The position numbers were made by a program, and so were the translations under genes. The notes under the pieces are model-generated. The model saw only the letters and a list, made by a program, of their open reading frames with translations. It was not told where the DNA came from and did not search any database. Below, one piece after another: positions 1-64,000 of a stretch of 64,000 bases of DNA; position 1 is the first letter of the stretch; every line of letters begins with the position of its first letter. The stretch covers positions 1,054,001 to 1,118,000 of the forward strand of contig NZ_JIAD01000001.1 in assembly GCF_000688015.1 (NCBI RefSeq). Reading direction: 5' to 3'. This DNA comes from Eubacterium sp. AB3007 (GTDB lineage Bacteria > Bacillota > Clostridia > Peptostreptococcales > Anaerovoracaceae).

Positions 1-34
1 ATACCAGTTATTTTGTGATTTTTCACAAAAACTA

Positions 35-63
35 TTGACATTCTTCGTCCATTGATGTAACAT
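35..63 (+). promoter_or_regulatory. Promoter of the trpB2 T-box leader
   Basis: A -35 box TTGACA (35-40) and a -10 box TAACAT (58-63) are 17 bp apart, so transcription should start near base 70. A 20-base inverted repeat (11-30, arms TTTTGTGA and TCACAAAA) sits just upstream of the -35 box. It may be an operator or the end of the preceding unit. Confidence 0.7.
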
Positions 64-75
64 ACATACATAATT

Positions 76-360
76 CAATAACCCCTAAACCAATGAGGGA
101 GAGTGAGTAGGCTTTGTGCCCTGCTTCTGAGAGAGCCGCCGACGGTGAGATGGCGGTAGGTAAGAGCAAGGCTGAATGGACTCCTGAGGGCGAACCGAAC
201 GGGCAGGATCCCAAGTAGGCGAGACGGAGAACAAACTTCGTGACCAAACTGAGCATATGATGGTATGCGCAAGAGCGGGCGTGTCAAGCGCCAAGCCGGG
301 TGGCACCGCAGGAGAACTATACCCCTGTCCCAGCAGATCGTTGGGACAGGGGTTTTTGCT
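76..360 (+). promoter_or_regulatory. T-box leader, tryptophan-type
   Basis: This has the full architecture of a tRNA-sensing T-box leader. It shows a Stem I with an AGTAGG bulge region near 97, a distal loop with GGTGAGA near 134-140, a specifier region reading GAA-TGG-A with TGG at 177-179, the T-box core TGGCACCGC (301-309) and a terminator. The UGG specifier followed by A predicts sensing of uncharged tRNA-Trp. That matches the gene it controls, a tryptophan synthase beta homologue. Specifier assignment is inferred from alignment with the second T-box of this window (near 11500), which shares the ACTCC-GAG stretch after the codon. Confidence 0.93.
322..357 (+). terminator. T-box terminator (attenuator)
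   Basis: Arms 322-332 and 342-352 form a perfect 11-bp stem (CCCCTGTCCCA paired with TGGGACAGGGG) followed by TTTTT. It is the terminator half of the T-box switch and ends 20 bases before the trpB2 start codon. Confidence 0.93.
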
Positions 361-377
361 TTACAAGGAGGTAAGAA

Positions 378-1763
378 ATGTCAAAGAAAACTAGCACCAT
401 TCCATACAAGATCTATCTCGAAGAGAGCGAGATGCCGACCCAGTACTACAACATGCGGGCGGACATGAAGAAGAAACCGGCCCCTCTGGTGAATCCGGGT
501 ACAGGGCAGCCGATGACCAGAGAAGAACTCTGCGGAGTCTTCTGCGAGGAACTGGTGGAGCAGGAACTGGATGATACCACACCGTTCATCGAGATCCCTA
601 AGGAAATCCGGGACTTTTACAAGATGTATCGGCCTTCTCCCCTGGTGCGCGCTTACTGTCTGGAGGAGAAACTGGACACACCGGCCCACATCTACTATAA
701 GTTCGAGGGGAATAACACCAGCGGCTCCCATAAGCTGAATTCCGCCATCGCCCAGGCTTACTATGCTAAGAAGCAGGGACTCAAGGGAGTCACCACGGAG
801 ACCGGTGCCGGCCAGTGGGGCACCGCCCTTTCCATGGCCTGCAGCTACCTGGACATGGATCTGAAGGTGTATATGGTGAAGGTGAGTTATGAGCAAAAGC
901 CCTTCCGCAGAGAGGTCATGCGCACCTATGGCGCAGAGGTCACGCCCTCTCCATCCATGACCACGGAGATCGGAAAGAAGATCAACGCGGAGCATCCGGG
1001 CACCACCGGATCACTTGGCTGCGCCATCTCTGAGGCGGTAGAATATGCTGTCTCCCATGAGGGTTACAGATATGTGCTGGGCAGTGTGCTGAATCAGGTC
1101 CTCCTGCACCAGAGTGTCATCGGTCTGGAGACCAAGGCGGCGCTGGACAAGTACGGGATCAAGCCCGACATGATCATCGGATGTGCCGGTGGAGGATCCA
1201 ATCTGGGTGGACTCATTGCGCCCTTTATGGGAGAAAAACTCAGGGGAGAAGCAGATTATGAGATCCTGGCCATCGAACCAGCCTCCTGCCCCAGCTTTAC
1301 CAGAGGGATCTATGCCTATGACTTTTGCGACACCGGGGAGATCTGCCCCCTGGCCAAGATGTATACGTTGGGCAGCCAGTTCATCCCCTCGGCCAACCAC
1401 GCAGGCGGCCTCAGGTTCCACGGGATGAGCACGACTTTGTCTGAGCTGTATGATCAGGGCCTGATGAGTGCCAGAGCCTACGAGCAGACAGAGGTGTTTG
1501 CAGCGGCTGAGCAATTCGCCCGTATCGAGGGGATCCTTCCCGCCCCGGAGAGCAGCCACGCCATCAAGGCCGCCATCGACGAAGCTCTGAAATGCAAGGA
1601 AACCGGCGAAGAGAAGACCATCGTCTTCGGCCTCACCGGCACCGGCTACTTCGATCTGAAGGCCTACGAACAGTTCAATGACGGCACCATGACCGACCAC
1701 ATCCCGACGGACGAGGAACTGGCCGAGGCGAGGAAATGCCTGCCTCAGGTATCTGCGGTGTAA
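378..1763 (+). CDS. trpB: Tryptophan synthase beta subunit, TrpB2 type
   Basis: 461-residue PLP enzyme that condenses indole with L-serine to tryptophan. The length and the long N-terminal extension mark the TrpB2 subfamily, which usually works without a canonical TrpA. Lys119 in SHKLNSA is the Schiff-base lysine, and GCAGGGSN is the PLP-phosphate loop. The C-terminal third carries the TrpB2-typical RFHGMS and PAPESSHAI segments. An AGGAGG ribosome site lies 7 bases before the ATG. The gene stands alone: no other trp genes are visible, yet a tryptophan T-box precedes it. That suggests indole salvage or a last-step role, with the rest of the pathway elsewhere or absent. It is one of only two protein-coding genes on the plus strand here. 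Confidence 0.93.
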   Translation: MSKKTSTIPYKIYLEESEMPTQYYNMRADMKKKPAPLVNPGTGQPMTREELCGVFCEELVEQELDDTTPFIEIPKEIRDFYKMYRPSPLVRAYCLEEKLDTPAHIYYKFEGNNTSGSHKLNSAIAQAYYAKKQGLKGVTTETGAGQWGTALSMACSYLDMDLKVYMVKVSYEQKPFRREVMRTYGAEVTPSPSMTTEIGKKINAEHPGTTGSLGCAISEAVEYAVSHEGYRYVLGSVLNQVLLHQSVIGLETKAALDKYGIKPDMIIGCAGGGSNLGGLIAPFMGEKLRGEADYEILAIEPASCPSFTRGIYAYDFCDTGEICPLAKMYTLGSQFIPSANHAGGLRFHGMSTTLSELYDQGLMSARAYEQTEVFAAAEQFARIEGILPAPESSHAIKAAIDEALKCKETGEEKTIVFGLTGTGYFDLKAYEQFNDGTMTDHIPTDEELAEARKCLPQVSAV

Positions 1764-1782
1764 GGTTCTGTCTGCCTTCAAC

Positions 1783-1832
1783 ATGGGGCTGCTTCCCAAA
1801 GCATTGAAACATGCCGATGGCAGCAGCCCCAT
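1783..1832. repeat. Long two-tier hairpin after trpB2
   Basis: Arms ATGGGGCTGCT (1783-1793) and AGCAGCCCCAT (1822-1832) enclose an inner GCAT/ATGC stem. No T-run follows, so it is not a classical terminator. The arms and inner loop resemble the hairpins at 34586-34627 and 35029-35071, which suggests a small dispersed palindrome family. Confidence 0.6.
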
Positions 1833-1861
1833 AAAACGAGGAAGTCTCACTATCCCTGAAG

Positions 1862-2080
1862 TCAATCCAGCTCAGCTGGATGCCCCTCTCTCTTCGCCAT
1901 TCTTTTTCTATGCCAAACAAGCATGGCCGTCAGTAGGATCAGTGCCACCAGAACAAGTCCGATCCAGATGGAGAAGGGCGTTCTGTCGCCGGTCTTCACA
2001 TATGTGGCAGATCTCTTCGCTTTCTTCTTTTTACCTCCGGTGACCCCTTTCTTCTCCTTATCCTGATCGACTCCCTTCAC
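1862..2080 (-). CDS. Small single-pass membrane protein with TGD-type motif
   Basis: 72 residues: a highly basic N-terminus with a KKKK run, then VKTGD, one hydrophobic segment (about residues 38-56) and a basic tail with RKR. The C-terminal half looks like a sortase sorting signal (a TGD motif, a membrane helix, then positive charges), but there is no signal peptide. It cannot therefore be a normal sortase substrate by itself. The GTG start overlaps the stop codon of the upstream response regulator (GTGA), implying translational coupling. It could be a real regulator-linked small membrane protein or the surviving end of a lost surface protein. I do not recognise the family. Confidence 0.55.
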   Translation of the reverse strand: MKGVDQDKEKKGVTGGKKKKAKRSATYVKTGDRTPFSIWIGLVLVALILLTAMLVWHRKRMAKREGHPAELD

Positions 2081-2859
2081 CTCAGTTTCCGTAACAGGCT
2101 CTGTAACAGGCTCATATATTCCCCCCGGTATACATCGAAGAACGATCCCCCGTTTTTTTCCAGTTCAAAATAATCACAAGGAATCTTGTCCGGCACCACA
2201 CCGATCATGCCGCGTTGCCTGATCAATGCTTCGCTTCGGTCAACACGCGAGAAGACCTGCGCCAGATCCGTCTTCAGATTCTTCAGATAAGATGCCTTCT
2301 TCCGAAGATCCTGATCCCCCCACAGTACAGACACGAGTTCCTGGTTCGTACACATGGCGCCGCGCCGATCGATCAGATACGCCAGAAGTTCCTTAGTTTT
2401 CTGGTAACGGAAAGCGACAGGCCTCCCCTCCACAAAGCATTCAAAAGCCCCGAAAGTCCGAATATAGAAATCCGGTTTCTCCTTCGATCGCTGCTCCACA
2501 CCGTACTCCTGATTCCAGTGGAACTCCCAGTTGATCTTTTCTTCCGTGACAGGCCTTACGATATATCCGGACACGTGAAGTTGAAATGCCTTCATCGTGT
2601 ACTTTTCGTTTCCAGCCAGCACCACGACCCTCGTTTGTCTGGAGACTTCAACGATCCTTTCTTCCAATGACGGACAACCGTTTTCGATCCATTCCGCATC
2701 GAAAAAAATATACTCATAGGGACTCTCCACCGTCCTCTTCAACATACTGTTCACATCACGCGCGATGTGGACCGAGCATCCTCTTCTCATGATGATGTTC
2801 TTCATATACTCGGCTTCGTTGTAATCTGTAAGGCCGATCAGGACCAACATTTTCGGCAC
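2077..2859 (-). CDS. Orphan response-regulator-like protein with winged-helix/SARP-type output
   Basis: 260 residues. Residues 1-125 form a receiver-like domain with Asp54 at the phosphorylation position. The usual beta-5 Lys-Pro is Arg102-Pro103 and the acidic pair after beta-1 is incomplete, so phosphorylation may not occur normally. Residues 130-225 form a winged-helix/SARP-like output domain (FGAFECFVEGRPV at its start), followed by a short BTAD-like tail. The architecture matches the regulator at 50009-50806, whose receiver is intact. No histidine kinase is adjacent. GAGGAGG precedes the ATG. It probably regulates its overlapping small membrane gene or distant surface genes (inference). 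Confidence 0.75.
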   Translation of the reverse strand: MPKMLVLIGLTDYNEAEYMKNIIMRRGCSVHIARDVNSMLKRTVESPYEYIFFDAEWIENGCPSLEERIVEVSRQTRVVVLAGNEKYTMKAFQLHVSGYIVRPVTEEKINWEFHWNQEYGVEQRSKEKPDFYIRTFGAFECFVEGRPVAFRYQKTKELLAYLIDRRGAMCTNQELVSVLWGDQDLRKKASYLKNLKTDLAQVFSRVDRSEALIRQRGMIGVVPDKIPCDYFELEKNGGSFFDVYRGEYMSLLQSLLRKLR

Positions 2860-2884
2860 CTCCTCGATTTACACGTTGAAGTCA

Positions 2885-2893
2885 ATTATACCA
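2885..2893 (-). promoter_or_regulatory. Extended -10 promoter of the orphan regulator
   Basis: On the minus strand TGGTATAAT is an extended -10 element (TGn plus TATAAT), about 25 bases before the regulator start. No good -35 box is visible, which is typical for extended -10 promoters. Confidence 0.5.
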
Positions 2894-2970
2894 ACACAAT
2901 CAGCACAAAATAGACATCCTTTAGTTATTAATAAGACATACACCGCAAGTCATTTTTCTAATCATTATCG

Positions 2971-3001
2971 TAAAAAAAAACTGCCAGATGGCAGATTTTT
3001 T
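2971..3001 (-). terminator. Bidirectional terminator after the MFS exporter
   Basis: The hairpin CTGCC-AGAT-GGCAG (2981-2994) is flanked by an A-run on one side and a T-run on the other, so it can stop transcription in both directions. On the minus strand it ends the MFS gene at 3020. Confidence 0.8.
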
Positions 3002-3019
3002 AGACGGGTCGTCACACCC

Positions 3020-4390
3020 TCAATCTTGTCCCCTCGCCATGGACATGAACACCGCTGCCACCCCCAGCGCGATGAAAATACAGAAGGTCACATGCAGTGT
3101 CTGAACCAGTTCCTGCGCACTGACCGCGTCCAACGCCCTGTTTCCCAGATAACTGCCAGCCACCAATGTGACGATAGCCATGCTGGAAGCGTGCCCATAG
3201 GTCCGCATGGTAGCCAGGATGGAGTTGGCCACACTCAGATCCTTCTTCTCCACACGTGCCATGATAGCATTGGTATTGGGTGAGGAGAAGAGCGCAAACC
3301 CAAACCCCTCGATGACCAGTGCGATGAGCACATACCACAGGGGTGTCTCTGTCTTCAGAAAAGCAAACAGGATCAGTCCTATCACACAGAAGCACATGCC
3401 CGTACTGGCCAGTTTCCAGGGCGGTACCCGATCTGAAAGTTTCCCCATCATCGGAGAGAATATAGCCTGCACAACAGGCATGGTGATCAGGATCAACCCG
3501 GCTGTCTGTGAATTGTACCCCATATCCACCTGCAGATAGATACTGACCAGGTAACTGATGGCAAAGGTGGCCCCATAGTTCAGCATAGCAGCAAAATTGG
3601 AGAGCGTATAAACCCTGTCTCTGGTGAACATGGAAAGTCGGATCACCGGCTCCACTGCTCGGTTCTCCACAAAGATAAACAACACGAAGAGAAGGAGTCC
3701 TGTTACCAGAAAGAGCTTACTCATCAGACCTCCGGTAAAGGTGCTGAACCCATACAGGCTCATCCCCACGGAGCCGATGAACAGCAGACTCCCTGTTACA
3801 TCCGGCCGGGTCTTGCTCTGTGGTCTGTCCGCTGGCGCCGCCCGCAGCGACAGCAGGAAAGACGCCACGCAGGCGATGGCTGTCACCGCGAAGATAGACC
3901 GCCACCCCAGGTTGTGGTTCAGAACTCCTCCCAGCACCGGTCCCAGTGATAGTCCGGTGTATACCGCTGCCGTGGACAGTCCCAGTACCCTGCCCCGTTC
4001 CTGCGGCGGATAGGAGGCAATCAGCATGGCGTTGTTGGTAGAGAAGATCATCGATCCTGCCACCCCCTGCAAAACACGCAGTACAAGCAGCATTCGGATA
4101 GAGACAGCAAAGCAACTGGCCAGAGATACGAGGCCCATCAAGCTGATCCCGATCATGAGGATGCGTTTTCGGCCAGTGGCATCCGCCAGTTTCCCCATCG
4201 GAACGCTGAGGGAACTCACCGTCAACATATAGGCGGTTACGATCCATCCAATCGTCACGGCACTGGTATGAAACTCTGCTTCCAAAGTCGGAACACAGAG
4301 ATTGATGGCGCTTCCCAGAAAAGTGGTGATAAGTGCTGTCACCACTGTCATTCGTAGAGTATTCTTCTGTTGCTCTGCCGTATATTCCAT
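3020..4390 (-). CDS. MFS drug exporter, DHA2-like
   Basis: 456-residue integral membrane protein with at least 12 hydrophobic segments. The motif GKLADATGRKR in the loop after the second helix is the MFS signature, and GLSLGPVLGG is the motif C typical of drug:proton antiporters. The N-terminus resembles EmrB/QacA-type transporters, so export of a toxic or signalling compound is likely; the substrate cannot be read from sequence. It lies 56 bases downstream of the metA-lysC fusion with a GC-rich hairpin between, so it may share part of that transcript. Confidence 0.85.
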   Translation of the reverse strand: MEYTAEQQKNTLRMTVVTALITTFLGSAINLCVPTLEAEFHTSAVTIGWIVTAYMLTVSSLSVPMGKLADATGRKRILMIGISLMGLVSLASCFAVSIRMLLVLRVLQGVAGSMIFSTNNAMLIASYPPQERGRVLGLSTAAVYTGLSLGPVLGGVLNHNLGWRSIFAVTAIACVASFLLSLRAAPADRPQSKTRPDVTGSLLFIGSVGMSLYGFSTFTGGLMSKLFLVTGLLLFVLFIFVENRAVEPVIRLSMFTRDRVYTLSNFAAMLNYGATFAISYLVSIYLQVDMGYNSQTAGLILITMPVVQAIFSPMMGKLSDRVPPWKLASTGMCFCVIGLILFAFLKTETPLWYVLIALVIEGFGFALFSSPNTNAIMARVEKKDLSVANSILATMRTYGHASSMAIVTLVAGSYLGNRALDAVSAQELVQTLHVTFCIFIALGVAAVFMSMARGQD

Positions 4391-4408
4391 GTCTGTCCCC
4401 TGTTGAAA

Positions 4409-4438
4409 GCGCGCCGCACTGTGGGTGTCGCGGCGCGC
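4409..4438 (-). terminator. GC-rich hairpin between metA-lysC and the MFS gene
   Basis: The perfect 9-bp stem GCGCGCCGC/GCGGCGCGC (4409-4417 with 4430-4438) is followed on the minus strand by only three T residues. It is either a weak terminator allowing partial read-through or an RNA-stabilising 3' end. Confidence 0.5.
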
Positions 4439-4446
4439 AAGGCATT

Positions 4447-6702
4447 CTATTTCTTGACGAATTCCGAGTAGATGGCCTTGATGGCTTCTCGGAAGTTGTT
4501 CTCTTCGATTCCGATCAGCATACTGATCCCATCCACGCCATAGTCAAGCAGCTTCACGTTGATCTGCTCAGCCGCCAGCGCTGTCAGGATCCTCACGCTG
4601 ACTCCCGGAGAGACTGCCATGTGCCGGCTGACGATGGCGATGGTCGCAAGACCATCCGTGATGCTGACTTTGTCCGCGTCGATGGCCGTCCGAAGCTTCT
4701 CGCTGAGCTCACGCTTACGCCCCTTCACCTGCTCTTCATCCACCAGAACATTCAGGGTGTCCACTCCAGCCAGCATGCTGTTCACAGTGATCTCTTCCTG
4801 GGCAAACACCTGGAGAAGCTTGGTGCGAATGTCGCTGTCTGCGTTCAGACGATCCTTCTCCACCATGATGCTGGCATGCCCGGTCTCCCCGGAGATGCCG
4901 GAGATCTTCAGGATAGAAGGATAGTAGTCAGCGTTCTTTACGATGAGGGTTCCCGCCTCTTCCGGCTTATCAGTGTTCCGGATATTCACCGGAATACCCA
5001 CCTTGCGTACCGGATAGACTGCATCCTCGTGCATCACCTCTGTCCCTCGTGCAGTGATCTCCCGCAGTTCCTTGTAGGTAATCACAGGTACAGTCAACGG
5101 GTTGCGCACGATCCCCGGGTCTGCCATGAGGAGTCCGCTGACATCCGTCCAGTTCTCGTATACATCTCCCTTCACTGCCGCCGCTACAAGCGCGCCGGTA
5201 ATGTCCGATCCTCCCCGGGAGAAAGTACGGATCCGGCCCTCTGTATCCTTTCCGTAGAATCCGGGCACCACCGCGTTATCGTGGGGATCCATGACAGTCG
5301 CGATCCTCGCCACTGTTTCCTTATATTGCAGGTCCCCTTTCTCATCGAAGAGGATCATCTCTTCCGCATCCACAAAGTCATACCCGAGATAGGCTGCCAT
5401 GATCTTGGCAGCCAGGTATTCTCCCCGGCTCACCAGGTAGTCCTCTCCGGCGCCGTCGCGGTAGGTATTACGGATCCGGTCGATCTCGCTGTCAAGATCA
5501 AAATCCAGTCCCAGTCCCCGCACGATGCTTCGGAATCGGGTGATGATCTTGATCATCATGGAATCAAACTGTCCCTCTTCCGTGGCCTTGATGAAAAGAT
5601 CGGTGACCTTGATATCTTCCTTGTTGCGCTTTCCGGGAGCGGACACCACAACATAGTGCCTCGCCTCTTCCTCCCGCACGATGGCTGCCGCCTTCTTGAA
5701 CTGGGCCGCCGTCGCCAGCGAGGTCCCGCCGAACTTCACCACCTTGAAATCCGCCTTGCCGTCCAGCGGTGCCAACAGGTCCTCGCTGCTGATCTGCTGG
5801 ATATCGTAAGGGGTAGACTGGTACACAAAGTAGTTCAGCCAGTTGGAATAAAGCAGATTGGCGCAGGACCGCCACCGCACGATGGGTGTCTTGGTGTCAT
5901 CATCGTCCGGGAAGTAGTTCTTGGGGACCTTCGGATGGATGCCCGCCGCCTTGTCCCGCTCGTACTCATTCATCAAGGTATTCCAATCGTACTCCGAGTG
6001 GCCCATGATGAAGATCTGGCGATCGTTGGTGCTCTTCACGGCGAACACCCCTGCCTCATCCGAGCTGGCCACGATCTTCAGTTCCGGCACCGCCTCGATA
6101 TCTTCCCGGTAGTTGGTAGTGTTCCGGGAATGAGGTACATAGAAGGTGTCATCGAACCCGCGGAACAGCATCCCGTTCTGATAGTCCAGATGATGCTCGT
6201 ATACACCCGATAGTTTCTCCGGGAGCAGATGTTTCTGGATCCCGTAGTGGTAGTACAGCGCTGCCTGGGCCCCCCAGCAGATGTGGAAGGTACTATGGAC
6301 ATGGCTCTTGCTCCACTCCATGATCTCACAGAGCTCATCCCAGTATTCCACCTCCTCGAACTCCAAAAGCTCGATGGGCGCACCAGTAATGATCATCCCA
6401 TCGTAATATCGGTTTCGAACATCCTCAAATGTCTTGTAAAAGGCGATCATGTGCTCCTGGGAGGTATGTGCCGCCTTATGGCTGCTGGTCTGCAGAAGCT
6501 CCAGCTCGATCTGCAGCGGCGTGTTTCCAAGCAATCTGGTGAGCTGTGTCTCCGTATCGATCTTGGTGGGCATCAGGTTCAATAATAGGATATGCAGCGG
6601 CCGGATATCCTGGGTGATCGCCCTGGAATCCGTCATGACAAACACGTTTTCCTTGGTCAGTGTGTCTACCGCCGGCAGATTGTTCGGTACTTTGATTGGC
6701 AC
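4447..6702 (-). CDS. Bifunctional homoserine O-acetyltransferase-aspartate kinase fusion (MetA-LysC)
   Basis: One uninterrupted 751-codon frame. Residues 1-302 are a full-length MetA homologue. Cys142 (HICWGAQ), His235 and Glu237 (GHSEYDW) are the catalytic residues at standard numbering, and Glu111 in TGAPIE predicts acetyl-CoA rather than succinyl-CoA use. After a linker of about 15 residues, residues 318-751 form a complete aspartokinase: KFGGTS (323-328) starts the kinase fold, SAPGK follows, and two ACT domains close the protein. The protein would join the first step of the aspartate pathway (aspartate to aspartyl phosphate) with the committed step of methionine synthesis (homoserine to O-acetylhomoserine). 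AGGAGG precedes the ATG. MetA and LysC are normally separate; known aspartokinase fusions involve homoserine dehydrogenase or LysA. Confidence 0.93.
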
Positions 6703-6798
6703 TTGTACGGCCTCCTGTCTAATATATATACAAAGTATAGTTTATCACAAACCCTGCACTTTCTCAACCCTCTCGCCCAAAGCCCGGCGGCCTGTCTC

Positions 6799-7908
6799 CT
6801 ACTTCAGGTTCTCTGGATTGAGACCTTCCAGTTCCGGCAACACGAACAGGCCATCCTTTCTGACCAGCACGTCATCCATCCAGATCTCCCCGCCGCCGTA
6901 CTCGGGCCGCTGTATCATCACGAGATCCCAGTGGACAGCGGATTTGTTGCCGTTAGGCGCATCCTCGTAGCACATCCCAGGTGTCAGGTGGAAACTGCCG
7001 GCGATCTTTTCGTCAAACAGGGTATCCTTCATGGGATCCAGAATGTATGGATTGAATCCGAAGGAGAACTCACCGAAATACCTGGCCCCTTCATCTGTAT
7101 CCAGGATCTGGTTGATCCGCTCGTTGTCGTTGGCGGTGGCTTTCACGATCTTTCCATTCTCGATCTCGAACCGGATATCTTCGAAGGTAAACCCCTGTTC
7201 CAGGGACACGGTGTTGTAATGGATCACACCGTTCATAGAGTTTCTTACCGGTGCTGTATACAGTTCTCCATCCGGGATATTGCATTCTCCGGCACACTTC
7301 ACCGCCGGGATCCCCTTGATAGAGAATGTCAGATCTGTGTCCGGTCCCAGAATGCGTACCCGGTCCGTCCGTTCCATCAGTTCCTTCAGCGGATCCATGG
7401 CCCTGCTCATCTTGCTGTAATCCAAGGTGCACACATCATAGAAGAACTCCTGGAAAGCCTCCGTACTCCGTCCCGCCAGCTGGGCAATAGAAGGCGCCGG
7501 GTACCGCAGGATCACCCACTTGGTCTTATCCACCCGCCAGTCCAGCGTGGGCGTCAGCAGTCTGTTGTACATATTCAGCTTATCTACCGGCACATCGGAA
7601 AGCTCTGCGTTGTTCGCCCCCGCCCGCACCGCGATATAGGCATCCATCCCCTTCATCTGGTAAAGAGAATAGTCATTCATGAAAGACAGCTGCTCCTCAC
7701 TGGCGCCCAGCAGGAGCTCCCTGGTCACGGAAGCCTCCGACCGGTTAACAAAAGGCTGTCCTCCTGCTTTGTATACGTCCTTCACGATCTGACGCACCAA
7801 CGGCACGCACTCATTCCCTTCGTACTCGATCAGTATATTCTCCCCTTCCTGCAGATGGCAGGAATAGTTGACCAGCAGGTCAGCCAGTTTCTTGTCTCTT
7901 GGATCCAT
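6799..7908 (-). CDS. M29-family metallo-aminopeptidase (AmpS/PepS-like)
   Basis: 369 residues, the usual length of M29 aminopeptidases (cytosolic, two-metal exopeptidases that free N-terminal residues from peptides). Recognisable segments are GPDTDLTFSIKG and CNIPDGELYTAPV in the middle, then the C-terminal metal-binding run with YFGEFSFGFNP, HLTPGMCYED and KSAVHWDLVM, all typical of the family. AGGAGG precedes the ATG. It is transcribed divergently from tRNA-Ser. It fits a peptide-fermenting lifestyle. Confidence 0.9.
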   Translation of the reverse strand: MDPRDKKLADLLVNYSCHLQEGENILIEYEGNECVPLVRQIVKDVYKAGGQPFVNRSEASVTRELLLGASEEQLSFMNDYSLYQMKGMDAYIAVRAGANNAELSDVPVDKLNMYNRLLTPTLDWRVDKTKWVILRYPAPSIAQLAGRSTEAFQEFFYDVCTLDYSKMSRAMDPLKELMERTDRVRILGPDTDLTFSIKGIPAVKCAGECNIPDGELYTAPVRNSMNGVIHYNTVSLEQGFTFEDIRFEIENGKIVKATANDNERINQILDTDEGARYFGEFSFGFNPYILDPMKDTLFDEKIAGSFHLTPGMCYEDAPNGNKSAVHWDLVMIQRPEYGGGEIWMDDVLVRKDGLFVLPELEGLNPENLK

Positions 7909-7929
7909 GGTTCCTCCTTTATATTTTCC

Positions 7930-7958
7930 TTGCCTGGTGGGCGATCCTGTGTTACAAT
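7930..7958 (+). promoter_or_regulatory. Promoter of tRNA-Ser
   Basis: TTGCCT (7930-7935) and TACAAT (7953-7958) are separated by 17 bp. The tRNA starts 18 bases after the -10 box. Confidence 0.75.
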
Positions 7959-7976
7959 ATATGAGCTAACGATTCT

Positions 7977-8064
7977 GGAGAGATGTCAGAGTGGTCGATC
8001 GTGCGGCACTCGAAATGCCGTGCCCTTCACCGGGCCCCGGGTTCGAATCCCGGTCTCTCCGCCA
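7977..8064 (+). tRNA. tRNA-Ser, anticodon CGA
   Basis: GGAGAGA (7977-7983) pairs with TCTCTCC before discriminator G8061, and CCA is encoded at 8062-8064. The anticodon stem encloses CTCGAAA, giving anticodon CGA for UCG codons. A long variable arm (CCTTCACCGGG region) identifies a class II tRNA, and GGTTCGAATCC is the T-loop region. Confidence 0.95.
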
Positions 8065-8068
8065 TTAT

Positions 8069-8105
8069 AGCATTGAAATTTCAACGTTTCAATGCTGTTT
8101 TTTTA
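8069..8105 (+). terminator. Terminator of tRNA-Ser
   Basis: The perfect stem AGCATTGAAA/TTTCAATGCT (8069-8078 with 8087-8096) is followed by a seven-T run. Confidence 0.92.
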
Positions 8106-8170
8106 TTTTGTCCACATCTTCGACCCTGCAACCCGACCATTCCCCATTTGGGCAACCGCCCCTTTACGAA

Positions 8171-8200
8171 AGAACAGAGGCCGTCTTTTGAGACAGCCCC
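8171..8200 (-). terminator. Probable terminator of the 2-oxoacid oxidoreductase operon
   Basis: On the minus strand GGCTGTCT and AGACGGCC pair around CAAA about 50 bases after the beta-subunit stop. The T-tract is poor, so it may be only a 3' end stabiliser. The rest of 8106-8245 shows no gene. Confidence 0.45.
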
Positions 8201-8245
8201 TGATGTAAATCCTCTCACTATCGCTCGGTACTCCGCCGCTGAAGT

Positions 8246-9175
8246 TTATTTGCATTTCTCCAGAAGCGCTTCCCATTTCCGGTCGACGTACGCTTGGGCG
8301 TCTTCGATCATCCACTCGTTCCCCTTGCGGAACATGTGGGCGAACCGCCCCTGCCGTACCAGAAAATCCTCCACCGGTCGTTTCTGTTTCGGCTCGTAGG
8401 ACAGGTGCCATTCTCCATCGATGACTTCGTACAGCGGCCATACACAGGTATCCACCGCCAACTTGCAGATCTCCGCCAGGTCTTCCATCTCGTACCGCCA
8501 GCCTCTGGGACAGGGGGAGAGCACATTCAGGAAGCAAGGACCCTCCGTGTAGATTGCCCGATGCGCCTTCTCGTGTATGTCACGAAAATCACCGAAGGTA
8601 GTGGTCTGCGCCACATAGGGCACGCCGTGTGCCGCAATGATGGCTGTCAGGTCTTTCTTGGTCTGGGTCTTTCCATAACTCTCCAGCCCCACCGGTGAGG
8701 TGGTAGCATCCGCAAACCGCGGTGTGGCGCTGGACCGCTGGATCCCTGTGTTCATATAGGCCTCGTTGTCGTAGCACACATAGACCATGTCATGCCCACG
8801 CTCCATGGCACCGGAAAGTGACTGCAGTCCGATGTCATAGGTCCCTCCATCGCCGCCAAAGCAGATGAACTTGTAATCTTCCTTCACCTTGCCTGCCTTG
8901 CGGAGCACCCGGTAAGCGGCTTCTACACCGCCGGTCATGGCCGCCGCGTTCTCAAAGGCGCTGTGGATGTAACTGTCCTCATAGGCGGTATCCGGATAGA
9001 TGAAGGTGGATACCTCCAGACAACTGGTGGCATTGGAGATGACGGCTTTGTCCTCTGGCTCCAGCGCCCGGAGCACCGCATTCACCGCGACACCCGCGCC
9101 GCACCCCGCACAAAGCCTGTGCCCCGGGGCAAACCGGCCCTTCTTATTCAATTGTTCCCTAAGCCTGTATGCCAT
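8246..9175 (-). CDS. 2-oxoacid:ferredoxin oxidoreductase, beta (TPP) subunit
   Basis: 309 residues. LCAGCGAG near the N-terminus and a later cysteine bind the proximal [4Fe-4S] cluster. GDGGTYDIG with CYDNEAYMNTG forms the thiamine-diphosphate/Mg site. The four-subunit enzyme oxidatively decarboxylates a 2-oxoacid to acyl-CoA and CO2 and reduces ferredoxin. It is the last gene of gamma-delta-alpha-beta and overlaps the alpha gene by 17 bases. The upstream isoleucine-type T-box favours branched-chain 2-oxoacids (VOR type) over pyruvate, but sequence alone does not settle the substrate. Confidence 0.9.
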   Translation of the reverse strand: MAYRLREQLNKKGRFAPGHRLCAGCGAGVAVNAVLRALEPEDKAVISNATSCLEVSTFIYPDTAYEDSYIHSAFENAAAMTGGVEAAYRVLRKAGKVKEDYKFICFGGDGGTYDIGLQSLSGAMERGHDMVYVCYDNEAYMNTGIQRSSATPRFADATTSPVGLESYGKTQTKKDLTAIIAAHGVPYVAQTTTFGDFRDIHEKAHRAIYTEGPCFLNVLSPCPRGWRYEMEDLAEICKLAVDTCVWPLYEVIDGEWHLSYEPKQKRPVEDFLVRQGRFAHMFRKGNEWMIEDAQAYVDRKWEALLEKCK

Positions 9176-10340
9176 CTTCGTCTCCTCTCACGCCAACATG
9201 TCTGTATACCTGGTCGTTCTCTCCCTTCGCCAGATCCTCGTAGATCGCTCGGAAAGTATCCGTGGTCACATCTCTTCCCCCCAGTCCGTACACAAAGCTG
9301 ACCATTCTGGGCCGCGCCGGGCAGTCGTACAGGGCGGACCTGGTCTCTGCGAACAGTGGACCGCCGCAGGCAGAGAACCCCTCACACTTATCCATGACGG
9401 CAACCGCCTTCCGTCCGGCCAGGGCCTTCTGCAGTTCCTCCCAGGGGAAGGGACGGAAAACACGGACTTTTACGACACCTACCTTGTGCCCCTGCTCCCG
9501 GAGCATGTTGCAGGCTTCCTTGGCGGTGCCTGCCGAGGAGCCGATGAGCACCACCGCGTACTCCGCATCCTCCATCTGATATTCCTCGACCATACCGTAA
9601 TGGCGGCCGGTCATCTCCTCGAAGGCCTCTGCCACCTGGTAGATACGTTCCCGGGCAGCTTTCATGGCTTCCGCCTGGGCTTTCTTGATCTCCATATAAT
9701 AAGGAGAGACGCCGTAGGGCCCTACCGCCAGTGGCTCCTGTTCATTCAGCAGGTAGTGCTCCGGCTGATACTGCCCCACGAATCCCTTCACATCCTCATC
9801 CGCACACAGTTCGATATTCTCCACCGCATGGCTGGTGATGAACCCATCCTGACAGATCATAATAGGAAGTCTGCAGTGCTCTGCGATGGGCATGGCCTGA
9901 AGGTAGTTGTCGTAAACCTCCTGGTTGTTCTCAGCATAGATCTGGATCCAGCCGCTGTCCCGGCAACCCATGGAGTCAGAATGGTCGTTGTTGATATTGA
10001 TGGGGCCGGTCAGTGCCCGATTTACCACCGCCAGGGTGATGGGCAGCCGGCTGGAAGCCGCCACGTAGAGGAGTTCCCACATGAACGCAAGTCCTGCGGA
10101 GGACGTGGCTGTGATGGCACGTGCTCCCGCCGCCTCTGCACCGATGCATGTGGACATAGCAGAATGCTCCGACTCCACCGCCACGAACTCCGTATGCACC
10201 TTGCCGTCAGCGATGTACTTGGAAAAATATTGCGGGATCTCTGTGGATGGAGTGATTGGAAATGCGCCCATCACATCTGGATCGATCTGTTTCATGGCGT
10301 AGGCCACTGCCTCGTTGCCGCTCATTCTGTCTCTGGCCAT
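9159..10340 (-). CDS. 2-oxoacid:ferredoxin oxidoreductase, alpha subunit
   Basis: 393 residues from the start MARDRMSGNEA. The frame stays open upstream, but that part is only a shadow of the delta-subunit gene. The N-terminal pyrimidine-binding domain shows FPITPSTEI, and TATSSAGLAFMWELL with RALTGPININNDHSD are the signature stretches of alpha subunits. The C-terminal transketolase-C-like domain contains VLIGSSAGTAKEA and VKVRVFRPFPWEEL. Start 10340 lies two bases from the delta-subunit stop, so the operon is tightly packed and probably translationally coupled. Confidence 0.92.
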   Translation of the reverse strand: MARDRMSGNEAVAYAMKQIDPDVMGAFPITPSTEIPQYFSKYIADGKVHTEFVAVESEHSAMSTCIGAEAAGARAITATSSAGLAFMWELLYVAASSRLPITLAVVNRALTGPININNDHSDSMGCRDSGWIQIYAENNQEVYDNYLQAMPIAEHCRLPIMICQDGFITSHAVENIELCADEDVKGFVGQYQPEHYLLNEQEPLAVGPYGVSPYYMEIKKAQAEAMKAARERIYQVAEAFEEMTGRHYGMVEEYQMEDAEYAVVLIGSSAGTAKEACNMLREQGHKVGVVKVRVFRPFPWEELQKALAGRKAVAVMDKCEGFSACGGPLFAETRSALYDCPARPRMVSFVYGLGGRDVTTDTFRAIYEDLAKGENDQVYRHVGVRGDEDGIQA

Positions 10341-10341
10341 G

Positions 10342-10665
10342 CTACACCTCACTTCCCATCTTGATGGCATCGAAATGGCAGACCTTGGCACATATACCGC
10401 ACCCTTTGCAGTGATCCAGATCTGTGTCAAGCCGCTTGCCGTTCTCAACCGGAATGGACATGTCCGGACAGAAGGGAACACACAGGAGGCACTGCTTGCA
10501 TTTCGCTGCGTCAAATACCGGGGTCAGGACTCTCCATTCCCCGGTCATCACCTGTCTGGACGTGCCGGGCTCGTAGATCTCCGCTCCCGGTGTCAGTTCA
10601 TACCATTTGCTATTCTCGTGTATATCCTCCGCAGAGACAAAGCTCTGCATTATTCTTTCACTCAT
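10342..10665 (-). CDS. 2-oxoacid:ferredoxin oxidoreductase, delta (ferredoxin) subunit
   Basis: 107 residues. The C-terminal half carries two [4Fe-4S] motifs, CKQCLLCVPFCP and CKGCGICAKVCH, which form the electron exit path of the complex. The N-terminal part is the short delta-subunit lead that packs on the other chains. It sits between the gamma and alpha genes with gaps of two bases or less, the usual four-subunit order. Confidence 0.92.
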   Translation of the reverse strand: MSERIMQSFVSAEDIHENSKWYELTPGAEIYEPGTSRQVMTGEWRVLTPVFDAAKCKQCLLCVPFCPDMSIPVENGKRLDTDLDHCKGCGICAKVCHFDAIKMGSEV

Positions 10666-10667
10666 TC

Positions 10668-11291
10668 CTATCCTCTCCGTGCTGCGTTCAGTTTGGACCC
10701 GCGTGCCGGGGCCGGTGCCACCTTCACCTGGTCCATGGACATCTTCAGCGCTTTCATATTTCCTTCTACCACCTGTGGCTTTGAGGCAAACTTGTGGCGG
10801 AAGGATTCCTCCATATCCTTCAGAAAACGATCTTTCTCAATGACATTGCTGACCTTGACGGCCGCCGCCAGCATAGGGGTGTTGGGGAAATTCCTTCCCA
10901 ACGCTTCTCTGGAAATAGTCCCGGCATCCACTGTGCAGACCTTTCCCTCATAGCCACCCAACTGTGCTCTCACATCTTCCGGGCTCCGCTTGCTGTTGAC
11001 GATGATCGCTCCATCCTCGGACAGGCCGGCTGTCACATCGACGGAGTGAAGCAGAGTCTCGTCCACCACCACCACATAATCCGGGTGGTAGATGTTGGAG
11101 TGAACTCTGTTCTTGTCGTCAGAGATCCGATTGTAGGCGGTGATGGGGGCACCCATCCGCTCGGGGCCGTACTCAGGGAACCCCTGCACCTGCTTGCCGG
11201 AACTGAATGCCGCATCCGCCAGCAACAGACACGCCGTCTTGGCTCCCTGGCCGCCTCTTCCGTGCCATCTGATCTCTACTGTATTGCCCAT
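10668..11291 (-). CDS. 2-oxoacid:ferredoxin oxidoreductase, gamma subunit
   Basis: 207 residues. WHGRGGQGAKTA at the N-terminus is the signature of the gamma subunit that contacts coenzyme A, and FPEYGPERMGAP follows. First gene of the operon. AGGAGG precedes the ATG. The operon is read from a TTGACA/TAGTAT promoter (11613-11641) through an isoleucine-type T-box leader. Lack of charged tRNA-Ile should therefore raise expression, which fits reductive carboxylation or turnover of branched-chain acyl groups (inference). Confidence 0.9.
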   Translation of the reverse strand: MGNTVEIRWHGRGGQGAKTACLLLADAAFSSGKQVQGFPEYGPERMGAPITAYNRISDDKNRVHSNIYHPDYVVVVDETLLHSVDVTAGLSEDGAIIVNSKRSPEDVRAQLGGYEGKVCTVDAGTISREALGRNFPNTPMLAAAVKVSNVIEKDRFLKDMEESFRHKFASKPQVVEGNMKALKMSMDQVKVAPAPARGSKLNAARRG

Positions 11292-11339
11292 ACTTCTATC
11301 CTCCTGTTACTGTTCTCCACGCGCGCCAGGCCCAGAATA

Positions 11340-11600
11340 TGACAAATCCTCGCCCTGTATCAGGACGAGGATATAGAATACTCGCTTATAAACCACCTGC
11401 TACATGCACGCATACCATCATATGCTCTTCCGATCACGGGGAAGGCCCGTCCTCACTTACTCACCTGCCGGCTTTCGGTTCGGCAACTCGGGAGTGATGT
11501 TCAGTGAACGCTTACTCAGCACCGGGCTCTCACCCTCCCCGGCTCGCTCCTGCCTTTCTACGTAAACCTACTGTCTCCGTCAAAGTCTTTGGTTTTATGA
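11340..11600 (-). promoter_or_regulatory. T-box leader, isoleucine-type, of the oxidoreductase operon
   Basis: Read on the minus strand, the leader has a Stem I base GACGGAGACAGTAGG (near 11581-11567), a distal loop GGGTGAGAGCCC, and a specifier region GAAC-ATC-ACTCC. ATC maps to 11496-11498, is followed by A, and predicts tRNA-Ile. The flanks align with the tryptophan T-box at 76-360. The antiterminator region near 11395-11375 reads GGTGGTTTATAAGCG instead of the consensus TGGNACCGCG: TGGT can pair with the ACCA end of tRNA-Ile, but the rest is divergent. A terminator follows at 11346-11372. A CAT (His) specifier is possible but fits the alignment less well. Confidence 0.82.
11346..11372 (-). 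terminator. Terminator of the isoleucine T-box
   Basis: ATCCTCG and CGAGGAT pair (11372-11366 with 11352-11346), with an inner CCTG/CAGG pairing. On the minus strand TTTGTCATATT follows. The T-run is short, as in several T-box terminators. Confidence 0.75.
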
Positions 11601-11612
11601 AATTACATTGCT

Positions 11613-11641
11613 ATACTAACACTTAAGCAGAAGGTTGTCAA
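11613..11641 (-). promoter_or_regulatory. Promoter of the oxidoreductase operon
   Basis: On the minus strand TTGACA (11641-11636) and TAGTAT (11618-11613) are 17 bp apart, immediately upstream of T-box Stem I. Confidence 0.8.
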
Positions 11642-11722
11642 CCATTTTTTGTGCCATTCCACAAATAGACCTTCATTTCATTGTGGCCGCAGAATGAATT
11701 TTCAGATAATTCATCCGAATAA

Positions 11723-12664
11723 CTATAGCAACCCCTCCGTCAACGCCGCCTTTCGAATGATATCCACAGAGGACAGAAATGCGGCATTCTCTTCATCGCT
11801 CATCACCACCTCCCGGATATCCTCAACACCACTGCGACCGATCACCGATGGCACAGATACGGCCACGCCCTGTACGCCGTATTCTCCCTGCAGAACGGTG
11901 GACACCGGGAATATCTCTCTGCTGTCTGCAGCGATTGCTGCCGCGATCCTGCATACCGTTGCGGAGACCCCTGTACTGGTATATCCCTTACCATGAAATA
12001 TGCGAAAGGCTTCTTTCTTGAAAGTCTCATTGAGTTTCTCTGCGTTAAGCGGCAGCGACTCACCGGTAACGCTGGCCAGGTATTCCTGAAGTGTCATGCC
12101 CAGAACCCTGACCGTACTGAGCAGCGCCACCGCCGAAGCCCCATGCTCACCAACCACAGACATGTGGACGGATCTGTCTGACAAGTCCAGAAGTTCTGCG
12201 ATATATCGCACCAGACGAGCTGTCTCCAGCAATGTGCCGGAACCGATGACCTTCCGTGGATCCTGCCCAGTGACCTGCTGGATCTTCATGGTAATCGGAT
12301 CCAGGGGATTGGTAGCGTTGATTATGATGGCGTCCTCGTTATAGCGAACGACTTCTGAGAAAATCTCCCGAGCGATGGCCACATTGTCATGGAGCATCGC
12401 CATGCGATCACTACTCACGACCTTAGAAGAGCCGGCCGTAAAGATGATGATATCCGCCCCTGCCGTAGCCTCATAGCCGCCGTAATGGAGACGAGGTCCG
12501 TATTCTTCCCTGACCACGGCTGCATCCCGGGCGTCCTCCACCTCCGCGCGGATCTTATCAAGACTTCTCCCCACAAGTGTGATCTCTTCAATCATGCGAA
12601 CTCTCTGAAGATCATGAAATATGGTCTTGCCGACATTGCCTGCGCCTATAATTGCTGCTTTCAT
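11723..12664 (-). CDS. Lactate/malate dehydrogenase-family 2-hydroxyacid dehydrogenase
   Basis: 313 residues. GAGNVGKT is the NAD-binding loop, ATNPLDP and GEHGAS hold the conserved Asn and the catalytic His, and SSDRMAML holds the catalytic Arg. In the motif normally read LDxAR the acid is Glu (LLETAR), a conservative change of the Asp that activates the catalytic His. Overall it resembles L-2-hydroxyisocaproate dehydrogenases more than classical LDH. Next to a branched-chain-type oxidoreductase, reduction of branched 2-oxoacids is a reasonable guess. It has its own promoter at 12702-12731. Confidence 0.78.
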   Translation of the reverse strand: MKAAIIGAGNVGKTIFHDLQRVRMIEEITLVGRSLDKIRAEVEDARDAAVVREEYGPRLHYGGYEATAGADIIIFTAGSSKVVSSDRMAMLHDNVAIAREIFSEVVRYNEDAIIINATNPLDPITMKIQQVTGQDPRKVIGSGTLLETARLVRYIAELLDLSDRSVHMSVVGEHGASAVALLSTVRVLGMTLQEYLASVTGESLPLNAEKLNETFKKEAFRIFHGKGYTSTGVSATVCRIAAAIAADSREIFPVSTVLQGEYGVQGVAVSVPSVIGRSGVEDIREVVMSDEENAAFLSSVDIIRKAALTEGLL

Positions 12665-12701
12665 GGAAACCTCCCGTAACCGGATAATGAGTTTTTGCTT
12701 A

Positions 12702-12731
12702 ATTATAAGGTATTCCTGATCGCCCTGTCAA
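12702..12731 (-). promoter_or_regulatory. Promoter of the LDH-like gene
   Basis: On the minus strand TTGACA (12731-12726) and TATAAT (12707-12702) are 18 bp apart, both perfect consensus hexamers, 38 bases before the start codon. A strong constitutive-type promoter. Confidence 0.85.
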
Positions 12732-12747
12732 CTTGCCTGCGCGATCA

Positions 12748-13233
12748 CTATGAGAACCATTCCAACGGAAGCAGAAATAGATAGGGCGCCGTCAAAACAG
12801 CCAGATTGCGGGCGGCCCGCCGGGCATGTTCCGAGGCCAGTCCCGCCGTCTCAAGGATGCGACGGTCAAACTGAAAGATTATGATACCTGCCAGCAAGAT
12901 CCCGCTGGCCACGACAAGAAAACCCAACGGGTGACTAAATGGATTCAACATGACTGCCTCTTGGATCTTCTGCAGACGATCACTATCTGGCTCTGTGATC
13001 ACGAACAGCGGAAAAGTCCCGATAAAATCACAGAGAAACCCCATAAAGCAAATGGGCAGCGTGTAACGCCGACAAAATCTACGGTGTCCTTCCACTTTCC
13101 TGAGGCTGTAACGCAACACCAGATAGTCCACCAGATAATTGGCCGGAATCAGAAAGAGCCACAATGGACTAGGTAGAAAGATCAGCATCCATAATGGCAT
13201 GATCACATTGAAGATAGTGATGTCTTTCCTCAT
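12748..13233 (-). CDS. Small polytopic membrane protein, regulator-linked
   Basis: 161 residues from the ATG that overlaps the upstream stop codon (ATGA at 13230-13233). About four hydrophobic segments are visible: near residues 8-36, 60-78, 100-122 and 140-158. There is a basic cytosolic loop with RRFCRRY. I recognise no enzyme motif. The pairing of an XRE regulator with an overlapping small membrane protein recalls regulator/membrane pairs that sense envelope state or protect against peptides, but function is unknown. Confidence 0.7.
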   Translation of the reverse strand: MRKDITIFNVIMPLWMLIFLPSPLWLFLIPANYLVDYLVLRYSLRKVEGHRRFCRRYTLPICFMGFLCDFIGTFPLFVITEPDSDRLQKIQEAVMLNPFSHPLGFLVVASGILLAGIIIFQFDRRILETAGLASEHARRAARNLAVLTAPYLFLLPLEWFS

Positions 13234-13691
13234 ACCTCCCTCCCTGCACAAAGCATCGCAAGGTGCTCCTCCACCACGTCACGGTCAAAGGAAGACAGAA
13301 TTCGCTGGTCTTGCTCGTTCAGCAACCGGTAATGCAGAGATATGATGTTCTGCTGAATCCGGTATCCCTGTTCCTCTCGGATATCTCTCCACCAGATCTT
13401 GCCACCCATGGTGTCCGGGAAATGCACATCCACATCCTGAAAAGCCACTGCAGCAATGATATCCGAGACCTCTCCACCGAAGGCATTCTGGAGGACCTGA
13501 CTCTTGGAAAAGATCGTGGTCAATGCAACCACCTCCGTCCAGCCCAGTCTGCGGCGTCCCTTCTCGCTCTCCACCAGAGTCTTCTTGGAGATCCCCAGGA
13601 TCAGGGCCATCTTGTCCTGGGTCAGCCCATACTCCGTCCGGATCAATTTCAGAAGTCCATTCACTCTGTTAATTAATTCTTCCCTTTCCAT
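13230..13691 (-). CDS. XRE-family transcriptional regulator
   Basis: 153 residues. Residues 12-65 form a helix-turn-helix: YGLTQDKMALILGISKKTL is the helix pair, followed by ESEKGRRRLGW. The C-terminal half (VHFPDTMGGKIWWRDI onward) is an unrecognised sensing or dimer domain. The gene is preceded by a perfect 26-bp palindrome centred on its own -10 box, so autorepression is likely. It is translationally coupled to the membrane protein downstream. Confidence 0.82.
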   Translation of the reverse strand: MEREELINRVNGLLKLIRTEYGLTQDKMALILGISKKTLVESEKGRRRLGWTEVVALTTIFSKSQVLQNAFGGEVSDIIAAVAFQDVDVHFPDTMGGKIWWRDIREEQGYRIQQNIISLHYRLLNEQDQRILSSFDRDVVEEHLAMLCAGREV

Positions 13692-13702
13692 ATCTCGCCT
13701 CC

Positions 13703-13742
13703 CATATAGTGTAATATTACACTATATGAGTTTATTTGTCAA
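13703..13742 (-). promoter_or_regulatory. Promoter and 26-bp palindromic operator of the XRE regulator
   Basis: On the minus strand TTGACA (13742-13737) and TAATAT (13719-13714) are 17 bp apart. Bases 13703-13728 form a perfect palindrome with arms CATATAGTGTAAT/ATTACACTATATG whose centre is the -10 box, a typical autorepressor site. The TGA stop of the upstream MFS gene lies inside the -35 box. Confidence 0.82.
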
Positions 13743-14929
13743 TTCTTGATCGTCATCGCAGACCAAAGCGCCAGCAAGATCGCGATCCCCATGGCCACCC
13801 CATAGGAGGACAAATCCACTCCGGCTACTTCCGCACACCCCTTGCAGACGGCGATCAGGAAGGGCGCCAGAAACTGCGCCAGATACAAAGCCATGGAAAG
13901 ACGAGGCATCACCCTGGTGGGCGCGTCTTTCCCGGCCAACGTCGAAGCGGTGGTCATGATAAAGGGTACGCCTACTCCATTGGCAAAGCCTACCAGCATG
14001 GATCCGCCCACGGTTCCGCACCAGCCTGGGAAAAACTCCAGAAACGCATACCCCACCAGAAAGAGGATCGGCGCGACCAGCTTTGTTCCTCCTCGAACGA
14101 TCTTTCGCACGTGGACATACATCATCCCACCGAAAAACCCAAGGATGTCCATGGCAGCCATAATGAAGGCAATGAAATGTCTGTGGATGATCCCGTCTTC
14201 TGCAGTCTCCAGAGCAAAATCGGCCGGGTACACGAAGAACACGGTCATTAGAAGGAACATCCCCACGATGAATGGGTAGTATTCGCGAAAGGCGCTTGGA
14301 CGGGATGTCTCTGCCGGATCCCCATTGCATGCCATGCCTCCCCTGCTACGGTCACCTATGTATTCGTTTGGCATCCACTTCCATACCAAAAGCATGCTCC
14401 CAAGCCCCAGCAGGTAGACAAGGAAACTGGCCCGCCAACTGATGGTCAACAGCCCGCCGACGATGAGCATGGCCACCACGCCTCCCATCATGTTCATGGC
14501 CGAGGCGTAACCCATGAGGACATCCTGCTTATCCTTCGTGAAATAGAAGGCGATGAGACCGGTGGACATGGGCATCAGGATCCCCACCCCGACGCCCACC
14601 AGGGCACGGCAAAGCAGGATCAGCCAGATGTTGCTGAAGATCCCGGCAATGCTCCCGAATACCACGTACAGAAGCAGACCTGCCAGCACCAGCGTCTTTG
14701 CCCGGAACCTCCGGCACAGTTTCTGGAAAAACATGTTTGTCAGGAAGATAAAGAGCGCCGGAATGCTGATGATCATCTGTACCAGCACCGGGTCTGTCCC
14801 CCGAAAATGGGCGGCGATCAGATCCAGGGCTGGGGCCACCGCCGCTCCCGCCATCACCGTCAGAAGAGACAGCGACAGGATGGCCACCATAAGCTTGCTT
14901 CGTCTGTGTTTCCTGAAAAAACCGTTCAT
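13739..14929 (-). CDS. MFS transporter
   Basis: 396 residues from the start MNGFFRKHRRSK, chosen because GGAGGTAGGT lies directly upstream. About 12 hydrophobic segments are visible. The loop between helices 2 and 3 (CRRFRAKT) is a weak form of the MFS signature, and helix 4-5 carries GVGVGILMPMSTG. No substrate can be assigned. A short leader with an intrinsic terminator precedes the ribosome site, and its own promoter sits at 15006-15035. That suggests regulation by attenuation. Confidence 0.8.
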   Translation of the reverse strand: MNGFFRKHRRSKLMVAILSLSLLTVMAGAAVAPALDLIAAHFRGTDPVLVQMIISIPALFIFLTNMFFQKLCRRFRAKTLVLAGLLLYVVFGSIAGIFSNIWLILLCRALVGVGVGILMPMSTGLIAFYFTKDKQDVLMGYASAMNMMGGVVAMLIVGGLLTISWRASFLVYLLGLGSMLLVWKWMPNEYIGDRSRGGMACNGDPAETSRPSAFREYYPFIVGMFLLMTVFFVYPADFALETAEDGIIHRHFIAFIMAAMDILGFFGGMMYVHVRKIVRGGTKLVAPILFLVGYAFLEFFPGWCGTVGGSMLVGFANGVGVPFIMTTASTLAGKDAPTRVMPRLSMALYLAQFLAPFLIAVCKGCAEVAGVDLSSYGVAMGIAILLALWSAMTIKN

Positions 14930-14937
14930 ACCTACCT

Positions 14938-14975
14938 CCAAAAAAAAAGCGTAAGCCCGTAGTTCGGACTTACGC
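14938..14975 (-). terminator. Terminator directly before the MFS ribosome site
   Basis: On the minus strand GCGTAAG/CTTACGC (14975-14969 with 14955-14949) is followed by nine or more T, and then at once by the MFS Shine-Dalgarno sequence. It can end transcripts from the flavodiiron gene, but it also lies in the MFS leader. An alternative GTAGT/ACTAC pairing (near 14989 and 14962) could disrupt it. Confidence 0.8.
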
Positions 14976-15005
14976 AAATCTTGATTTACTACTCAACCGG
15001 AGAGT

Positions 15006-15035
15006 ATTGTATCACATAGCGCGACCAAAAATCAA
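15006..15035 (-). promoter_or_regulatory. Promoter of the MFS leader
   Basis: On the minus strand TTGATT (15035-15030) and TACAAT (15011-15006) are 18 bp apart, just after the flavodiiron stop codon. Transcripts would carry a leader of about 70 bases with the terminator at 14938-14975. Confidence 0.65.
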
Positions 15036-15046
15036 ATGTTTTTTGT

Positions 15047-16657
15047 TCAGGCTTCTTCGAACTTGCTCTTTGGCACCTTGCAGACGGGGCAACGGAAGTC
15101 ATCAGCCACATCTTCCCAGAGCGTGCCGGCCTTGATGCCCATGTCGGGAGCACCCTCTGCCTCACTGTAGGACCATCCACAGACGGAGCAGGTGAACACG
15201 CGGCTGCCCGGAGCATTTCCGGTGACCTCTTCCACCTCATCCTCAGCCTCTGCACCGCCCTGCTGCTCAAACTTGCTCTTTGGCACCTTGCAGATGGGGC
15301 AACGGAAGTCATCGGCGATATCCTCCCACTTGGTTCCCGGAGCGATTCCCATGTCGGGTGCACCCTCTGCCTCGTTATAGGTCCATCCACAGACAGAACA
15401 TACGAACATGCGGCTGCCTGCTGCGTTTCCTGTAACCTCGACCATTTCTTCCTCCTTCTCTGCGCCCTCGGCCAGCAGCGCCTCTACCAATGCCGGCACC
15501 TTGGCAAAATCATCCTCATCCGGGTTCCAGTTGCACTTCAGTTTCTCATTCACCACAGCGAAACCGGCTTTCTTGAGCTCGTCCTGGATGATGCCTACCG
15601 ATTCGCCGCTCCAGCCGTAGCAACCGAAGGCTGCGGCCTTCTTGCCCTTGAATTTCAGGGACTTCAGGAAGGACAGCCAGCCAGCGATGCTCACCAACAC
15701 ATCGTTGACGCAGGTCGGCGATCCGACAGCGATCGCCTTGGAGCGGAACACCTCTGTCATGATTTCATTCTTGTCCTCCTTAGCGGTGTTGAACATCTTC
15801 ACGATGGTGGATGGGCTCTGTCTGTTGATCTCATCAGCGATCGCATGGGCCAGTTTCTTGGTGCCATCCCACATGGTATCATAGGCGATGGTGATCTGGT
15901 TATCCGGCTTGTTCTCTGCCCACTTCACATAGGTCTCCACAATCTGCATCGGGTCATCTCTCCAGATGACGCCATGGGATGGACAGATCATATCGATGGG
16001 CAGGTTCAATGCCACGATCTCGTCGATCTTCGGCTTGATAAAGGAAGCGAAGGGATTCAGGATGTTCACAAAGTATTTCTCCGCCTCTCTGTACAGCAGC
16101 GTCTGGTCTGCCACCAGGTCGTTGAACAGTTCGCCGCATGCAAAGTGCTGTCCAAATGCATCCATGGAGAAGAGGATGTTATCCCCGGTCATATAGGTAG
16201 CCATGGAATCTGGCCAATGAAGCATCTTCATCTCCACAAAGATAAGTTTCTTGCCATTTCCGATGTCAAGCTCATCTCCTGTGTGCACGGGATGGAAATC
16301 CCAGCCATGCTTGCCGTACTGTCCCTCCAGACTCTTAACAGCCTCCTCGGTGCAGTAGATCGGTGTATTCGGGATCTCCGCCATCAGTGCCGGCAGGGAG
16401 CCTGTGTGATCCTGCTCACCGTGCTGCATGACGATGGCATCGATCTTAGAAAGATCGATCTCAGACTTCAGATTGTTCAGCCACCATTCTCTGTGAGGGG
16501 TCCAGACGGTGTCCATCAGGATGGTCTTCTCCTCCTCGATCAGATACGCATTCTGGCTCGATCCATTGAAGGTAGACAGCTCGTCACCATGGAAGGTCTT
16601 CAGTTCCCAATCCAAATAGCCGACCCAGCTTACGTTTCCCTTAACTGCTTTTCTCAT
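15047..16657 (-). CDS. Flavodiiron protein with two C-terminal rubredoxin domains
   Basis: 536 residues. Residues 1-250 form an MBL-fold diiron domain with ligands His79, Glu81, Asp83 and His84, then a later His (MLHWPD), Asp (FSMDAF) and His (CPSHGVIW), all intact. Residues 255-400 form a flavodoxin domain that binds FMN. Two rubredoxin domains follow (about 416-466 and 484-534), each with two Cys-pair motifs (CSVCGW and CPICK or CPVCK). They are nearly identical in protein and DNA, so the duplication is recent. The enzyme reduces O2 or NO to water or N2O, and the fused rubredoxins would deliver electrons. It protects an anaerobe from oxygen or nitrosative stress. Confidence 0.94.
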   Translation of the reverse strand: MRKAVKGNVSWVGYLDWELKTFHGDELSTFNGSSQNAYLIEEEKTILMDTVWTPHREWWLNNLKSEIDLSKIDAIVMQHGEQDHTGSLPALMAEIPNTPIYCTEEAVKSLEGQYGKHGWDFHPVHTGDELDIGNGKKLIFVEMKMLHWPDSMATYMTGDNILFSMDAFGQHFACGELFNDLVADQTLLYREAEKYFVNILNPFASFIKPKIDEIVALNLPIDMICPSHGVIWRDDPMQIVETYVKWAENKPDNQITIAYDTMWDGTKKLAHAIADEINRQSPSTIVKMFNTAKEDKNEIMTEVFRSKAIAVGSPTCVNDVLVSIAGWLSFLKSLKFKGKKAAAFGCYGWSGESVGIIQDELKKAGFAVVNEKLKCNWNPDEDDFAKVPALVEALLAEGAEKEEEMVEVTGNAAGSRMFVCSVCGWTYNEAEGAPDMGIAPGTKWEDIADDFRCPICKVPKSKFEQQGGAEAEDEVEEVTGNAPGSRVFTCSVCGWSYSEAEGAPDMGIKAGTLWEDVADDFRCPVCKVPKSKFEEA

Positions 16658-16712
16658 AGTTGTTCCTCCGCGTTTAATTCATTAAAGGCCCTTTCTCTGA
16701 GGCCAAAGTTAA

Positions 16713-17630
16713 CTAACAGTACTTGGCCGGTTTCTGGCCGGTCTTATCGAACACCCAGCCCGTGGCCGTAGCTGTAGCTGTGATGTCTCCCAGTTTATCT
16801 GTACGGAACACCAGGATATTCGGATCATAGGCGCGCAGGTTCCGGAATGTCTCCACCCCAGGGTGTCCCCAGGTATGGCCATCCGCGCTCACCACCACGT
16901 ACTCCGGATCGAACCATTTATAGAACTGAGGTGTTGTTGCCTTTTTTCCTCCGGCACCGTGGTGTGGATGATCCATCAATTCCACGTTGTGACGCTCCAT
17001 CTTTGGCAGTGACTTCTTCATGTTGTCGCCGGTCAGGAGGGCGGTACGTTTGCCATACGTAATGTAAATAGCCAGACTCCCCATGTTCCCCCGATCGTTG
17101 GTCTTGGCGCTCTTGTATTTCTTCTTGTCCTGAACAAACTTCAGTGTCACTCCATCCAGTTTGATGGTTTTCCCACGCTTGCCCTTGACGCGCCTGATCT
17201 TTCTGGCTTTGATGGTCTTCATAAGCTTCTTGCTCAGCTTGCTCTTCTTGTAGGAGGGTCCTTGGGAGTACCAGAACTGCCCCACCGGAAACGCCTTGGC
17301 AACATTGATCAGCCCACCAACATGATCATCGTGGAGGTGGGTAGAGATCATGTAATCGATCCGGCTGATGCCCATTCCCTTCAGCTTCTTGACGATGCCC
17401 GGACCATATCCCGGCAGACCTCCATCCACCAGAACAACCTTGTTGTGGGGCGTCCGGATCAGAATGGAATCCCCCGGTCCCACGTTGAACCATGTAATCC
17501 GCAGACTGTTCTTGGATACCACGCTGTTCGCCTCTGCCTTATCCGGCAAAAACTGTGCGCTCATGGCTACGATGGTACAGAATGCCAGCAAAACCGCACC
17601 CACGGCGATGCTTTTTCTCTTTCCTATCAT
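16713..17630 (-). CDS. Secreted metallo-beta-lactamase-fold hydrolase, ComEC-tail-like
   Basis: 305 residues. A signal peptide covers residues 1-34 (MIGKRK, hydrophobic core, then AEA). THLHDDH (97-103) is the metal-binding motif, VLVDGGLPGYG precedes it, and MDHPHHGAGG lies later, as in ComEC C-terminal domains and their free-standing homologues. A strongly basic Lys/Arg-rich stretch (about 125-165) is inserted. These proteins are probably exported hydrolases of phosphate esters or nucleic acid; the substrate is not known. The stop is 52 bases from the flavodiiron start. Confidence 0.82.
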   Translation of the reverse strand: MIGKRKSIAVGAVLLAFCTIVAMSAQFLPDKAEANSVVSKNSLRITWFNVGPGDSILIRTPHNKVVLVDGGLPGYGPGIVKKLKGMGISRIDYMISTHLHDDHVGGLINVAKAFPVGQFWYSQGPSYKKSKLSKKLMKTIKARKIRRVKGKRGKTIKLDGVTLKFVQDKKKYKSAKTNDRGNMGSLAIYITYGKRTALLTGDNMKKSLPKMERHNVELMDHPHHGAGGKKATTPQFYKWFDPEYVVVSADGHTWGHPGVETFRNLRAYDPNILVFRTDKLGDITATATATGWVFDKTGQKPAKYC

Positions 17631-17639
17631 ACCTGTCTC

Positions 17640-18983
17640 CTATTTCAGATGTGTATTCAGATACTGTTCCCAGACCTCTTCTGGTACAAGCCTGCCGCCT
17701 GTAGCCCAGCAGATCTGGGTGCTCCTTGCCAACTTCTCCGAGGTGATTCCCTCCTTCTCCAGGTAGGCAACCCCTTTTCCCATTAGGTTAACCGGCCCGA
17801 CGAAGGAAGCGCAGCTGGATGGCTCGATCCTGATGCTTTCTGTCTCCATCAGCATACGCATGTAGTCATACAGCCGATAGTCCGCTACGGTGAAATCCCC
17901 CGCTACAAGGTTGTTGCAGATCCGTGTCACGAACCCAGAGGGGCTAGCGCAGGCCAATCCATCCGCATGGGTCTCCCCACTGATGCCAAAATCGTGTACA
18001 TTCGCCTGTTCATATCTTTGTGAGGCAAACCCCACCAAAAGCGACGGGCACATCACCGGCTCCGTAAAGAACACATGCACATTATCGCCAAAACGCCTCT
18101 TCAGCCCGTAACACACTCCCCCGGGAGCACCGCCCACACCAGCAGGCACATAGACGATCAAGGGATGCTCCTCATCTACGGTGAGCCCCTGCTCCTCAAA
18201 CTGCTCTGCCAGCCGTCCAGCCGCCACCGCATACCCCAGGAAGAGATCCACGGAATACTCGTCATCCACAAAATAACTCATGGGATCGGCATCAGACTGC
18301 CTGCGTCCCTCCGCTACGGCACGGGAGTAGTCATCCTCATACTCGATCACGTTGACCCCCTTGCTGCGGAGCATGTCCTTCTTCCACTGCTTGGCGTCTG
18401 CCGACATATGTACTTTCACATTGAATCCCAGAAAAGCGCTCATGATACCGATGGAAAGCCCCAGATTCCCGGTGGAACCCACCTGTACGGTGTACTTTCC
18501 AAAGAATTCTTTCATCTCTGGCGCCGCCAGTTTCTCGTAGTTGTCTGTGACAGTGAGCTTGCCCGCCGCCAGCGCCAACTCCTCCGCATGCTTCAGTACT
18601 TCATAGATACCCCCGCGAGCCTTCACTGAACCAGCAATTGCGAGATGACTGTCCATCTTAAGAAAAAGGCGCCCTGGGATCTCGCATCCTTCTTCCCCAC
18701 ACAAAGCCTGCTGCATGGCAGGGATCTCCGCCAACGGGGACTCGATCAGCCCCTCTGTCTCCTCGGTTTCCGGAAAACACTTGCGGATGTAGGGAGCAAA
18801 TCGGGCCAGCCTGGCCTCCGCATCCTGGATATCCTCATCCGAAACAACCAGTTGGGTCACGCCATCCACCACCTCGAAAGGCAGGAGACGCGGGTTCAAC
18901 CACAGGGTCTCTCTCTGTTCGATGACCTCGCGAACGGCGCTGTCCGAAGCCGCCAGGGTCCTCGCATATTCCTTGATCTCCAT
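17640..18983 (-). CDS. dsdA: D-serine ammonia-lyase
   Basis: 447 residues from MEIKEYART, whose AAGGAG site lies 13 bases upstream; a further in-frame ATG at 19019 has no ribosome site. A PLP enzyme that converts D-serine to pyruvate and ammonia. Lys121 in GSVKARGG is the PLP lysine, GSTGNLGLSIG binds the phosphate, and the tail contains EPSSCASFVGP and CWATGGRLVP, all DsdA hallmarks. It detoxifies or ferments D-serine. The neighbours are functionally unrelated. Confidence 0.93.
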   Translation of the reverse strand: MEIKEYARTLAASDSAVREVIEQRETLWLNPRLLPFEVVDGVTQLVVSDEDIQDAEARLARFAPYIRKCFPETEETEGLIESPLAEIPAMQQALCGEEGCEIPGRLFLKMDSHLAIAGSVKARGGIYEVLKHAEELALAAGKLTVTDNYEKLAAPEMKEFFGKYTVQVGSTGNLGLSIGIMSAFLGFNVKVHMSADAKQWKKDMLRSKGVNVIEYEDDYSRAVAEGRRQSDADPMSYFVDDEYSVDLFLGYAVAAGRLAEQFEEQGLTVDEEHPLIVYVPAGVGGAPGGVCYGLKRRFGDNVHVFFTEPVMCPSLLVGFASQRYEQANVHDFGISGETHADGLACASPSGFVTRICNNLVAGDFTVADYRLYDYMRMLMETESIRIEPSSCASFVGPVNLMGKGVAYLEKEGITSEKLARSTQICWATGGRLVPEEVWEQYLNTHLK

Positions 18984-19113
18984 TGTCGTTCTCCACTCCT
19001 TAAGATGCAACTCATACATAGAAAGTATACCATAGAAAGGGTACGGATTTCAATCTATATATGTACCGGCGGTTCCATCGCACAGGAAGGAAATAGTGGC
19101 GCCTCTCTCAGCA

Positions 19114-19145
19114 CAAAAAAGCGGTGGACCTTGCAGGTCCACCGC
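19114..19145 (-). terminator. Terminator of the secreted protein gene
   Basis: The perfect 10-bp stem GCGGTGGACC/GGTCCACCGC (19121-19130 with 19136-19145) is followed on the minus strand by TTTTTT. Confidence 0.92.
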
Positions 19146-19184
19146 GCAGCCAAAATCGCTCTTGCGGCCTTTTTGACGGTTGCT

Positions 19185-20504
19185 TTATTTCTGTTTCTTT
19201 GTTGCCTTGTAGAGGGGGGAGTATCCGCCATAGGCCCTGTTCTGGTAGGTGTACACGGATACTGTTTTTTTGAGCTTCTTGGGTTTGACGTAACTGGTCC
19301 AGGTCCCGCCGAGTTTGACTGTGTATTTCTTCTTGTTTCCCTTCACCCAGACTCCACAGATGTTGACGCCGGATGCACCAGGCTTTTTCTTGAATGTGAC
19401 GATGGCCTTAAGCCTGTATGTGTAGTATACGTACTTAGTCTTGTATTTATACGTGCGGAAATATCCGACATAGTAATGGGTGTTCTTGACTTTGTGCTTC
19501 TTCACCTTATACGCCTTCAGCTTGAATGACTTGATCGGTGTGGTAGCGACACCGGTCTTGAAGGAGCGGACGGGAGAGTAAGGACTCTTCCAGAAGTAAT
19601 CCTTTCCTCCGTAGGTGAAACTGGTTCCGTAGTAAACTCTGGCCTGATAGTTCGTGTTCGGCTTCAGCCCTTTGAATTGATAGGTATTATTCCCTTTATC
19701 CATGCTGTAAAGCTTCCAGTTATTGGTCCCCACCTGTCTATACTCGATGTACTGGGTGAGATACTTGTTATCAGCATATGCCGATCCTGTCTTGAAAAAG
19801 AAGTAATTGGAATACACCTCATACTGATTGAATCCATTGGCAGGCCTGCTGTAGATATAAGTAGGCACTGCTTTCTGTTCTTTGTCGTGATACAGTTTTC
19901 CATCTGTCCCCAGGACATACACCGTGATCGTATGGAAGCCAACCGGGTATTTTTTCATATCGATCGAGATGTCGATCGTAGAAGTACCTAATTCTCCAGG
20001 TCCTTTCACCATCGAGTTGTCAACATACACACTATAAAACGTACAGCCACTGTATATTCCGGTCAGGCTCCCCTTCACGGTAACAAAGCCACGGGAATTG
20101 GGTGCAGAAACGGTATAAGATACTGCCTGTGTGTTGCCCTTCAGAGTATCCGGTTCTTCTCCCAGACTTTTCCCTTTTGGTTTGTCATCTGCAATGACGG
20201 TGGGGGCAGATTTACTGACTTCTTTCTGATCGGGGGTCTTCTGCGCTGCCCCCTCTTCCCTGGCCGGGCTCTCCTGAACGGCCTTTGCAGTTGCCTCTGC
20301 GTCCTCCTTTTCTCCCAAAGTCTCATCCACATCAGGTTCCGATGCTTCCGCGGTCACCTCCACCTGCTGTCCTTCCTTCTGCTCATTCTCCTCCTCGGCA
20401 AACACCTGCCCATTCAACATCGGCATAAAGGTGACTCCAACCACCAGAGACAGGGCCAGAGCAAGCGCTCTGTGAGTGAGCGCGCTAATCCATTGCTTTC
20501 CCAT
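19185..20504 (-). CDS. Secreted protein, acidic linker plus beta-rich lysine/tyrosine C-terminus
   Basis: 439 residues. The signal peptide is residues 1-36 (VFAEEE after the core). An acidic, Ala/Glu-rich low-complexity linker covers about 37-125. Residues 130-220 look like an Ig-like beta domain (SAPNSRGFVTVKGSLTG), and 225-320 resemble a fibronectin-III-like domain (YQFKGLKPNTNYQARVYYG). The final 120 residues are very rich in Lys and Tyr, suggesting binding to acidic wall polymers. There is no sortase motif. Function unknown; it resembles the secreted proteins at 45.9-50 kb in composition. Confidence 0.75.
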   Translation of the reverse strand: MGKQWISALTHRALALALSLVVGVTFMPMLNGQVFAEEENEQKEGQQVEVTAEASEPDVDETLGEKEDAEATAKAVQESPAREEGAAQKTPDQKEVSKSAPTVIADDKPKGKSLGEEPDTLKGNTQAVSYTVSAPNSRGFVTVKGSLTGIYSGCTFYSVYVDNSMVKGPGELGTSTIDISIDMKKYPVGFHTITVYVLGTDGKLYHDKEQKAVPTYIYSRPANGFNQYEVYSNYFFFKTGSAYADNKYLTQYIEYRQVGTNNWKLYSMDKGNNTYQFKGLKPNTNYQARVYYGTSFTYGGKDYFWKSPYSPVRSFKTGVATTPIKSFKLKAYKVKKHKVKNTHYYVGYFRTYKYKTKYVYYTYRLKAIVTFKKKPGASGVNICGVWVKGNKKKYTVKLGGTWTSYVKPKKLKKTVSVYTYQNRAYGGYSPLYKATKKQK

Positions 20505-20662
20505 ATTGTGCCTCCTGTAATCATAAATACATATTTGTCTAAAAACTCACATATTTTATACCAGAAGTATAGCACATAAACACTCGAAAAACAAACCATA
20601 AATTCATTTTTAATACAGATATTAAAAACTTCCGCCCCCTCCGGTATATGCGCCCGACGCAC

Positions 20663-20694
20663 GAAAAAAAGGCTGTCTCCATATGGAAACAGCC
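20663..20694 (-). terminator. Terminator of the HU gene
   Basis: GGCTGTTTCC and GGAGACAGCC pair around ATAT on the minus strand, then comes a run of seven T. Confidence 0.9.
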
Positions 20695-20717
20695 TCTCAT
20701 TATGTCTGAATTAAAGT

Positions 20718-20993
20718 CTATTTGTTTACAGCGTCCTTCAGTGCCTTTCCTGCCTTGAATGCAGGTGCCTTTGCAGCCTTGATCTCGATCTCTTCTCCTG
20801 TCAGCGGATTTCTTCCGGCTCTTGCAGCTCTCTCTCTGACCTCAAAGGTCCCGAATCCAATCAGCTGAACCTTGTCTCCCTTCACCAGGGATGCCTCGAT
20901 AGCACCGAATGTTGCCTTGACGGCCTTTTCTGCATCAGCCTTGGACAGGCCGGCTTCCTTTGCGACTGCTGCTACTAATTCAGATTTGTTCAT
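20718..20993 (-). CDS. hup: DNA-binding protein HU
   Basis: 91 residues, the normal HU length, from [15 protein letters not shown]. The frame is open further upstream, but that part is not HU-like. [18 protein letters not shown] is the DNA-binding arm region, and it ends [14 protein letters not shown] nucleoid protein that bends DNA as a homodimer. GGAGAG precedes the ATG. Confidence 0.97.
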
Positions 20994-21114
20994 AGTATTT
21001 CTCTCCTTTTCCGTGATTATCTGACTAATAATATACACCAAAAAGCCCACAAATGCAACAGCCTCTTGCCTTCTAACACGGTATTTTTGCAAAAAGACCA
21101 CCATCTGAGGTCAA

Positions 21115-22143
21115 TTACGATGTCTTTTCTGCGGAATCGGTCACGATTTCCAGTTTTTTCTTCAACGCATTCGTCCGGGTGGTCCGGAGTGAGGTGATGT
21201 CTTTTCTGCTCATCTCCAAATGGTTCTCTGCCCTTGCCAACACCTCATCGAAACGATCCACCTCTATGCGAACCTCCTCCAGAACACGACGTATATCCTC
21301 GGAGCGATCCCTGATCGCCAGCATCTGGAATCCGACACGAAAACTGCTGAGAAGCGCGGCCATGGAACTGGGTCCAGCGATCATTACATTGGATTCCTTC
21401 CTGAGCACCTCCACCATACCCAGCCGCAGTGCTTCTGCATACATCGCCTCTGAGGGCAGGAACATCACTCCATAGTCCAGAGAATTCGGTGCTTTCACGT
21501 ACTTCTTGCATATATCCGCCGCTTCCTTGCGAAGCTCAGCTACAAAAGCCTTCCGTGCCCCCTCGCACAAAGCCCTGTCACCACTTTCATAGGCTTCCTG
21601 CAGCTTGGCAAAGGAAATAGAAGGATTCTTGGAGTCGATCACCAGATACATAGGATTGTTTCCATCCCCAGGCATTCTGACCGCAAAATCCACCATGGTT
21701 CGTTCCTCCGGGACTAGTCGAAACTGAGATTCGTATTGCTGTGGAGCCAGTATATCCGCCAGAATGCTCTCCAGCTGCGCCTCCCCCAGATTCCCATTGG
21801 TCTTCACGTTCAGGAGCACCCTCCTGATATCCCCCAAATCTCTGGACATGGTGCTCACCGCAGAAATATCTCGGAGCATCCGCTCCAACTGTTCTCTTTC
21901 AGTGAGCGACATTTGCTCCAGAGTTCGATGCATCGTGTTGATAGACTGTTGTTGGACCATGTCCCCTGTGCGCATATCACCGATGAGCCGCTCGATATCC
22001 TCAATATTGCTCTTCTGCACTTCTGCGGCAATTGCCTGCTCCGCCATTCGTGCATCCATGCTCTGTAAGCGCAGCAACAGGATCGCCACCAGTACCCCCA
22101 ATACTACCATGACGATCAGCGTAATCACTCCCAATACCTGCAT
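21115..22143 (-). CDS. rmuC: RmuC-family DNA recombination protein
   Basis: 342 residues from MQVLGVITLIVMV, supported by GAGGAGGGAGCAA before the ATG. The frame is also open into the palindromic repeat upstream ([10 protein letters not shown]), which is an artefact. One N-terminal membrane helix (3-25) is followed by a long coiled coil (about 30-110) and the RmuC domain (DFAVRMPG, VIDSKNPS, MFLPSEAMYAEAL). RmuC proteins are thought to be membrane-tethered nuclease-fold proteins limiting DNA inversions. A REP-like palindrome pair begins 31 bases upstream of the start. Confidence 0.9.
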   Translation of the reverse strand: MQVLGVITLIVMVVLGVLVAILLLRLQSMDARMAEQAIAAEVQKSNIEDIERLIGDMRTGDMVQQQSINTMHRTLEQMSLTEREQLERMLRDISAVSTMSRDLGDIRRVLLNVKTNGNLGEAQLESILADILAPQQYESQFRLVPEERTMVDFAVRMPGDGNNPMYLVIDSKNPSISFAKLQEAYESGDRALCEGARKAFVAELRKEAADICKKYVKAPNSLDYGVMFLPSEAMYAEALRLGMVEVLRKESNVMIAGPSSMAALLSSFRVGFQMLAIRDRSEDIRRVLEEVRIEVDRFDEVLARAENHLEMSRKDITSLRTTRTNALKKKLEIVTDSAEKTS

Positions 22144-22173
22144 TTGCTCCCTCCTCACTAAGTGTGTCAATGA

Positions 22174-22218
22174 GTGTGTCAAAGGGGACGGTTCTTTTTG
22201 ACACACTTTCCGAGTGTG

Positions 22219-22246
<28 letters not shown>
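22174..22246. repeat. REP-like palindrome pair (copy 1)
   Basis: Two 34-base arms in perfect inverted orientation (22174-22207 and 22213-22246) are separated by 5 bases. The unit reads GTGTGTCAAAGGGGACGG then TTCTTTTTGACACAC, and its own ends GTGTGTC/GACACAC are also inverted. Right-hand flanks hold extra GACACAC half-sites. Same sequence as copies at 38872, 56821 and 57745. The RAYT at 56923-57660 is the likely mobilising enzyme. The pair overlaps the 3' end of ribH. Confidence 0.93.
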
Positions 22247-22710
<464 letters not shown>

Positions 22711-22725
22711 TGTCATCCTCCTTTT

Positions 22726-23925
22726 TTAAAAATCCAGAATATGTCCCATCTTCAGTTTCTTTGTTTTCAGATAAAAACGGTCGTAGTCATTGGCTTCCAT
22801 CTCGATCCCAACTCGCCGGTTAATCTCCATGCCGAACTCTTCCAGCTGGTAGACTTTGTCCGGGTTGTTGGTCAGAAGACGCATGCTCTTCACGCCCAGG
22901 TCGCGAAGAATCTGGGCGCCGATGTAATACTCACGTTGGTCGGCTTCGAACCCCAGCGCCAGATTTGCCTCCAGGGTGTCCATCCCCTGTTCCTGCAGTT
23001 CATAGGCCTTCAGCTTATTCAAAAGGCCTATTCCCCGGCCTTCCTGGCGCATGTAGAGCAGGATCCCCCGGCCCTCCTTTTCGATCTGGGTCATGGCAGA
23101 AGCAAGTTGCTGTCCACAGTCACAGCGCAGGGAACCGAAGGTGTCACCGGTGAGGCATTCTGAATGAACACGACAGAGGATATCTTCTCCCTCGCCGATC
23201 TCTCCCTTGACCAGCGCCACATGGTGTTCCCCGTTGAGCAGATTCCGATACCCATACGCCTTGAACTGCCCGTAACGTGTGGGCATATTGGCGATGGCCT
23301 CACACTCCACCAGACGATCATGGCACTTCCGATAGTTCTTCAGGTCCTCAATGGTGATGAAGGTGATGTCAAACTTTTCGGCCAACTCCATCAATTCGCT
23401 GGTGCGCATCATGGTGCCGTCCTCCCTCATGATCTCACAGCAAAGACCACATTCCCTGAGCCCGGCAAGACGACAGAGATCCACCGTTGCTTCAGTGTGT
23501 CCCTCCCGTTCCAGCACACCGTTGCGTTTGGCAAGCAACGGGAACATATGCCCCGGTCTGCGAAAGTCCTCCGGCCTGGCATCCTCCGACACACAGGCAA
23601 GCGCCGTCATTGACCGCTCTGCGGCAGAGATGCCGGTAGTGGTAGACACGTGATCGATGGAGACTGTAAAGGCAGTCTCGTGGTTGTCTGTGTTCTCCAT
23701 GACCATCTGGGGAAACCGCAGTTTCTGCACATAATGCTCCGCCATAGGCATACAGATGAGGCCCTTTCCGTGAATCGCCATGAAGTTGATGTTCTGCGTG
23801 GTAGCGTGCTCCGCTGCGCAGATGAAATCCCCCTCATTCTCCCGATCCTGGGCATCTGTCACCAGAATAATCTTTCCCTGTCGCAGATCCTCCAAGGCTT
23901 GTTCGATGGTTCCGAACTGTCCCAT
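22726..23925 (-). CDS. ribBA: Bifunctional DHBP synthase / GTP cyclohydrolase II
   Basis: 399 residues from [11 protein letters not shown], with AAGGAGG 8 bases upstream. The N-terminal half (RibB) makes 3,4-dihydroxy-2-butanone 4-phosphate from ribulose 5-phosphate: [11 protein letters not shown] and GHTEATVDL are its acidic and active-site loops. The C-terminal half (RibA) opens [24 protein letters not shown] gives the zinc-binding cysteines, and RQEGRGIGL the catalytic run. The two supply both branches of riboflavin synthesis. It lies between ribE and ribH. Confidence 0.96.
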
Positions 23926-23938
23926 ATTCTTATCCTCC

Positions 23939-24589
23939 TTATCCATATCCGTGCTCCGTAAGGAATGCGCGGGTAATATTGCTTTGTGCTCCGGCAGCGG
24001 GAGCACCATTCATGAGCCGTTCCACGTATTTGCCGATGATATCGTTCTCCACATTCACCACATCCCCGGCACGTTTCTCACCCAGGACGGTCACACTGGC
24101 CGTGTGGGGGATGACGGACACCTGAAAACGGTCCGGTTTGGCATACACCACCGTCAGACTGATCCCATCGATGGCGACGGATCCTTTATCCACGATGTAC
24201 CGCAGCAACGCCTCCTCCGCCGAAAAGGTGTACCGGATGGCATTGTCATCTTTCTCGACCGCAAGTATCCTGGCCGTCCCATCTATGTGTCCGGCGACGA
24301 TGTGGCCGCCAAACCGGCCATCTGCCGCCATCGCTCTTTCCAAATTCACATGAGCACCCGGCGCAAGCGATGCCAGTGAGGAACGATCCAGCGTCTCATG
24401 CATCACGTCTGCTGAAAATCCACTCTGATCAAAGGTGACGACAGTCAGACACACCCCGTTGACGCAGATGCTGTCTCCGATGTGGATGTCCTCCAGGATC
24501 CGGGTCGCTTCGATAGTTAACACTGCAGATACTCTGCCCCGCCGAATCTGTCGCACAGTACCGACCTCTTCAACGATTCCCGTGAACAC
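23939..24589 (-). CDS. ribE: Riboflavin synthase alpha subunit
   Basis: 216 residues: two tandem lumazine-binding domains, each starting with a FTGIVEEVG- or [13 protein letters not shown] segment. Catalyses dismutation of two lumazines to riboflavin plus the pyrimidine precursor. MFTGIVEE is the canonical N-terminus. Its start overlaps the end of ribD by 20 bases, and its stop is 13 bases before the ribBA start. Confidence 0.95.
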
Positions 24590-25691
24590 GTTTCAACACC
24601 TCGCTTTCTATCAAAATGTCCTCTCCCAGCCTGGTCACTCGCACGTCCGCCAGTTGCAAGCCCATCCCTGGTGTCGAAAACCCCTGGCCTTCCACTGGGG
24701 TCTTTGCGGTCTTGCCGCCCAGGATCTTTGGTGCGATGTAGGCATACACCAGATCGACGATACCCGCCTCCGCTGCTGCCCAGGCCAATGTCCCACCGCC
24801 TTCAATCAGCACCGAGTCGACACCTCGGCGGCCCAACTTCATCACAAGATCCGCCAGATCCACACGGCCCCCCTTCTCCGCCACACAAAGCACTTCGCAC
24901 CCGGTTTCCAGGTATGGTGCCTGACGGGAAGAGTCCTTCTCACAGGTGGCCAGGATCGTTGGGATCTCTCTTGCCGTGGTCACCACCTTGGCATCAAGAG
25001 GTGTGCGCAGATGGGAATCGCAGACGATCCGGATGGGATCCACTGCGCTCTCAAACCTTGCGTTCAGCATTGGATCATCGGCAAGCACCGTGCCCAGTCC
25101 GACCATGATCGCCTTGCAGCGATTCCGTACCCTGTGTACATGGGCCCGTGCCTTCTTCCCGGTGATCCATTTGGATTCTCCTGTATAGGCAGCGATCTTC
25201 CCATCCATGGTCATGGCGTACTTCAGCACCACCAGTGGGTGCCCGGTCTCTACGTAGTGCAGAAAGATCCGGGCAAGACGCCGGCACTCATGTTCCATAC
25301 ATCCGGTCTCCACTTTTATGCCCGCGTCTCTCAATATCCGGATCCCCTTCCCCGCCACCTGCGGGTTGGGATCTCCTGCTCCCACCACCACTCGAGCGAT
25401 CCCCGCCTCCAGAATAGCGCTCGTACAGGGCGGCTGCCGCCCCTGATGACAGCAGGGTTCCAGTGTCACGTAGATGGTTGCCCCGAAAGGATCCTCCCCC
25501 CTCGCCTGGCAATCCTTCAGTGCGTTTCGTTCCGCATGCAGATCCCCACAGCGTTCGTGTGCTCCCTCTCCGATGACTCTCCCATTCTTTACGATCACCG
25601 CCCCCACCAGGGGATTGGGACTCACACGCCCCTCCCCGCGAGCTGCGATCTCAATGGCACGCTGCATATATGTTTCGTCTTTTGACAACAC
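24570..25691 (-). CDS. ribD: Bifunctional riboflavin-specific deaminase/reductase
   Basis: 373 residues from a GTG start 8 bases after GGAGG; a TTG further upstream would sit inside the ribosome site. The N-terminal deaminase domain has the zinc motif HAE and PCCHQGRQPPC. The C-terminal domain (from LKYAMTMDGKIA) is the NADPH-dependent reductase, with LIEGGGTLAWA. Second and third steps of riboflavin synthesis. First gene of the operon behind the FMN riboswitch. Confidence 0.95.
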   Translation of the reverse strand: MLSKDETYMQRAIEIAARGEGRVSPNPLVGAVIVKNGRVIGEGAHERCGDLHAERNALKDCQARGEDPFGATIYVTLEPCCHQGRQPPCTSAILEAGIARVVVGAGDPNPQVAGKGIRILRDAGIKVETGCMEHECRRLARIFLHYVETGHPLVVLKYAMTMDGKIAAYTGESKWITGKKARAHVHRVRNRCKAIMVGLGTVLADDPMLNARFESAVDPIRIVCDSHLRTPLDAKVVTTAREIPTILATCEKDSSRQAPYLETGCEVLCVAEKGGRVDLADLVMKLGRRGVDSVLIEGGGTLAWAAAEAGIVDLVYAYIAPKILGGKTAKTPVEGQGFSTPGMGLQLADVRVTRLGEDILIESEVLKRVHGNR

Positions 25692-25703
25692 AGCCTCAAC
25701 CTC

Positions 25704-25742
25704 CAAAAAACACTTTCGCCCCGAAGACCATTCTCCGGGGCG
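25704..25742 (-). terminator. Terminator of the FMN riboswitch
   Basis: CGCCCCG/CGGGGCG (25742-25736 with 25723-25717) encloses a loop that extends the stem, and TTTTTT follows on the minus strand, just before the ribD ribosome site. It is the expression platform of the switch. Confidence 0.85.
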
Positions 25743-25871
25743 TATGAAAAAACACTCTTAAAGGCGGAAGTGGAACCCGCCGCCATAGAAGCGGGGGATC
25801 CTCTGGCGCTCGTTATGAAACAAAAACTCTGGAACAAAAAATCCCAGAGCAATATGTTTCTCAACTATTCT

Positions 25872-25982
25872 ATCTTCTCCCATCCAGACTATACTGTCGG
25901 CTCCGGAATCTCACCGGATCATGCCTCTCGGCTCGCGGGCTGTACCGCCGGTAGGGAATTTCACCCTGCCCTGAAGATCTAT
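25872..25982 (-). promoter_or_regulatory. FMN riboswitch (RFN element)
   Basis: The minus strand carries the conserved RFN blocks: CTTCAGGGCAGGGTGAAATT, CCCTACCGGCGGTA, GCCCGCGAGCC, GATCCGGTGAGATTCCGG, GCCGACAGTATAGTC and GGATGGGAGAAG, in order. It binds FMN and turns the riboflavin operon off through the downstream terminator. Confidence 0.97.
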
Positions 25983-25998
25983 TCACTTGTCTTGTATA

Positions 25999-26026
25999 AG
26001 TATACCACCCGACTCCGATTTGTCAA
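25999..26026 (-). promoter_or_regulatory. Promoter of the riboflavin operon
   Basis: On the minus strand TTGACA (26026-26021) and TATACT (26004-25999) are 16 bp apart, upstream of the RFN element. Confidence 0.78.
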
Positions 26027-26072
26027 GGCACAATGTGGAGGATGGGGTGAAATGATAGTGACGGCTCCATCA

Positions 26073-26324
26073 TCATACGCAGGAGGCCACCACACAGACC
26101 ACCTTTCCGTAGCTATCGCTGCTTTCCAGATAACGATGGGCGTCAGGCACCTGCTCCAGAGAGAATATCTTCTCCGGCTTGGCGTCCACGTTATAGTCGC
26201 GTACAAAGTCCAGCATCTCCTGTTCCATCACCGCCGAATAGATATCAAAGAAGCTGATCTCTTCGGGTACCCGCGCGAGCCTTGCGCCCCCGGACCCTCT
26301 GGAAATCTGGACAAGGCCCGCCAT
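26073..26324 (-). pseudogene. C-terminal remnant of an MDR-type quinone/alcohol dehydrogenase
   Basis: The 83 codons match only the end of a medium-chain dehydrogenase/reductase. EKIFSLEQVPDAHRYLESS with GKVVCVV is the standard final helix and strand, and SFFDIYSAV lies in the lid region. The NADPH-binding core and N-terminal domain are absent. No ribosome site precedes the ATG. Probably a decaying gene left between the rib promoter and the SseB-like gene. Confidence 0.65.
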
Positions 26325-26371
26325 CTGTTTACAATATTGTCAGTAATCTTTCTTTCGCCCATTCGAAACAC

Positions 26372-26402
26372 AAAAAAAAGCCGCGGCAAACCGCCACAGC
26401 TT
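26372..26402 (-). terminator. Terminator of the SseB-like gene
   Basis: On the minus strand AGCTGTGGCGG/CCGCGGCT forms an imperfect stem followed by a run of eight T. Confidence 0.85.
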
Positions 26403-26422
26403 TCTTCCTGACACAGGACCCG

Positions 26423-26845
26423 CTACACGGATCCTTCCTCCTTGCGCGAAGGCTTTGTACGTATGGACTCGGCCAGATTACTCTCCAGCACCAGCGGCTC
26501 CGTCAAGCCGTCCAGTGCTAGTCCACGGCATCCTTCCGTCTCTCGCATCAGTTCCAGACACGCCTCGATATCCATCTCCTTCAGGATGAACTCATCCGCA
26601 TAGTCCGCCGGGATCTCCCCCATATTGGAAAACACCGGCAGAAATCTGGCTCCATCGTCGCGTTCCAGCATATCCGGTTTGCCACTGCCCGGCAATGTGG
26701 GCACGATGAGAATGGAATCTTTCATGCAGGAGAGCACCCAGTCCAGCTGCTCCTTCGTCTCCTTGGAGAGATAGCGTTTCTTCAGAAACACCAGTGTGCT
26801 TCCGTCCTTTAACAGATTCTCTGTGACTCTGCTGTCGTTGTTCAT
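26423..26845 (-). CDS. SseB N-terminal-domain family protein
   Basis: 140 residues from MNNDSRVTE, supported by AGGAGG 7 bases upstream. DGARFLPVFSNMGEI is the core of the SseB_N fold, a small domain found in many Gram-positive proteins and in secretion-linked SseB. In Clostridia such proteins are cytosolic and of unknown role. The ATG is 20 bases from the stop of the deacetylase gene upstream, so the two are probably cotranscribed. Confidence 0.7.
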   Translation of the reverse strand: MNNDSRVTENLLKDGSTLVFLKKRYLSKETKEQLDWVLSCMKDSILIVPTLPGSGKPDMLERDDGARFLPVFSNMGEIPADYADEFILKEMDIEACLELMRETEGCRGLALDGLTEPLVLESNLAESIRTKPSRKEEGSV

Positions 26846-26865
26846 CACGCACCTCCTATGGTACA

Positions 26866-28104
26866 TTACTTGCCTATATATACCGTCCCCGGTCCGAACT
26901 TCTCGCCTCGGATCGCCGCAAGCTCAGTGATCGTGACCAGCTCATAGCCGGATCTTTGAAGATCCCAGACGATCGCATCCACTGCCCGCACAGTACTGGG
27001 ATGGATATCGTGCATCAGGACCACTGCTCCATCACGCTTATGCTTCCTGACGTATTTTATCAACCGGTCCGTCCTGCGATATTTCCAGTCCAGCGTGTCG
27101 ATGGACCATAGGATCAGCGGTCTCCCCGCGATGGCTTTCACTCTGTGATCGACGGCCCCGTACGGTGGCCGGATCACCGTCGCGTTATGACCGATCAGCT
27201 GTCGGATCTTCCCATCTGTGGTCGCTAGCTGCTTTTGGATCTTTTTCTTTTTCAGGCCTGGGAGATACGCATGATCCCAGGAGTGGTTGCCTATCTCACA
27301 TCCCAAGGCGCTCGCTCGTTTCAGTAGATGGGCTGTACTTCCATCGATTCGGTTTCCAATCACGAAGAACGTGCCCCGTGCCCCATTCTTCTGGAACACG
27401 TCCAAAACGTGCTTTGTGCCTTGCACAGCAGGACCATCGTCAAAAGTGAGCGCGATGCGTTTTCGATCCCTATGGAACAGCACCAGATCCGCCCGGGGCA
27501 CAAAGCCTTCCGTCTCGCCAGCCTTCACGCTGACCCATTCTCCCGAAGCGTCCACGGGATCCACCTTGTTTCCAAAGGCCAGAGTAAGCCTCTGCGGACT
27601 CTCTCTGTCCGCTGCCGCATACACCGCTGTGCTGGTCACCTTTACCGCTCCCAGCACATTTTGGGGAAGCATGCGAAATGAAGTCCCCTCCTGTGCAGGG
27701 GATGCCTTTTCCTCTATCTGAACCGGCACCTGCTCCGGCGGGGGGACCATCTCACGATCTACGCAGACCAGTACCGTACACAGCAACGGAAGCAACACCA
27801 TGAGAAACCACCGGCGGTCCTCCGAAAGGCCGTTCTCCACAGGGACCGAGGCTTTACAGACCCATCGAATCCCCTCAAGCAGTGCCCCTATCCACTGCCG
27901 CAGATCACATAACAGATTGAAAAGAGTGCAGGTATCGATGGGCACCTGTTCCGCCATGATGTCTCTGGTTCCGGCCTGGATGCGCCCCATCCCTCTTCGG
28001 ATATCCACCAGCGCGTTCGTCCACGTGGATGTCTGGATGGGAACGCGCTGCAACAGCACGTTCCCACCTGTGTCGATTAACTTGTGGGATGTCGTTCCCT
28101 CCAT
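26866..28104 (-). CDS. Membrane-anchored polysaccharide deacetylase with SH3-like domain
   Basis: 412 residues; start at the second ATG because AGGGAG lies 6 bases upstream. A membrane helix near residues 100-117 follows a cytosolic N-terminal region of unknown type. An SH3-like wall-binding domain covers about 150-210 (TSTAVYAAADRES to GFVPRADL). The CE4/NodB domain fills the rest: TFDDGP is motif 1, HSWDHAYL (His-x3-His) motif 2, RPPYGA motif 3, and LWSIDTLDWK and LMHDIHPST the later motifs. Metal ligands are intact. It should remove acetyl groups from peptidoglycan or another wall glycan. Confidence 0.88.
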   Translation of the reverse strand: MEGTTSHKLIDTGGNVLLQRVPIQTSTWTNALVDIRRGMGRIQAGTRDIMAEQVPIDTCTLFNLLCDLRQWIGALLEGIRWVCKASVPVENGLSEDRRWFLMVLLPLLCTVLVCVDREMVPPPEQVPVQIEEKASPAQEGTSFRMLPQNVLGAVKVTSTAVYAAADRESPQRLTLAFGNKVDPVDASGEWVSVKAGETEGFVPRADLVLFHRDRKRIALTFDDGPAVQGTKHVLDVFQKNGARGTFFVIGNRIDGSTAHLLKRASALGCEIGNHSWDHAYLPGLKKKKIQKQLATTDGKIRQLIGHNATVIRPPYGAVDHRVKAIAGRPLILWSIDTLDWKYRRTDRLIKYVRKHKRDGAVVLMHDIHPSTVRAVDAIVWDLQRSGYELVTITELAAIRGEKFGPGTVYIGK

Positions 28105-28129
28105 GCACATCTCCCTGTCTGCCTCTCCT

Positions 28130-29350
28130 CTACCAAGCTAGTTTCTTCAAATACTCCTTCAGCAGGACATAGCCCTGCTCCAGATCCTCTCTGGACGTAT
28201 ACTCCAACGGAGAATGGGCGATTCCCTTCTCGCTGGGGACAAAGATCATATTGCTCTTTGTTACATCGGCGAACACCTGGGCATCATGCCCGGCGCCGCT
28301 GTCGATCCGCATGTACTTCATGTCATGCGCAGCAGCGATGTCCCGCATCACCAGCACCCCATCCAGATCCATATCCGCCGGATCATCGGTGCCTGTTACG
28401 GTCACCTCAACGTTAATGTCTCCCATAGCGTTCTCATGGTCTTTCATGATAGACCTGGCCTCGCTCAGCAGCGAGGCATTGGTGGACCGGATGTCAAAGG
28501 TCATACGCACCTTCTCTGCGATGATGTTCTGTTTCCCAGGGTAGACCTCGATGTTTCCGAAGGTGCATACCACCCTGTCATTTCTGTCCTCAGCCCAGCT
28601 GGTGATCTCGTCAATGAGTTTTGCCGCAACGGGCACCGGATCTCTCCGCATGCTCATAGGCGTAGTGCCTGCGTGGTTCTGCTCACCGGTGATCACGATC
28701 TCTCCGATCATATTGCCAGCGATGGACTGGACGAGTCCCACCTTCTTGAGGGATTTCTCCATGACACCGCCCATCTCCGCAGACAACTCCACGAAATGCT
28801 CGATATCTGTTCTCCCCTCAGGCACCCCCTCTATGTCCGCAGAATCGCTCATGTCTGCGATGGCTTCCCGCAGGGTGATCCCGTTCATGTCCGTTGAGCG
28901 GAGGTCTTCCTCCACCAGTTCTCCCACTATTCCACGGCTCCCAAGGTTATATCCCCGGTTGAAACGACTGGCTTCTTCCTCTACTGTGGCCACGACTTCC
29001 ACAGATTTCTTCGGTTTGCCGAACTCCTCGTAGAGGGCCCGCACGGCTTCCAGTGAGCACAGGATGCCCAGAGCACCCCCATATTTGCCGGCGTGCTTGA
29101 CCGTGTCCCGGTTGGACCCGGTCATGATAATGGCGTCGGATTCTCCCTCGATCCTGCCGAACAGATTGCATATATCGTCCATATACACTTCCATGCCAGC
29201 CTCCTCCATCCAGGAGGTGAGCATCTCGATCCCCATCCGGTCTTCCTCGGTATAGGAGGCGCGCCAGTACTCTCCGCCTCGGATGGATGTCTCCGCGAAA
29301 TCATCGATCGCACGCTCGATCCAGTCGAGCTCCTTCTGTATATTCCCCAT
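28130..29350 (-). CDS. M20-family amidohydrolase (AllC/carbamoylase-like) missing metal ligands
   Basis: 406 residues from MGNIQKELD (AAAGGAG 7 bases upstream). The fold and order match N-carbamoyl-L-amino acid hydrolases and allantoate amidohydrolases: EEEASRF (124-130), EQNHAGTTPM and SGAGHDAQ are present. Two metal ligands are changed. The usual GSHxDTV reads GSNRDTV (Asn80), and the bridging Asp of the GGxxDG motif is Gly91 (KYGGALG). Loss of both should abolish the dinuclear site, so the protein may be inactive, bind one metal or have another role. It sits upstream of the deacetylase gene. Confidence 0.82.
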   Translation of the reverse strand: MGNIQKELDWIERAIDDFAETSIRGGEYWRASYTEEDRMGIEMLTSWMEEAGMEVYMDDICNLFGRIEGESDAIIMTGSNRDTVKHAGKYGGALGILCSLEAVRALYEEFGKPKKSVEVVATVEEEASRFNRGYNLGSRGIVGELVEEDLRSTDMNGITLREAIADMSDSADIEGVPEGRTDIEHFVELSAEMGGVMEKSLKKVGLVQSIAGNMIGEIVITGEQNHAGTTPMSMRRDPVPVAAKLIDEITSWAEDRNDRVVCTFGNIEVYPGKQNIIAEKVRMTFDIRSTNASLLSEARSIMKDHENAMGDINVEVTVTGTDDPADMDLDGVLVMRDIAAAHDMKYMRIDSGAGHDAQVFADVTKSNMIFVPSEKGIAHSPLEYTSREDLEQGYVLLKEYLKKLAW

Positions 29351-29443
29351 GACTGGTCTCCTTTCGTTCATCACCCTATATCTTACCACAGATCACGTTG
29401 CCTGTTAACGGAAAACTATCCCCTGTTTCTATTTCGTTAGCAC

Positions 29444-32400
29444 CTACAACCTGATCGCTTTCCCAGCTGCGGACAGGTAGAGCCATTTCTCCGCTACCGC
29501 AAGGCCGGTGGCCTTCTCCAGTGCCTCTGCGTAAATTGCTTGCTGCTCCCTATACATCTCAGCAATCCTGGCAGCCTCATCTTCAAACGGCTTCTCCGGA
29601 TCCACACGGTTGGTCTTGTAGTCCAGAAGCACGATCTGCTCTCCCTCCAGGAAGAACGCATCGATGACGCCCTGCACCCCGGTCTGCTCGCCGCATCTTT
29701 CCATGGAGAGCACAAAGCTTTGTTCCCTGTATAGCATCCCTTGTGCCGCAGCCCGAACGCATCGCTTCCCCAGGGGACTATCAAAAAATCGCAGCACCTG
29801 CATCGGATCCACCGCCTTCCGTTCATTCGGCAACAGGATCTCCTCCTTCTCCATGCGCTCCAGGGAAGCGGCCAGCGCTTCGCCGCCGCCTTCTGCCACC
29901 TCTTGGAAATCGATGGTCTCCATGATCTTATGGTAAATCGTACCTCGTTCCGCACCGGTCAGTTTCTGTTTCGGTGCCAGGAAATGCGGCACGGGGATCT
30001 CCTCCGGGGGCTCGTGGAACTCTCCAAGTGCATCGGGCAGTTCCTCTTCCGGTTCTTCCATGGAAGCGGCAGGTCTGTGTGCCTGCGCGTTCAGGGCGCT
30101 GACCGAGTACTTGGAGCGGATCCTGGCACTTTCCTCGTAGGGATACCGATAGGCGAGGCGGCTGCGGAGTTCCCCTTCCAGCGGGCCTTCTTCCGGGAAC
30201 GGATCGGGATCATGCTCCGGCACAGGCTTTTCCTGCTCCAACAGCTCCGATGCCTCCACAAAGACCACATCCTCCACCGAGGGCATCATCCCCAGATAAG
30301 TGGTGTCACTCAGGTTTCCCGCCTCCTTGTCATCCAGCAGGTCGGCGCCTCTCTCAGGCACGCCGGTCAGGTAGAGACGATCCCGCGCCCTTGTCATGGC
30401 TACATAAAGGACGCGCTTGTGCTCCTCCCGTTCCTCTTCCTTCAGTTTCTCCAACACCAGGCGGTATGCCAGGGTTTTCTTTTCCATCCGGTGTTCTGGA
30501 TCTTCCAGAAACATTCCCAGTCCCACGTCCTTGTGGAAGCGGACCTTCTGCTTGGAGTCAGTGTACTGCAGGCGCTTGCAGATTCCCGCTACGATCACCA
30601 GGGGGAACTCCAGCCCCTTACTCTTGTGGATGGTCATCATCCTGACCACATCGTCATTCTCCGACAGAAGCCGCACCTGTCCGATGTCGATCTTCTTGTC
30701 CTTTCGAACGCTATCGATATATTTCACAAAGCCATACAGGGAGGCCTGTCCGGTCTTTCCAAACTCCACGGTGAGATCCACCAGCCTGCGCAGATTGGCC
30801 TGCCTGAGATCTCCCCGCGGCATTGTACCTGTCAAAATGTAGTATCCGGACTCCCGCAGCAGCATCCAGACATAGTCCGGCAGCGGCATGGTGTTGGCCA
30901 GCCCCCTCCAGCGCTCCAGCAGCCCTGCCACTCGGCCCGCTTTCTCTGCCAGTGCATCTCCCTGCCCGCCGGCTACCTGCAGAAACGCCTCGGCGTAACT
31001 CCCCTCCGGACACCGCAACCGAATATCCGCCAGCTCCTCCGTGCTGAACCCGAAAATCTCGGAGCGAAGCACGGAGAGAAGAGGCACATCTCTGTAACGG
31101 TTATCGATGACCGAAAGGAGGTTCATCATCACACCTATCTCGATGGTGTCGTAGTATCCCTTGTTATCGTCTACGAACACGGGGATCCCCCTCTGCCTCA
31201 TCACATCCTGGAACACCGGGCCGGTGTTCGCTACGGAGCGCATAAGAACCGCCATATCACGGTACGCCATGGGACGGACACATCCTCCTCCTGGAGCCTT
31301 GCTGTCGAAAAATGGTTTTCCCAGGTTCTCCTCGATGATATTGCAGACCAGATGTGCTTCCTTCTCGTCCTTCTGCATCTCCTGCAGCTCTTCATCCAGA
31401 TTCTCGGACTCTTCCTCCTCTGCCAGAAGCCGTATCTCAGGTCGAAAGGCGAATTCCTCAGGGCAGTCGATTCCCGGATACAGCCGGGCCGCCTCGTCAT
31501 ACCCTTCCATCAGGGGCGTGAACCGGTCATTGATCCAGTCAAGGATCACCGGCTTGGATCGAAAGTTGCGGTTCAGATCGATGCGCACCGCATCCTCCGC
31601 GCCTTCTCCATACCTCTCGTACCTCTCTCGGAAGATCTCTGGCTCCGCCAGTCGGAACTTGTAGATGCTTTGTTTGACATCACCAACCATGAACACATTG
31701 TCCTTGCCGGAGATGGCATCGATGATCGCCTCCTGCATCACGCTGGTATCCTGGTATTCGTCCACAAAGATATACCGTAGTTTCTCTCTATAGTATCTGC
31801 GGGCATCAGGATCCTGCAGGATCTCCAGGCAGTAGTGCTCGATGTCGTTAAAGTCCACCAGTTTCTGTTCCATCTTCCTGGTTTTAAACCTGAGGTGGAA
31901 GTCCTTCAGGACACGGCAAAGTGTCTTTGCCACTGGCACCAGAGAAGCGATCTCCGCCAGTTCTGTTTCTTCGTCACCCAGAAATCCCTTCGTCACCTCT
32001 CCCCGAAGTTTTTTCGCCACTTCTCTGCGAGCATCGTAATATGGCTTGACCTCCTTCCAGGTCTCCTCTTCATCCTTCTTGCCCCGAAGTGACATACGCG
32101 GGAACTCCGCGGCCAGCCGGGCAAGCCCGCTGTAATCCTCCGCCTCAGCCATTGTAGCCATGCAACGGTAGGTTTTCCTCTCATCCTCATACTTCTCAGC
32201 CAGGCGATCCAACCCCGCCTCGACCAGAACCTCCCAGGCCTTCTCGCTGGCCTCTGCAGCTCGCTCCAACTTGCCTCGGATGATCTGTTTCCTGTATGCC
32301 CATCCTTCGGACCTTCTGTAATCAGTGAGTTCCTGTATCTTCTCATCCAGTGTTTCGAAAGGGGATGGCAGTGCCATCAGCGTATCGTACAGAGAGCTTA

Positions 32401-32902
32401 TGATCTCCCGCACACGTCCATCGTTCTTTTCGTTCCCATACCAATCCAGCAGGGTGTAGAACGCCTCATCATCCCGTGCAAAAGCCTCCTGGAAGAGCTC
32501 ATCCAATGCTTCTTCTTTCATCAGCTTGCTCTTGGTGTCATCACAGATGCTGATGTCTGGCTCCAGATCTGTCAGGAAGAAGAAGTGCCTTACCACGTCC
32601 AGGGAGAAGGAGTGGAAGGTGCTGATCTGTGCTCTGGAAAGCCGTTCGAGCTGCTCTCTGGCGGAAGGATCCTCTTCCAGCTTTGCTTTCAGGGAGCGGC
32701 GGATCTTCTCCTTCATTTCAGCAGCAGCGGCTCTTGTGAAGGTGACGATCAACATGCTGTCCAGCGGAATCCCCTCTTCCATGGCCATGCGCCGTATACG
32801 TTCCACCAATACCGCTGTCTTTCCAGACCCGGCTGCGGCCGCCACCAGAATGTTCTTCCCTCTGGTTTCGATGGTTTCTCTCTGTTTCTCTGTCCAGTTC
32901 AT
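29444..32902 (-). CDS. addA: ATP-dependent helicase/nuclease subunit A
   Basis: 1152 residues, normal for AddA. AAAGSGKTAVLVERI is Walker A, FVDEYQDTS is motif II, and the 2B/1B helicase regions follow (MTIHKSKGLEFPLV and YVAMTRARDRLYLTG). The C-terminal RecB-like nuclease has LLDYKTNRV with its catalytic Asp and Lys, and an upstream GTIYHKIME. With AddB it processes double-strand ends up to a Chi site and loads RecA. AddB is not beside it: the upstream neighbour is gpmI on the other strand, so addB must lie elsewhere. Confidence 0.95.
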   Translation of the reverse strand: MNWTEKQRETIETRGKNILVAAAAGSGKTAVLVERIRRMAMEEGIPLDSMLIVTFTRAAAAEMKEKIRRSLKAKLEEDPSAREQLERLSRAQISTFHSFSLDVVRHFFFLTDLEPDISICDDTKSKLMKEEALDELFQEAFARDDEAFYTLLDWYGNEKNDGRVREIISSLYDTLMALPSPFETLDEKIQELTDYRRSEGWAYRKQIIRGKLERAAEASEKAWEVLVEAGLDRLAEKYEDERKTYRCMATMAEAEDYSGLARLAAEFPRMSLRGKKDEEETWKEVKPYYDARREVAKKLRGEVTKGFLGDEETELAEIASLVPVAKTLCRVLKDFHLRFKTRKMEQKLVDFNDIEHYCLEILQDPDARRYYREKLRYIFVDEYQDTSVMQEAIIDAISGKDNVFMVGDVKQSIYKFRLAEPEIFRERYERYGEGAEDAVRIDLNRNFRSKPVILDWINDRFTPLMEGYDEAARLYPGIDCPEEFAFRPEIRLLAEEEESENLDEELQEMQKDEKEAHLVCNIIEENLGKPFFDSKAPGGGCVRPMAYRDMAVLMRSVANTGPVFQDVMRQRGIPVFVDDNKGYYDTIEIGVMMNLLSVIDNRYRDVPLLSVLRSEIFGFSTEELADIRLRCPEGSYAEAFLQVAGGQGDALAEKAGRVAGLLERWRGLANTMPLPDYVWMLLRESGYYILTGTMPRGDLRQANLRRLVDLTVEFGKTGQASLYGFVKYIDSVRKDKKIDIGQVRLLSENDDVVRMMTIHKSKGLEFPLVIVAGICKRLQYTDSKQKVRFHKDVGLGMFLEDPEHRMEKKTLAYRLVLEKLKEEEREEHKRVLYVAMTRARDRLYLTGVPERGADLLDDKEAGNLSDTTYLGMMPSVEDVVFVEASELLEQEKPVPEHDPDPFPEEGPLEGELRSRLAYRYPYEESARIRSKYSVSALNAQAHRPAASMEEPEEELPDALGEFHEPPEEIPVPHFLAPKQKLTGAERGTIYHKIMETIDFQEVAEGGGEALAASLERMEKEEILLPNERKAVDPMQVLRFFDSPLGKRCVRAAAQGMLYREQSFVLSMERCGEQTGVQGVIDAFFLEGEQIVLLDYKTNRVDPEKPFEDEAARIAEMYREQQAIYAEALEKATGLAVAEKWLYLSAAGKAIRL

Positions 32903-32951
32903 ATTGACTCCTTCCTCTCGTTATTTTAACACAGAATTCATTCATGTAACA

Positions 32952-32980
32952 TTGCTGATTTCAGAATCCTGTGGTATGAT
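32952..32980 (+). promoter_or_regulatory. Promoter of gpmI
   Basis: TTGCTG (32952-32957) and TATGAT (32975-32980) are 17 bp apart, 52 bases before the gpmI start codon. Confidence 0.65.
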
Positions 32981-33032
32981 TGGGATGAATACTCTGACAC
33001 GAGACCGTGTGCATAATAAGGAGATGATCATT

Positions 33033-34568
33033 ATGAATAACAAGCGACCGACCATGCTTTTGATCATGGACGGATTTGGAATGAATGACGAGACCTTTGG
33101 CAACGCCATCGCCCAGGCCAACAAGCCTGCACTGGATGAGATCTTTTCCAAATACCCTATGACCCGTATTGATGCCTGCGGAGAGGCGGTGGGCCTTCCG
33201 GATGGCCAGATGGGCAACTCGGAGGTAGGCCATCTGAACATCGGCGCTGGCCGCATCGTCTATCAGGAACTGACTCGCATCACCAAGGATGCGGAAAGCG
33301 GCAACATGCTTGAGAACGAGCGGCTGAACCATGCTATCGACCACGTCAAGGCAACCGGTGGTGCCCTGCACTTGTGGGGTCTTCTGTCCGATGGCGGTGT
33401 CCATAGCCACATCAACCACCTGTTCGCTCTGCTCGATATGGCAGCAGGCAAGGGCGTGGAGAAGATCTTTGTGCACGGATTTCTGGATGGCCGTGACGTG
33501 CCGCCTCGCTGTGCCGGCACCTATATCCAGCAGTTGGAAGAGAAACTGACAACCATCGGGATCGGACGGCTCGCTTCCATCGCGGGGCGCTACTACGCCA
33601 TGGACCGTGACAAGCGTTGGGAGAGAGTTCAGCTGGCCTACGATGCCCTGACCCTGGGGAAGGGATATACTGCAGCCACCGCCGCGGAAGCGCTGGCCGC
33701 CGCCTATGACCGGGACGAGAACGACGAGTTCGTGAAACCCACCGTGATCCTGGACGATGCCGGTAACCCGGCGACCGTGAACAATGGTGACTCCGTGATC
33801 ATGTTCAATTTCCGGCCGGATCGCGCCAGAGAGATCACCCGCACCTTCGTGGACAAGGACTTTGACGGGTTTGAGCGGGAGAAGGTGGCGGATGATCTGT
33901 GCTACATCTGCATGACCACCTACGATGCCACCATGCCGGGCGTGGAGATCGCCTACCCGCCTGAATCCTACAAGAACACCCTGGGGGAATATATCTCCAG
34001 TCTGGGACTCTCGCAGCTGCGCATCGCGGAGACAGAGAAGTACGCGCACGTCACCTTCTTCTTCAACGGCGGCGTGGAGGAGCCTAACCCCGGTGAAGAC
34101 CGGATTCTGGTGCCCTCCCCCAAGGTGGCCACCTACGACCTGCAACCGGAGATGAGCGCCTATGGTGTCACCGACAAGGTGGTGGAGCAGATTGAGACCG
34201 GCAAGTACGATATGATCATTCTGAACTTTGCGAACGCGGACATGGTCGGTCACACCGGAGTGATGGAGGCTGCCATCAAGGCGATCGAGACCCTGAACGA
34301 CTGCGTGCCCCGCGTGGTGAATGCAGTCCTGGCTCAGGGCGGCCAGGTGCTCCTCACCGCGGACCACGGCAACGCGGACGTGATGCTTGACCACGACAAC
34401 AACGTGGTCACTGCTCACTCCCTGAACCAGGTCCCCCTGGTCTACATCTCCGATACGCCTCGGGAATTGGCAGCAGGTGGCAAACTGGCCGACCTGGCCC
34501 CCACCATGCTGACGCTGATGGATATCCCGATCCCGGAGGAGATGACCGGGAATGTGCTGGTGAAATAG
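33033..34568 (+). CDS. gpmI: 2,3-bisphosphoglycerate-independent phosphoglycerate mutase
   Basis: 511 residues from MNNKRPTMLLIMDGFG, with AAGGAG upstream; the frame is open further 5' but only as a shadow of addA. Interconverts 3- and 2-phosphoglycerate. DGFG starts the alkaline-phosphatase-fold metal site, the catalytic Ser is in GNSEVGHLNIGAGR, and TADHGNADVM plus VTAHSLNQVPL hold the second manganese ligands. A housekeeping glycolytic gene and, with trpB2, one of only two plus-strand protein genes. A very stable terminator follows. Confidence 0.96.
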   Translation: MNNKRPTMLLIMDGFGMNDETFGNAIAQANKPALDEIFSKYPMTRIDACGEAVGLPDGQMGNSEVGHLNIGAGRIVYQELTRITKDAESGNMLENERLNHAIDHVKATGGALHLWGLLSDGGVHSHINHLFALLDMAAGKGVEKIFVHGFLDGRDVPPRCAGTYIQQLEEKLTTIGIGRLASIAGRYYAMDRDKRWERVQLAYDALTLGKGYTAATAAEALAAAYDRDENDEFVKPTVILDDAGNPATVNNGDSVIMFNFRPDRAREITRTFVDKDFDGFEREKVADDLCYICMTTYDATMPGVEIAYPPESYKNTLGEYISSLGLSQLRIAETEKYAHVTFFFNGGVEEPNPGEDRILVPSPKVATYDLQPEMSAYGVTDKVVEQIETGKYDMIILNFANADMVGHTGVMEAAIKAIETLNDCVPRVVNAVLAQGGQVLLTADHGNADVMLDHDNNVVTAHSLNQVPLVYISDTPRELAAGGKLADLAPTMLTLMDIPIPEEMTGNVLVK

Positions 34569-34585
34569 CGCGCAATTTAAACGGA

Positions 34586-34632
34586 GGCTGCTGCCCTCAG
34601 CGTTGAAGAACGCTGAGGGCAGCAGCCCTTTT
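34586..34632 (+). terminator. Long terminator of gpmI
   Basis: A perfect 19-bp stem (34586-34604 with 34609-34627; GGCTGCTGCCCTCAGC at its left side) with a 4-base loop is followed by CTTTTTCTTT. The stem sequence recurs in degraded form at 35029-35071 and resembles 1783-1832. Confidence 0.95.
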
Positions 34633-34711
34633 TCTTTGGGACGCACGGGGAGGCTTGCAGGCCGCCGGCGGCTAGTTGGCCGCTGGCCGATAGACATCGC
34701 CCTCCAAACTG

Positions 34712-35003
34712 AGGACTACAAAAAAAGCTCCGGGACGGTATTTTGTAGTAGGTTTTCGAGGAGGCGACTACACTTTCATGGGAGACCGGCGTTTTTGTAG
34801 TCGTTTTCCCACTGATAACAGCCGAGATCTTCCATCTATTGGAAATCTCCTGCTGGGACCTACTACAAGATTCGCGAGACTTGATGATTTTGAAGTAAAT
34901 CGGACAATAATCTACTACAAGATTCATCAGACTTACTGTTTTTGTAGCAGGTCGCTCATAAACCTACTACAAAATCCTGCTCAAGCCGGAAAAGTGTAGT
35001 CTG
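34712..35003. repeat. Array of TACTACAA/TTGTAGTA hairpins in the gpmI-potD gap
   Basis: Within about 290 bases there are nine copies of the half-site TACTACAA or its complement TTGTAGTA (one-base variants included), arranged as successive hairpins: CTACAAAA...TTTTGTAG (34716-34748), CGACTACA...TGTAGTCG (34775-34803), and a 13-bp stem TTTTTGTAGCAGGT/ACCTACTACAAAA (near 34939-34974). Two units starting CTACTACAAGATTC at about 34859 and 34911 are direct repeats with a 52-base spacing. No open frame of note. This is the bulk of a 556-base gap between convergent genes. It is not a CRISPR array: spacing and units are irregular. Confidence 0.7.
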
Positions 35004-35028
35004 TCTCTTTCGGAAGGAACCAGATCTG

Positions 35029-35071
35029 AGGGCTGTTGCACAAAGCGTTGCAGGACGCTGAGGGCAGCTCC
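35029..35071. repeat. Degraded copy of the gpmI terminator palindrome
   Basis: GGGCTG, AAGCGTTG, GACGCTGAGGGCAGC in order reproduce the gpmI terminator stem (34586-34627) with scattered changes that break the pairing. It suggests that the palindrome is a dispersed element rather than a simple terminator. Confidence 0.55.
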
Positions 35072-35095
35072 TTTAGCGCGCACGTCATGCTGCAA

Positions 35096-35127
35096 GGGGT
35101 GCTTTTTTTGAGGCACCCCCGTTTTTA
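35096..35127 (+). terminator. Terminator facing potD
   Basis: GGGGTGC/GCACCCC (35096-35102 with 35113-35119) is followed on the plus strand by CGTTTTTATT, which overlaps the potD stop codon. It would stop plus-strand transcripts from entering potABCD antisense. Confidence 0.8.
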
Positions 35128-36198
35128 TTCTGCCTTGAACTTCTTCCAGTACTTTGTCACCAGATCGTTCCCTTCGGGCCCCAGGTCCCGGAGCACCTCG
35201 GAGCGGGCCAACAGCTCATCCGAGGGAAAGAGCACCGGGCTGTTTTGGAGTGACTTTGGGAGCATGGCCCGCGCTGCCTCGTTGGGGGTACTGTAGGTCA
35301 GGTACTCGTAGTTGGTATAGGCCACGTCACCGCGGCACATATAGTCGATGAACTTCTCCGCGTTCTCAGGATGAAAGGCGCCCGCGGGGATCACCCAGTT
35401 GTCGATGAACACCTCCGTCCCCTCCTTCGGGATCACAAAGTCCAGATCCCGGTTCAGTTCCTGACTGTACAGGACCTCCCCATTCCAGACCACCCCCAGA
35501 TTCGCGGAATTTCCGATGAGCAGATCCCGGGCGGAGTCGTTGGCGTACTTGTAGACCAGCGGTTTCTGGCGGATCAGGTACTCAGCTGCCGCGTTCAGGT
35601 CCTTCTTTCGGGTGCTGTTGATGGATAGCCCCTGGGCCTTCAGGCTGGCCCCCATGGTATCCCGCATGCTGTCCTGCATAAGGATGCTCCCGCTGTAGGA
35701 TGGATCCCACAGGTCATTCCAGGAGGAGGGCTCTCTGCCAGCAAGAGCCTTGGAGTTATACATGATTCCCATGGTACCCCACTGGTAGGGAACCGCATAG
35801 CGATTTCCCGGGTCGTAACTCTGGGACGCCATGGTCAGGTATCGTTTTCCAATGTTTTTCAAATGCGGGAGATTGGCTTTGTGCAAAGGCGCCAGGAGAT
35901 CCTCCGCGATCATTCGTTCCACCATGTAATCCGACGGACAGAGCACATCGTAGACACCGGCTCGGTTTTTGATCACTGGGTACATCTCTTCCACCGTGTC
36001 GTAGGTGTCCAGGATAACCTTGATGCCGGTCTCCTTCTCAAAGCCATCGATCACCGCAGGATCCATGTAATCCCCGTAGCAGTAGACGCGGACCTCCTTC
36101 TCGTCGCTGTGGTCGCAGGCCGTAAGCAGCGTGATAAACAGCGCTGCCAAAAGCGCCAACGCCAGGACCAATGCTTTCTTACCCCTGTGCGATCTCAT
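35125..36198 (-). CDS. potD: Spermidine/putrescine ABC transporter, substrate-binding lipoprotein
   Basis: 357 residues from MRSHRGKK (GAGGAGG upstream); 20-base overlap with the end of potC. The signal peptide ends in the lipobox LLTAC, so the protein is a membrane-anchored lipoprotein. The mature part is a PotD/PotF-type periplasmic-binding fold: VYCYGDYMDP, YDVLCPSDYMVERM, YAVPYQWGTMGIMYN and FIDNWVIPAGAFHPENAEKFIDYM are family landmarks. It captures polyamines for PotBC. Last gene of potABCD. Confidence 0.94.
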   Translation of the reverse strand: MRSHRGKKALVLALALLAALFITLLTACDHSDEKEVRVYCYGDYMDPAVIDGFEKETGIKVILDTYDTVEEMYPVIKNRAGVYDVLCPSDYMVERMIAEDLLAPLHKANLPHLKNIGKRYLTMASQSYDPGNRYAVPYQWGTMGIMYNSKALAGREPSSWNDLWDPSYSGSILMQDSMRDTMGASLKAQGLSINSTRKKDLNAAAEYLIRQKPLVYKYANDSARDLLIGNSANLGVVWNGEVLYSQELNRDLDFVIPKEGTEVFIDNWVIPAGAFHPENAEKFIDYMCRGDVAYTNYEYLTYSTPNEAARAMLPKSLQNSPVLFPSDELLARSEVLRDLGPEGNDLVTKYWKKFKAE

Positions 36199-36979
36199 GG
36201 AAAAATTCCTCCTCGTTAGGCTCTCTATCCGACGCAATATTCACGATCACCAGCACCACAAGCACAGTCAGAAAGATTACGGTGGACAAAGCGAACAGCG
36301 TGGGACGTATACCCACCTTCACCTGGCTGTAGATCAGGGTGGAGATGGTGTTGATGCCGGCGCCCCTTGTGAAATGGGTCACCACAAAATCGTCCACCGA
36401 CATGGTGAATGCCAGCAGAAACCCGGAAATGATCCCTGGACGAATCTCCGGGATGATCACCTTGCGGAAGGCGTAGGCCGGAGAGGCGCCCAGATCCAGC
36501 GCCGCTTCGTAACTGCTGGGGCCCAACTGCCGGATCCGCGGCATCACCGACAGAATCACATAGGGAATGTTGAAGGTGATATGCGCCAGCAACACCGTCC
36601 CCAGGTTCAGATAGAAACCGAAGGCGATAAAGGTAAGCATCAGAGAAATGCCAGTGACGATGTCCGCGTTTAGCAGCGGAATGTTGTTCAGACCCATGAT
36701 GAGATTCCGGCTCTGTCGGCTCATGGCATCGATGCCGATGCAGGCCAGCACCCCGATCACCACAGCGATGGCCGCCGACAGCAGTGCGATGAGGAAGGTG
36801 TTTCCGATGGCAGACAGGATCTGTCCGTCTCGAAACATCTCCCCGTACCATTTCAGAGAAAAGCCGCTCCACTTGAACATGGACTTGCTCTCATTGAAGG
36901 AAAACACCATCAGTGTCAGGATGGGCAGGTACAGGAAAAGCATGACCAGCATGAGGTAGATGGTTCGGATCGCTTTCAC
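36179..36979 (-). CDS. potC: Spermidine/putrescine ABC transporter, permease PotC
   Basis: 266 residues with about six membrane helices. The EAA loop (SYEAALDLGASPAYAFRKVIIPEIRPGI) contacts the ATPase. Its start overlaps the potB stop (ATGA). Works with PotB as the membrane channel. Confidence 0.94.
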   Translation of the reverse strand: MKAIRTIYLMLVMLFLYLPILTLMVFSFNESKSMFKWSGFSLKWYGEMFRDGQILSAIGNTFLIALLSAAIAVVIGVLACIGIDAMSRQSRNLIMGLNNIPLLNADIVTGISLMLTFIAFGFYLNLGTVLLAHITFNIPYVILSVMPRIRQLGPSSYEAALDLGASPAYAFRKVIIPEIRPGIISGFLLAFTMSVDDFVVTHFTRGAGINTISTLIYSQVKVGIRPTLFALSTVIFLTVLVVLVIVNIASDREPNEEEFFHEIAQG

Positions 36980-37788
36980 AGGCTCACCCCCTCTCCACTC
37001 TTGTCCAGGGCGCTAAGGATGGCCATGCTGCCCAGAACAAACACCATCATCACCAGGGACAGGCCGGAGCCCAGGTTCCAGTTGGCACTGGTGGTGAACT
37101 CCTGCTCAATGATGTTGCCGATGAGATAGATCTTGCCTCCTCCCAGGATGTTGGAGATCACAAAGGTGGTCAGCGACGGCACAAACACCATGGTCACACC
37201 GCTGGCGATGCCGGGCACGATCAGCGGCAGAACGATGCGGCCGAGCACCACCGGTTTCTCCGCCCCCAGGTCATAAGCCGCCTCGATGATGCTGTCGTCC
37301 AGTTTCATCAACGCGTTGTAGATGGGAAGGATCATGAAGGGCAGAAAATCGTACACCATACCCAAGACCACGGCGGCCGGTGTGTTGATGATCTGTGGCA
37401 TGGAGAGTCCAATGAAGGACAAAGCCGTGTCGAACAGCCCCTCCTTCTCCAGAATGACCTGCCAGGCCATGGTGCGCAGCAGGAAGTTCATCCACATGGG
37501 AAGGATGAAAATAAACACCATAAAACCCGCCTTCCCAAGCCGGCTGTCCTTCAGAATCAGCGCCAGAGGAAAGGCGATCAGAAAGCAGATGATTGTACTG
37601 GCCAGCGCCAGAAGCAACGCCAGGGCCAGAGCCTCTGCGTGTACAGGCTCCGCAATGGCTGTAATGTTTCGCAGTGTGAACTGTCCCTCCCGGTCCGTGA
37701 ACCCGTAGTACATGATCAGGCACAAGGGGATCAGCGTCCCGCCCAGCATCCATACCAGGAAGGGGGCCGCCAGAAACTTCCTAGACAT
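36976..37788 (-). CDS. potB: Spermidine/putrescine ABC transporter, permease PotB
   Basis: 270 residues with about six membrane helices. The EAA loop is IIEAAYDLGAEKPVVLGR and LRTMAWQVIL is a PotB landmark. Its start overlaps the end of potA by 8 bases, and its end overlaps potC (ATGA). Confidence 0.94.
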   Translation of the reverse strand: MSRKFLAAPFLVWMLGGTLIPLCLIMYYGFTDREGQFTLRNITAIAEPVHAEALALALLLALASTIICFLIAFPLALILKDSRLGKAGFMVFIFILPMWMNFLLRTMAWQVILEKEGLFDTALSFIGLSMPQIINTPAAVVLGMVYDFLPFMILPIYNALMKLDDSIIEAAYDLGAEKPVVLGRIVLPLIVPGIASGVTMVFVPSLTTFVISNILGGGKIYLIGNIIEQEFTTSANWNLGSGLSLVMMVFVLGSMAILSALDKSGEGVSL

Positions 37789-38857
37789 CCTTGTACATAG
37801 CCTCCTCTTCCGCTCTGGTGGGTTTGTGCATAATCTGTATGTTTTCCGGAAGCACGTCGATGCTCACACGGGTGCCGGGCACATAACTGACAGTGTTCTG
37901 CACCAGCCATTCAAATCCGCCGGCCTGGATCTCCATCTCGTAGTGGACGCCGATGAACACGTTGTGGGATACCACTCCATCCAGCGCCCCTTCGCCTGGC
38001 ATGCCGATGATCACATCCTCCGGCCTCACTACCACATCGACCGGGTTCTCCTGGCCGAATCCCTCGTCCACACAGGGGAAGACCCGGCCACAAAGCCGCA
38101 CTTCCCGGTCTCTCACCATCACTCCATCGATAATATTGCTGTCCCCGATGAAGTCTGCCACAAAAGCGTTCTGGGGCTCGTTGTAGATCTCCTCCGGTGT
38201 GCCCATCTGCTGGATGTATCCACCGTTCATCACCACCACCTTGTCGCTCATGGTCAATGCCTCCTCCTGATCGTGAGTCACGTAGAGGAAGGTGATCCCC
38301 AGCTCGTTCTTCAATCGGATCAGTTCGTAGGCCATTTCTTCCCGGAGTTTCAGGTCCAGTGCACCCAAAGGCTCATCCAGTAGAAGCAGCTTCGGCTCGT
38401 TGACGATAGCCCGTGCCATGGCTACTCGCTGCTGTTGGCCACCGGAAAGAGAGGAGATCCTGCGTTTCTGAAACCCGGACAGATTCACCATCTTCAGTGT
38501 TTCCCTTACCTTGTCCCGAATGAAAGACTCGCTCTTGCCACTGACCCTGAGCCCAAAAGCGATGTTGTCTCCCACATTCATGTGTGGGAACAGGGCGTAT
38601 TTCTGGAAAACGGTGTTGATGGGCCGCTTGTTTGGAGGCATATCGGTGATGTCCCTCCCTTCAAAAAACACCCTGCCGCTGTCTGGCCGCTCAAAACCGC
38701 CCACGATCCGAAGCGTGGTGGTCTTGCCACAGCCAGATGGCCCCAGCAGGGTGATAAACTCGTTCTCATTTATCCGCAAGCTAAAATCATCGAGGACGGT
38801 ATTCCCATCCTCGAAGGTTTTGGTAATGTTTTTCAGTTCAATCAGAGCTTTTCTCAT
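37781..38857 (-). CDS. potA: Spermidine/putrescine ABC transporter, ATP-binding PotA
   Basis: 358 residues. GPSGCGKTT is Walker A, LSGGQQQR the ABC signature, [12 protein letters not shown]alker B, and THDQEEAL the switch His. The C-terminal third is a TOBE regulatory domain. First gene of potABCD. The single-copy palindromic repeat (38872-38904) lies 14 bases upstream of its ATG, between it and gltX, so the repeat may sit in the untranslated leader. Confidence 0.95.
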
Positions 38858-38871
38858 AAGAATCCCTCAAA

Positions 38872-38904
38872 GTGTGTCAAAGGGGACGGTTCTTTTTGAC
38901 ACAC
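38872..38904. repeat. REP-like palindrome, single arm (copy 2)
   Basis: One unit of the GTGTGTCAAAGGGGACGG + TTCTTTTTGACACAC repeat, with no inverted partner, lies in the potA-gltX gap. Identical over its length to the arms at 22174 and 56821. Confidence 0.93.
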
Positions 38905-38912
38905 CCTCACGC

Positions 38913-40583
38913 TTATCGACCAAATCTCCTGCGAACCATCTCTTCGCCCATGATCTGCTGGATGGTCCATACGTCCGGTGATTGGGCCCTGCCCATCAAT
39001 GTGATGCGGATCACGGTGCTGACATGCCCCACGTGACCCTTGTAGTCCTCCGGATGTTTTTTGAAATCCTTCGGTTTGGCGGCATATCCCAGGTCTGTGG
39101 CGATGGTCCGGATCTTGTCGAACCACTGACTCTGATCATCGCTGTGATCGTACGTCGCCATATACGCATCCAGGATCTTTGGGATGTCTTCCTCCGGCAC
39201 CTCAGCCGGCATGTCATCCTCCGTCCGGTAGAATTCGTCAAAGAAATAACTGACAAAGTCCACGATCTGTCTGGCGTAGATCAGATCCTTTCTGGGTTTC
39301 TTGTCTGCCCGTCCAAGATCAAGGATCTTCACCATATAGGCACGATCCTCAAACATGGGCATGTATTCCGGCGCGCATTCGGCGGCCCAGTCCCGCAGGA
39401 AGTCATACAGCTCCTCTGCAGAGATCTTCAGGAGCACGTCCTTGCTGATATCGTTCAACTTGTTCAGATCAAACAGAGCGCCTGAATTGCTCATCTTACG
39501 GGTGGTGAACTGGAACTCGTCGATGTCTGCCTCCGGGTTCGCCATTCTCCACTCTTCGAAGTCCGAGTTCAGGATGGTCAGCAGATATTCCCGTACCGCT
39601 GCCGGATGGTACCCCTGATGCCGGTAGTAATCCAGCGACAACTCCGGATCCTCTCTCTTGGAGAGCTTCCGCTTGTTTCCGTTCTCATCCAGTTTCATCA
39701 GCTGCGCTGTGTGACAATAGACAGGTGGCTCCCATCCCAGCTTCTCAAACAGTTCCACATGCACTGGCAGCGTAGAGAGCCACTCTGCGCCACGCACCAC
39801 ATGGGTAGTCCGCATTAGATGATCATCCACCACATGGGCAAAGTGATAAGTGGGAATGCCGGTGGTCTTCAGCAGTACGATGTCCATGAAATTCTCAGGC
39901 ATATACAACTTGCCTCGGATCGCATCCTCCACACAGATCTTGCGGACAATGGTCTTGGACTCTTCTCCTTCCCCCTCTGTCACAGCCTCTTTGCCCTCTG
40001 ACTTCAGGCGTACCACATAGGGTTTTCCGGCTTCCAGCGCTTCTCGCACCTGATCCAGCGTCCACTCCCGGCAGGCCGCATAGGGACCGTAGATTCCCGG
40101 AGTCACCTTTTCCTCCTCCTGGCGGGCGCGGATCTCTCCAATCTCTTCCTCCCCCAGGAAGCAAGGATAGGCCTTCCCTTCTGCCACCAGCTTCTTGGCA
40201 AAACAGCGATAGATCTCGCCGCGATGGCTTTGTGTATAGTCACCGTAAGCACCCACATCTCCATCTCGGGTAGCGCCCTCGTCGAAGTTGATATCGAAGA
40301 ACTTCAGCGAATCGATGACCGTCTCCACAGCGCCCTCTACATAACGCTTGTCATCGGTGTCCTCTATGCGAAGAAAGAATACACCTCCAGACTGATGAGC
40401 CAACCGCTCATCCACGAAGGCCCCGTACAGGTTTCCCAAATGAATAAATCCGGTGGGACTCGGGCCAAGTCTCGTCACCATGGCCCCCTTCGGCAGATCT
40501 CTGGGCGGGTACATCGCCTCGTAGTCCTCCGGGGTTTTCTCGATCTCAGGAAATAGTAAATCTGCAAGCTTCTGATAATCCAT
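38913..40583 (-). CDS. gltX: Glutamyl-tRNA synthetase
   Basis: 556 residues from MDYQKLADLL; GAGAGGAAG precedes it. A class I synthetase: GPSPTGFIHLGN is the HIGH region, KRKLSKRED the KMSKS-type loop, and FLRIEDTDDKR the glutamate pocket. It is about 70 residues longer than the common bacterial form, with extra sequence between HIGH and KMSKS and in the C-terminal anticodon part. This is a Clostridia-type variant; a misacylating or tRNA-Gln-specific second GluRS cannot be excluded. It lies 14 bases after ahcY. Confidence 0.9.
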   Translation of the reverse strand: MDYQKLADLLFPEIEKTPEDYEAMYPPRDLPKGAMVTRLGPSPTGFIHLGNLYGAFVDERLAHQSGGVFFLRIEDTDDKRYVEGAVETVIDSLKFFDINFDEGATRDGDVGAYGDYTQSHRGEIYRCFAKKLVAEGKAYPCFLGEEEIGEIRARQEEEKVTPGIYGPYAACREWTLDQVREALEAGKPYVVRLKSEGKEAVTEGEGEESKTIVRKICVEDAIRGKLYMPENFMDIVLLKTTGIPTYHFAHVVDDHLMRTTHVVRGAEWLSTLPVHVELFEKLGWEPPVYCHTAQLMKLDENGNKRKLSKREDPELSLDYYRHQGYHPAAVREYLLTILNSDFEEWRMANPEADIDEFQFTTRKMSNSGALFDLNKLNDISKDVLLKISAEELYDFLRDWAAECAPEYMPMFEDRAYMVKILDLGRADKKPRKDLIYARQIVDFVSYFFDEFYRTEDDMPAEVPEEDIPKILDAYMATYDHSDDQSQWFDKIRTIATDLGYAAKPKDFKKHPEDYKGHVGHVSTVIRITLMGRAQSPDVWTIQQIMGEEMVRRRFGR

Positions 40584-40597
40584 GTTCTTCCTCTCCG

Positions 40598-41851
40598 TTA
40601 TTCCAGATTCCAACTGTTCAGGTAGTCTTCCTGTTCCTCGGTCAGCGTATCGATGCTGATTCCCCAGGCAGCCAGTTTGCGCCGCGCCACCAGGTCATCG
40701 ATCTCGCTGCTGACATCCACTACGCGCTTGCCCAGCTCTCCGTAGTGCTCCTTGATGTACAAAGCCGAAAGCGCCTGTACCGCAAAACTCATATCCATAA
40801 TCTCTGCCGGATGACCATCCGCTGCAGCGATGTTCACCAGTTTTCCTTCACCGATCACGTTGATCCACTTGCCGTTCTCCAGACGATACCCGGTGATATT
40901 GGCTCTTGTCTCCTTCTTCTCAAGGGCAGCGGCTTCCAGACCTGCCATATCCACTTCGCAGTCGAAGTGGCCTGCATTGCACAAGATTGCCCGGTCTTTC
41001 ATGGTCAGCATATGCGGTACAGTGATGGTCTTGCAGCAGCCGGTGGCACTGACGAACAGGTCACCGCGCGGTGCTGCTTCTGCCATAGGCATCACCTCAT
41101 AGCCATCCATCCGCGCCTCGATGGCCTTCACCGGATCGATCTCAGTTACGATGACCCGCGCCCCCAGAGCTGCAGCCCGCATGGCGATGCCACGGCTGCA
41201 CCATCCGTAACCCACCACCACGACAGTCTTGGAAGCCACGATCAGGTTGGTGTTGCGCATGATGCTGTCCCAGACAGACTGACCGGTACCATACCGGTTG
41301 TCGAACAGGTGCTTACAGTCCGCATCGTTCACCGCCACCATGGGGAACTTCAGTACACCTTCCTTCTCCATGGCTTTCAGGCGAATGACGCCGGTGGTCG
41401 TCTCTTCGCATCCCCCCAGCACGTTCTCCGCCAGGTCCGGCCGTTCCTTGTGCAGCATGGACACCAGATCTCCGCCATCATCTATGATGATGTGCGGCTT
41501 ATGGGACAGACACATCTCGATATGGTGCGCATACTCTTCCGGAGTTGCCCCATGGATGGCAAAAACAGAGAGCCCATCCTCCACCAGGGCGGCAGCTACA
41601 TCGTCCTGTGTGGACAAGGAATTACTTCCGGTAACAGCCATCTGTGCGCCGCCCGCGGCCAACACCAGGCACAGGTAGGCAGTCTTCGCTTCCAGATGGA
41701 CTGACAGGGAGATCCGCAGCCCCTGAAAGGGCTTTTCTATGCGGAATTCCTCCTCCAACCCTGCCAGCAACGGCATATTATGACGGACCCACTCGATCTT
41801 GGTATGACCGGAGGGTGCCAGCGCAATATCTCTGATCTCGTATCGTTCCAT
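40598..41851 (-). CDS. ahcY: Adenosylhomocysteinase
   Basis: 417 residues. Splits S-adenosylhomocysteine to adenosine and homocysteine with bound NAD. NAD loop GYGWCSRGIAMRA, substrate region DDGGDLV, and NRYGTGQSVWDSI are family landmarks. The short C-terminus (lacking the KPDHYRY tail of the eukaryotic type) marks the archaeal/thermophile-like subgroup. Its start directly adjoins the CdaR stop, so it is likely in the cda operon. It links to the methionine branch represented by MetA-LysC. Confidence 0.93.
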   Translation of the reverse strand: MERYEIRDIALAPSGHTKIEWVRHNMPLLAGLEEEFRIEKPFQGLRISLSVHLEAKTAYLCLVLAAGGAQMAVTGSNSLSTQDDVAAALVEDGLSVFAIHGATPEEYAHHIEMCLSHKPHIIIDDGGDLVSMLHKERPDLAENVLGGCEETTTGVIRLKAMEKEGVLKFPMVAVNDADCKHLFDNRYGTGQSVWDSIMRNTNLIVASKTVVVVGYGWCSRGIAMRAAALGARVIVTEIDPVKAIEARMDGYEVMPMAEAAPRGDLFVSATGCCKTITVPHMLTMKDRAILCNAGHFDCEVDMAGLEAAALEKKETRANITGYRLENGKWINVIGEGKLVNIAAADGHPAEIMDMSFAVQALSALYIKEHYGELGKRVVDVSSEIDDLVARRKLAAWGISIDTLTEEQEDYLNSWNLE

Positions 41852-41852
41852 T

Positions 41853-43088
41853 CTATCTTCCTTTCTTTTCTTGTCCTTCCTCTTGTCCAGGGTCTGCTGT
41901 AAGCTTCACCTGCACCTTTCCTGTGTGATCATCGACCTGAACGTTCTTGACAGAACTGCTCACCTTCAGAGCGACCTTATGGGTGCCCTCCGCAAGGCCG
42001 CTGACATCGCAGGATGCAGATACACTTGCAGCATCAACACTCTCCAGTGCTTCACTGGTCCCCGTGAGTTTAACGGTGATATCCGTAGAAATGACCTCTG
42101 CCGACAGCCCTTCTCCCACGCCACTGATCCCGATCGCCGCAGGATCCAGTGTTACAGTCTTGTCCCTCAACAGAGACTTCACGCTGACAGTAAGATACAG
42201 CTTCTCCGACTCTCTTGCCACCGTGATCCCCTCCGGGAGCACCGGGATGATCTTGATTTTCTTATCTTCGGTAATGTTGGATATATCCACAGGCTCCGCG
42301 GTGATGGAGTCCATAGTCTCCAGAACAGCGCTGTCTCCTTTTACTACGATGGTTTCCGGTGCTTCCACCGTCCGTTCATATTTCGCGTCCGAATCTCCGT
42401 TCACAGGCACATCCAGTGGAACTTCCTTTGTATAATATAGGATGGAACTGACGATGGCCTGTTTCTGCGAAAGACTCACGTTCTCTACCTTCTTGCCATT
42501 CTTGTCTACCGGGGTCAGGGTACTCTTCACGGAGCTTTCGCTGTCTCCTACCTTGGAAACCTTCACAGTGGCCTGCACATGATCTACACGGCTCACTCTC
42601 CCCTCTACGCCGGCGACTTCCACCTCTTCGGGATCAACTCCCAGCAGGGAAGGCTCCACGCCTTCCTCGGTCTTCCCACGGTATTTCACCTCTACCGACT
42701 TGTTATCTCTCACTCGTTGTTCCACTCGTACGGTAACTTCCGTGATGCTCTGTTGCACCACGTAGGTGTTCCCCGGTACTTTGAGATGGATCTTCAGGTT
42801 GTTCTCTCCCAGCGATGCTTTCGAAACATCTACCGTAGCATCGATGTCCTCAGCATTTACCTTGGAGATCACAGACCGGTTACCAGAGAGCTTAACATTC
42901 AGTTTGGAGGTACTGACACTGGCAACTGCCATGTCCTCATCCTCCAGGATATCGCTGTTGGTGATGGTGATCGGTATCGACTTATATTCCTTGGACACAT
43001 CCGGGTTCTTCTCTCCCACCACGTAGGCCCATAACGCGATGGCAAGGATCAGGGCAAGGATGAGATTGCCTTTTTTACTTTGTAGCAT
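41853..43088 (-). CDS. cdaR: YbbR-domain protein, CdaA regulator
   Basis: 411 residues with one N-terminal membrane helix (about 8-24) and several extracytoplasmic YbbR repeats of about 80 residues (repeating pattern with NLKIHLKVPG, VQATVKVSKVG, VTLDPAAIGISG, HKVALKVSSS). CdaR proteins modulate the diadenylate cyclase CdaA at the membrane. Its start overlaps cdaA by 14 bases. The usual third member, glmM, is absent; ahcY and gltX follow instead. Confidence 0.92.
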   Translation of the reverse strand: MLQSKKGNLILALILAIALWAYVVGEKNPDVSKEYKSIPITITNSDILEDEDMAVASVSTSKLNVKLSGNRSVISKVNAEDIDATVDVSKASLGENNLKIHLKVPGNTYVVQQSITEVTVRVEQRVRDNKSVEVKYRGKTEEGVEPSLLGVDPEEVEVAGVEGRVSRVDHVQATVKVSKVGDSESSVKSTLTPVDKNGKKVENVSLSQKQAIVSSILYYTKEVPLDVPVNGDSDAKYERTVEAPETIVVKGDSAVLETMDSITAEPVDISNITEDKKIKIIPVLPEGITVARESEKLYLTVSVKSLLRDKTVTLDPAAIGISGVGEGLSAEVISTDITVKLTGTSEALESVDAASVSASCDVSGLAEGTHKVALKVSSSVKNVQVDDHTGKVQVKLTADPGQEEGQEKKGR

Positions 43089-43932
43089 GTTTGCCTCTCT
43101 TTCCCAAACGCTTTCCTATCCTGCCGAATGGACCGGAAAGACGTGGCAGATCGTTCATGTAGAGTTCAGTCAACATCTTCTCTACGTTACGCCGCTCCAT
43201 AAAACGGGTGATACGGGCATCCCGCGCAACAGAAATAATGCCGGTCTCCTCGCTGACGATCAACGCGACCGCATCGGAATTTTCCGTGATCCCTATGCCC
43301 GCTCGGTGTCTTGTTCCAAGGCTCTTGTTCAATTCCGGATTCTCTGACAAAGGCAGGACACAACCTGCAGCACAGACCTTGGATCCCCGGATGATGACGG
43401 CACCATCGTGTAGCGGTGACCCTTCATAGAAAAGGTTCCCAAGAAGCTGCGCGGAGATTCTTCCATTGATCAGGGTGCCTTTCTCTATGATATCCTGCAA
43501 GGAGATCTCCCTCTCAAAGATGATCAGCGCACCGGTCTTGGTGGCAGAAAATTGTCCTACCGCCTCTACGATCTCCTGGATAATACTCCTTGCATCGTCC
43601 TCCTCGACTTGCCTGATCATGCCCTTGGTCAGTTTGCTGCGGCCGATGACCTCCAGGCCCCTGCGCAGCTCCGGTTGAAAGATCACGACCAGAGCGAACA
43701 GACCTACCGTAAAGGTCGCACCGAGGAACCAGTGGATCACCTGCAGATCCAGAAAATCCGAGATAAAATAGGTTGCCACCAATACAAGAAGCCCTTTCAG
43801 AAGCTGCTGCGCCCTGGTTTCCTTGATAAACTCCAGGATCTTGTAGATCACAAAGGTGGTGATCAGGATATCCAGAATATCGTTGATCCGAATGTCCGAT
43901 ATGAGATTGGTTATCATTGATTCTATGTTCAT
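43075..43932 (-). CDS. cdaA: Diadenylate cyclase
   Basis: 285 residues: three N-terminal membrane helices (within residues 12-85), then the DAC domain. DGA (176-178) and RHR (208-210) are the catalytic motifs, and LSENPELNKSLGTRHRAGIG is the conserved run. It makes c-di-AMP from two ATP. c-di-AMP controls potassium and osmolyte balance in Gram-positives. First gene of the operon. Confidence 0.96.
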   Translation of the reverse strand: MNIESMITNLISDIRINDILDILITTFVIYKILEFIKETRAQQLLKGLLVLVATYFISDFLDLQVIHWFLGATFTVGLFALVVIFQPELRRGLEVIGRSKLTKGMIRQVEEDDARSIIQEIVEAVGQFSATKTGALIIFEREISLQDIIEKGTLINGRISAQLLGNLFYEGSPLHDGAVIIRGSKVCAAGCVLPLSENPELNKSLGTRHRAGIGITENSDAVALIVSEETGIISVARDARITRFMERRNVEKMLTELYMNDLPRLSGPFGRIGKRLGKRGKHATK

Positions 43933-44042
43933 GCGTTTACCCCTTTTTCAAGTCCAGTATCATTCTACAGGATACGCACTGTTTTTTCAAGACAATGTCC
44001 CGGAAAAAAGCTTTGTAAACTGTGCATCTGCTCCAGCACAAT

Positions 44043-44068
44043 CAAAAGGCGGTTCAGAGTGAACCGCC
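44043..44068 (-). terminator. Terminator of hpf
   Basis: GGCGGTTCA/TGAACCGCC is a perfect 9-bp stem around a 3-base loop; on the minus strand TTTTGATTG follows. It separates hpf from cdaA. Confidence 0.88.
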
Positions 44069-44092
44069 GCGGAATTCTGTATCTTTGGGACA

Positions 44093-44620
44093 TCAATAAG
44101 TGGTCTCCAGGAGGCCGTAATTGCCGTCCTTTCTCTTATATACCACATTGACACTATCTGTCTCCATATCCAGGAATACGAAGAAGTCATGGGAAAGCAT
44201 CTCCATCTCCAAAATCGCCTCATCTACGCTCATAGGAGTGAGCTGGAACTTCTTGCTCCGGACGACTCTGACCTCCTCCACTTCCTCGTCCATCTCTGGC
44301 AGGTATTCGAACTTGAGAGCCTTGTTATCATTGTAACGTTTGCGCAGCTTGCCCTTGAACTTAGACATCTGACTGGAAAGTTTGTCGATAACGATATCGA
44401 TTCCCTCATGAATATCCTGCGTCACCTCTTCAGCTCTGAACACAGCACCCTTGGCATTGATCGTGGCCTCGATCTTGTCCTTGCCTCTTTCCTTGGAGAG
44501 GACGATATTGGCAACGATCTCATCGGAAAAGAACTTGCTGAGTTTGTCGAACTTCTTCTCAACGGTGTCCTGCAGCTTCTGATAGGTGTTGAAATTCTTT
44601 CCTGTGATGTTAACCTTCAT
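44093..44620 (-). CDS. hpf: Ribosome hibernation promoting factor, long form
   Basis: 175 residues from MKVNITGKNF. The N-terminal domain (1-100) is the ribosome-binding part that blocks the decoding site. The C-terminal domain (about 120-175: FQLTPMSVDEAILEMEMLSHDFFVFLD) dimerises and joins two 70S particles into 100S. This is the long Gram-positive form, also called RaiA/YvyD. It lies downstream of the phosphatase gene and the structured RNA at 45.7 kb, on the same strand. Confidence 0.96.
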   Translation of the reverse strand: MKVNITGKNFNTYQKLQDTVEKKFDKLSKFFSDEIVANIVLSKERGKDKIEATINAKGAVFRAEEVTQDIHEGIDIVIDKLSSQMSKFKGKLRKRYNDNKALKFEYLPEMDEEVEEVRVVRSKKFQLTPMSVDEAILEMEMLSHDFFVFLDMETDSVNVVYKRKDGNYGLLETTY

Positions 44621-44737
44621 AATGTGACCTCCATTTCCGGTCCCGGCCAATCCGGGATCGCTTTTTATCATTGTACCATATCATGCAGATATTTACAATT
44701 GACTTCATGAAAGCCACAAGAAAAATCTGGTTTCGGT

Positions 44738-45613
44738 CTATTCCAGATAGATCGCCTTCAACTGCTTCAGATCCTTATCATTCAGGCCATAGGCTTTCCG
44801 GAAAAACTTCCGGTAGGAACCGTATTTCTTCTTCATCTTGCGGAGTGCGTAACGAAGATCCGCCTCTGAAACGCCCCGGCTGTATTTGCCATATGTGCCT
44901 GCCCCGTATTTCGTGTAGACGTTGTTGGTCAGGCAGTAATCTCTGATTGCCGTCTTCTCATCCACACCGAGGGCGATCAGGGTCATGCAGGAGGCAATGC
45001 CTGTTCTGTCTTTGCCTGCGATACAGTGCACCAGTAAAGGGTCCCCCTGCCTGTTTTTCAGCAAGTGCCGGAAATAGGCACGATAAGCCTTCCTGGAGGC
45101 CTTGCTGTTAACAAGGTTGGTGGTGTTCTTCCTGACCACCTTGCGGCGGCTCCCGGCAAAAGTCCCGTAGAACCTGGCAGATTCCGCGCTCTTCCCCAGA
45201 GTGGTGAACCGGGCATTCCGCTTGATGGCCTTCTGATCCGCAAGCTTCCGCTCCTGCTTGATAGGTATATGCACAAAGACTGCCCCAGGGACCTTCCGAT
45301 CCGGACAATACTTCCGATCCGCCACATACCGCAGATCCAGGATCTTGCGTATCCCCATCTGTTCCGACATGCGTCTGATATCCGTATCCGAGGCGTAGGT
45401 CAGTTCCCCGCTTCGATACAGCACGCCACTGCGGACCCTCTTCCCACTGCTGGTCCGGTATCCTCCCATATCGCGAAAATTGAACACGCGATCCATCTTC
45501 ACCTCATGATCAGACAGGCGAACGGGATTGGACACCGCAAAAACTGCGCCCACATCCATAGATACGAGCACAGCGATCATGATCAATAACAGAAGCATTC
45601 TGATTCTTCTCAT
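44738..45613 (-). CDS. Secreted tyrosine/dual-specificity phosphatase
   Basis: 291 residues from MRRIRMLLLL, chosen because GAGGAA lies just upstream. The signal peptide is within residues 1-27 (AVFA end). NFRDMGGYRT opens the domain, and the active-site loop HCIAGKDRTG has the catalytic Cys and Arg. This is the Y_phosphatase3 (LipA/IphP-like) family, known to cut phosphotyrosine and sometimes phosphoinositides. Extracytoplasmic location implies a wall, host-derived or organic-phosphate substrate. It is preceded by the structured RNA and its promoter. Confidence 0.88.
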   Translation of the reverse strand: MRRIRMLLLLIMIAVLVSMDVGAVFAVSNPVRLSDHEVKMDRVFNFRDMGGYRTSSGKRVRSGVLYRSGELTYASDTDIRRMSEQMGIRKILDLRYVADRKYCPDRKVPGAVFVHIPIKQERKLADQKAIKRNARFTTLGKSAESARFYGTFAGSRRKVVRKNTTNLVNSKASRKAYRAYFRHLLKNRQGDPLLVHCIAGKDRTGIASCMTLIALGVDEKTAIRDYCLTNNVYTKYGAGTYGKYSRGVSEADLRYALRKMKKKYGSYRKFFRKAYGLNDKDLKQLKAIYLE

Positions 45614-45659
45614 AAGATTCCTCATCTGTATTATGTTGCCCCATCGATGATCGATGGAG

Positions 45660-45836
45660 TACATCGACGGCCGGGCTGACCTGGTCTTTGCCCCCACACT
45701 TGCCTTGACCGGGATTTTCCCGAGGACTTACATCTAGAGCGCGCCATGATCACCGCGGCCTCTTGCTCACGGCTTACGTGGATCCCTTTGCCCGCGCCTG
45801 GCCTGGATTTTCAACCACAGACCCCGGCCGTCACTG
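45660..45836 (-). ncRNA. Large structured RNA, raiA-motif-like candidate
   Basis: About 170 bases on the minus strand, closed by a long stem: GGCCGGG (45829-45823) with CCCGGCC (45675-45669), extended inward by GGTCT/AGACC. Inside are the hairpins CACG-TAAGC-CGTG (45780-45768), AGAG-CGCG/CGCG-CTCT around GTGATCATGG, and CGGGA-AAA-TCCCG, joined by unpaired runs such as GGGCAAAG occurring twice. It has its own near-consensus promoter. No open frame fits. Size, stand-alone promoter and position upstream of hpf/raiA recall the raiA-motif noncoding RNA of Clostridia. I cannot check the consensus here, so identity is inference. A leader for the phosphatase gene is the alternative. Confidence 0.7.
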
Positions 45837-45839
45837 GTT

Positions 45840-45868
45840 ATTATAGCAAGGCGGGGCCGGAAAATCAA
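45840..45868 (-). promoter_or_regulatory. Promoter of the structured RNA
   Basis: On the minus strand TTGATT (45868-45863) and a perfect TATAAT (45845-45840) are 17 bp apart, ending right where the closing stem of the RNA begins. Confidence 0.85.
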
Positions 45869-45872
45869 CCGC

Positions 45873-47441
45873 TTACTGTCCGGAAGACCAGGGGATGGAG
45901 GGAACGATCAGAGCATCCAGATCCAGAGACTCGGTCTTCTTGGCCACCAGATTGGAATCCTCGTTGATATGTGCGTACCCGGAAATGCCGATGCCTTTGC
46001 TGCGGCAGTCCTTCACCACGTTCTTTGTGATCTTTCCGTAGTATGTGGGCATGTTGTCGAATCTCAACTTGACACACGCCTTGGCGTAGGAGGTGGTGTT
46101 CCCGGAAAGCTCCGCACAGACCAGGTTCAGTTTCACCCTGGACAGGCGTGAATAGTTCTTCTTGCTGTCCCGGAAGTTGCGGAGGGAAGCGGGGTCCATG
46201 GCTTCCACCTCATAGCGTTCTGGATGCGCCACCTTATTCAGCCGCTTCGCCAGCTCGTCCGTTTGCTTTCTGGTCCAGGGTTTCCCAGGGTTGGACTTCA
46301 TCTCGATCTGCCCTTTGCCCTTGTACTTATCCGTAATGGCGATAGCATCCTCCATTCGCATCATCCTCTGGTTGTATTTCTTGGCATTCTTTCCCTTGGT
46401 TACCTTCAACTTCAGGATCTTGGCCGCCGTAGTCCCAGTGATCAAACCCTTGGTGGAGGTCATATCCTTCAGCTGGTTGTCATGGCTGACGATGAACTCA
46501 AAATTCCCCTTGCTGTCTGGCTTGCTGGGCCACAAGTCGAAATTGGTTCCGACGAACCCTGCCTGCATCCCCTTGGTCAGCGCTACCCTGGAGTTCTCCG
46601 GGAAGTTGTTGGCAAGCCCTCGGTGCGCAAAGAACTGGTTGTCGTGCTTGCCGATCTTATACGGAAGAACCTTGACGGCACACTTGTATTTCTTTCCCTT
46701 GACCTTGATCTTGATGGTGGCGCTCCCTGGCGCGAGCAGGGTCACCTTCCATTTGTTTTTTCCGGTCTTCTTCACAGCGATGATCTTCTTCTTCGCCTTC
46801 TTTAGCTTGACCAGCTTCCCCTTCTTGCTTCCGGTCAGCACCAGTTGAAAACTCTGTCCTCTGGTAGCGCGGATACTGCTGTAGTTGAGTTTCGGTCCCT
46901 TCTTGGTAGCGTTCACCACCAGCTTACCCGGTGCACTCAGTGTAGTGACTCTGGTACCGGCGTTCCAGGGAGATGGGTCTGCCTCTGCAGATCTCGGAGT
47001 CCTGCTCTGTACCGTATAGGTGGTTCCCGGCTTCAAATCCAGAAACGCGATGGTGGTTGCCCCATTTCCGGCCTTCCGTATGGTCTTTCCTCCATCGATG
47101 GTGTACTCGATGCCAGCCTCTGCTCGGATCACCACGCTGGTCCTGCTCCTGTGGAGCACGTTCGGAAGCACGGTCGGCACATCCTGCACTTTCCCCTGCA
47201 TGGTGACCGGCGCCTCCGGTGTATCGGACTCCTTCGGTGTCTCCTGCTGCGGCTCCTGTTCAATCCCAGAAGGTTCCTCTTGAGGATCGTTTGCATCCTC
47301 CTGCCCCCCTACTGTTTCCGGCGGGGTTGCCGCGGTCTCCTCTCCAAACGCAAAGCCTGCCTCCATCGGCCACAATGCGATCACCAGCGCAAGGGCCATG
47401 ATCGCCACAAGTACTCTTTTCATTATCATGCTTCTCATCAT
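45873..47441 (-). CDS. Secreted GDPD-family protein with Ig-like domain (paralogue 1)
   Basis: 522 residues; the first of several close ATG codons after GGAGAAG is taken. Signal peptide (about 1-32), acidic Pro/Glu linker, a fibronectin-like segment (about 85-165), a lysine-rich Big-2-like domain (GSATIKIKVKGKKYKCAVKVLPY), then a glycerophosphodiesterase barrel. HRG, NFPENS, VSHDN and GQIEMK match the family. The metal-binding Glu of the ExD pair is replaced (GTNFDLWPS), while the Asp is kept. Substrate specificity or activity may be altered. It forms an operon with two more secreted proteins upstream. Confidence 0.82.
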   Translation of the reverse strand: MMRSMIMKRVLVAIMALALVIALWPMEAGFAFGEETAATPPETVGGQEDANDPQEEPSGIEQEPQQETPKESDTPEAPVTMQGKVQDVPTVLPNVLHRSRTSVVIRAEAGIEYTIDGGKTIRKAGNGATTIAFLDLKPGTTYTVQSRTPRSAEADPSPWNAGTRVTTLSAPGKLVVNATKKGPKLNYSSIRATRGQSFQLVLTGSKKGKLVKLKKAKKKIIAVKKTGKNKWKVTLLAPGSATIKIKVKGKKYKCAVKVLPYKIGKHDNQFFAHRGLANNFPENSRVALTKGMQAGFVGTNFDLWPSKPDSKGNFEFIVSHDNQLKDMTSTKGLITGTTAAKILKLKVTKGKNAKKYNQRMMRMEDAIAITDKYKGKGQIEMKSNPGKPWTRKQTDELAKRLNKVAHPERYEVEAMDPASLRNFRDSKKNYSRLSRVKLNLVCAELSGNTTSYAKACVKLRFDNMPTYYGKITKNVVKDCRSKGIGISGYAHINEDSNLVAKKTESLDLDALIVPSIPWSSGQ

Positions 47442-47457
47442 TCTGCTTCTCCACTCG

Positions 47458-48588
47458 TTATGCCCATGGAATGTCCGACACACAGATCCAATCCAGTCGG
47501 AACATTTCTAGGTCCTTTGCCGTCTTGTTTGCGTCGCTGTGCATTCCAGCGTACGCGCCGATGCCGATATTCTCCTCCCGGCAACGGTCCACTACCTGCT
47601 GGTTGACGATTCTGCTGTTGATATGGATGTTATCGAACCCGCTGGTTTTGGCCCTCTCGATCTTTCCCATGGCATCCATGGCCTTCTGGACCACCAGATT
47701 CAACTCCAGATCCAACCCCACCTTCGCCTGGCTCTCTGCGAACCGTGTCAGCGTTCCCTCGTCCACAGCTTCGATCTGCCAGGTGGCAGGAACCTTGCGG
47801 GATTTCAGCGCTGCGGCCAGTCTGTCCGTCTGAACAGAGGTCCAGTTCCCTTTCATCTCGATTTGAGCGATCCCGCCGTATTTCTTTGTGAGGTCTACTG
47901 CGTCAGCCAGCAGAATCATCTTCTGCCTGGATTTCCTGGCACCGCGCCCCTTCGTGATCTTCGTCCTGCGAATGTCCTGCGCCAGTGTCTCTCTGATGAG
48001 CCCTTTCCGAGACGTCATCTTCTTTAGAGAATCATCGTGAGACACCGCAAAGTCAAATCGGCCGCTGCTGTCTGGCCTGGTGGGGATCAGATCAAAAGCG
48101 ACACCTCTGAACCCGACCTTCATCGCCTTCTTCAGCGCGATGGCTGAGTTCTCCGGATACTTCTCTGCGTATCCTCTGTGTCCGATAAACACCTGGCTGC
48201 GTTTTCCGATCCTGTACGGCAGCACCTGCACCTTGCACCGGTATTTCTTTCCCTTGTGTTTTTTTACACGCAGGGTGGTCTTTCCGGGCTTCAGACAGGT
48301 GACCTGCCACCGGTTCTTTCCGATCTTGCCGATCCGGACGATTCCCTTCCTGGAGGCTATGAGCTTTCCGGCCTTCCCTTTCAGGGCGATCTGGAAGCTA
48401 AGATCCCTGGTGGCAGTGACGCTGCGATAGCTGAGCCTGGCCCCTTGCTTTGTGCGAAAGACCGGCGCCGCCGACGCTCCGTGCACAAAGCCTCCCTCCA
48501 GGAAGCCAAACATACTGACAACCATCACAACAGCGATGACGATGGCGATGTTTTTCCTGACTTGTTTCTCCATATGCTCCTTTCTCAT
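47458..48588 (-). CDS. Secreted GDPD-family protein with Ig-like domain (paralogue 2)
   Basis: 376 residues. Start overlaps the upstream stop (ATGA) and has AGGTGA 7 bases before it. Signal peptide, then the same lysine-rich beta domain as paralogue 1 (KTTLRVKKHKGKKYRCKVQVLPYR region), then the GDPD barrel with GHRGYAEKYPENS, VSHDD and AQIEMKG. The Glu of ExD is again lost (GVAFDLIPT). The pair arose by duplication; the shorter copy lacks the fibronectin-like part. Confidence 0.82.
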   Translation of the reverse strand: MRKEHMEKQVRKNIAIVIAVVMVVSMFGFLEGGFVHGASAAPVFRTKQGARLSYRSVTATRDLSFQIALKGKAGKLIASRKGIVRIGKIGKNRWQVTCLKPGKTTLRVKKHKGKKYRCKVQVLPYRIGKRSQVFIGHRGYAEKYPENSAIALKKAMKVGFRGVAFDLIPTRPDSSGRFDFAVSHDDSLKKMTSRKGLIRETLAQDIRRTKITKGRGARKSRQKMILLADAVDLTKKYGGIAQIEMKGNWTSVQTDRLAAALKSRKVPATWQIEAVDEGTLTRFAESQAKVGLDLELNLVVQKAMDAMGKIERAKTSGFDNIHINSRIVNQQVVDRCREENIGIGAYAGMHSDANKTAKDLEMFRLDWICVSDIPWA

Positions 48589-49973
48589 GGCAACGTCACC
48601 TGAAATACATATGTTTTCCGATACTTACTGTAGATGGGTTGCACGGATTTTCGTTTGGTTTTCTTTCTCTTCTTGTTGGCCTTCTGGATCTTCTTGATCT
48701 TCTTGCGATCCTTTTTGCTGAGCTCTGACTTGACGTGGACGGTCCCGTAGAGCTTGTTCCCTACATGAAAGACGGACTCCAGTTCTCCGGTCAGTCCCAG
48801 CTGAATATCCTGCAATCTATGCCCCTCCCGGTCGAATAAGGTAACCGTGTTCTTGGTGGAGGTCTGATATCTAGACTGAGACAGGAGAATATAGTCGCCC
48901 TCCATCTCGATCCCCTGGATGTAGGTCGCCGGATTATGGTTCAGAACAAAACGTTTGGTGGCCACGAACCGGTTGTTCAGCACATACATATACCCGTTGT
49001 AATCTCTGGCCCGGATATAGTAGAGGTCGTTCTTGCTGTCATACCCCAGGGCGTTGAATCCCTCTGGTGTGTCCCGGAACCGGGCGGTATTCACGTGCAC
49101 CGTCCTCAGCACTTTCAGGGACCCCGGGTCGATGATCCGGAGGTTTGGATCTTTCTTCTTGTCTCCGGTAGCGATGAGCTTTCTGATGCGCTTGTTGTAG
49201 ACGATGCTGTTCGCATGACCGATCCGCAGAGATTTCGACACCTTCAGGAGTTTTTTGTCTGCCAGCCGTATTTTGGCGATACGGATCTCAACGGTCTTGT
49301 TCCCCTGCTTATCTCTGCACCTGTACTCAAAGCACATATAGAGATACTTGCCATCAGAGCAACTCCCCTCGCCGATATCATGGTTCAGCAACTTCTTCCC
49401 GGCTTCCTTTCGGATATCCAGCAGCTTGCCTCCCTTTTTCAGAAAGCTGACCCTGCCTTTGGCCGATCGCTGCATCCACGAAGTGGTCCAATGCCCAGAA
49501 TAAACAGGCCCCTTCTCCGTCCGGCAGACCGCACGCACCCGAACACACCAGGTGGCAGGCTCCTGAACCTGGAGATGGATGCCTCCGGCACCAGCCTTAA
49601 CATTGATGGTCCTGGCACCCCTCCAGAGCGCACTCCTGGCATACTGCACCTGGTATTCTTCGGCAAAAGGTACCTCCTCCCACTGCAGGAAGAGGTCCTT
49701 CCCTGTTCGCTGCACCCTGGTGAGTTTCACGCCAGCCAGTACAGATGGGATCTCTTCCTCCACTGGGATCTCTTCTTCCGCCTCTTCAGGAACTATCTCT
49801 TCGGAGGCCTCTACTACCGGCTCCTCCGTATCCTGTATCTGCTCTGCAGCAGTCTCCCCCAAAGGCGCCTGCGGCTGTGCCTCTTCCGCCCAACATGCTC
49901 CAGGGAGCAGAAATACCCCTGCGATCAGCACTGCCAAAACCATATACTTTCTGTTTTCTGACATTCTTCCCAT
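48585..49973 (-). CDS. Secreted protein, fibronectin-like plus propeller-like repeats
   Basis: 462 residues. Signal peptide ends near CWAEE, followed by a Glu-rich acidic linker (about 35-75) and a fibronectin-III-like domain (80-165). Residues 190-450 carry repeated short blocks such as KYLYMCFEYR, RIAKIRLADKKLLKVSKSL, LRIIDPGSLKVLRTVHV and DLYYIRARDYNGYMYVLNN, spaced like the blades of a beta-propeller. The C-terminus is strongly basic. There is no anchor motif. I do not recognise the family. It heads the three-gene secreted operon and follows the two-component genes by about 35 bases. Confidence 0.72.
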   Translation of the reverse strand: MGRMSENRKYMVLAVLIAGVFLLPGACWAEEAQPQAPLGETAAEQIQDTEEPVVEASEEIVPEEAEEEIPVEEEIPSVLAGVKLTRVQRTGKDLFLQWEEVPFAEEYQVQYARSALWRGARTINVKAGAGGIHLQVQEPATWCVRVRAVCRTEKGPVYSGHWTTSWMQRSAKGRVSFLKKGGKLLDIRKEAGKKLLNHDIGEGSCSDGKYLYMCFEYRCRDKQGNKTVEIRIAKIRLADKKLLKVSKSLRIGHANSIVYNKRIRKLIATGDKKKDPNLRIIDPGSLKVLRTVHVNTARFRDTPEGFNALGYDSKNDLYYIRARDYNGYMYVLNNRFVATKRFVLNHNPATYIQGIEMEGDYILLSQSRYQTSTKNTVTLFDREGHRLQDIQLGLTGELESVFHVGNKLYGTVHVKSELSKKDRKKIKKIQKANKKRKKTKRKSVQPIYSKYRKTYVFQVTLP

Positions 49974-50008
49974 AAATACTATTCTAACACCCTTAAATTA
50001 TAAGCCGA

Positions 50009-50806
50009 TTAAACAATATCGTATTCCTCCTGAAGGATGTTGGACAGGATCGTCTCGCCCCACGAGTATTCCGAAAGGAACTCCCCGGCAAACTGATCTC
50101 TAAGTTCCATGTTCTTCAGTTTCCAGGAATAGTAATCGCAATCGAACATATCCGTGTTGACCATCTGTCCTCGTGCGGTGGAGATCAGCAAACCACCCAA
50201 TCCGGCACTTCTTAGAGAGGACCGGAGCCTGCGCAGGGCATTGTAGTAGACGGTCATGTTCTCATTGCTATACGGCCTGTTCTCCCATATGATGCTGTAG
50301 ATCTCCTCATTACTGATCTCTTTCCCCTGCCTGGTAACGATCAGCGCCAGGATCTCCTTTGCCTTTCCTGTAAGGTTGATCGGAATGTTGTTCTTCCTGA
50401 CGGTGAACCTTCCAAACGTCTGGATATAGACGTCTTTGTTTTGTCTGGTGGCGAGGATCCTGATCTTCTCCATCATCAGCTTCAGGGTCTCCCTGGTGTA
50501 CGGCTTTATGAGATAGTAGTCCCCGCCGATCTCGTTGGAATCCCGGATGTACTCATCGTAAGCCGTTATGAATACAATAATAACATTACGCCTTATCTCT
50601 CTCAATTTCTGAGCGAGGGTGATCCCATCCATGATCGGCATCTCAATATCCAGAAACGCTACGCTTACCGGATCCTTCTCCATGTAGGCAAGCGCCGCTC
50701 TGGCATCTTCGAATTTCCCGACCAGGTTGAGATCATCGATCCCCTCTGTCAGTCTTTCAAACTTCCGCATCATCAGCAGTTCGTCATCAACGATAATCGC
50801 TTTCAT
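50009..50806 (-). CDS. Response regulator with winged-helix/SARP-type output
   Basis: 265 residues. The receiver has all key residues: Asp7-Asp8, phospho-acceptor Asp53, Thr81 and Lys101. Residues about 130-230 form a winged-helix domain that starts IQTFGRFTVRKNNIPI, as in SARP-like regulators, and a short tail follows. This differs from the LytTR output that usually partners LytS/YesM-type kinases. It overlaps the kinase gene by 20 bases, and its likely targets are the secreted operon just downstream and the adhesin. Confidence 0.85.
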   Translation of the reverse strand: MKAIIVDDELLMMRKFERLTEGIDDLNLVGKFEDARAALAYMEKDPVSVAFLDIEMPIMDGITLAQKLREIRRNVIIVFITAYDEYIRDSNEIGGDYYLIKPYTRETLKLMMEKIRILATRQNKDVYIQTFGRFTVRKNNIPINLTGKAKEILALIVTRQGKEISNEEIYSIIWENRPYSNENMTVYYNALRRLRSSLRSAGLGGLLISTARGQMVNTDMFDCDYYSWKLKNMELRDQFAGEFLSEYSWGETILSNILQEEYDIV

Positions 50807-52286
50807 CTCTCTCCTCTGTTTTCGGTATAGATACCGTCACTTTCGTCCCGATCCCAATCTTACTCTCCACTTTCAGACTCGCCCCCATGACCTTCTCCAG
50901 TCGAAACTGGATATTTCTCAGGCCGGTCGAGTCCCCTTCTCCGATCCTTTGCCTCCTGTAGTATTCCTCCACATCGAAACCTACCCCTGTGTCCTCGATC
51001 TCAACGATCCACCTGTCCGCCCTTTCTCTAGTCCGAACGTATACAACGCCGCCTTCCGGTCCTCTTCCATAGATGCCGTGGCGGATGGCATTCTCTACGA
51101 GGGGCTGAATGGTCAACGGCAGGATCGAGAACCGGGTGACCCTCGTATCGTATTCCATGCGAAGTTTGTTTCCAAACCGCATCTTCTCTATACTGACATA
51201 CGCTTTCACATTCTCCAGTTCCTGCGAGAAGGCAAGCGGTTCGTCCTTTGTCATGGCCCTGATGCAGCTTCTGAGGTGGACCGTGAAATACCCCAGCAAT
51301 TCCGAGGCGTATTCCGGATCCATCAGAATCACCTCCTGTATGGATCCCAGGGCATTATACAGGAAATGCGGTTGCATCTGGCTTGTGAAATTCCGGATCC
51401 TGCTCATGCGGAGTGCCTGTTCGAGCTGCTTCTTCTCCTGCTCTCTTTTCTGCTGCTCGGTCAGGTCGTAGATCACACAAAACATGTGAACATCGTCTGT
51501 CTCCTGATCTTTATATAGGTAAAACACTTCACGGCAGGGCAGGATCCCGCCTTCTTTTGTGCTGATGGAAAACAGCACAGAAGCCCTGAGGGTTCCACCG
51601 TAAAAGTGATTCAGCAGAGCCTCCGGAGAGCCGACCTCTCTGTATTGCTTCTCATTCTCTACGACGAGGTTTTCACAGATCCAATCGTGAAGATCGCTAT
51701 ACCGGGGGATCTCCTCCAGGGAGGGAATTCTCTTGATGAAACGCTTCTCCACCGCCGTGATGTCATCCGATTTCTCAAGAACCAGATCTTTGCTGAGATT
51801 GATCTCCATATACGCCGCAGAGCTGGCCAGCACGGCTTTCATGTGATTCGCTTCTTTCTGCTGTAGGGAAGAAAGCTCCGCCCTGTGCCTGATCTCCCGC
51901 TGCATCAGGTTATCGATGTTCTTGACCCCCATGTAGACGTGTGTCCCCTCTTCAGTGGGCTGCAGCGTCGCTGTGATCTGATGATAGACCTCTTTCCCGT
52001 TTCTCTTGATGCGGTATATGAAAGTGTAGTACTTGTCATCCTGCAGACCCCTGACAAGATTATCGCGGGAAAGCATCTCCAGGACGTACTCTCGATCGTC
52101 CTCTGCTATGATTTCTTCAACTCCCGATGGAAGAGCTTCGAAAAAGTTGTCTCCGGATTTCTCTAACTTAAGCTTCTTGTAGTCTTCGCTCTCATGAAAG
52201 CATTTGTATGCTGAGGTCTCAAGATCGATATCATAGATTGTCTCAAAACTTTCAAACAAAGCCTTTGCGATCAGTTCATAATCCAT
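50787..52286 (-). CDS. Cytosolic LytS/YesM-type sensor histidine kinase
   Basis: 499 residues from an ATG with AAGGG 7 bases upstream; a TTG six codons earlier is possible. No membrane helix is visible, so sensing is probably cytosolic. Two PAS-like regions (about 25-125 and 215-275, with FYLYKDQETDDVHMFCVIYDLTEQ) precede a coiled coil. QMQPHFLYNALGSIQ is the phospho-acceptor block, and the ATPase has QPLVENAIRHGI and DTGVGF. A soluble kinase of this class beside a SARP-type regulator is unusual. Confidence 0.87.
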   Translation of the reverse strand: MDYELIAKALFESFETIYDIDLETSAYKCFHESEDYKKLKLEKSGDNFFEALPSGVEEIIAEDDREYVLEMLSRDNLVRGLQDDKYYTFIYRIKRNGKEVYHQITATLQPTEEGTHVYMGVKNIDNLMQREIRHRAELSSLQQKEANHMKAVLASSAAYMEINLSKDLVLEKSDDITAVEKRFIKRIPSLEEIPRYSDLHDWICENLVVENEKQYREVGSPEALLNHFYGGTLRASVLFSISTKEGGILPCREVFYLYKDQETDDVHMFCVIYDLTEQQKREQEKKQLEQALRMSRIRNFTSQMQPHFLYNALGSIQEVILMDPEYASELLGYFTVHLRSCIRAMTKDEPLAFSQELENVKAYVSIEKMRFGNKLRMEYDTRVTRFSILPLTIQPLVENAIRHGIYGRGPEGGVVYVRTRERADRWIVEIEDTGVGFDVEEYYRRQRIGEGDSTGLRNIQFRLEKVMGASLKVESKIGIGTKVTVSIPKTEERDESDYR

Positions 52287-52390
52287 GTAAATACCCTTAT
52301 CCAAGTCAGCACATCCTCCCCTGTCGCAGAATCAAAAGCCAGATACTTTACCTTTTATTGTAGCATCCACGAGGTTCATTCGCAAGGGAA

Positions 52391-52429
52391 GAAAACAAAA
52401 GGGCATTCTGCATCCAATGCAAAATGCCC
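52391..52429 (-). terminator. Terminator of the Cna-B adhesin gene
   Basis: GGGCATTTTGCAT/ATGCAGAATGCCC is a 13-bp stem with one mismatch; on the minus strand TTTTGTTTTC follows. Confidence 0.88.
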
Positions 52430-52458
52430 ACACTTATTTAATCCATCTTCTGTTTAAC

Positions 52459-54981
52459 TCATTCAGTCTTGCTCATCTTCCTTCTGTGAAGAAGAAGTGC
52501 TGTGAGCAATCCCACCGAAACCAGCAATGCTGCCATGGAGGCGAGGAGATTGTTAGTGTCTCCTGTGTCCGGGTTGGAAGAGTTCTTGGATGCTTTGGAT
52601 GTCTTCGATGTCTTCTTGTTCAAAGACTCCTCGGGGGGAGTTGGTTCTTCAGGCGTTGTCTGCTCTGTATTCGTTACCACGTAACCCTTTTCCGCATCTC
52701 CTGTGATCTCGGTATCGTATCCGTCAAGACCGTCCTCTGTTATTGTATATTCGATCTTGCTTCCGTCCTTGTTGTAGACCGGCAGATCCCTGAATGAGTG
52801 CTTCCAGTCAGTTCCATCTGTGATCGTCGCACTGTCGACTTCCTCGCCATCTGCAAAGAGCCTGACCACGATCGCATCTGCCTGGTTACCGACCCATTTC
52901 TTTGTGACATCTACAGATGTCGTCTCTGTATTCACATTCGTGACCGTATATCCGTCTTGGGCATTTCCTGTGATTTCTGTCTTATAGTTATTCACTTCCG
53001 GCTCGCTGATCGTGTATTCGATCTCTTTGCCGTTATCGTATTTCTCGAGATCCCGGAAGGTGTGCTGCCAGTTGTTGTCACTGCTGAGCTCGACACTGTC
53101 GACTTTGTTCCCGTCCGCGAGAAGATCGATGGTGACACTGCTCTGGCTGGGACCTTCCCACACCTTGGTCACCGGGACAGACACCTTGCCGGAGATGGTA
53201 TTGGTGAAGGTAAAGCCATCCTCTGCGGTTCCACTCCGTCCGGAAGTATAACCTTCTAAATCCTCCTCCTGGACATCGTAGGTGATCTCGTGTCCGTCAG
53301 CAGGATCGTACTTGGGGAGATCACGGAAGGTGTGCTTCCAGTCGCCGTTTGCGGTAAGCTCAACTTCCTCCTTCTTATTTCCATCGGCCGTCAACGTGAT
53401 CTTCACACTGTCTGCAGGTGTTCCCACCCAGGTCTTCTCCACCGGGATAGAGATTTTGTCCATCTTATTGACCGCAGTGACCGGTGCCACTCGATCCGAA
53501 CCGAAATCGCTCGGCCCCACCACCAACGGTTCCTGCAGAGGCACAAAGCCTGTTGGGGCTGTGATCTCCCGGATCTCGTAGGTGTCTTTCAGCAGACCCT
53601 TCACTTCTGCGTATCCGTCGCTTCCGGTGGTGATCCTTCCCACAACCTGGCCACTGGCCTGACGGGTCACTTCGAACACTGCGCCTGCAAGGGAGTTCCC
53701 ATCCTCGTCTTCCTTGTGCAGCCGGATGGAATACACATAGCCCTCCGCTGAACCACCTGCTTCGTAGAAGGTAGCGTTTGCAGATGCGTTGTAATTCCTG
53801 ATTTCGGTGCCGGTCAGGGTTGCATCGTTGCGGATGACTTCTCCGTCCACCATATCGTACTCTGTGACAGCGTTATATCGGATCCGGATGCCCTCATCGG
53901 CAGCGATATCTCCCAACGAAATGACGTAAGACTTGTTCCCCTCTCCCCAGGTCACTTCACACTGGCTCGTGATATCTGTCGAATTCGTGATTTCCCAGTC
54001 GCCGTGCACCGCTGCCCAGGTGCCCTTCAGGATCTGTAGAGAACTCGGAACGATGCTGACACCCTCGTTCTTCATAAAATCTTCAATCTTAGCGTCCTTG
54101 ATCTCGTTCCCGCTCGTGTTGACGTTGATGTTGAATGTGATGGTCCTGTGGTCATCCGAGGCCAGCTGCCAGCCGCCCTTGGTGATCATATGCGCAGTAG
54201 GCGTCGGGATGCCGATGAAATGAACATCTCCCCCATATACGACATTCCCGTTCACGTCGATATTCAGAGGGATATCCTCTGCTTCGTCCACCTTATCTCT
54301 ATCGACCTTCACGTACACATGGAACTTCCCGGTGATGTCAGAGTGATTCTCTACGAAGTCCGTATAGACGATGTTGATGGTTTTGTTCGGCCCGTTGATG
54401 GTGGCTCTCGCCACTACGTTTCCATCTTCGTCGGTGATGTCAAACCCCGCCGTCTGATCGAATCTCAATTTCTCAGGAAGGGTGATCGTTGTGGTATCCC
54501 CCGCGTGCACCTGTCCGTTGGGCAAGGCGAACTTGGCGTTCAGCCGGAACACCTGCCACTGGCTGATGTCCCCCACAGGGCCGCTTCCGTCACTCAGCAG
54601 TGCCTCGATCTTGGTGATGACATCATTCTGCACCGCTCGCTTTGCGCTTTTCTTCGGTTGCTCGTTTGATTCCTGTACGGCAGCCGGCTCTTCGGCGGCC
54701 TGTTCTTCAGAAGCGGCAGGTGCGGATTCTTCCTTTTCAGTTTTCGGTTCTATTGTATCAGATGTGTCTGATACTTCGGCTACCGTGTCCTCGTCCTTCG
54801 ACTCTTTGGCGGCAGCAGCCGCAGTATTATCGTCTGTCTTCTGTACTTCCTTTGTGATCTCTTCTTTCTGTGCTGCATCCTGGCCCGCATCCCCTTCTTC
54901 AGCGAACACTGCCTGATTACCTATCAGAAGAGACCAACACAGAAGAACGCTGACCATGATCACAAAAACCTTCCTTGACAT
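52459..54981 (-). CDS. Cna-B-type surface adhesin with NPDTG sorting signal
   Basis: 840 residues. Signal peptide 1-27, an acidic Ala/Glu/Asp linker (28-115), then a collagen/fibrinogen-binding-type region (about 120-410, from VITKIEALLSDGSG). Next comes one SpaA-type domain (about 415-500, SIRLHKEDEDGNSLAGAVF) and three Cna-B repeats (about 505-780), each with a TKxWxG-like start and HxFRDLxxY. Each repeat has the Lys and Asn residues expected for internal isopeptide bonds. The C-terminus is NPDTGD, a membrane helix and RRK, a sortase signal. Repeat copies are similar but not identical. No sortase gene is in the window. Confidence 0.9.
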   Translation of the reverse strand: MSRKVFVIMVSVLLCWSLLIGNQAVFAEEGDAGQDAAQKEEITKEVQKTDDNTAAAAAKESKDEDTVAEVSDTSDTIEPKTEKEESAPAASEEQAAEEPAAVQESNEQPKKSAKRAVQNDVITKIEALLSDGSGPVGDISQWQVFRLNAKFALPNGQVHAGDTTTITLPEKLRFDQTAGFDITDEDGNVVARATINGPNKTINIVYTDFVENHSDITGKFHVYVKVDRDKVDEAEDIPLNIDVNGNVVYGGDVHFIGIPTPTAHMITKGGWQLASDDHRTITFNINVNTSGNEIKDAKIEDFMKNEGVSIVPSSLQILKGTWAAVHGDWEITNSTDITSQCEVTWGEGNKSYVISLGDIAADEGIRIRYNAVTEYDMVDGEVIRNDATLTGTEIRNYNASANATFYEAGGSAEGYVYSIRLHKEDEDGNSLAGAVFEVTRQASGQVVGRITTGSDGYAEVKGLLKDTYEIREITAPTGFVPLQEPLVVGPSDFGSDRVAPVTAVNKMDKISIPVEKTWVGTPADSVKITLTADGNKKEEVELTANGDWKHTFRDLPKYDPADGHEITYDVQEEDLEGYTSGRSGTAEDGFTFTNTISGKVSVPVTKVWEGPSQSSVTIDLLADGNKVDSVELSSDNNWQHTFRDLEKYDNGKEIEYTISEPEVNNYKTEITGNAQDGYTVTNVNTETTSVDVTKKWVGNQADAIVVRLFADGEEVDSATITDGTDWKHSFRDLPVYNKDGSKIEYTITEDGLDGYDTEITGDAEKGYVVTNTEQTTPEEPTPPEESLNKKTSKTSKASKNSSNPDTGDTNNLLASMAALLVSVGLLTALLLHRRKMSKTE

Positions 54982-55098
54982 CCTTTTTCTTGCATGGACT
55001 CATTCTCCTTTTGCTCATGACATAACAAACTAAGGAGGGAGTTTGTACACGCCCCCAAAATATACATGATTATATACTTTCAACACTAACGTTATACT

Positions 55099-55136
55099 AA
55101 CAAAAAGCGTGCAAAACATATCTTTGCACGCTTTTT
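55099..55136. terminator. Bidirectional terminator upstream of the adhesin gene
   Basis: AAAAAGCGTGCAAA/TTTGCACGCTTTTT is a perfect 14-bp inverted repeat (55102-55115 with 55123-55136) that gives a T-run in both directions. On the minus strand it closes the small-gene region at 55.3-55.9 kb. The 55137-55328 stretch shows no gene; GTTAGT repeats occur on both sides of the hairpin. Confidence 0.85.
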
Positions 55137-55328
55137 GTTTTATTAATTTCGTTAGTTTCGTGTTAGTACCGGTTCCACACCCGTCCGCAGGGTGCTTGTA
55201 CGCATTCCCCTTACTCCTGAAATACGATCTCAATTATTGATCTTTCCCTGCTGTCTGTATAGACACAAGGGATGTCTCCCTCTACGCTACCACTGGTTCT
55301 CATCCTCAGCTTGTTCTTTTTTGATTCG

Positions 55329-55586
55329 TTAATGAATTGTACTCTTTTCATAATACGTCTCTGTTATCGCTCTTGAAGGGGTGCTGTCAACTCCAGGTAA
55401 ATCAACTACCATCCTAAGATCTGCCTCCGTGATTATCCTTTTCCCATCTGGGGGTCCCTCAAGCATAGAAGAAAAATGCGAGACCCCTACCATAAACAAA
55501 GTTACTATCAATGCCCCCAGTCCGATGACCTTTATAACTTTTTTCTGTTCTCCATTATTTACATCACCTTTATCATCTGAAACCAT
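55329..55586 (-). CDS. Small membrane protein beside the broken peptide gene
   Basis: 85 residues from MVSDDKGDVNN (an earlier in-frame ATG overlaps the peptide gene). One membrane helix (VIKVIGLGALIVTLFMVGV, about 17-35), an outside part with DGKRIITEADLRMVVDLPG, and a short polar tail. Base composition is AT-richer than the neighbours, which suggests transfer. Placement right after a secreted-peptide gene would fit an immunity or accessory protein, but no family is recognised. Confidence 0.45.
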   Translation of the reverse strand: MVSDDKGDVNNGEQKKVIKVIGLGALIVTLFMVGVSHFSSMLEGPPDGKRIITEADLRMVVDLPGVDSTPSRAITETYYEKSTIH

Positions 55587-55599
55587 CGTAATCAGACCT

Positions 55600-55935
55600 T
55601 TAGGGAAGAAACTGTACCAGTGAATAGGCATTTGCTCCAACTGTCTTTCCTTTATGGAGACCATTTCCGTTTTTTATTCTCGCTTGGTGTTTGGCTCCGT
55701 CATCATAAGCTTGTACAGTATCTTCATTGATTAGTGTTGTGTTGTAGTTGTATATTATTTTGACATAATGCTTTGTTCCTTTATCCGTGACATACTTTCC
55801 AGCTGATTTCGGTTTCGGCCATTGCTTTGAGAACTTTCCCTTCACGGTTTTGCTATAGGTTCCAGCAAACGAAGTTGTTGCTCATGTACATAATACTATG
55901 ATTATTGCCAAAGCAATCACTGCGCTTTTAAAAGC
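55600..55935 (-). pseudogene. Secreted small-peptide gene broken by an in-frame TGA and IS insertion
   Basis: On the minus strand one frame encodes a hydrophobic signal-like segment (KSAVIALAIIIVLCT), then TGA at about 55890, then at once ATTSFAGTYSKTV and about 80 further residues ending AYSLVQFLP, basic and rich in Lys, Tyr and Asn. Removing the stop gives a normal secreted-peptide precursor with a plausible cleavage site after FA. The 5' end runs into an IS3 remnant, so the original start is lost. HQARIKNGNG near the end weakly recalls lactococcin-972-like bacteriocins; that is only a suggestion. The mature part could still be translated from a GTG at 55845. Confidence 0.5.
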
Positions 55936-55940
55936 AATAC

Positions 55941-56124
55941 AGAAGCTTCGATGAACTCAAAGATGCGATAGACAAATACATACGTTACTACAACCAAAAG
56001 CGCAGCAAAGCATCTCTTGGATACCGGAGTCCAGTTGAGTACTGGGAAGAGATATTAGCTGCATAGAAAAACTCCAGCGATCTCTCGCTGGAGCAAAAGT
56101 CTAACTTTTGGGGGGCACCTCATT
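55941..56124 (+). mobile_element. IS3-family insertion sequence, 3' remnant
   Basis: The plus strand encodes the last 40 or so residues of an IS3-type OrfB integrase (DELKDAIDKYIRYYNQKRSK, then SLGYRSPVEYW), stop at 56064-56066. A hairpin (CTCCAGCGA/TCGCTGGAG) and a terminal inverted repeat with GTCTAACTTTTGGGGGGCAC follow. The DDE core and the left end are missing, so the element is dead. It truncates the secreted-peptide gene to its left. Confidence 0.82.
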
Positions 56125-56154
56125 ACATACTTGTTTTAGATAATTGTCTGATTC

Positions 56155-56186
56155 GAAATACTGAAATCAATTGATTTCAGTATTTC
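56155..56186. repeat. Perfect 32-bp palindrome at the comF 3' end
   Basis: GAAATACTGAAATCAA is followed directly by its exact complement TTGATTTCAGTATTTC. One arm contains the last comF codons and its TGA; the other arm is the inverted copy outside the gene. No T-run follows. It may be a hairpin 3' end or a footprint of an inverted duplication linked to the nearby IS. Confidence 0.75.
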
Positions 56187-56809
56187 GCCGCAAACGCCAG
56201 AAGCATCACGTCACTTGGTTCCGCCTGGTCCAATGCCCTCCGGCACTCTCTGGCGGTGGCGCCGGTGGTGAAGAAATCGTCCAAAAGGAGAACACGTTTC
56301 CCCACAAGTTCCCTGGCCTGGGGCCCAAGCGAAATATGCCCGCGTATGTTGTTTTCTCGTTCGGTCGGAGAAAGTCCTCTCATCGGTCTTGTATCCTGCG
56401 TCCTGACCAGTGCCTCCGGCAGGCATACCGTGCCTGTGCGGTCCGCCAGGTACTTCCCGATCAGCGCAGCGTGGTTGAAACCACGCTTTCGCTGTTTTGT
56501 TTTGTGCATAGGGATGGGAACGATCACATCGAACTCCAGGCTTGTCAGCGCCAGACGATCCGCCATCATCTCCGCGATGCTCCGGGCGATGTAACGATGC
56601 CCGTTGTACTTTAGGGCAAAGATCAGACTTCTCTCATAGATTCCGTACTCGGCGCACCGCACCATCACCATGCCGTCCCTGACCAGCGGCGCTCCCCTGT
56701 CCCAACGGATGTGCCGGATGCAGTGATCGCACAGCCCATAAGTGCGGGTCTGGTCGATCAGGTTGCCGCAGCAATGGCAGTAAAGCGATGGCGGGAAGAG
56801 CAGATCCAT
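56177..56809 (-). CDS. comF: ComF-family phosphoribosyltransferase-like competence protein
   Basis: 210 residues from MDLLFPPSLYCHCC; the frame continues upstream through the palindromic repeat, which is not part of the gene. Two Cys pairs (YCHCCG and LCDHC) form a zinc finger. The PRTase fold carries DVIVPIPMHKTKQRKRGFNHA and the PRPP loop VLLLDDFFTTGAT. ComF helps take up single-stranded DNA during transformation. A REP-like pair starts 12 bases upstream of the start codon. Confidence 0.9.
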   Translation of the reverse strand: MDLLFPPSLYCHCCGNLIDQTRTYGLCDHCIRHIRWDRGAPLVRDGMVMVRCAEYGIYERSLIFALKYNGHRYIARSIAEMMADRLALTSLEFDVIVPIPMHKTKQRKRGFNHAALIGKYLADRTGTVCLPEALVRTQDTRPMRGLSPTERENNIRGHISLGPQARELVGKRVLLLDDFFTTGATARECRRALDQAEPSDVMLLAFAAKY

Positions 56810-56820
56810 GAATGTGTCGA

Positions 56821-56891
56821 ATGTGTCAAAGGGGACGGTTCTTTTTGACACACTTTTCAATGTGTCAAAAAGAACCGTCCCCTTTGACACA
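56821..56891. repeat. REP-like palindrome pair (copy 3) beside the RAYT gene
   Basis: Two arms in inverted orientation (about 56821-56853 and 56859-56891) have the same sequence as copies 1 and 2. Extra GACACA half-sites flank it. It lies 32 bases downstream of the RAYT stop, between RAYT and comF. Confidence 0.93.
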
Positions 56892-56922
56892 TTTGACACA
56901 CCCTTTGCCATATTCTTACGTT

Positions 56923-57660
56923 TCATGCCCTTTGCACCACCCCTCGATTGATTCCTGTCAATCGTTCGATCTGCCGGATCGTCAAACCGATCTTTTTTAG
57001 TTCATGAAGGGCTTTGTCCCGGGATGTCTTGTCATACGTTTGAAGGACCATACCATTTGAAACATGCAAACATCTCATAAGGACAGCCTTTGCCCATTCG
57101 TCATCCCTCTTCTTCATTTCGAGAGCGCGAGGTTCATCCTCCACCTCCGCTCCGACCAACTCCCTATATACTGCTTTGTCGCCAATCATGTGGACCAGCG
57201 CAGAGGTGTCGACAAAAGATGAATCGTCGCCATATTGATCATAGCTGCTCCAGCGATACTCGTCCACATTGCAGATCCCTGCTTTCTTTGGATTCTGGAG
57301 GATGTACCTGAACACGGTTTTGAGAGCAATTTCGTTCTCGATCGGGACACTGTGAAACCTCCCCTGAAACAAGTGTCCCGTTCGCTCGTACTTCCTGTTG
57401 AAATATCCGGCGTAAGCGACCCCTATCTTTTTCATCATCGTTGCAACGCACCGATTCAGGTCGCAGAGCAGCAGGTGGATATGATTGTCCATCAGGCAAT
57501 AGGCGTTGACCGCCACACCCGTTTCCCGGCTATACTTCTCCAAGAGGTAAAGATAAAACGAATAATCCCTGTCCTCTTCAAACAAAACCTGTTTGTTGAT
57601 CCCACGGCATATCACATGAATATACCCAAATTGGCTGTGTTCTCTCGCAGTTCTTGGCAT
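56923..57660 (-). CDS. REP-associated tyrosine transposase (RAYT), Y1 HUH
   Basis: 245 residues. GYIHVICRGINKQVLF at the N-terminus and NAYCLMDNHIHLLL (His60-Ile-His62) give the HUH metal motif. RTGHLFQGRF and RYILQNPKKAG follow, with Tyr119 as candidate nucleophile; EYRWSSYDQY is another RAYT landmark. The C-terminal extension (about 200-245, IGLTIRQIERLTGINRGVVQ) is a helix-turn-helix-like tail seen in Gram-positive members. RAYTs excise and paste single-stranded REP palindromes. This one is flanked by copies of the GTGTCAAA/TTTGACAC palindrome (56821-56891 and 57745-57778). Catalytic residues appear intact. Confidence 0.93.
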   Translation of the reverse strand: MPRTAREHSQFGYIHVICRGINKQVLFEEDRDYSFYLYLLEKYSRETGVAVNAYCLMDNHIHLLLCDLNRCVATMMKKIGVAYAGYFNRKYERTGHLFQGRFHSVPIENEIALKTVFRYILQNPKKAGICNVDEYRWSSYDQYGDDSSFVDTSALVHMIGDKAVYRELVGAEVEDEPRALEMKKRDDEWAKAVLMRCLHVSNGMVLQTYDKTSRDKALHELKKIGLTIRQIERLTGINRGVVQRA

Positions 57661-57744
57661 TTCACGCTCCTTTCCCTGACACCCCTATCAGAAAAAGGCC
57701 CCGATCCATTCTCCCAGTTTATAGAATAACCTCCAAACTATTAC

Positions 57745-57790
57745 AATGTGTCAAAAAGAACCGTCCCCTTTGACACACCCTTTGACACAC
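57745..57790. repeat. REP-like palindrome, single arm (copy 4) upstream of the RAYT gene
   Basis: One unit (57745-57778) followed by an extra TTTGACACAC half-site (57781-57790), just 4 bases from the recD2 stop codon. Orientation is opposite to copy 2. With copy 3 it brackets the RAYT gene. Confidence 0.92.
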
Positions 57791-57793
57791 TCT

Positions 57794-60007
57794 TTATTCG
57801 AACTCCAACAGTTTCTCCAGGCGATACCGAAGACCGGAGTACCGCAGGCGGATGCGGTCGTTGTCGATCATGGCGTGCATGCGTTCGCGAACGCCCACCA
57901 GGACCACAGCCTGTTTTCCCCTCGTGACCGCCGTATAGAGCAGGTTCCTCGTGGCCAGCATTGGTGGCAGCCAGGAGATGGGCATCACCATCACCGGAAA
58001 CTCAGAGCCCTGGCTCTTGTGAACCGTGACCGCATAGGCCAGTTCCAGCTCATCCAGCATACCGAAATCATACTGGACGAACTTCTCTTCGTCGAACAAC
58101 ACCGTCATGGTACCATCCTCCGGCGAGATATCCTGGATGAAGCCCACATCGCCGTTGAACACTCCCTGCCCCGGTTCCGGATTTCCGGGGATCCTCCACT
58201 CGAGCTGGTAGTTGTTCCGGACCTGCATGACCTTGTCTCCGGCCCGGAAAACCCGCCCTCGATGCGCCTTTTCCGGTGTCCCAGGCATCTTCGGGTTGAT
58301 CTTTGCCTGCAGCACAGCGTTCAGCTCTCTGGTCCCGGTCTTTCCTTTCTTGGTTGGCGAGAGCACCTGGATCTCTGCAAGCGGATCCAGATCCCTGTAA
58401 TACGCCGGTAATCGCCTGGTCACCAAATCCACGATCAGCGCCTGCATATCCTCCTCATTGCTCCGATCCATGAAAAAGAAATCCGTCTCCTTTCCGTTGA
58501 CCGATGGATACTCCCCATGGTTGATCCGATGCGCATTCATCACGATCATGCTCTCCTGCCCCTGCCGGTAGATCTCCGTGAGACGCGCCACCGGCACGTA
58601 GTCGCTTTCGATCAGATCCCGGAGCACATTCCCTGCCCCCACAGAGGGCAGCTGGTCGCTGTCGCCCACCAGGATCAATCTGGTACCCGGCCTGAGAGCA
58701 TCCGTCAGCGCCTTCATCAGCAGAAGATCGATCATGGACGCCTCGTCGATGATGACCGCGTCGTAATCCAACGGTTCCTCCCGGTTCTTCCCGAAGATCA
58801 TCTCCTTGGTATCCTCGGAATAGTAATACTCCAGCAGCCGGTGGATTGTCTGGGCATAGTGCCCGGAGGTCTCCGTGATCCGCTTGGACGCCCGGCCCGT
58901 GGGGGCTGCAATAGCCACCGACAGATCGCTTTCCTCCAGAATATTGATCACCGCATTGATGATGGTGGTCTTGCCGGTGCCCGGTCCTCCCGTGATCACC
59001 GACACACCATGGGTCAGGCAGCTTCGGATCGCCAGTTTCTGTTTCTCAGAGAAGGGGATCCCCGCGCTCTCCTCGGTAAACCGGATCGTGCGGTCGATGT
59101 CCACGGACAAAGCCTTGATCTCCGCGTTCCGGAGAGCCGCCAGCCCGGCGCAGACCTTCTGCTCGGCATAGAAGTAGAGATAATCGTAGACCACCACCTC
59201 ACCTTCGATACGATCGATCTGCAGATCCCCGGAAAGTGCCAGTTCTGTGATCCGTTCAGCCACCTGCTCCCGGGTCAGATCGAGCAGTTCACAGACCTGC
59301 TCCAGCAGTTCCTGCTCCGGCAGGTAGGTACTCCCGTCCGATGCAATATAGGACAGCGCATAGCGGATCCCGCTGTCGATGCGGTAGGGACTGTCCGCTG
59401 CCAGCCCCAGTTTCATGGCGATTTCGTCCGCCCGGCGGAACCCGAATCCGTACAACTCATCCACCAGCCTGTACGGATTTTCCGTCATCAGATTCACGGC
59501 ATCACGCCCATAGGCTTTGTATAGTCTGAGTGCCTGCGCAGCCGACACGCCGTATTTTTGAAAGTACACGGACACATCCGCAAACTCCCGATGCGCCTTA
59601 TATGCCTCTACGATCGTCTGCATCTTCTTCTCGCCGATGCCGGGTACCTCAAGTAGCCGCGCCGGTTCTTCCTCAAAGATGCGGAATGTATCCTCCCCAA
59701 AGGTCCGGACAATGACGCCGGCCATCTTGGGCCCAATCCCCTTGATGGCGCCGGAGGCCAGAAATCCCTCGATCCCTGCCGTTGTTTCCGGTAGTTTTTC
59801 CTCAGCCTCTGTGAAGACGAACTGCTCTCCGTACTTTGGGTGATTTCTGAAATTCCCCGTTAACTGAAAACAGGCCCCCTTGTTCGCAGATGGAAGATTG
59901 CCCACTACCGTGAGCAATTCTTCGTCGGTTTCCATATCTGCGATGGTGTACCCGTTTTCCTCGTTATAAAATATGATCTCGGTCAAAATCCCGGTCTTTG
60001 TTTCCAT
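57794..60007 (-). CDS. recD2: RecD2 5'-3' DNA helicase
   Basis: 737 residues, normal for RecD2, with the long N-terminal extension (helix-hairpin-helix GAIKGIGPKMAGVI and VPGIGEKKMQTIV) absent in RecD of RecBCD. The SF1B core has GGPGTGKTT (Walker A), DEASMIDLLLM, LVGDSDQLPSVGAG and LAYAVTVHKSQGSEFPVM. It unwinds DNA 5'-3' and acts in replication-fork and mismatch-linked repair. Its stop codon abuts a repeat copy. Confidence 0.95.
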   Translation of the reverse strand: METKTGILTEIIFYNEENGYTIADMETDEELLTVVGNLPSANKGACFQLTGNFRNHPKYGEQFVFTEAEEKLPETTAGIEGFLASGAIKGIGPKMAGVIVRTFGEDTFRIFEEEPARLLEVPGIGEKKMQTIVEAYKAHREFADVSVYFQKYGVSAAQALRLYKAYGRDAVNLMTENPYRLVDELYGFGFRRADEIAMKLGLAADSPYRIDSGIRYALSYIASDGSTYLPEQELLEQVCELLDLTREQVAERITELALSGDLQIDRIEGEVVVYDYLYFYAEQKVCAGLAALRNAEIKALSVDIDRTIRFTEESAGIPFSEKQKLAIRSCLTHGVSVITGGPGTGKTTIINAVINILEESDLSVAIAAPTGRASKRITETSGHYAQTIHRLLEYYYSEDTKEMIFGKNREEPLDYDAVIIDEASMIDLLLMKALTDALRPGTRLILVGDSDQLPSVGAGNVLRDLIESDYVPVARLTEIYRQGQESMIVMNAHRINHGEYPSVNGKETDFFFMDRSNEEDMQALIVDLVTRRLPAYYRDLDPLAEIQVLSPTKKGKTGTRELNAVLQAKINPKMPGTPEKAHRGRVFRAGDKVMQVRNNYQLEWRIPGNPEPGQGVFNGDVGFIQDISPEDGTMTVLFDEEKFVQYDFGMLDELELAYAVTVHKSQGSEFPVMVMPISWLPPMLATRNLLYTAVTRGKQAVVLVGVRERMHAMIDNDRIRLRYSGLRYRLEKLLEFE

Positions 60008-60037
60008 CTGTCCCCCTCTGATGTAACCCCGCCGACA

Positions 60038-61309
60038 CTATCTGAGCCAGTGCACATATCTCGTTCTGACCTTGAACTTACTCTTGTTGAATTTCTTTGC
60101 CATCTTCAGGAGATATTTCCTGTCATTGTTGCGTGGATCCTGATGAACCTTGGCGATCACGTAAGTGAGAAGTTCCTCCGCTCTGGCGGGATCATCTGTG
60201 ATCCCTGCCTCCATAATGTCATTGGCGTCGATCACCAGATCTTCGACGAACAGCGGCTCTCCGTTCCTTCGGATTTCACGCATCATGTGATTCCTGGCCT
60301 CGATTCGCAGTTCCGGCTGGTCATAGACGATCCTCTGGGCCTTGCTCAGGTTGTGGACATAGTTATAGCGATCCATGCCCATGGAGAACACGTATTGCTT
60401 CAGTTCCGGGGCATTCCGGATGAACTGGATCTTGATCATCTCTGTCATGGCATCGTGGAGATGCATCGCAGTCTTCTCGTCGAACTGCATGCGATCGATG
60501 GCCGCCAGTCCACGCTTCTCATTCAACACTGTGTAAAGCAGACCAAGTCTCCGCAGCCGGAAGGGCTTGACCTTGTCGATTCCCTCGCACAGTTCTACGA
60601 ACTGTTTCCCCTCCTGCGCAGAGATCTTCCGAGCCACCTCTTCTCCAAAGATAACCGCCATCAAACCAGTGTCGAACATCATGTTCAGTGCCTTTCCGGC
60701 GTTGGGTCCAGTGAGGATATCCTCCAGATCCGCACGAATCGGCGCGATATCGTGATCCAGGAGTCTTCGCCAGTTTCTCAGGATAGCATCGTGCAGGTTG
60801 ACAGACAGATCCATACCGTAAGCGGACACATATCGCATGGCCTGCATCATCCGGATAGGCTCCTTCTCGAACAACTCGTCCGCATCGCCGATGGTCTTCA
60901 GTAGTTTCTTCTTGTTGGCTTCCATGCCATCATAGGGATCCACCAGTTGTCTGGCGGGGTTGTCTGCGACGGCGCAAGCGGTGTAACCGTACTGGGAGAT
61001 TTCCTCCTCGATGGTACCTCCAAGGTGATAGATATCACAGATGTAACCTTTGGTGTGCAGGACGCCCTTATCGTCCTCTTCCTCATAGGTGCGGTCCACC
61101 CGCAAAGCGCCTTCCTCACCCTCTGCAGCTTCTACCTCAGGTAAGATTCGCAGCACATCCTCCCGTGCAGCCTTCGTTACAAGCGTCCACGCCTCTGGTG
61201 TGATCCCAGCCGCATAGTCCATGATGCATTCCCCTGTAGCGTATGTCTCAAACCCCTCTTGCTCCAACGCCTGGAGCATCGCAAGTACGTCCTTCTCAAA
61301 CTTGATCAA
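60038..61309 (-). CDS. CCA-adding-enzyme homologue lacking the catalytic motif
   Basis: 423 residues with a TTG start just after the YhaM stop (TAATTG) and GGAGG upstream. The order and helices fit class II tRNA nucleotidyltransferases: DPYDGMEANKKKLLKTIGDADELFEKEPIRMMQAMRY is their neck region, and an HD-like C-terminal half follows. The head motif GGxxRD is changed to TGECIMD, and the DxD pair that binds magnesium reads EAWT (residues 39-42). It therefore should not add nucleotides. It may keep a tRNA- or RNA-binding role, and it is coupled to YhaM, a 3'-5' exoribonuclease. Confidence 0.75.
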   Translation of the reverse strand: MIKFEKDVLAMLQALEQEGFETYATGECIMDYAAGITPEAWTLVTKAAREDVLRILPEVEAAEGEEGALRVDRTYEEEDDKGVLHTKGYICDIYHLGGTIEEEISQYGYTACAVADNPARQLVDPYDGMEANKKKLLKTIGDADELFEKEPIRMMQAMRYVSAYGMDLSVNLHDAILRNWRRLLDHDIAPIRADLEDILTGPNAGKALNMMFDTGLMAVIFGEEVARKISAQEGKQFVELCEGIDKVKPFRLRRLGLLYTVLNEKRGLAAIDRMQFDEKTAMHLHDAMTEMIKIQFIRNAPELKQYVFSMGMDRYNYVHNLSKAQRIVYDQPELRIEARNHMMREIRRNGEPLFVEDLVIDANDIMEAGITDDPARAEELLTYVIAKVHQDPRNNDRKYLLKMAKKFNKSKFKVRTRYVHWLR

Positions 61310-62275
61310 TTACTCATCCTCCATGGGTCTATATAGTCTGCGGTTATCCAGTGTCCAGATCCGATCGGAGAACATCCCCGGATCGGTCGTCTCCAACGCG
61401 CTGAACATATCATACATCCGAGCATCCAGGATGTCCAGATAGTGCAACACTTCCGCCTCAGGAAACAGTGGCTTCTTGGGGCTGCCGAACTCTGGCTCAT
61501 AGTGATGGGAAAGGATCATATGCTCCAGCATGATCGCCTTCTCCCGAGGGAATCCAAGTTCCTCGCTGAGTCTGTCCATGTATTTCACTCCCATAACGAT
61601 ATGCCCAAGCAGTTGCCCCTCGAAGGAGTAGCCCGGGGAGATCCCGTTCTCATCCGACTGGATCTCAAAGATCTTCTGCATATCATGGACGATAACACCG
61701 GCACAGACCAGATCCCTCTTCAGATCCGTATAGACCTCGCACAGAGCCAGCCCGGCCATGAGCATTCTCTTCATGTGATAGAGAAGACCGGCATACTCGG
61801 CATGGTGGTTCTTGGATGCAGCCGGGTAGTACATGAGTTTCTCTCTGTTATCCTCCAGCACCCGCAGACAGATCGCCCGCAGATCCTGATCCTCCATGTT
61901 CTCTGCGACACCGTGGATGTAATCGTACATATCCTTCGGCTTCTCAGGCGCCGCCTTGATATATTCCCCGATGACGATGCCATCCGAGGGAGCAGACAGG
62001 CGGATCCGGCTGATGCGCAGCTGCTTCTGGTTCTGCCACTCCGTAACCTGTGCCTTTACCTTGATCACATCGCCTTCCTTGATCTTCTTCAGGCTCTCCG
62101 CTTCCGCCTCAGACACGTCCCATTTCTTTCCGTTAACCTCTCCGGTCCTGTCGCCCAGAGTCAGATCCAGGTATAGCTTGTGGTTCGCCCCCATGCGGAC
62201 AGCGATGCTCTTCACCATGAAAAAACTCATGAACTCCAGCCCGGTTTCCAGTTCATTTACAAATATTTCCTTCAC
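61310..62275 (-). CDS. yhaM: 3'-5' exoribonuclease YhaM
   Basis: 321 residues: N-terminal OB fold (about 1-95, with KLYLDLTLGDRTGEV) and a C-terminal HD domain (HHAEYAGLLYHMKRM, IVHDMQKI, MLEHMILSHH) that binds the metals. A 3'-5' exonuclease acting on RNA and on some DNA. Translationally coupled to the CCA-like gene that follows. Confidence 0.92.
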   Translation of the reverse strand: MKEIFVNELETGLEFMSFFMVKSIAVRMGANHKLYLDLTLGDRTGEVNGKKWDVSEAEAESLKKIKEGDVIKVKAQVTEWQNQKQLRISRIRLSAPSDGIVIGEYIKAAPEKPKDMYDYIHGVAENMEDQDLRAICLRVLEDNREKLMYYPAASKNHHAEYAGLLYHMKRMLMAGLALCEVYTDLKRDLVCAGVIVHDMQKIFEIQSDENGISPGYSFEGQLLGHIVMGVKYMDRLSEELGFPREKAIMLEHMILSHHYEPEFGSPKKPLFPEAEVLHYLDILDARMYDMFSALETTDPGMFSDRIWTLDNRRLYRPMEDE

Positions 62276-62389
62276 TCGTTTCGCCTCAATTCCTGTAAAG
62301 ATAACTCCACATCATTGTACCACAAAGCCCTCTCCGTGGCAACCGAGAGCACACAAATAATTGGGTATATTTTCCATATATGGTAATTG

Positions 62390-63280
62390 TCAGTCTTCTA
62401 CCTCACGGGAGGACATCCACACGCCTACCAGCGTCAGAAGCATGCCCACCACGGTGAACCAGCCGGCCGGATCCCGGTTGAACAGGATTCCCCCTGCCAC
62501 CCCCACTGCAGTGGTCAGATTCCCTACCAGGTTGTTGGCCATTGCAGCGTCGATGTGGGCAATGATCTTGTTGAAAGCGATGTAGCACAGACTGGAGCAA
62601 CAGATCCCCAGAAAAAGGATCGCCGCCAGCAGCTTCCCATTGCTCAGGCAGATGGTATAGGTATCCATGCCGTGGCCCCGCAGCAAACACACCAGGTTGA
62701 ACACGATCGTCCCTACGAACGCCATCACCGCTGTGATCTCCAGCGGGCCATAGGCTCGGCTGGCCGCCTTGCTGGCAAACGTGTAGACAGCACCGGCTAC
62801 CACTGCCCCCATCATATAAGCATAGCCTCTCATACTCCCGCCCAGTTGAAACGCCGGCGAAAACACGGTAAACACCATCACGCCAAAAAAAGCCAGAAGA
62901 ATGCTCCCCACACTCCGCCTGCTCAACCTGGCACGCCAGATCACCGCCTCCATCAGCAGCGTCATGGTAGGGATCGTCGCAATGAAGATCGAACTCACAG
63001 ACGGGGACGTATGGCTCAGTCCAAAGATCTCAAACACAGAGTAGATCCCAGGCTCCAGGATTCCTGTGAGGAGCAGGTACTTCCACTCCGGCTGGCGGAG
63101 GTCGATCCGAATCACCCGAAAAACAATCAGTCCGCCAAAGAGCAGAGACGCCAGTGTCCAGCGCAAGGCCAGTACCTGAAACTCATCCACATAATCCAGG
63201 GCTTTGTTCAGCACAACAAACGACAGCCCCCAGAAAAGGGCTGTCATCGCAGTCAGCAGATAAGCGACGCCTCGGTTCAT
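62390..63280 (-). CDS. EamA/DMT-family transporter
   Basis: 296 residues with ten hydrophobic segments in two EamA repeats (about 1-140 and 150-290). FWGLSFVVLNKAL and the second repeat CYIAFNKIIAHIDAAMANNL with GGILFNRDP are typical of drug/metabolite exporters of the RhaT/YdcZ type. The substrate is unknown. Its ATG overlaps the stop of the glutamate-cysteine ligase gene (ATGA), which hints at a thiol- or amino-acid-linked substrate. Confidence 0.87.
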   Translation of the reverse strand: MNRGVAYLLTAMTALFWGLSFVVLNKALDYVDEFQVLALRWTLASLLFGGLIVFRVIRIDLRQPEWKYLLLTGILEPGIYSVFEIFGLSHTSPSVSSIFIATIPTMTLLMEAVIWRARLSRRSVGSILLAFFGVMVFTVFSPAFQLGGSMRGYAYMMGAVVAGAVYTFASKAASRAYGPLEITAVMAFVGTIVFNLVCLLRGHGMDTYTICLSNGKLLAAILFLGICCSSLCYIAFNKIIAHIDAAMANNLVGNLTTAVGVAGGILFNRDPAGWFTVVGMLLTLVGVWMSSREVED

Positions 63281-64000
63281 CCTCTCTCCTTCCCTTCTGC
63301 CTCCCTGGAGGCTTTCTGAAGGAGCTGCCTCTGCCGCTTCTGGGCGAGGCTGAGTCCCCGCCGCACAAAGCCTTCGCCGTACTCGCGCCGCACCTGCACC
63401 GCATAGCGCTTGCTCTCATCGGTCATCTTGTCCATCTGGTACTCCACGTTGTCCCGCACTTCTATGGAAAACTCTCCAAAAAACGCGCGCATGCTCTCCA
63501 GGATACAGATGGCGGTCTCCCGCACAGATCCTGAGAAGCGCTTGGGCATGCCACAGATCTCGTTCTCACAGATACATCCCGGTACCGTCACCTTGGCCGC
63601 ATCCAGATCATAATGCGCCGCGTTTTTGAAATTCTGGACCGCCTGAACCTGCATGCCACCGCTCATGCGCTCGATCCGGAAGGAAGCAAGCCATACCAGA
63701 AACAGTTGGGCGAACTTCACATCCCGCAGATTCAACCCAAGGGGCGAGAAGGGATGCAGGTCATACATCCGGAACTCGATGTGGTCCACTCCCTGTTCCC
63801 GCAATGCCTCCAGGCTGTATTTCCCGGCAGGCTTGATGCGGATCGGATAATAGAGTTCTCTGGCTGCCACCAGCATCTCCTCATCAACGTAGGATTGGAT
63901 CTTGTCCACATAAGCATCCAGATCTGTATAGTCAAACATGGGCGAAAACTGATTCCAATACCCAAGCTCGCTGCAGCGTGGAGAGGCCATCCCGCAGAAG
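63277..64000 (-). CDS. gshA: Glutamate-cysteine ligase, C-terminal part (runs off the window)
   Basis: The frame is open to the right edge, so only about the last 240 residues are seen. ELYYPIRIKP and VDHIEFRMYDLHPFSPLGLN match the region of GshA that binds the substrate and shapes the ATP-grasp-like barrel end. The last 100 residues are Lys/Arg/Gln-rich. The enzyme joins glutamate and cysteine, the first step to glutathione or gamma-glutamylcysteine. The first ATG (63990) is internal. Fused GshB cannot be present downstream because the protein ends here. Confidence 0.78.
   Translation of the reverse strand, partial: FCGMASPRCSELGYWNQFSPMFDYTDLDAYVDKIQSYVDEEMLVAARELYYPIRIKPAGKYSLEALREQGVDHIEFRMYDLHPFSPLGLNLRDVKFAQLFLVWLASFRIERMSGGMQVQAVQNFKNAAHYDLDAAKVTVPGCICENEICGMPKRFSGSVRETAICILESMRAFFGEFSIEVRDNVEYQMDKMTDESKRYAVQVRREYGEGFVRRGLSLAQKRQRQLLQKASREAEGKERG

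What the first reader, a model, noticed from the sequence alone, without database searches (positions are those of the whole stretch)
4447..6702. In-frame fusion of homoserine O-acetyltransferase (MetA) with aspartokinase (LysC)
A single 751-residue protein holds a complete MetA with catalytic Cys142, His235, Glu237 and the acetyl-specific Glu111, and a complete aspartokinase with two ACT domains, joined by only about 15 residues. MetA and aspartokinase are not adjacent steps. A fusion would link pathway entry to the committed methionine step and could let ACT-domain feedback reach the methionine branch. I know of AK-homoserine dehydrogenase and AK-LysA fusions but not this one.
Basis: partly seen in the sequence, partly recalled or inferred. 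Interest (0 to 1): 0.8.

Follow-up and report, generated by a model that had tools for sequence, protein, structure and literature searches.

The report
MetA-aspartokinase fusion enzyme
One Clostridia protein joins the enzyme that starts the whole aspartate amino-acid pathway to the enzyme that commits it to methionine; the join is real, conserved and found again in other bacteria, and it looks like a methionine-linked entry point to the pathway that databases, where they name it, name as only one of its two halves.

Summary
On the minus strand (6702-4447) one 751-residue frame carries a complete acetyl-type MetA and a complete aspartokinase (AK) with two ACT domains, joined by about 17 residues. 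It is no artefact: 34 of 112 family genomes in one sample hold it full-length without a stop, plus 2 disturbed copies, and every domain is under purifying selection. It is not unique: I saw 291 database clusters pairing these domains, named (where named) as one half.

A second form without ACT occurs in Peptoniphilus and other lineages, in operons metY-[metA-AK]-(hom)-(asd) behind SAM riboswitches or T-boxes with a methionine (AUG) specifier. In the window's genome a second, unfused AK sits beside thrC. Best reading: a methionine-branch aspartokinase tied to MetA, working like E. coli MetL with a different partner. Against strict dedication, 3 of 9 ACT-less genomes show no other AK match.

The window's form keeps its ACT pair under selection. 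Its ACT1 has lost the signature of unfused AKs, and none of 19 ACT-bearing loci shows a methionine RNA leader. A re-specialised methionine or SAM sensor is possible but unproven. Ten paper searches listed no description of the fusion. Activity, inhibition and cross-talk are untested.

The parts
4447..6702 (-). whole coding sequence of the MetA-aspartokinase fusion, 751 aa, GTG start, TAG stop
   Evidence: full-length homologues
6711..6716 (-). AGGAGG ribosome-binding site, 8 nt before the GTG start
   Evidence: sequence
5803..6702 (-). MetA (homoserine O-acetyltransferase) domain, residues 1-300
6370..6372 (-). codon of Glu111, acetyl-specificity residue (role recalled)
   Evidence: invariant in 58 rows
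6277..6279 (-). codon of catalytic Cys142 (role recalled)
   Evidence: invariant in 58 rows
5992..6000 (-). codons of His235 and Glu237 (and the residue between); roles recalled
   Evidence: invariant in 58 rows
5752..5802 (-). linker, residues 301-317; poorly conserved, low-confidence in the model (307-315 pLDDT under 50)
4933..5751 (-). aspartokinase catalytic domain, residues 318-590, with KFGG, SRGE, RGGSD and WTDV motifs
   Evidence: Pfam AA_kinase; NF006540; motif residues invariant in 58 rows except S425 and G497 (90% or more)
4450..4932 (-). regulatory ACT pair, residues 591-751; ACT1 diverged from unfused AKs, under purifying selection

Best explanation
The gene encodes a bifunctional enzyme: an acetyl-type homoserine O-acetyltransferase (MetA) and an aspartokinase on one chain. 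In this lineage it works as a methionine-branch aspartokinase isozyme. The kinase half makes aspartyl phosphate, and the separate Asd and homoserine dehydrogenase turn it into homoserine. The MetA half then acetylates homoserine for MetY (O-acetylhomoserine sulfhydrylase). Because the two halves are one protein, entry into the pathway and commitment to methionine rise and fall together in a 1:1 ratio, while a second, unfused AK beside thrC serves threonine. SHOWN: architecture, conservation, motif conservation, purifying selection, the second AK beside thrC, and the SAM-riboswitch/Met-T-box operons of the ACT-less relatives. INFERRED: both activities, the division of labour between the AKs, and that the window's ACT pair senses something other than lysine.
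For: Fusion in 16 of 17 genomes of the genus (14 intact, G007 split between frames, G012 with an insert; G011 has a lone MetA), and full-length in 34 of 112 family genomes plus G007 and G012. All 17 genomes with the ACT-bearing fusion (16 of the genus plus G026) also have an unfused AK (partial in G010). MetA and kinase motif residues are invariant in 58 fusions, 8 of them ACT-less, except S425 and G497 (90% or more). dN/dS: MetA at most 0.030 (14 of 17 pairs calculable), kinase at most 0.129 (11 of 17), ACT1 at most 0.113 (13 of 17), ACT2 at most 0.111 (11 of 17) (pairs share rows). ACT-less relatives lie in metY-[metA-AK]-(hom)-(asd) operons. Of 8 such loci with a readable leader, 7 have a SAM riboswitch (L068, L069) or T-box (L053, L055, L070, L230, L231) above Rfam's cut-off; L215 has a T-box by eye only. 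All six T-boxes read GAA-N-AUG. An unfused version, metY-metA-AK(no ACT)-hom(no ACT), sits behind a SAM riboswitch in L056. The three unfused ACT-bearing AKs of the same class whose flanks I labelled (L158, L232, L233) have thrC nearby. One 762-residue ACT-bearing-type fusion directly follows metY (L080), 1 of 8 labelled loci of L072-L080 with at least 1.38 kb upstream. The genome has MetY, Asd, two homoserine dehydrogenases without a Pfam ACT hit and two S-methyltransferase-family genes. MetL of E. coli, also methionine-branch, is described as ACT-less and insensitive (passage of PMC12925634).
Against: In 3 of 9 genomes with an ACT-less fusion (G059, G176; G754) the fusion is the only match, so there it may be the sole AK and not a dedicated one. 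These are multi-contig genomes and a distant AK could be missed. In L057/L058 another class of AK with ACT domains lies between metA and hom, with thrC divergent, so neighbourhood does not always separate branches. The window's fusion is not in an operon with other methionine genes: its neighbours are an M29 peptidase and an MFS transporter, and no methionine RNA leader precedes it. The ACT pair is retained, unlike MetL. G282 has a lone MetA besides the fusion. No activity is measured; the names of both halves rest on homology.
Confidence: 0.72

Rival explanations
1. Cross-domain allostery: the ACT pair has become a methionine or SAM sensor, and its signal reaches the fused MetA as well as the kinase, so that one binding event closes both the entry and the committed step.
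For: ACT1 has lost the signature of unfused AKs: G624 5 of 43 against 31 of 34; E634 5 of 43 against 34 of 34; E641 7 of 43 against 34 of 34; H642 5 of 43 against 31 of 34; P644 0 of 43 against 32 of 34. It has its own R626 (39 of 43 against 0 of 34). It is under purifying selection. None of 19 ACT-bearing loci shows a methionine RNA leader, against 7 of 8 ACT-less loci (8 with one read by eye) (permissive threshold for 17 of the 19). A solved plant AK holds SAM together with lysine (2cdq title).
Against: Linker of low confidence and pTM 0.56, so no fixed docking of the halves is predicted. ACT1 is the least conserved of the four folded domains (mean identity 0.375 against 0.553 for the kinase). 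The leader/ACT contrast separates two groups of relatives and may be one historical event. Rfam's cut-off missed the L215 T-box, so leaders can escape it.
Confidence: 0.22
2. The fusion only fixes co-expression of two neighbouring operon genes; the halves work independently and the ACT pair, whatever it binds, governs the kinase alone.
For: Unfused metA and ACT-less AK exist in one operon (L056). The linker is variable (mean identity 0.27) and of low model confidence. Junctions differ: 17-20 residues in 43 of 43 ACT-bearing fusions and 5-6 in 6 of 6 ACT-less ones.
Against: Retention of the single chain across genera of a family in which 76 of 112 sampled genomes show none, and a parallel MetA-homoserine dehydrogenase fusion, suggest more than an accident.
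Confidence: 0.5
3. The ACT-less relatives' fusion is the general aspartokinase of its cells, merely placed under methionine control, and the methionine dedication of the window's form is over-read.
For: G059, G176 and G754 show no other AK match.
Against: G045 and G056 list a further AK, and all 17 genomes with the ACT-bearing form have an unfused AK; control of the sole AK by methionine alone would leave threonine and lysine exposed.
Confidence: 0.12
4. The kinase half is a dead sensor and only MetA is catalytic.
For: The fused kinase evolves faster than unfused AKs of the same 15 genomes (0.553 against 0.684 mean identity).
Against: KFGG, RGE, most of RGGSD, and WTDV are invariant in 58 fusions including 8 ACT-less ones, which have no sensor to keep.
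Confidence: 0.03
5. Sequencing or assembly artefact joining two genes.
For: None found.
Against: 34 of 34 full-length alignments in genomes without a stop; one-contig genome.
Confidence: 0.005

Closest known systems
AK II-homoserine dehydrogenase II (MetL) of E. coli
   Same: A bifunctional, methionine-branch aspartokinase beside other AK isozymes. Like the ACT-less relatives of this fusion it lacks ACT domains and is set at the level of gene expression (ACT absence: passage of PMC12925634; repression by methionine: passage of PMC10464499).
   Different: The partner is homoserine dehydrogenase, C-terminal to the kinase (order recalled); here it is MetA, N-terminal. The window's form keeps ACT domains.
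AK I-homoserine dehydrogenase I (ThrA)
   Same: Aspartokinase with ACT regulation fused to a later enzyme of the pathway.
   Different: Partner and branch differ; NF006959 stays far below its cut-off here (194.7 of 726 bits).
AK-LysA (aspartate kinase/diaminopimelate decarboxylase)
   Same: AK fused to a non-adjacent enzyme of a branch.
   Different: Lysine branch; NF006515 119.2 of 802 bits. This genome has no DHDPS match.
Clostridium acetobutylicum aspartokinase (PDB 3tvi)
   Different: Stand-alone, and with the ACT1 signature of the unfused AKs (EVGF, EHMPSG).
Stand-alone MetA (B. cereus 2vdj; T. maritima 2h2w)
   Different: Stand-alone.

Membership tests
Homoserine O-acetyltransferase MetA (NF047918) | model score above the curated cut-off | tested here: met
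   486.6 against 460.5 bits
Homoserine O-acetyltransferase MetA (NF047918) | Cys142, His235, Glu237 and Glu111 (roles recalled) | tested here: met
   present, invariant in 58 rows
Homoserine O-acetyltransferase MetA (NF047918) | uses acetyl-CoA and homoserine | not testable with these tools
   needs an assay
Aspartate kinase, PRK09034 class (NF006540) | model score above the curated cut-off | tested here: met
   454.8 against 434 bits
Aspartate kinase, PRK09034 class (NF006540) | kinase motifs KFGG, RGE, RGGSD, WTDV (recalled) | tested here: met
   invariant in 58 rows except G497 of RGGSD, 90% or more
Aspartate kinase, PRK09034 class (NF006540) | two ACT domains with fold intact | tested here: met
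   ACT_9; strands and helices of two ACT folds; alignment to 3tvi over 317-749
Aspartate kinase, PRK09034 class (NF006540) | ACT1 signature of unfused relatives (G624, F625, E634, E641, H642, P644) | tested here: not met
   5, 5, 5, 7, 5 and 0 of 43 fused against 31, 29, 34, 34, 31 and 32 of 34 unfused; a signature found here, not a published definition of the family
Bifunctional AK-homoserine dehydrogenase (ThrA/MetL) | homoserine dehydrogenase domain on the same chain | tested here: not met
   no Pfam homoserine dehydrogenase domain
Methionine-controlled AK operon (as in the ACT-less relatives) | SAM riboswitch or Met T-box leader | tested here: not met
   met for the ACT-less relatives, not for the window

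The most novel reading that the evidence does not exclude
In the ACT-bearing fusions the AK's ACT pair has been re-specialised from lysine/threonine to methionine or SAM and shuts both the fused kinase and the fused MetA. It is a protein-level substitute for the SAM riboswitch or Met T-box that controls the ACT-less form: two interchangeable solutions to one control problem in related lineages.
Probability: 0.2. Interest if true: 0.75.

Novelty: new variant of a known kind. Interest (0 to 1): 0.55.

Why it matters
Branch-dedicated aspartokinase isozymes are a textbook case of feedback design (ThrA, MetL, LysC). This adds another fusion partner, the committed methionine enzyme. It also offers a natural comparison between an RNA-controlled form without ACT and a form with ACT but no RNA leader found. 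It would correct annotation for proteins now named, where named, as MetA or AK only (291 clusters seen), and it offers tied modules for methionine production.

Tried and rejected
Artefact: rejected (34 of 34 full-length alignments without a stop; the 49 fusions were picked as single frames and do not test this). Conserved internal start giving a separate AK: rejected, only 11 of 49 have any start with a 4-nt Shine-Dalgarno core in the linker region; the window has one weak TTG at residue 310. Riboswitch above the window's gene: none at gathering, and no methionine family up to E 5; no shared leader in an alignment of 9 upstream regions. A permissive search of 16 ACT-bearing loci gave one weak T-box, in L004 on the strand opposite to the fusion (53.8 of 93 bits), so not its leader; L072 and L074 were searched at gathering only. 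A pattern for the T-box core missed 4 of 6 known T-boxes and was dropped; the GAA-N-AUG-G pattern found 6 of 6 and, upstream of ACT-bearing fusions, 1 of 19 (L045), without Rfam support. Decay of the ACT pair: rejected by dN/dS and by ACT_9 in 119 of the best 120 hits (P0120 lacks it). Lysine-pathway loss as the cause of the fusion: this genome has no DHDPS match, but 10 of 17 genus genomes do, 9 of them among the 16 with a fusion. One or two origins: left open. AK halves group together (SH-aLRT 85). MetA halves fall apart in the tree, but the AU test gave p 0.327 and, with other rows, 0.054. The first AK tree was rooted by a very long outgroup branch and I did not use its root. P0159, labelled as a Fusobacterium necrophorum MAG, was not followed up; the label may be a binning error.

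Full report

IT IS CONSERVED. Of 17 genomes of the genus, 14 hold the intact fusion; G007 has it split between two frames, G012 with an insert, and G011 a lone MetA instead. In a sample of 297 genomes of the order, 34 of 112 family members (my count of the table) align over the full length without a stop, plus G007 and G012; 6 of 185 genomes outside the family align over MetA and kinase only. The spread inside the family is patchy. In samples of 391 class and 398 phylum genomes, 8 and 4 genomes show rows over both halves; both tables were cut, so these are lower bounds. Protein searches scored about 8000 candidates each and list 120. In one search all 120 carry HTS and AA_kinase, 119 of them also ACT_9. 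In one search all 120 carry the pair without ACT. One search adds 51 clusters with the pair. Where a source gives a name, it is homoserine O-succinyl- or O-acetyltransferase or aspartate kinase; no listed name states both. Within 17 pairs of fusions dN/dS is at most 0.13 in every domain wherever it can be calculated.

A SECOND FORM WITHOUT ACT. Fusions of about 590-600 residues end after the kinase. They occur in Peptoniphilus asaccharolyticus, obesi, catoniae, indolicus and olsenii, in Anaerosphaera multitolerans and in many metagenomes (names as given by the sources). Their neighbourhood is telling: metY lies directly upstream, with homoserine dehydrogenase of about 330 residues and Asd downstream in L055, L069 and L070, Asd alone in L230, and metY alone among the labelled genes in L053, L068, L215 and L231 (Pfam check of L069 and L230/L217 genes). 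L056 is the unfused counterpart: metY, metA, a gap, then an ACT-less AK of 261 residues and a 328-residue hom. Leaders: SAM riboswitch in L056, L068 and L069, T-box in L053, L055 and L070, T-box in L230 and L231. L215 shows a T-box by eye that Rfam's cut-off missed. All six T-boxes have GAA-N-AUG at the specifier position, that is methionine. L054/L234 could not be judged because the contig ends inside metY. So an aspartokinase is under methionine/SAM control in these relatives.

AGAINST STRICT DEDICATION. Of 9 genomes in which I saw an ACT-less fusion (G045, G056, G059, G095, G128, G176, G343, G665, G754), three (G059, G176, G754) gave the fusion as their only match, so there it may be the only AK. 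G045 and G056 list another AK; for the other four further matches are counted, but their rows are not listed. In L057/L058 (G234, G174) an AK of another class with ACT domains lies between metA and hom.

THE SECOND AK. The window's genome holds one more AK, 42% identical, 437 residues with ACT domains, next to a divergent threonine synthase gene. The two other unfused ACT-bearing AKs of this class whose flanks I labelled, L232 and L233, also lie with hom, asd and thrC. All 17 genomes with the ACT-bearing fusion have an unfused AK too (partial in G010). The genome has no DHDPS match although all 14 control genomes ring, so lysine is an unlikely effector here. But 10 of 17 genus genomes do have DHDPS, so this is not general. 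MetY, Asd, two homoserine dehydrogenases without a Pfam ACT hit and two S-methyltransferase-family genes are present.

THE ACT PAIR. In 15 genomes with both proteins the fused kinase is less conserved than the unfused one (0.553 against 0.684 mean pairwise identity), and ACT1 is the least conserved folded domain of the fusion (0.375 against 0.543 in the unfused AK). This is not decay: ACT1 dN/dS is 0-0.113 (13 of 17 pairs calculable) and the ACT folds are intact. Positions near-fixed in 34 unfused AKs are lost in 43 fused ones, and the fused set has its own R626 (39 of 43 against 0 of 34). That these positions line the effector pocket is recalled from AK structures, not shown here. None of 19 ACT-bearing loci (window and 18 loci with at least 1.38 kb upstream) has a methionine RNA leader at gathering, nor the 17 searched permissively. 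ACT without leader and leader without ACT is therefore the pattern, but it separates two groups of relatives and could be a single historical difference.

ORIGIN. The MetA half of the ACT-bearing form is one clade inside unfused MetAs of its family and of Oscillospiraceae (SH-aLRT 99; 96), while ACT-less MetA halves lie elsewhere. Holding both forms together is not rejected (p 0.327) or borderline (p 0.054). The kinase halves fall on one side of a branch from 47 unfused AKs with support 85. Linkers differ: 17-20 residues in 43 of 43 ACT-bearing and 5-6 in 6 of 6 ACT-less fusions. One fusion with later change, or two fusions of related AKs, both remain possible.

A THIRD FUSION. L211 (763 residues) joins MetA to homoserine dehydrogenase, again after metY; three further clusters (P0241, P0243, P0244) and a partial copy (P0242) share these domains. 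MetA thus has been tied to upstream aspartate-pathway enzymes in more than one way.

MECHANISM. Most likely (0.72) the window's protein is a methionine-branch aspartokinase isozyme in fixed 1:1 ratio with MetA. AK and MetA are not consecutive, so direct channelling between them is not expected; Asd and homoserine dehydrogenase act in between. Whether the ACT pair senses methionine or SAM, and whether its signal reaches MetA, are open.

LITERATURE. Ten searches of 5.39 million open-licence papers listed no title or abstract start that describes a MetA-AK fusion (two searches were aimed at AK structure and riboswitches). I saw passages only of PMC12925634, PMC10464499, PMC13257386, PMC11206799 and PMC3228920; none describes it. 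Other listed papers were not opened, subscription papers were not searched, and two that I recalled were not held. PMC12925634 states that E. coli MetL lacks ACT domains and is not inhibited by the amino acids tested, which makes MetL the closest functional analogue of the ACT-less form.

VERDICT. Real, conserved, named by one half where named, not unique: a new variant of the known kind 'branch-linked bifunctional aspartokinase'.

Noticed in passing
L211 2635-4926 (-): A 763-residue fusion of MetA with homoserine dehydrogenase (no Pfam ACT hit), directly after metY; three further full-length clusters and one partial copy in the protein database.
   Followed up: partly
L056 1808-6496 (-): Unfused counterpart: metY, metA, a gap of about 640 bases, ACT-less AK (261 aa), 328-residue hom, behind a SAM riboswitch.
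   Followed up: partly
genome G000 (outside the window): No DHDPS (dapA) match in a one-contig genome although all 14 control genomes ring; also no match in 6 other genus members.
   Followed up: partly
L156 5810-6886 and L157 5369-6535: Two homoserine dehydrogenases in the window's genome, neither with a Pfam ACT hit.
   Followed up: no
L062 2806-5280: The fusion of G012 carries an insert with a repeated GNDG-type motif inside the kinase domain; its ORF is 824 residues.
   Followed up: no
L236 2875-5232: G011, same genus, lacks the fusion and has an Oscillibacter-like lone MetA beside metY: replacement by transfer or contamination.
   Followed up: no
L057 2113-5788 and L058 4249-7911: metA, then an AK of another class with ACT domains, then hom, as separate neighbouring genes in G234 and G174.
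   Followed up: no
window 45667-45831 (-) and 25868-25982 (-): raiA RNA and FMN riboswitch matches above Rfam's gathering score.
   Followed up: no
window 6720-6760 (-) with L003 and L004: A short stretch like TTTGTGATAAAATA....TTTGTAT recurs before the start in close relatives; perhaps a promoter.
   Followed up: no
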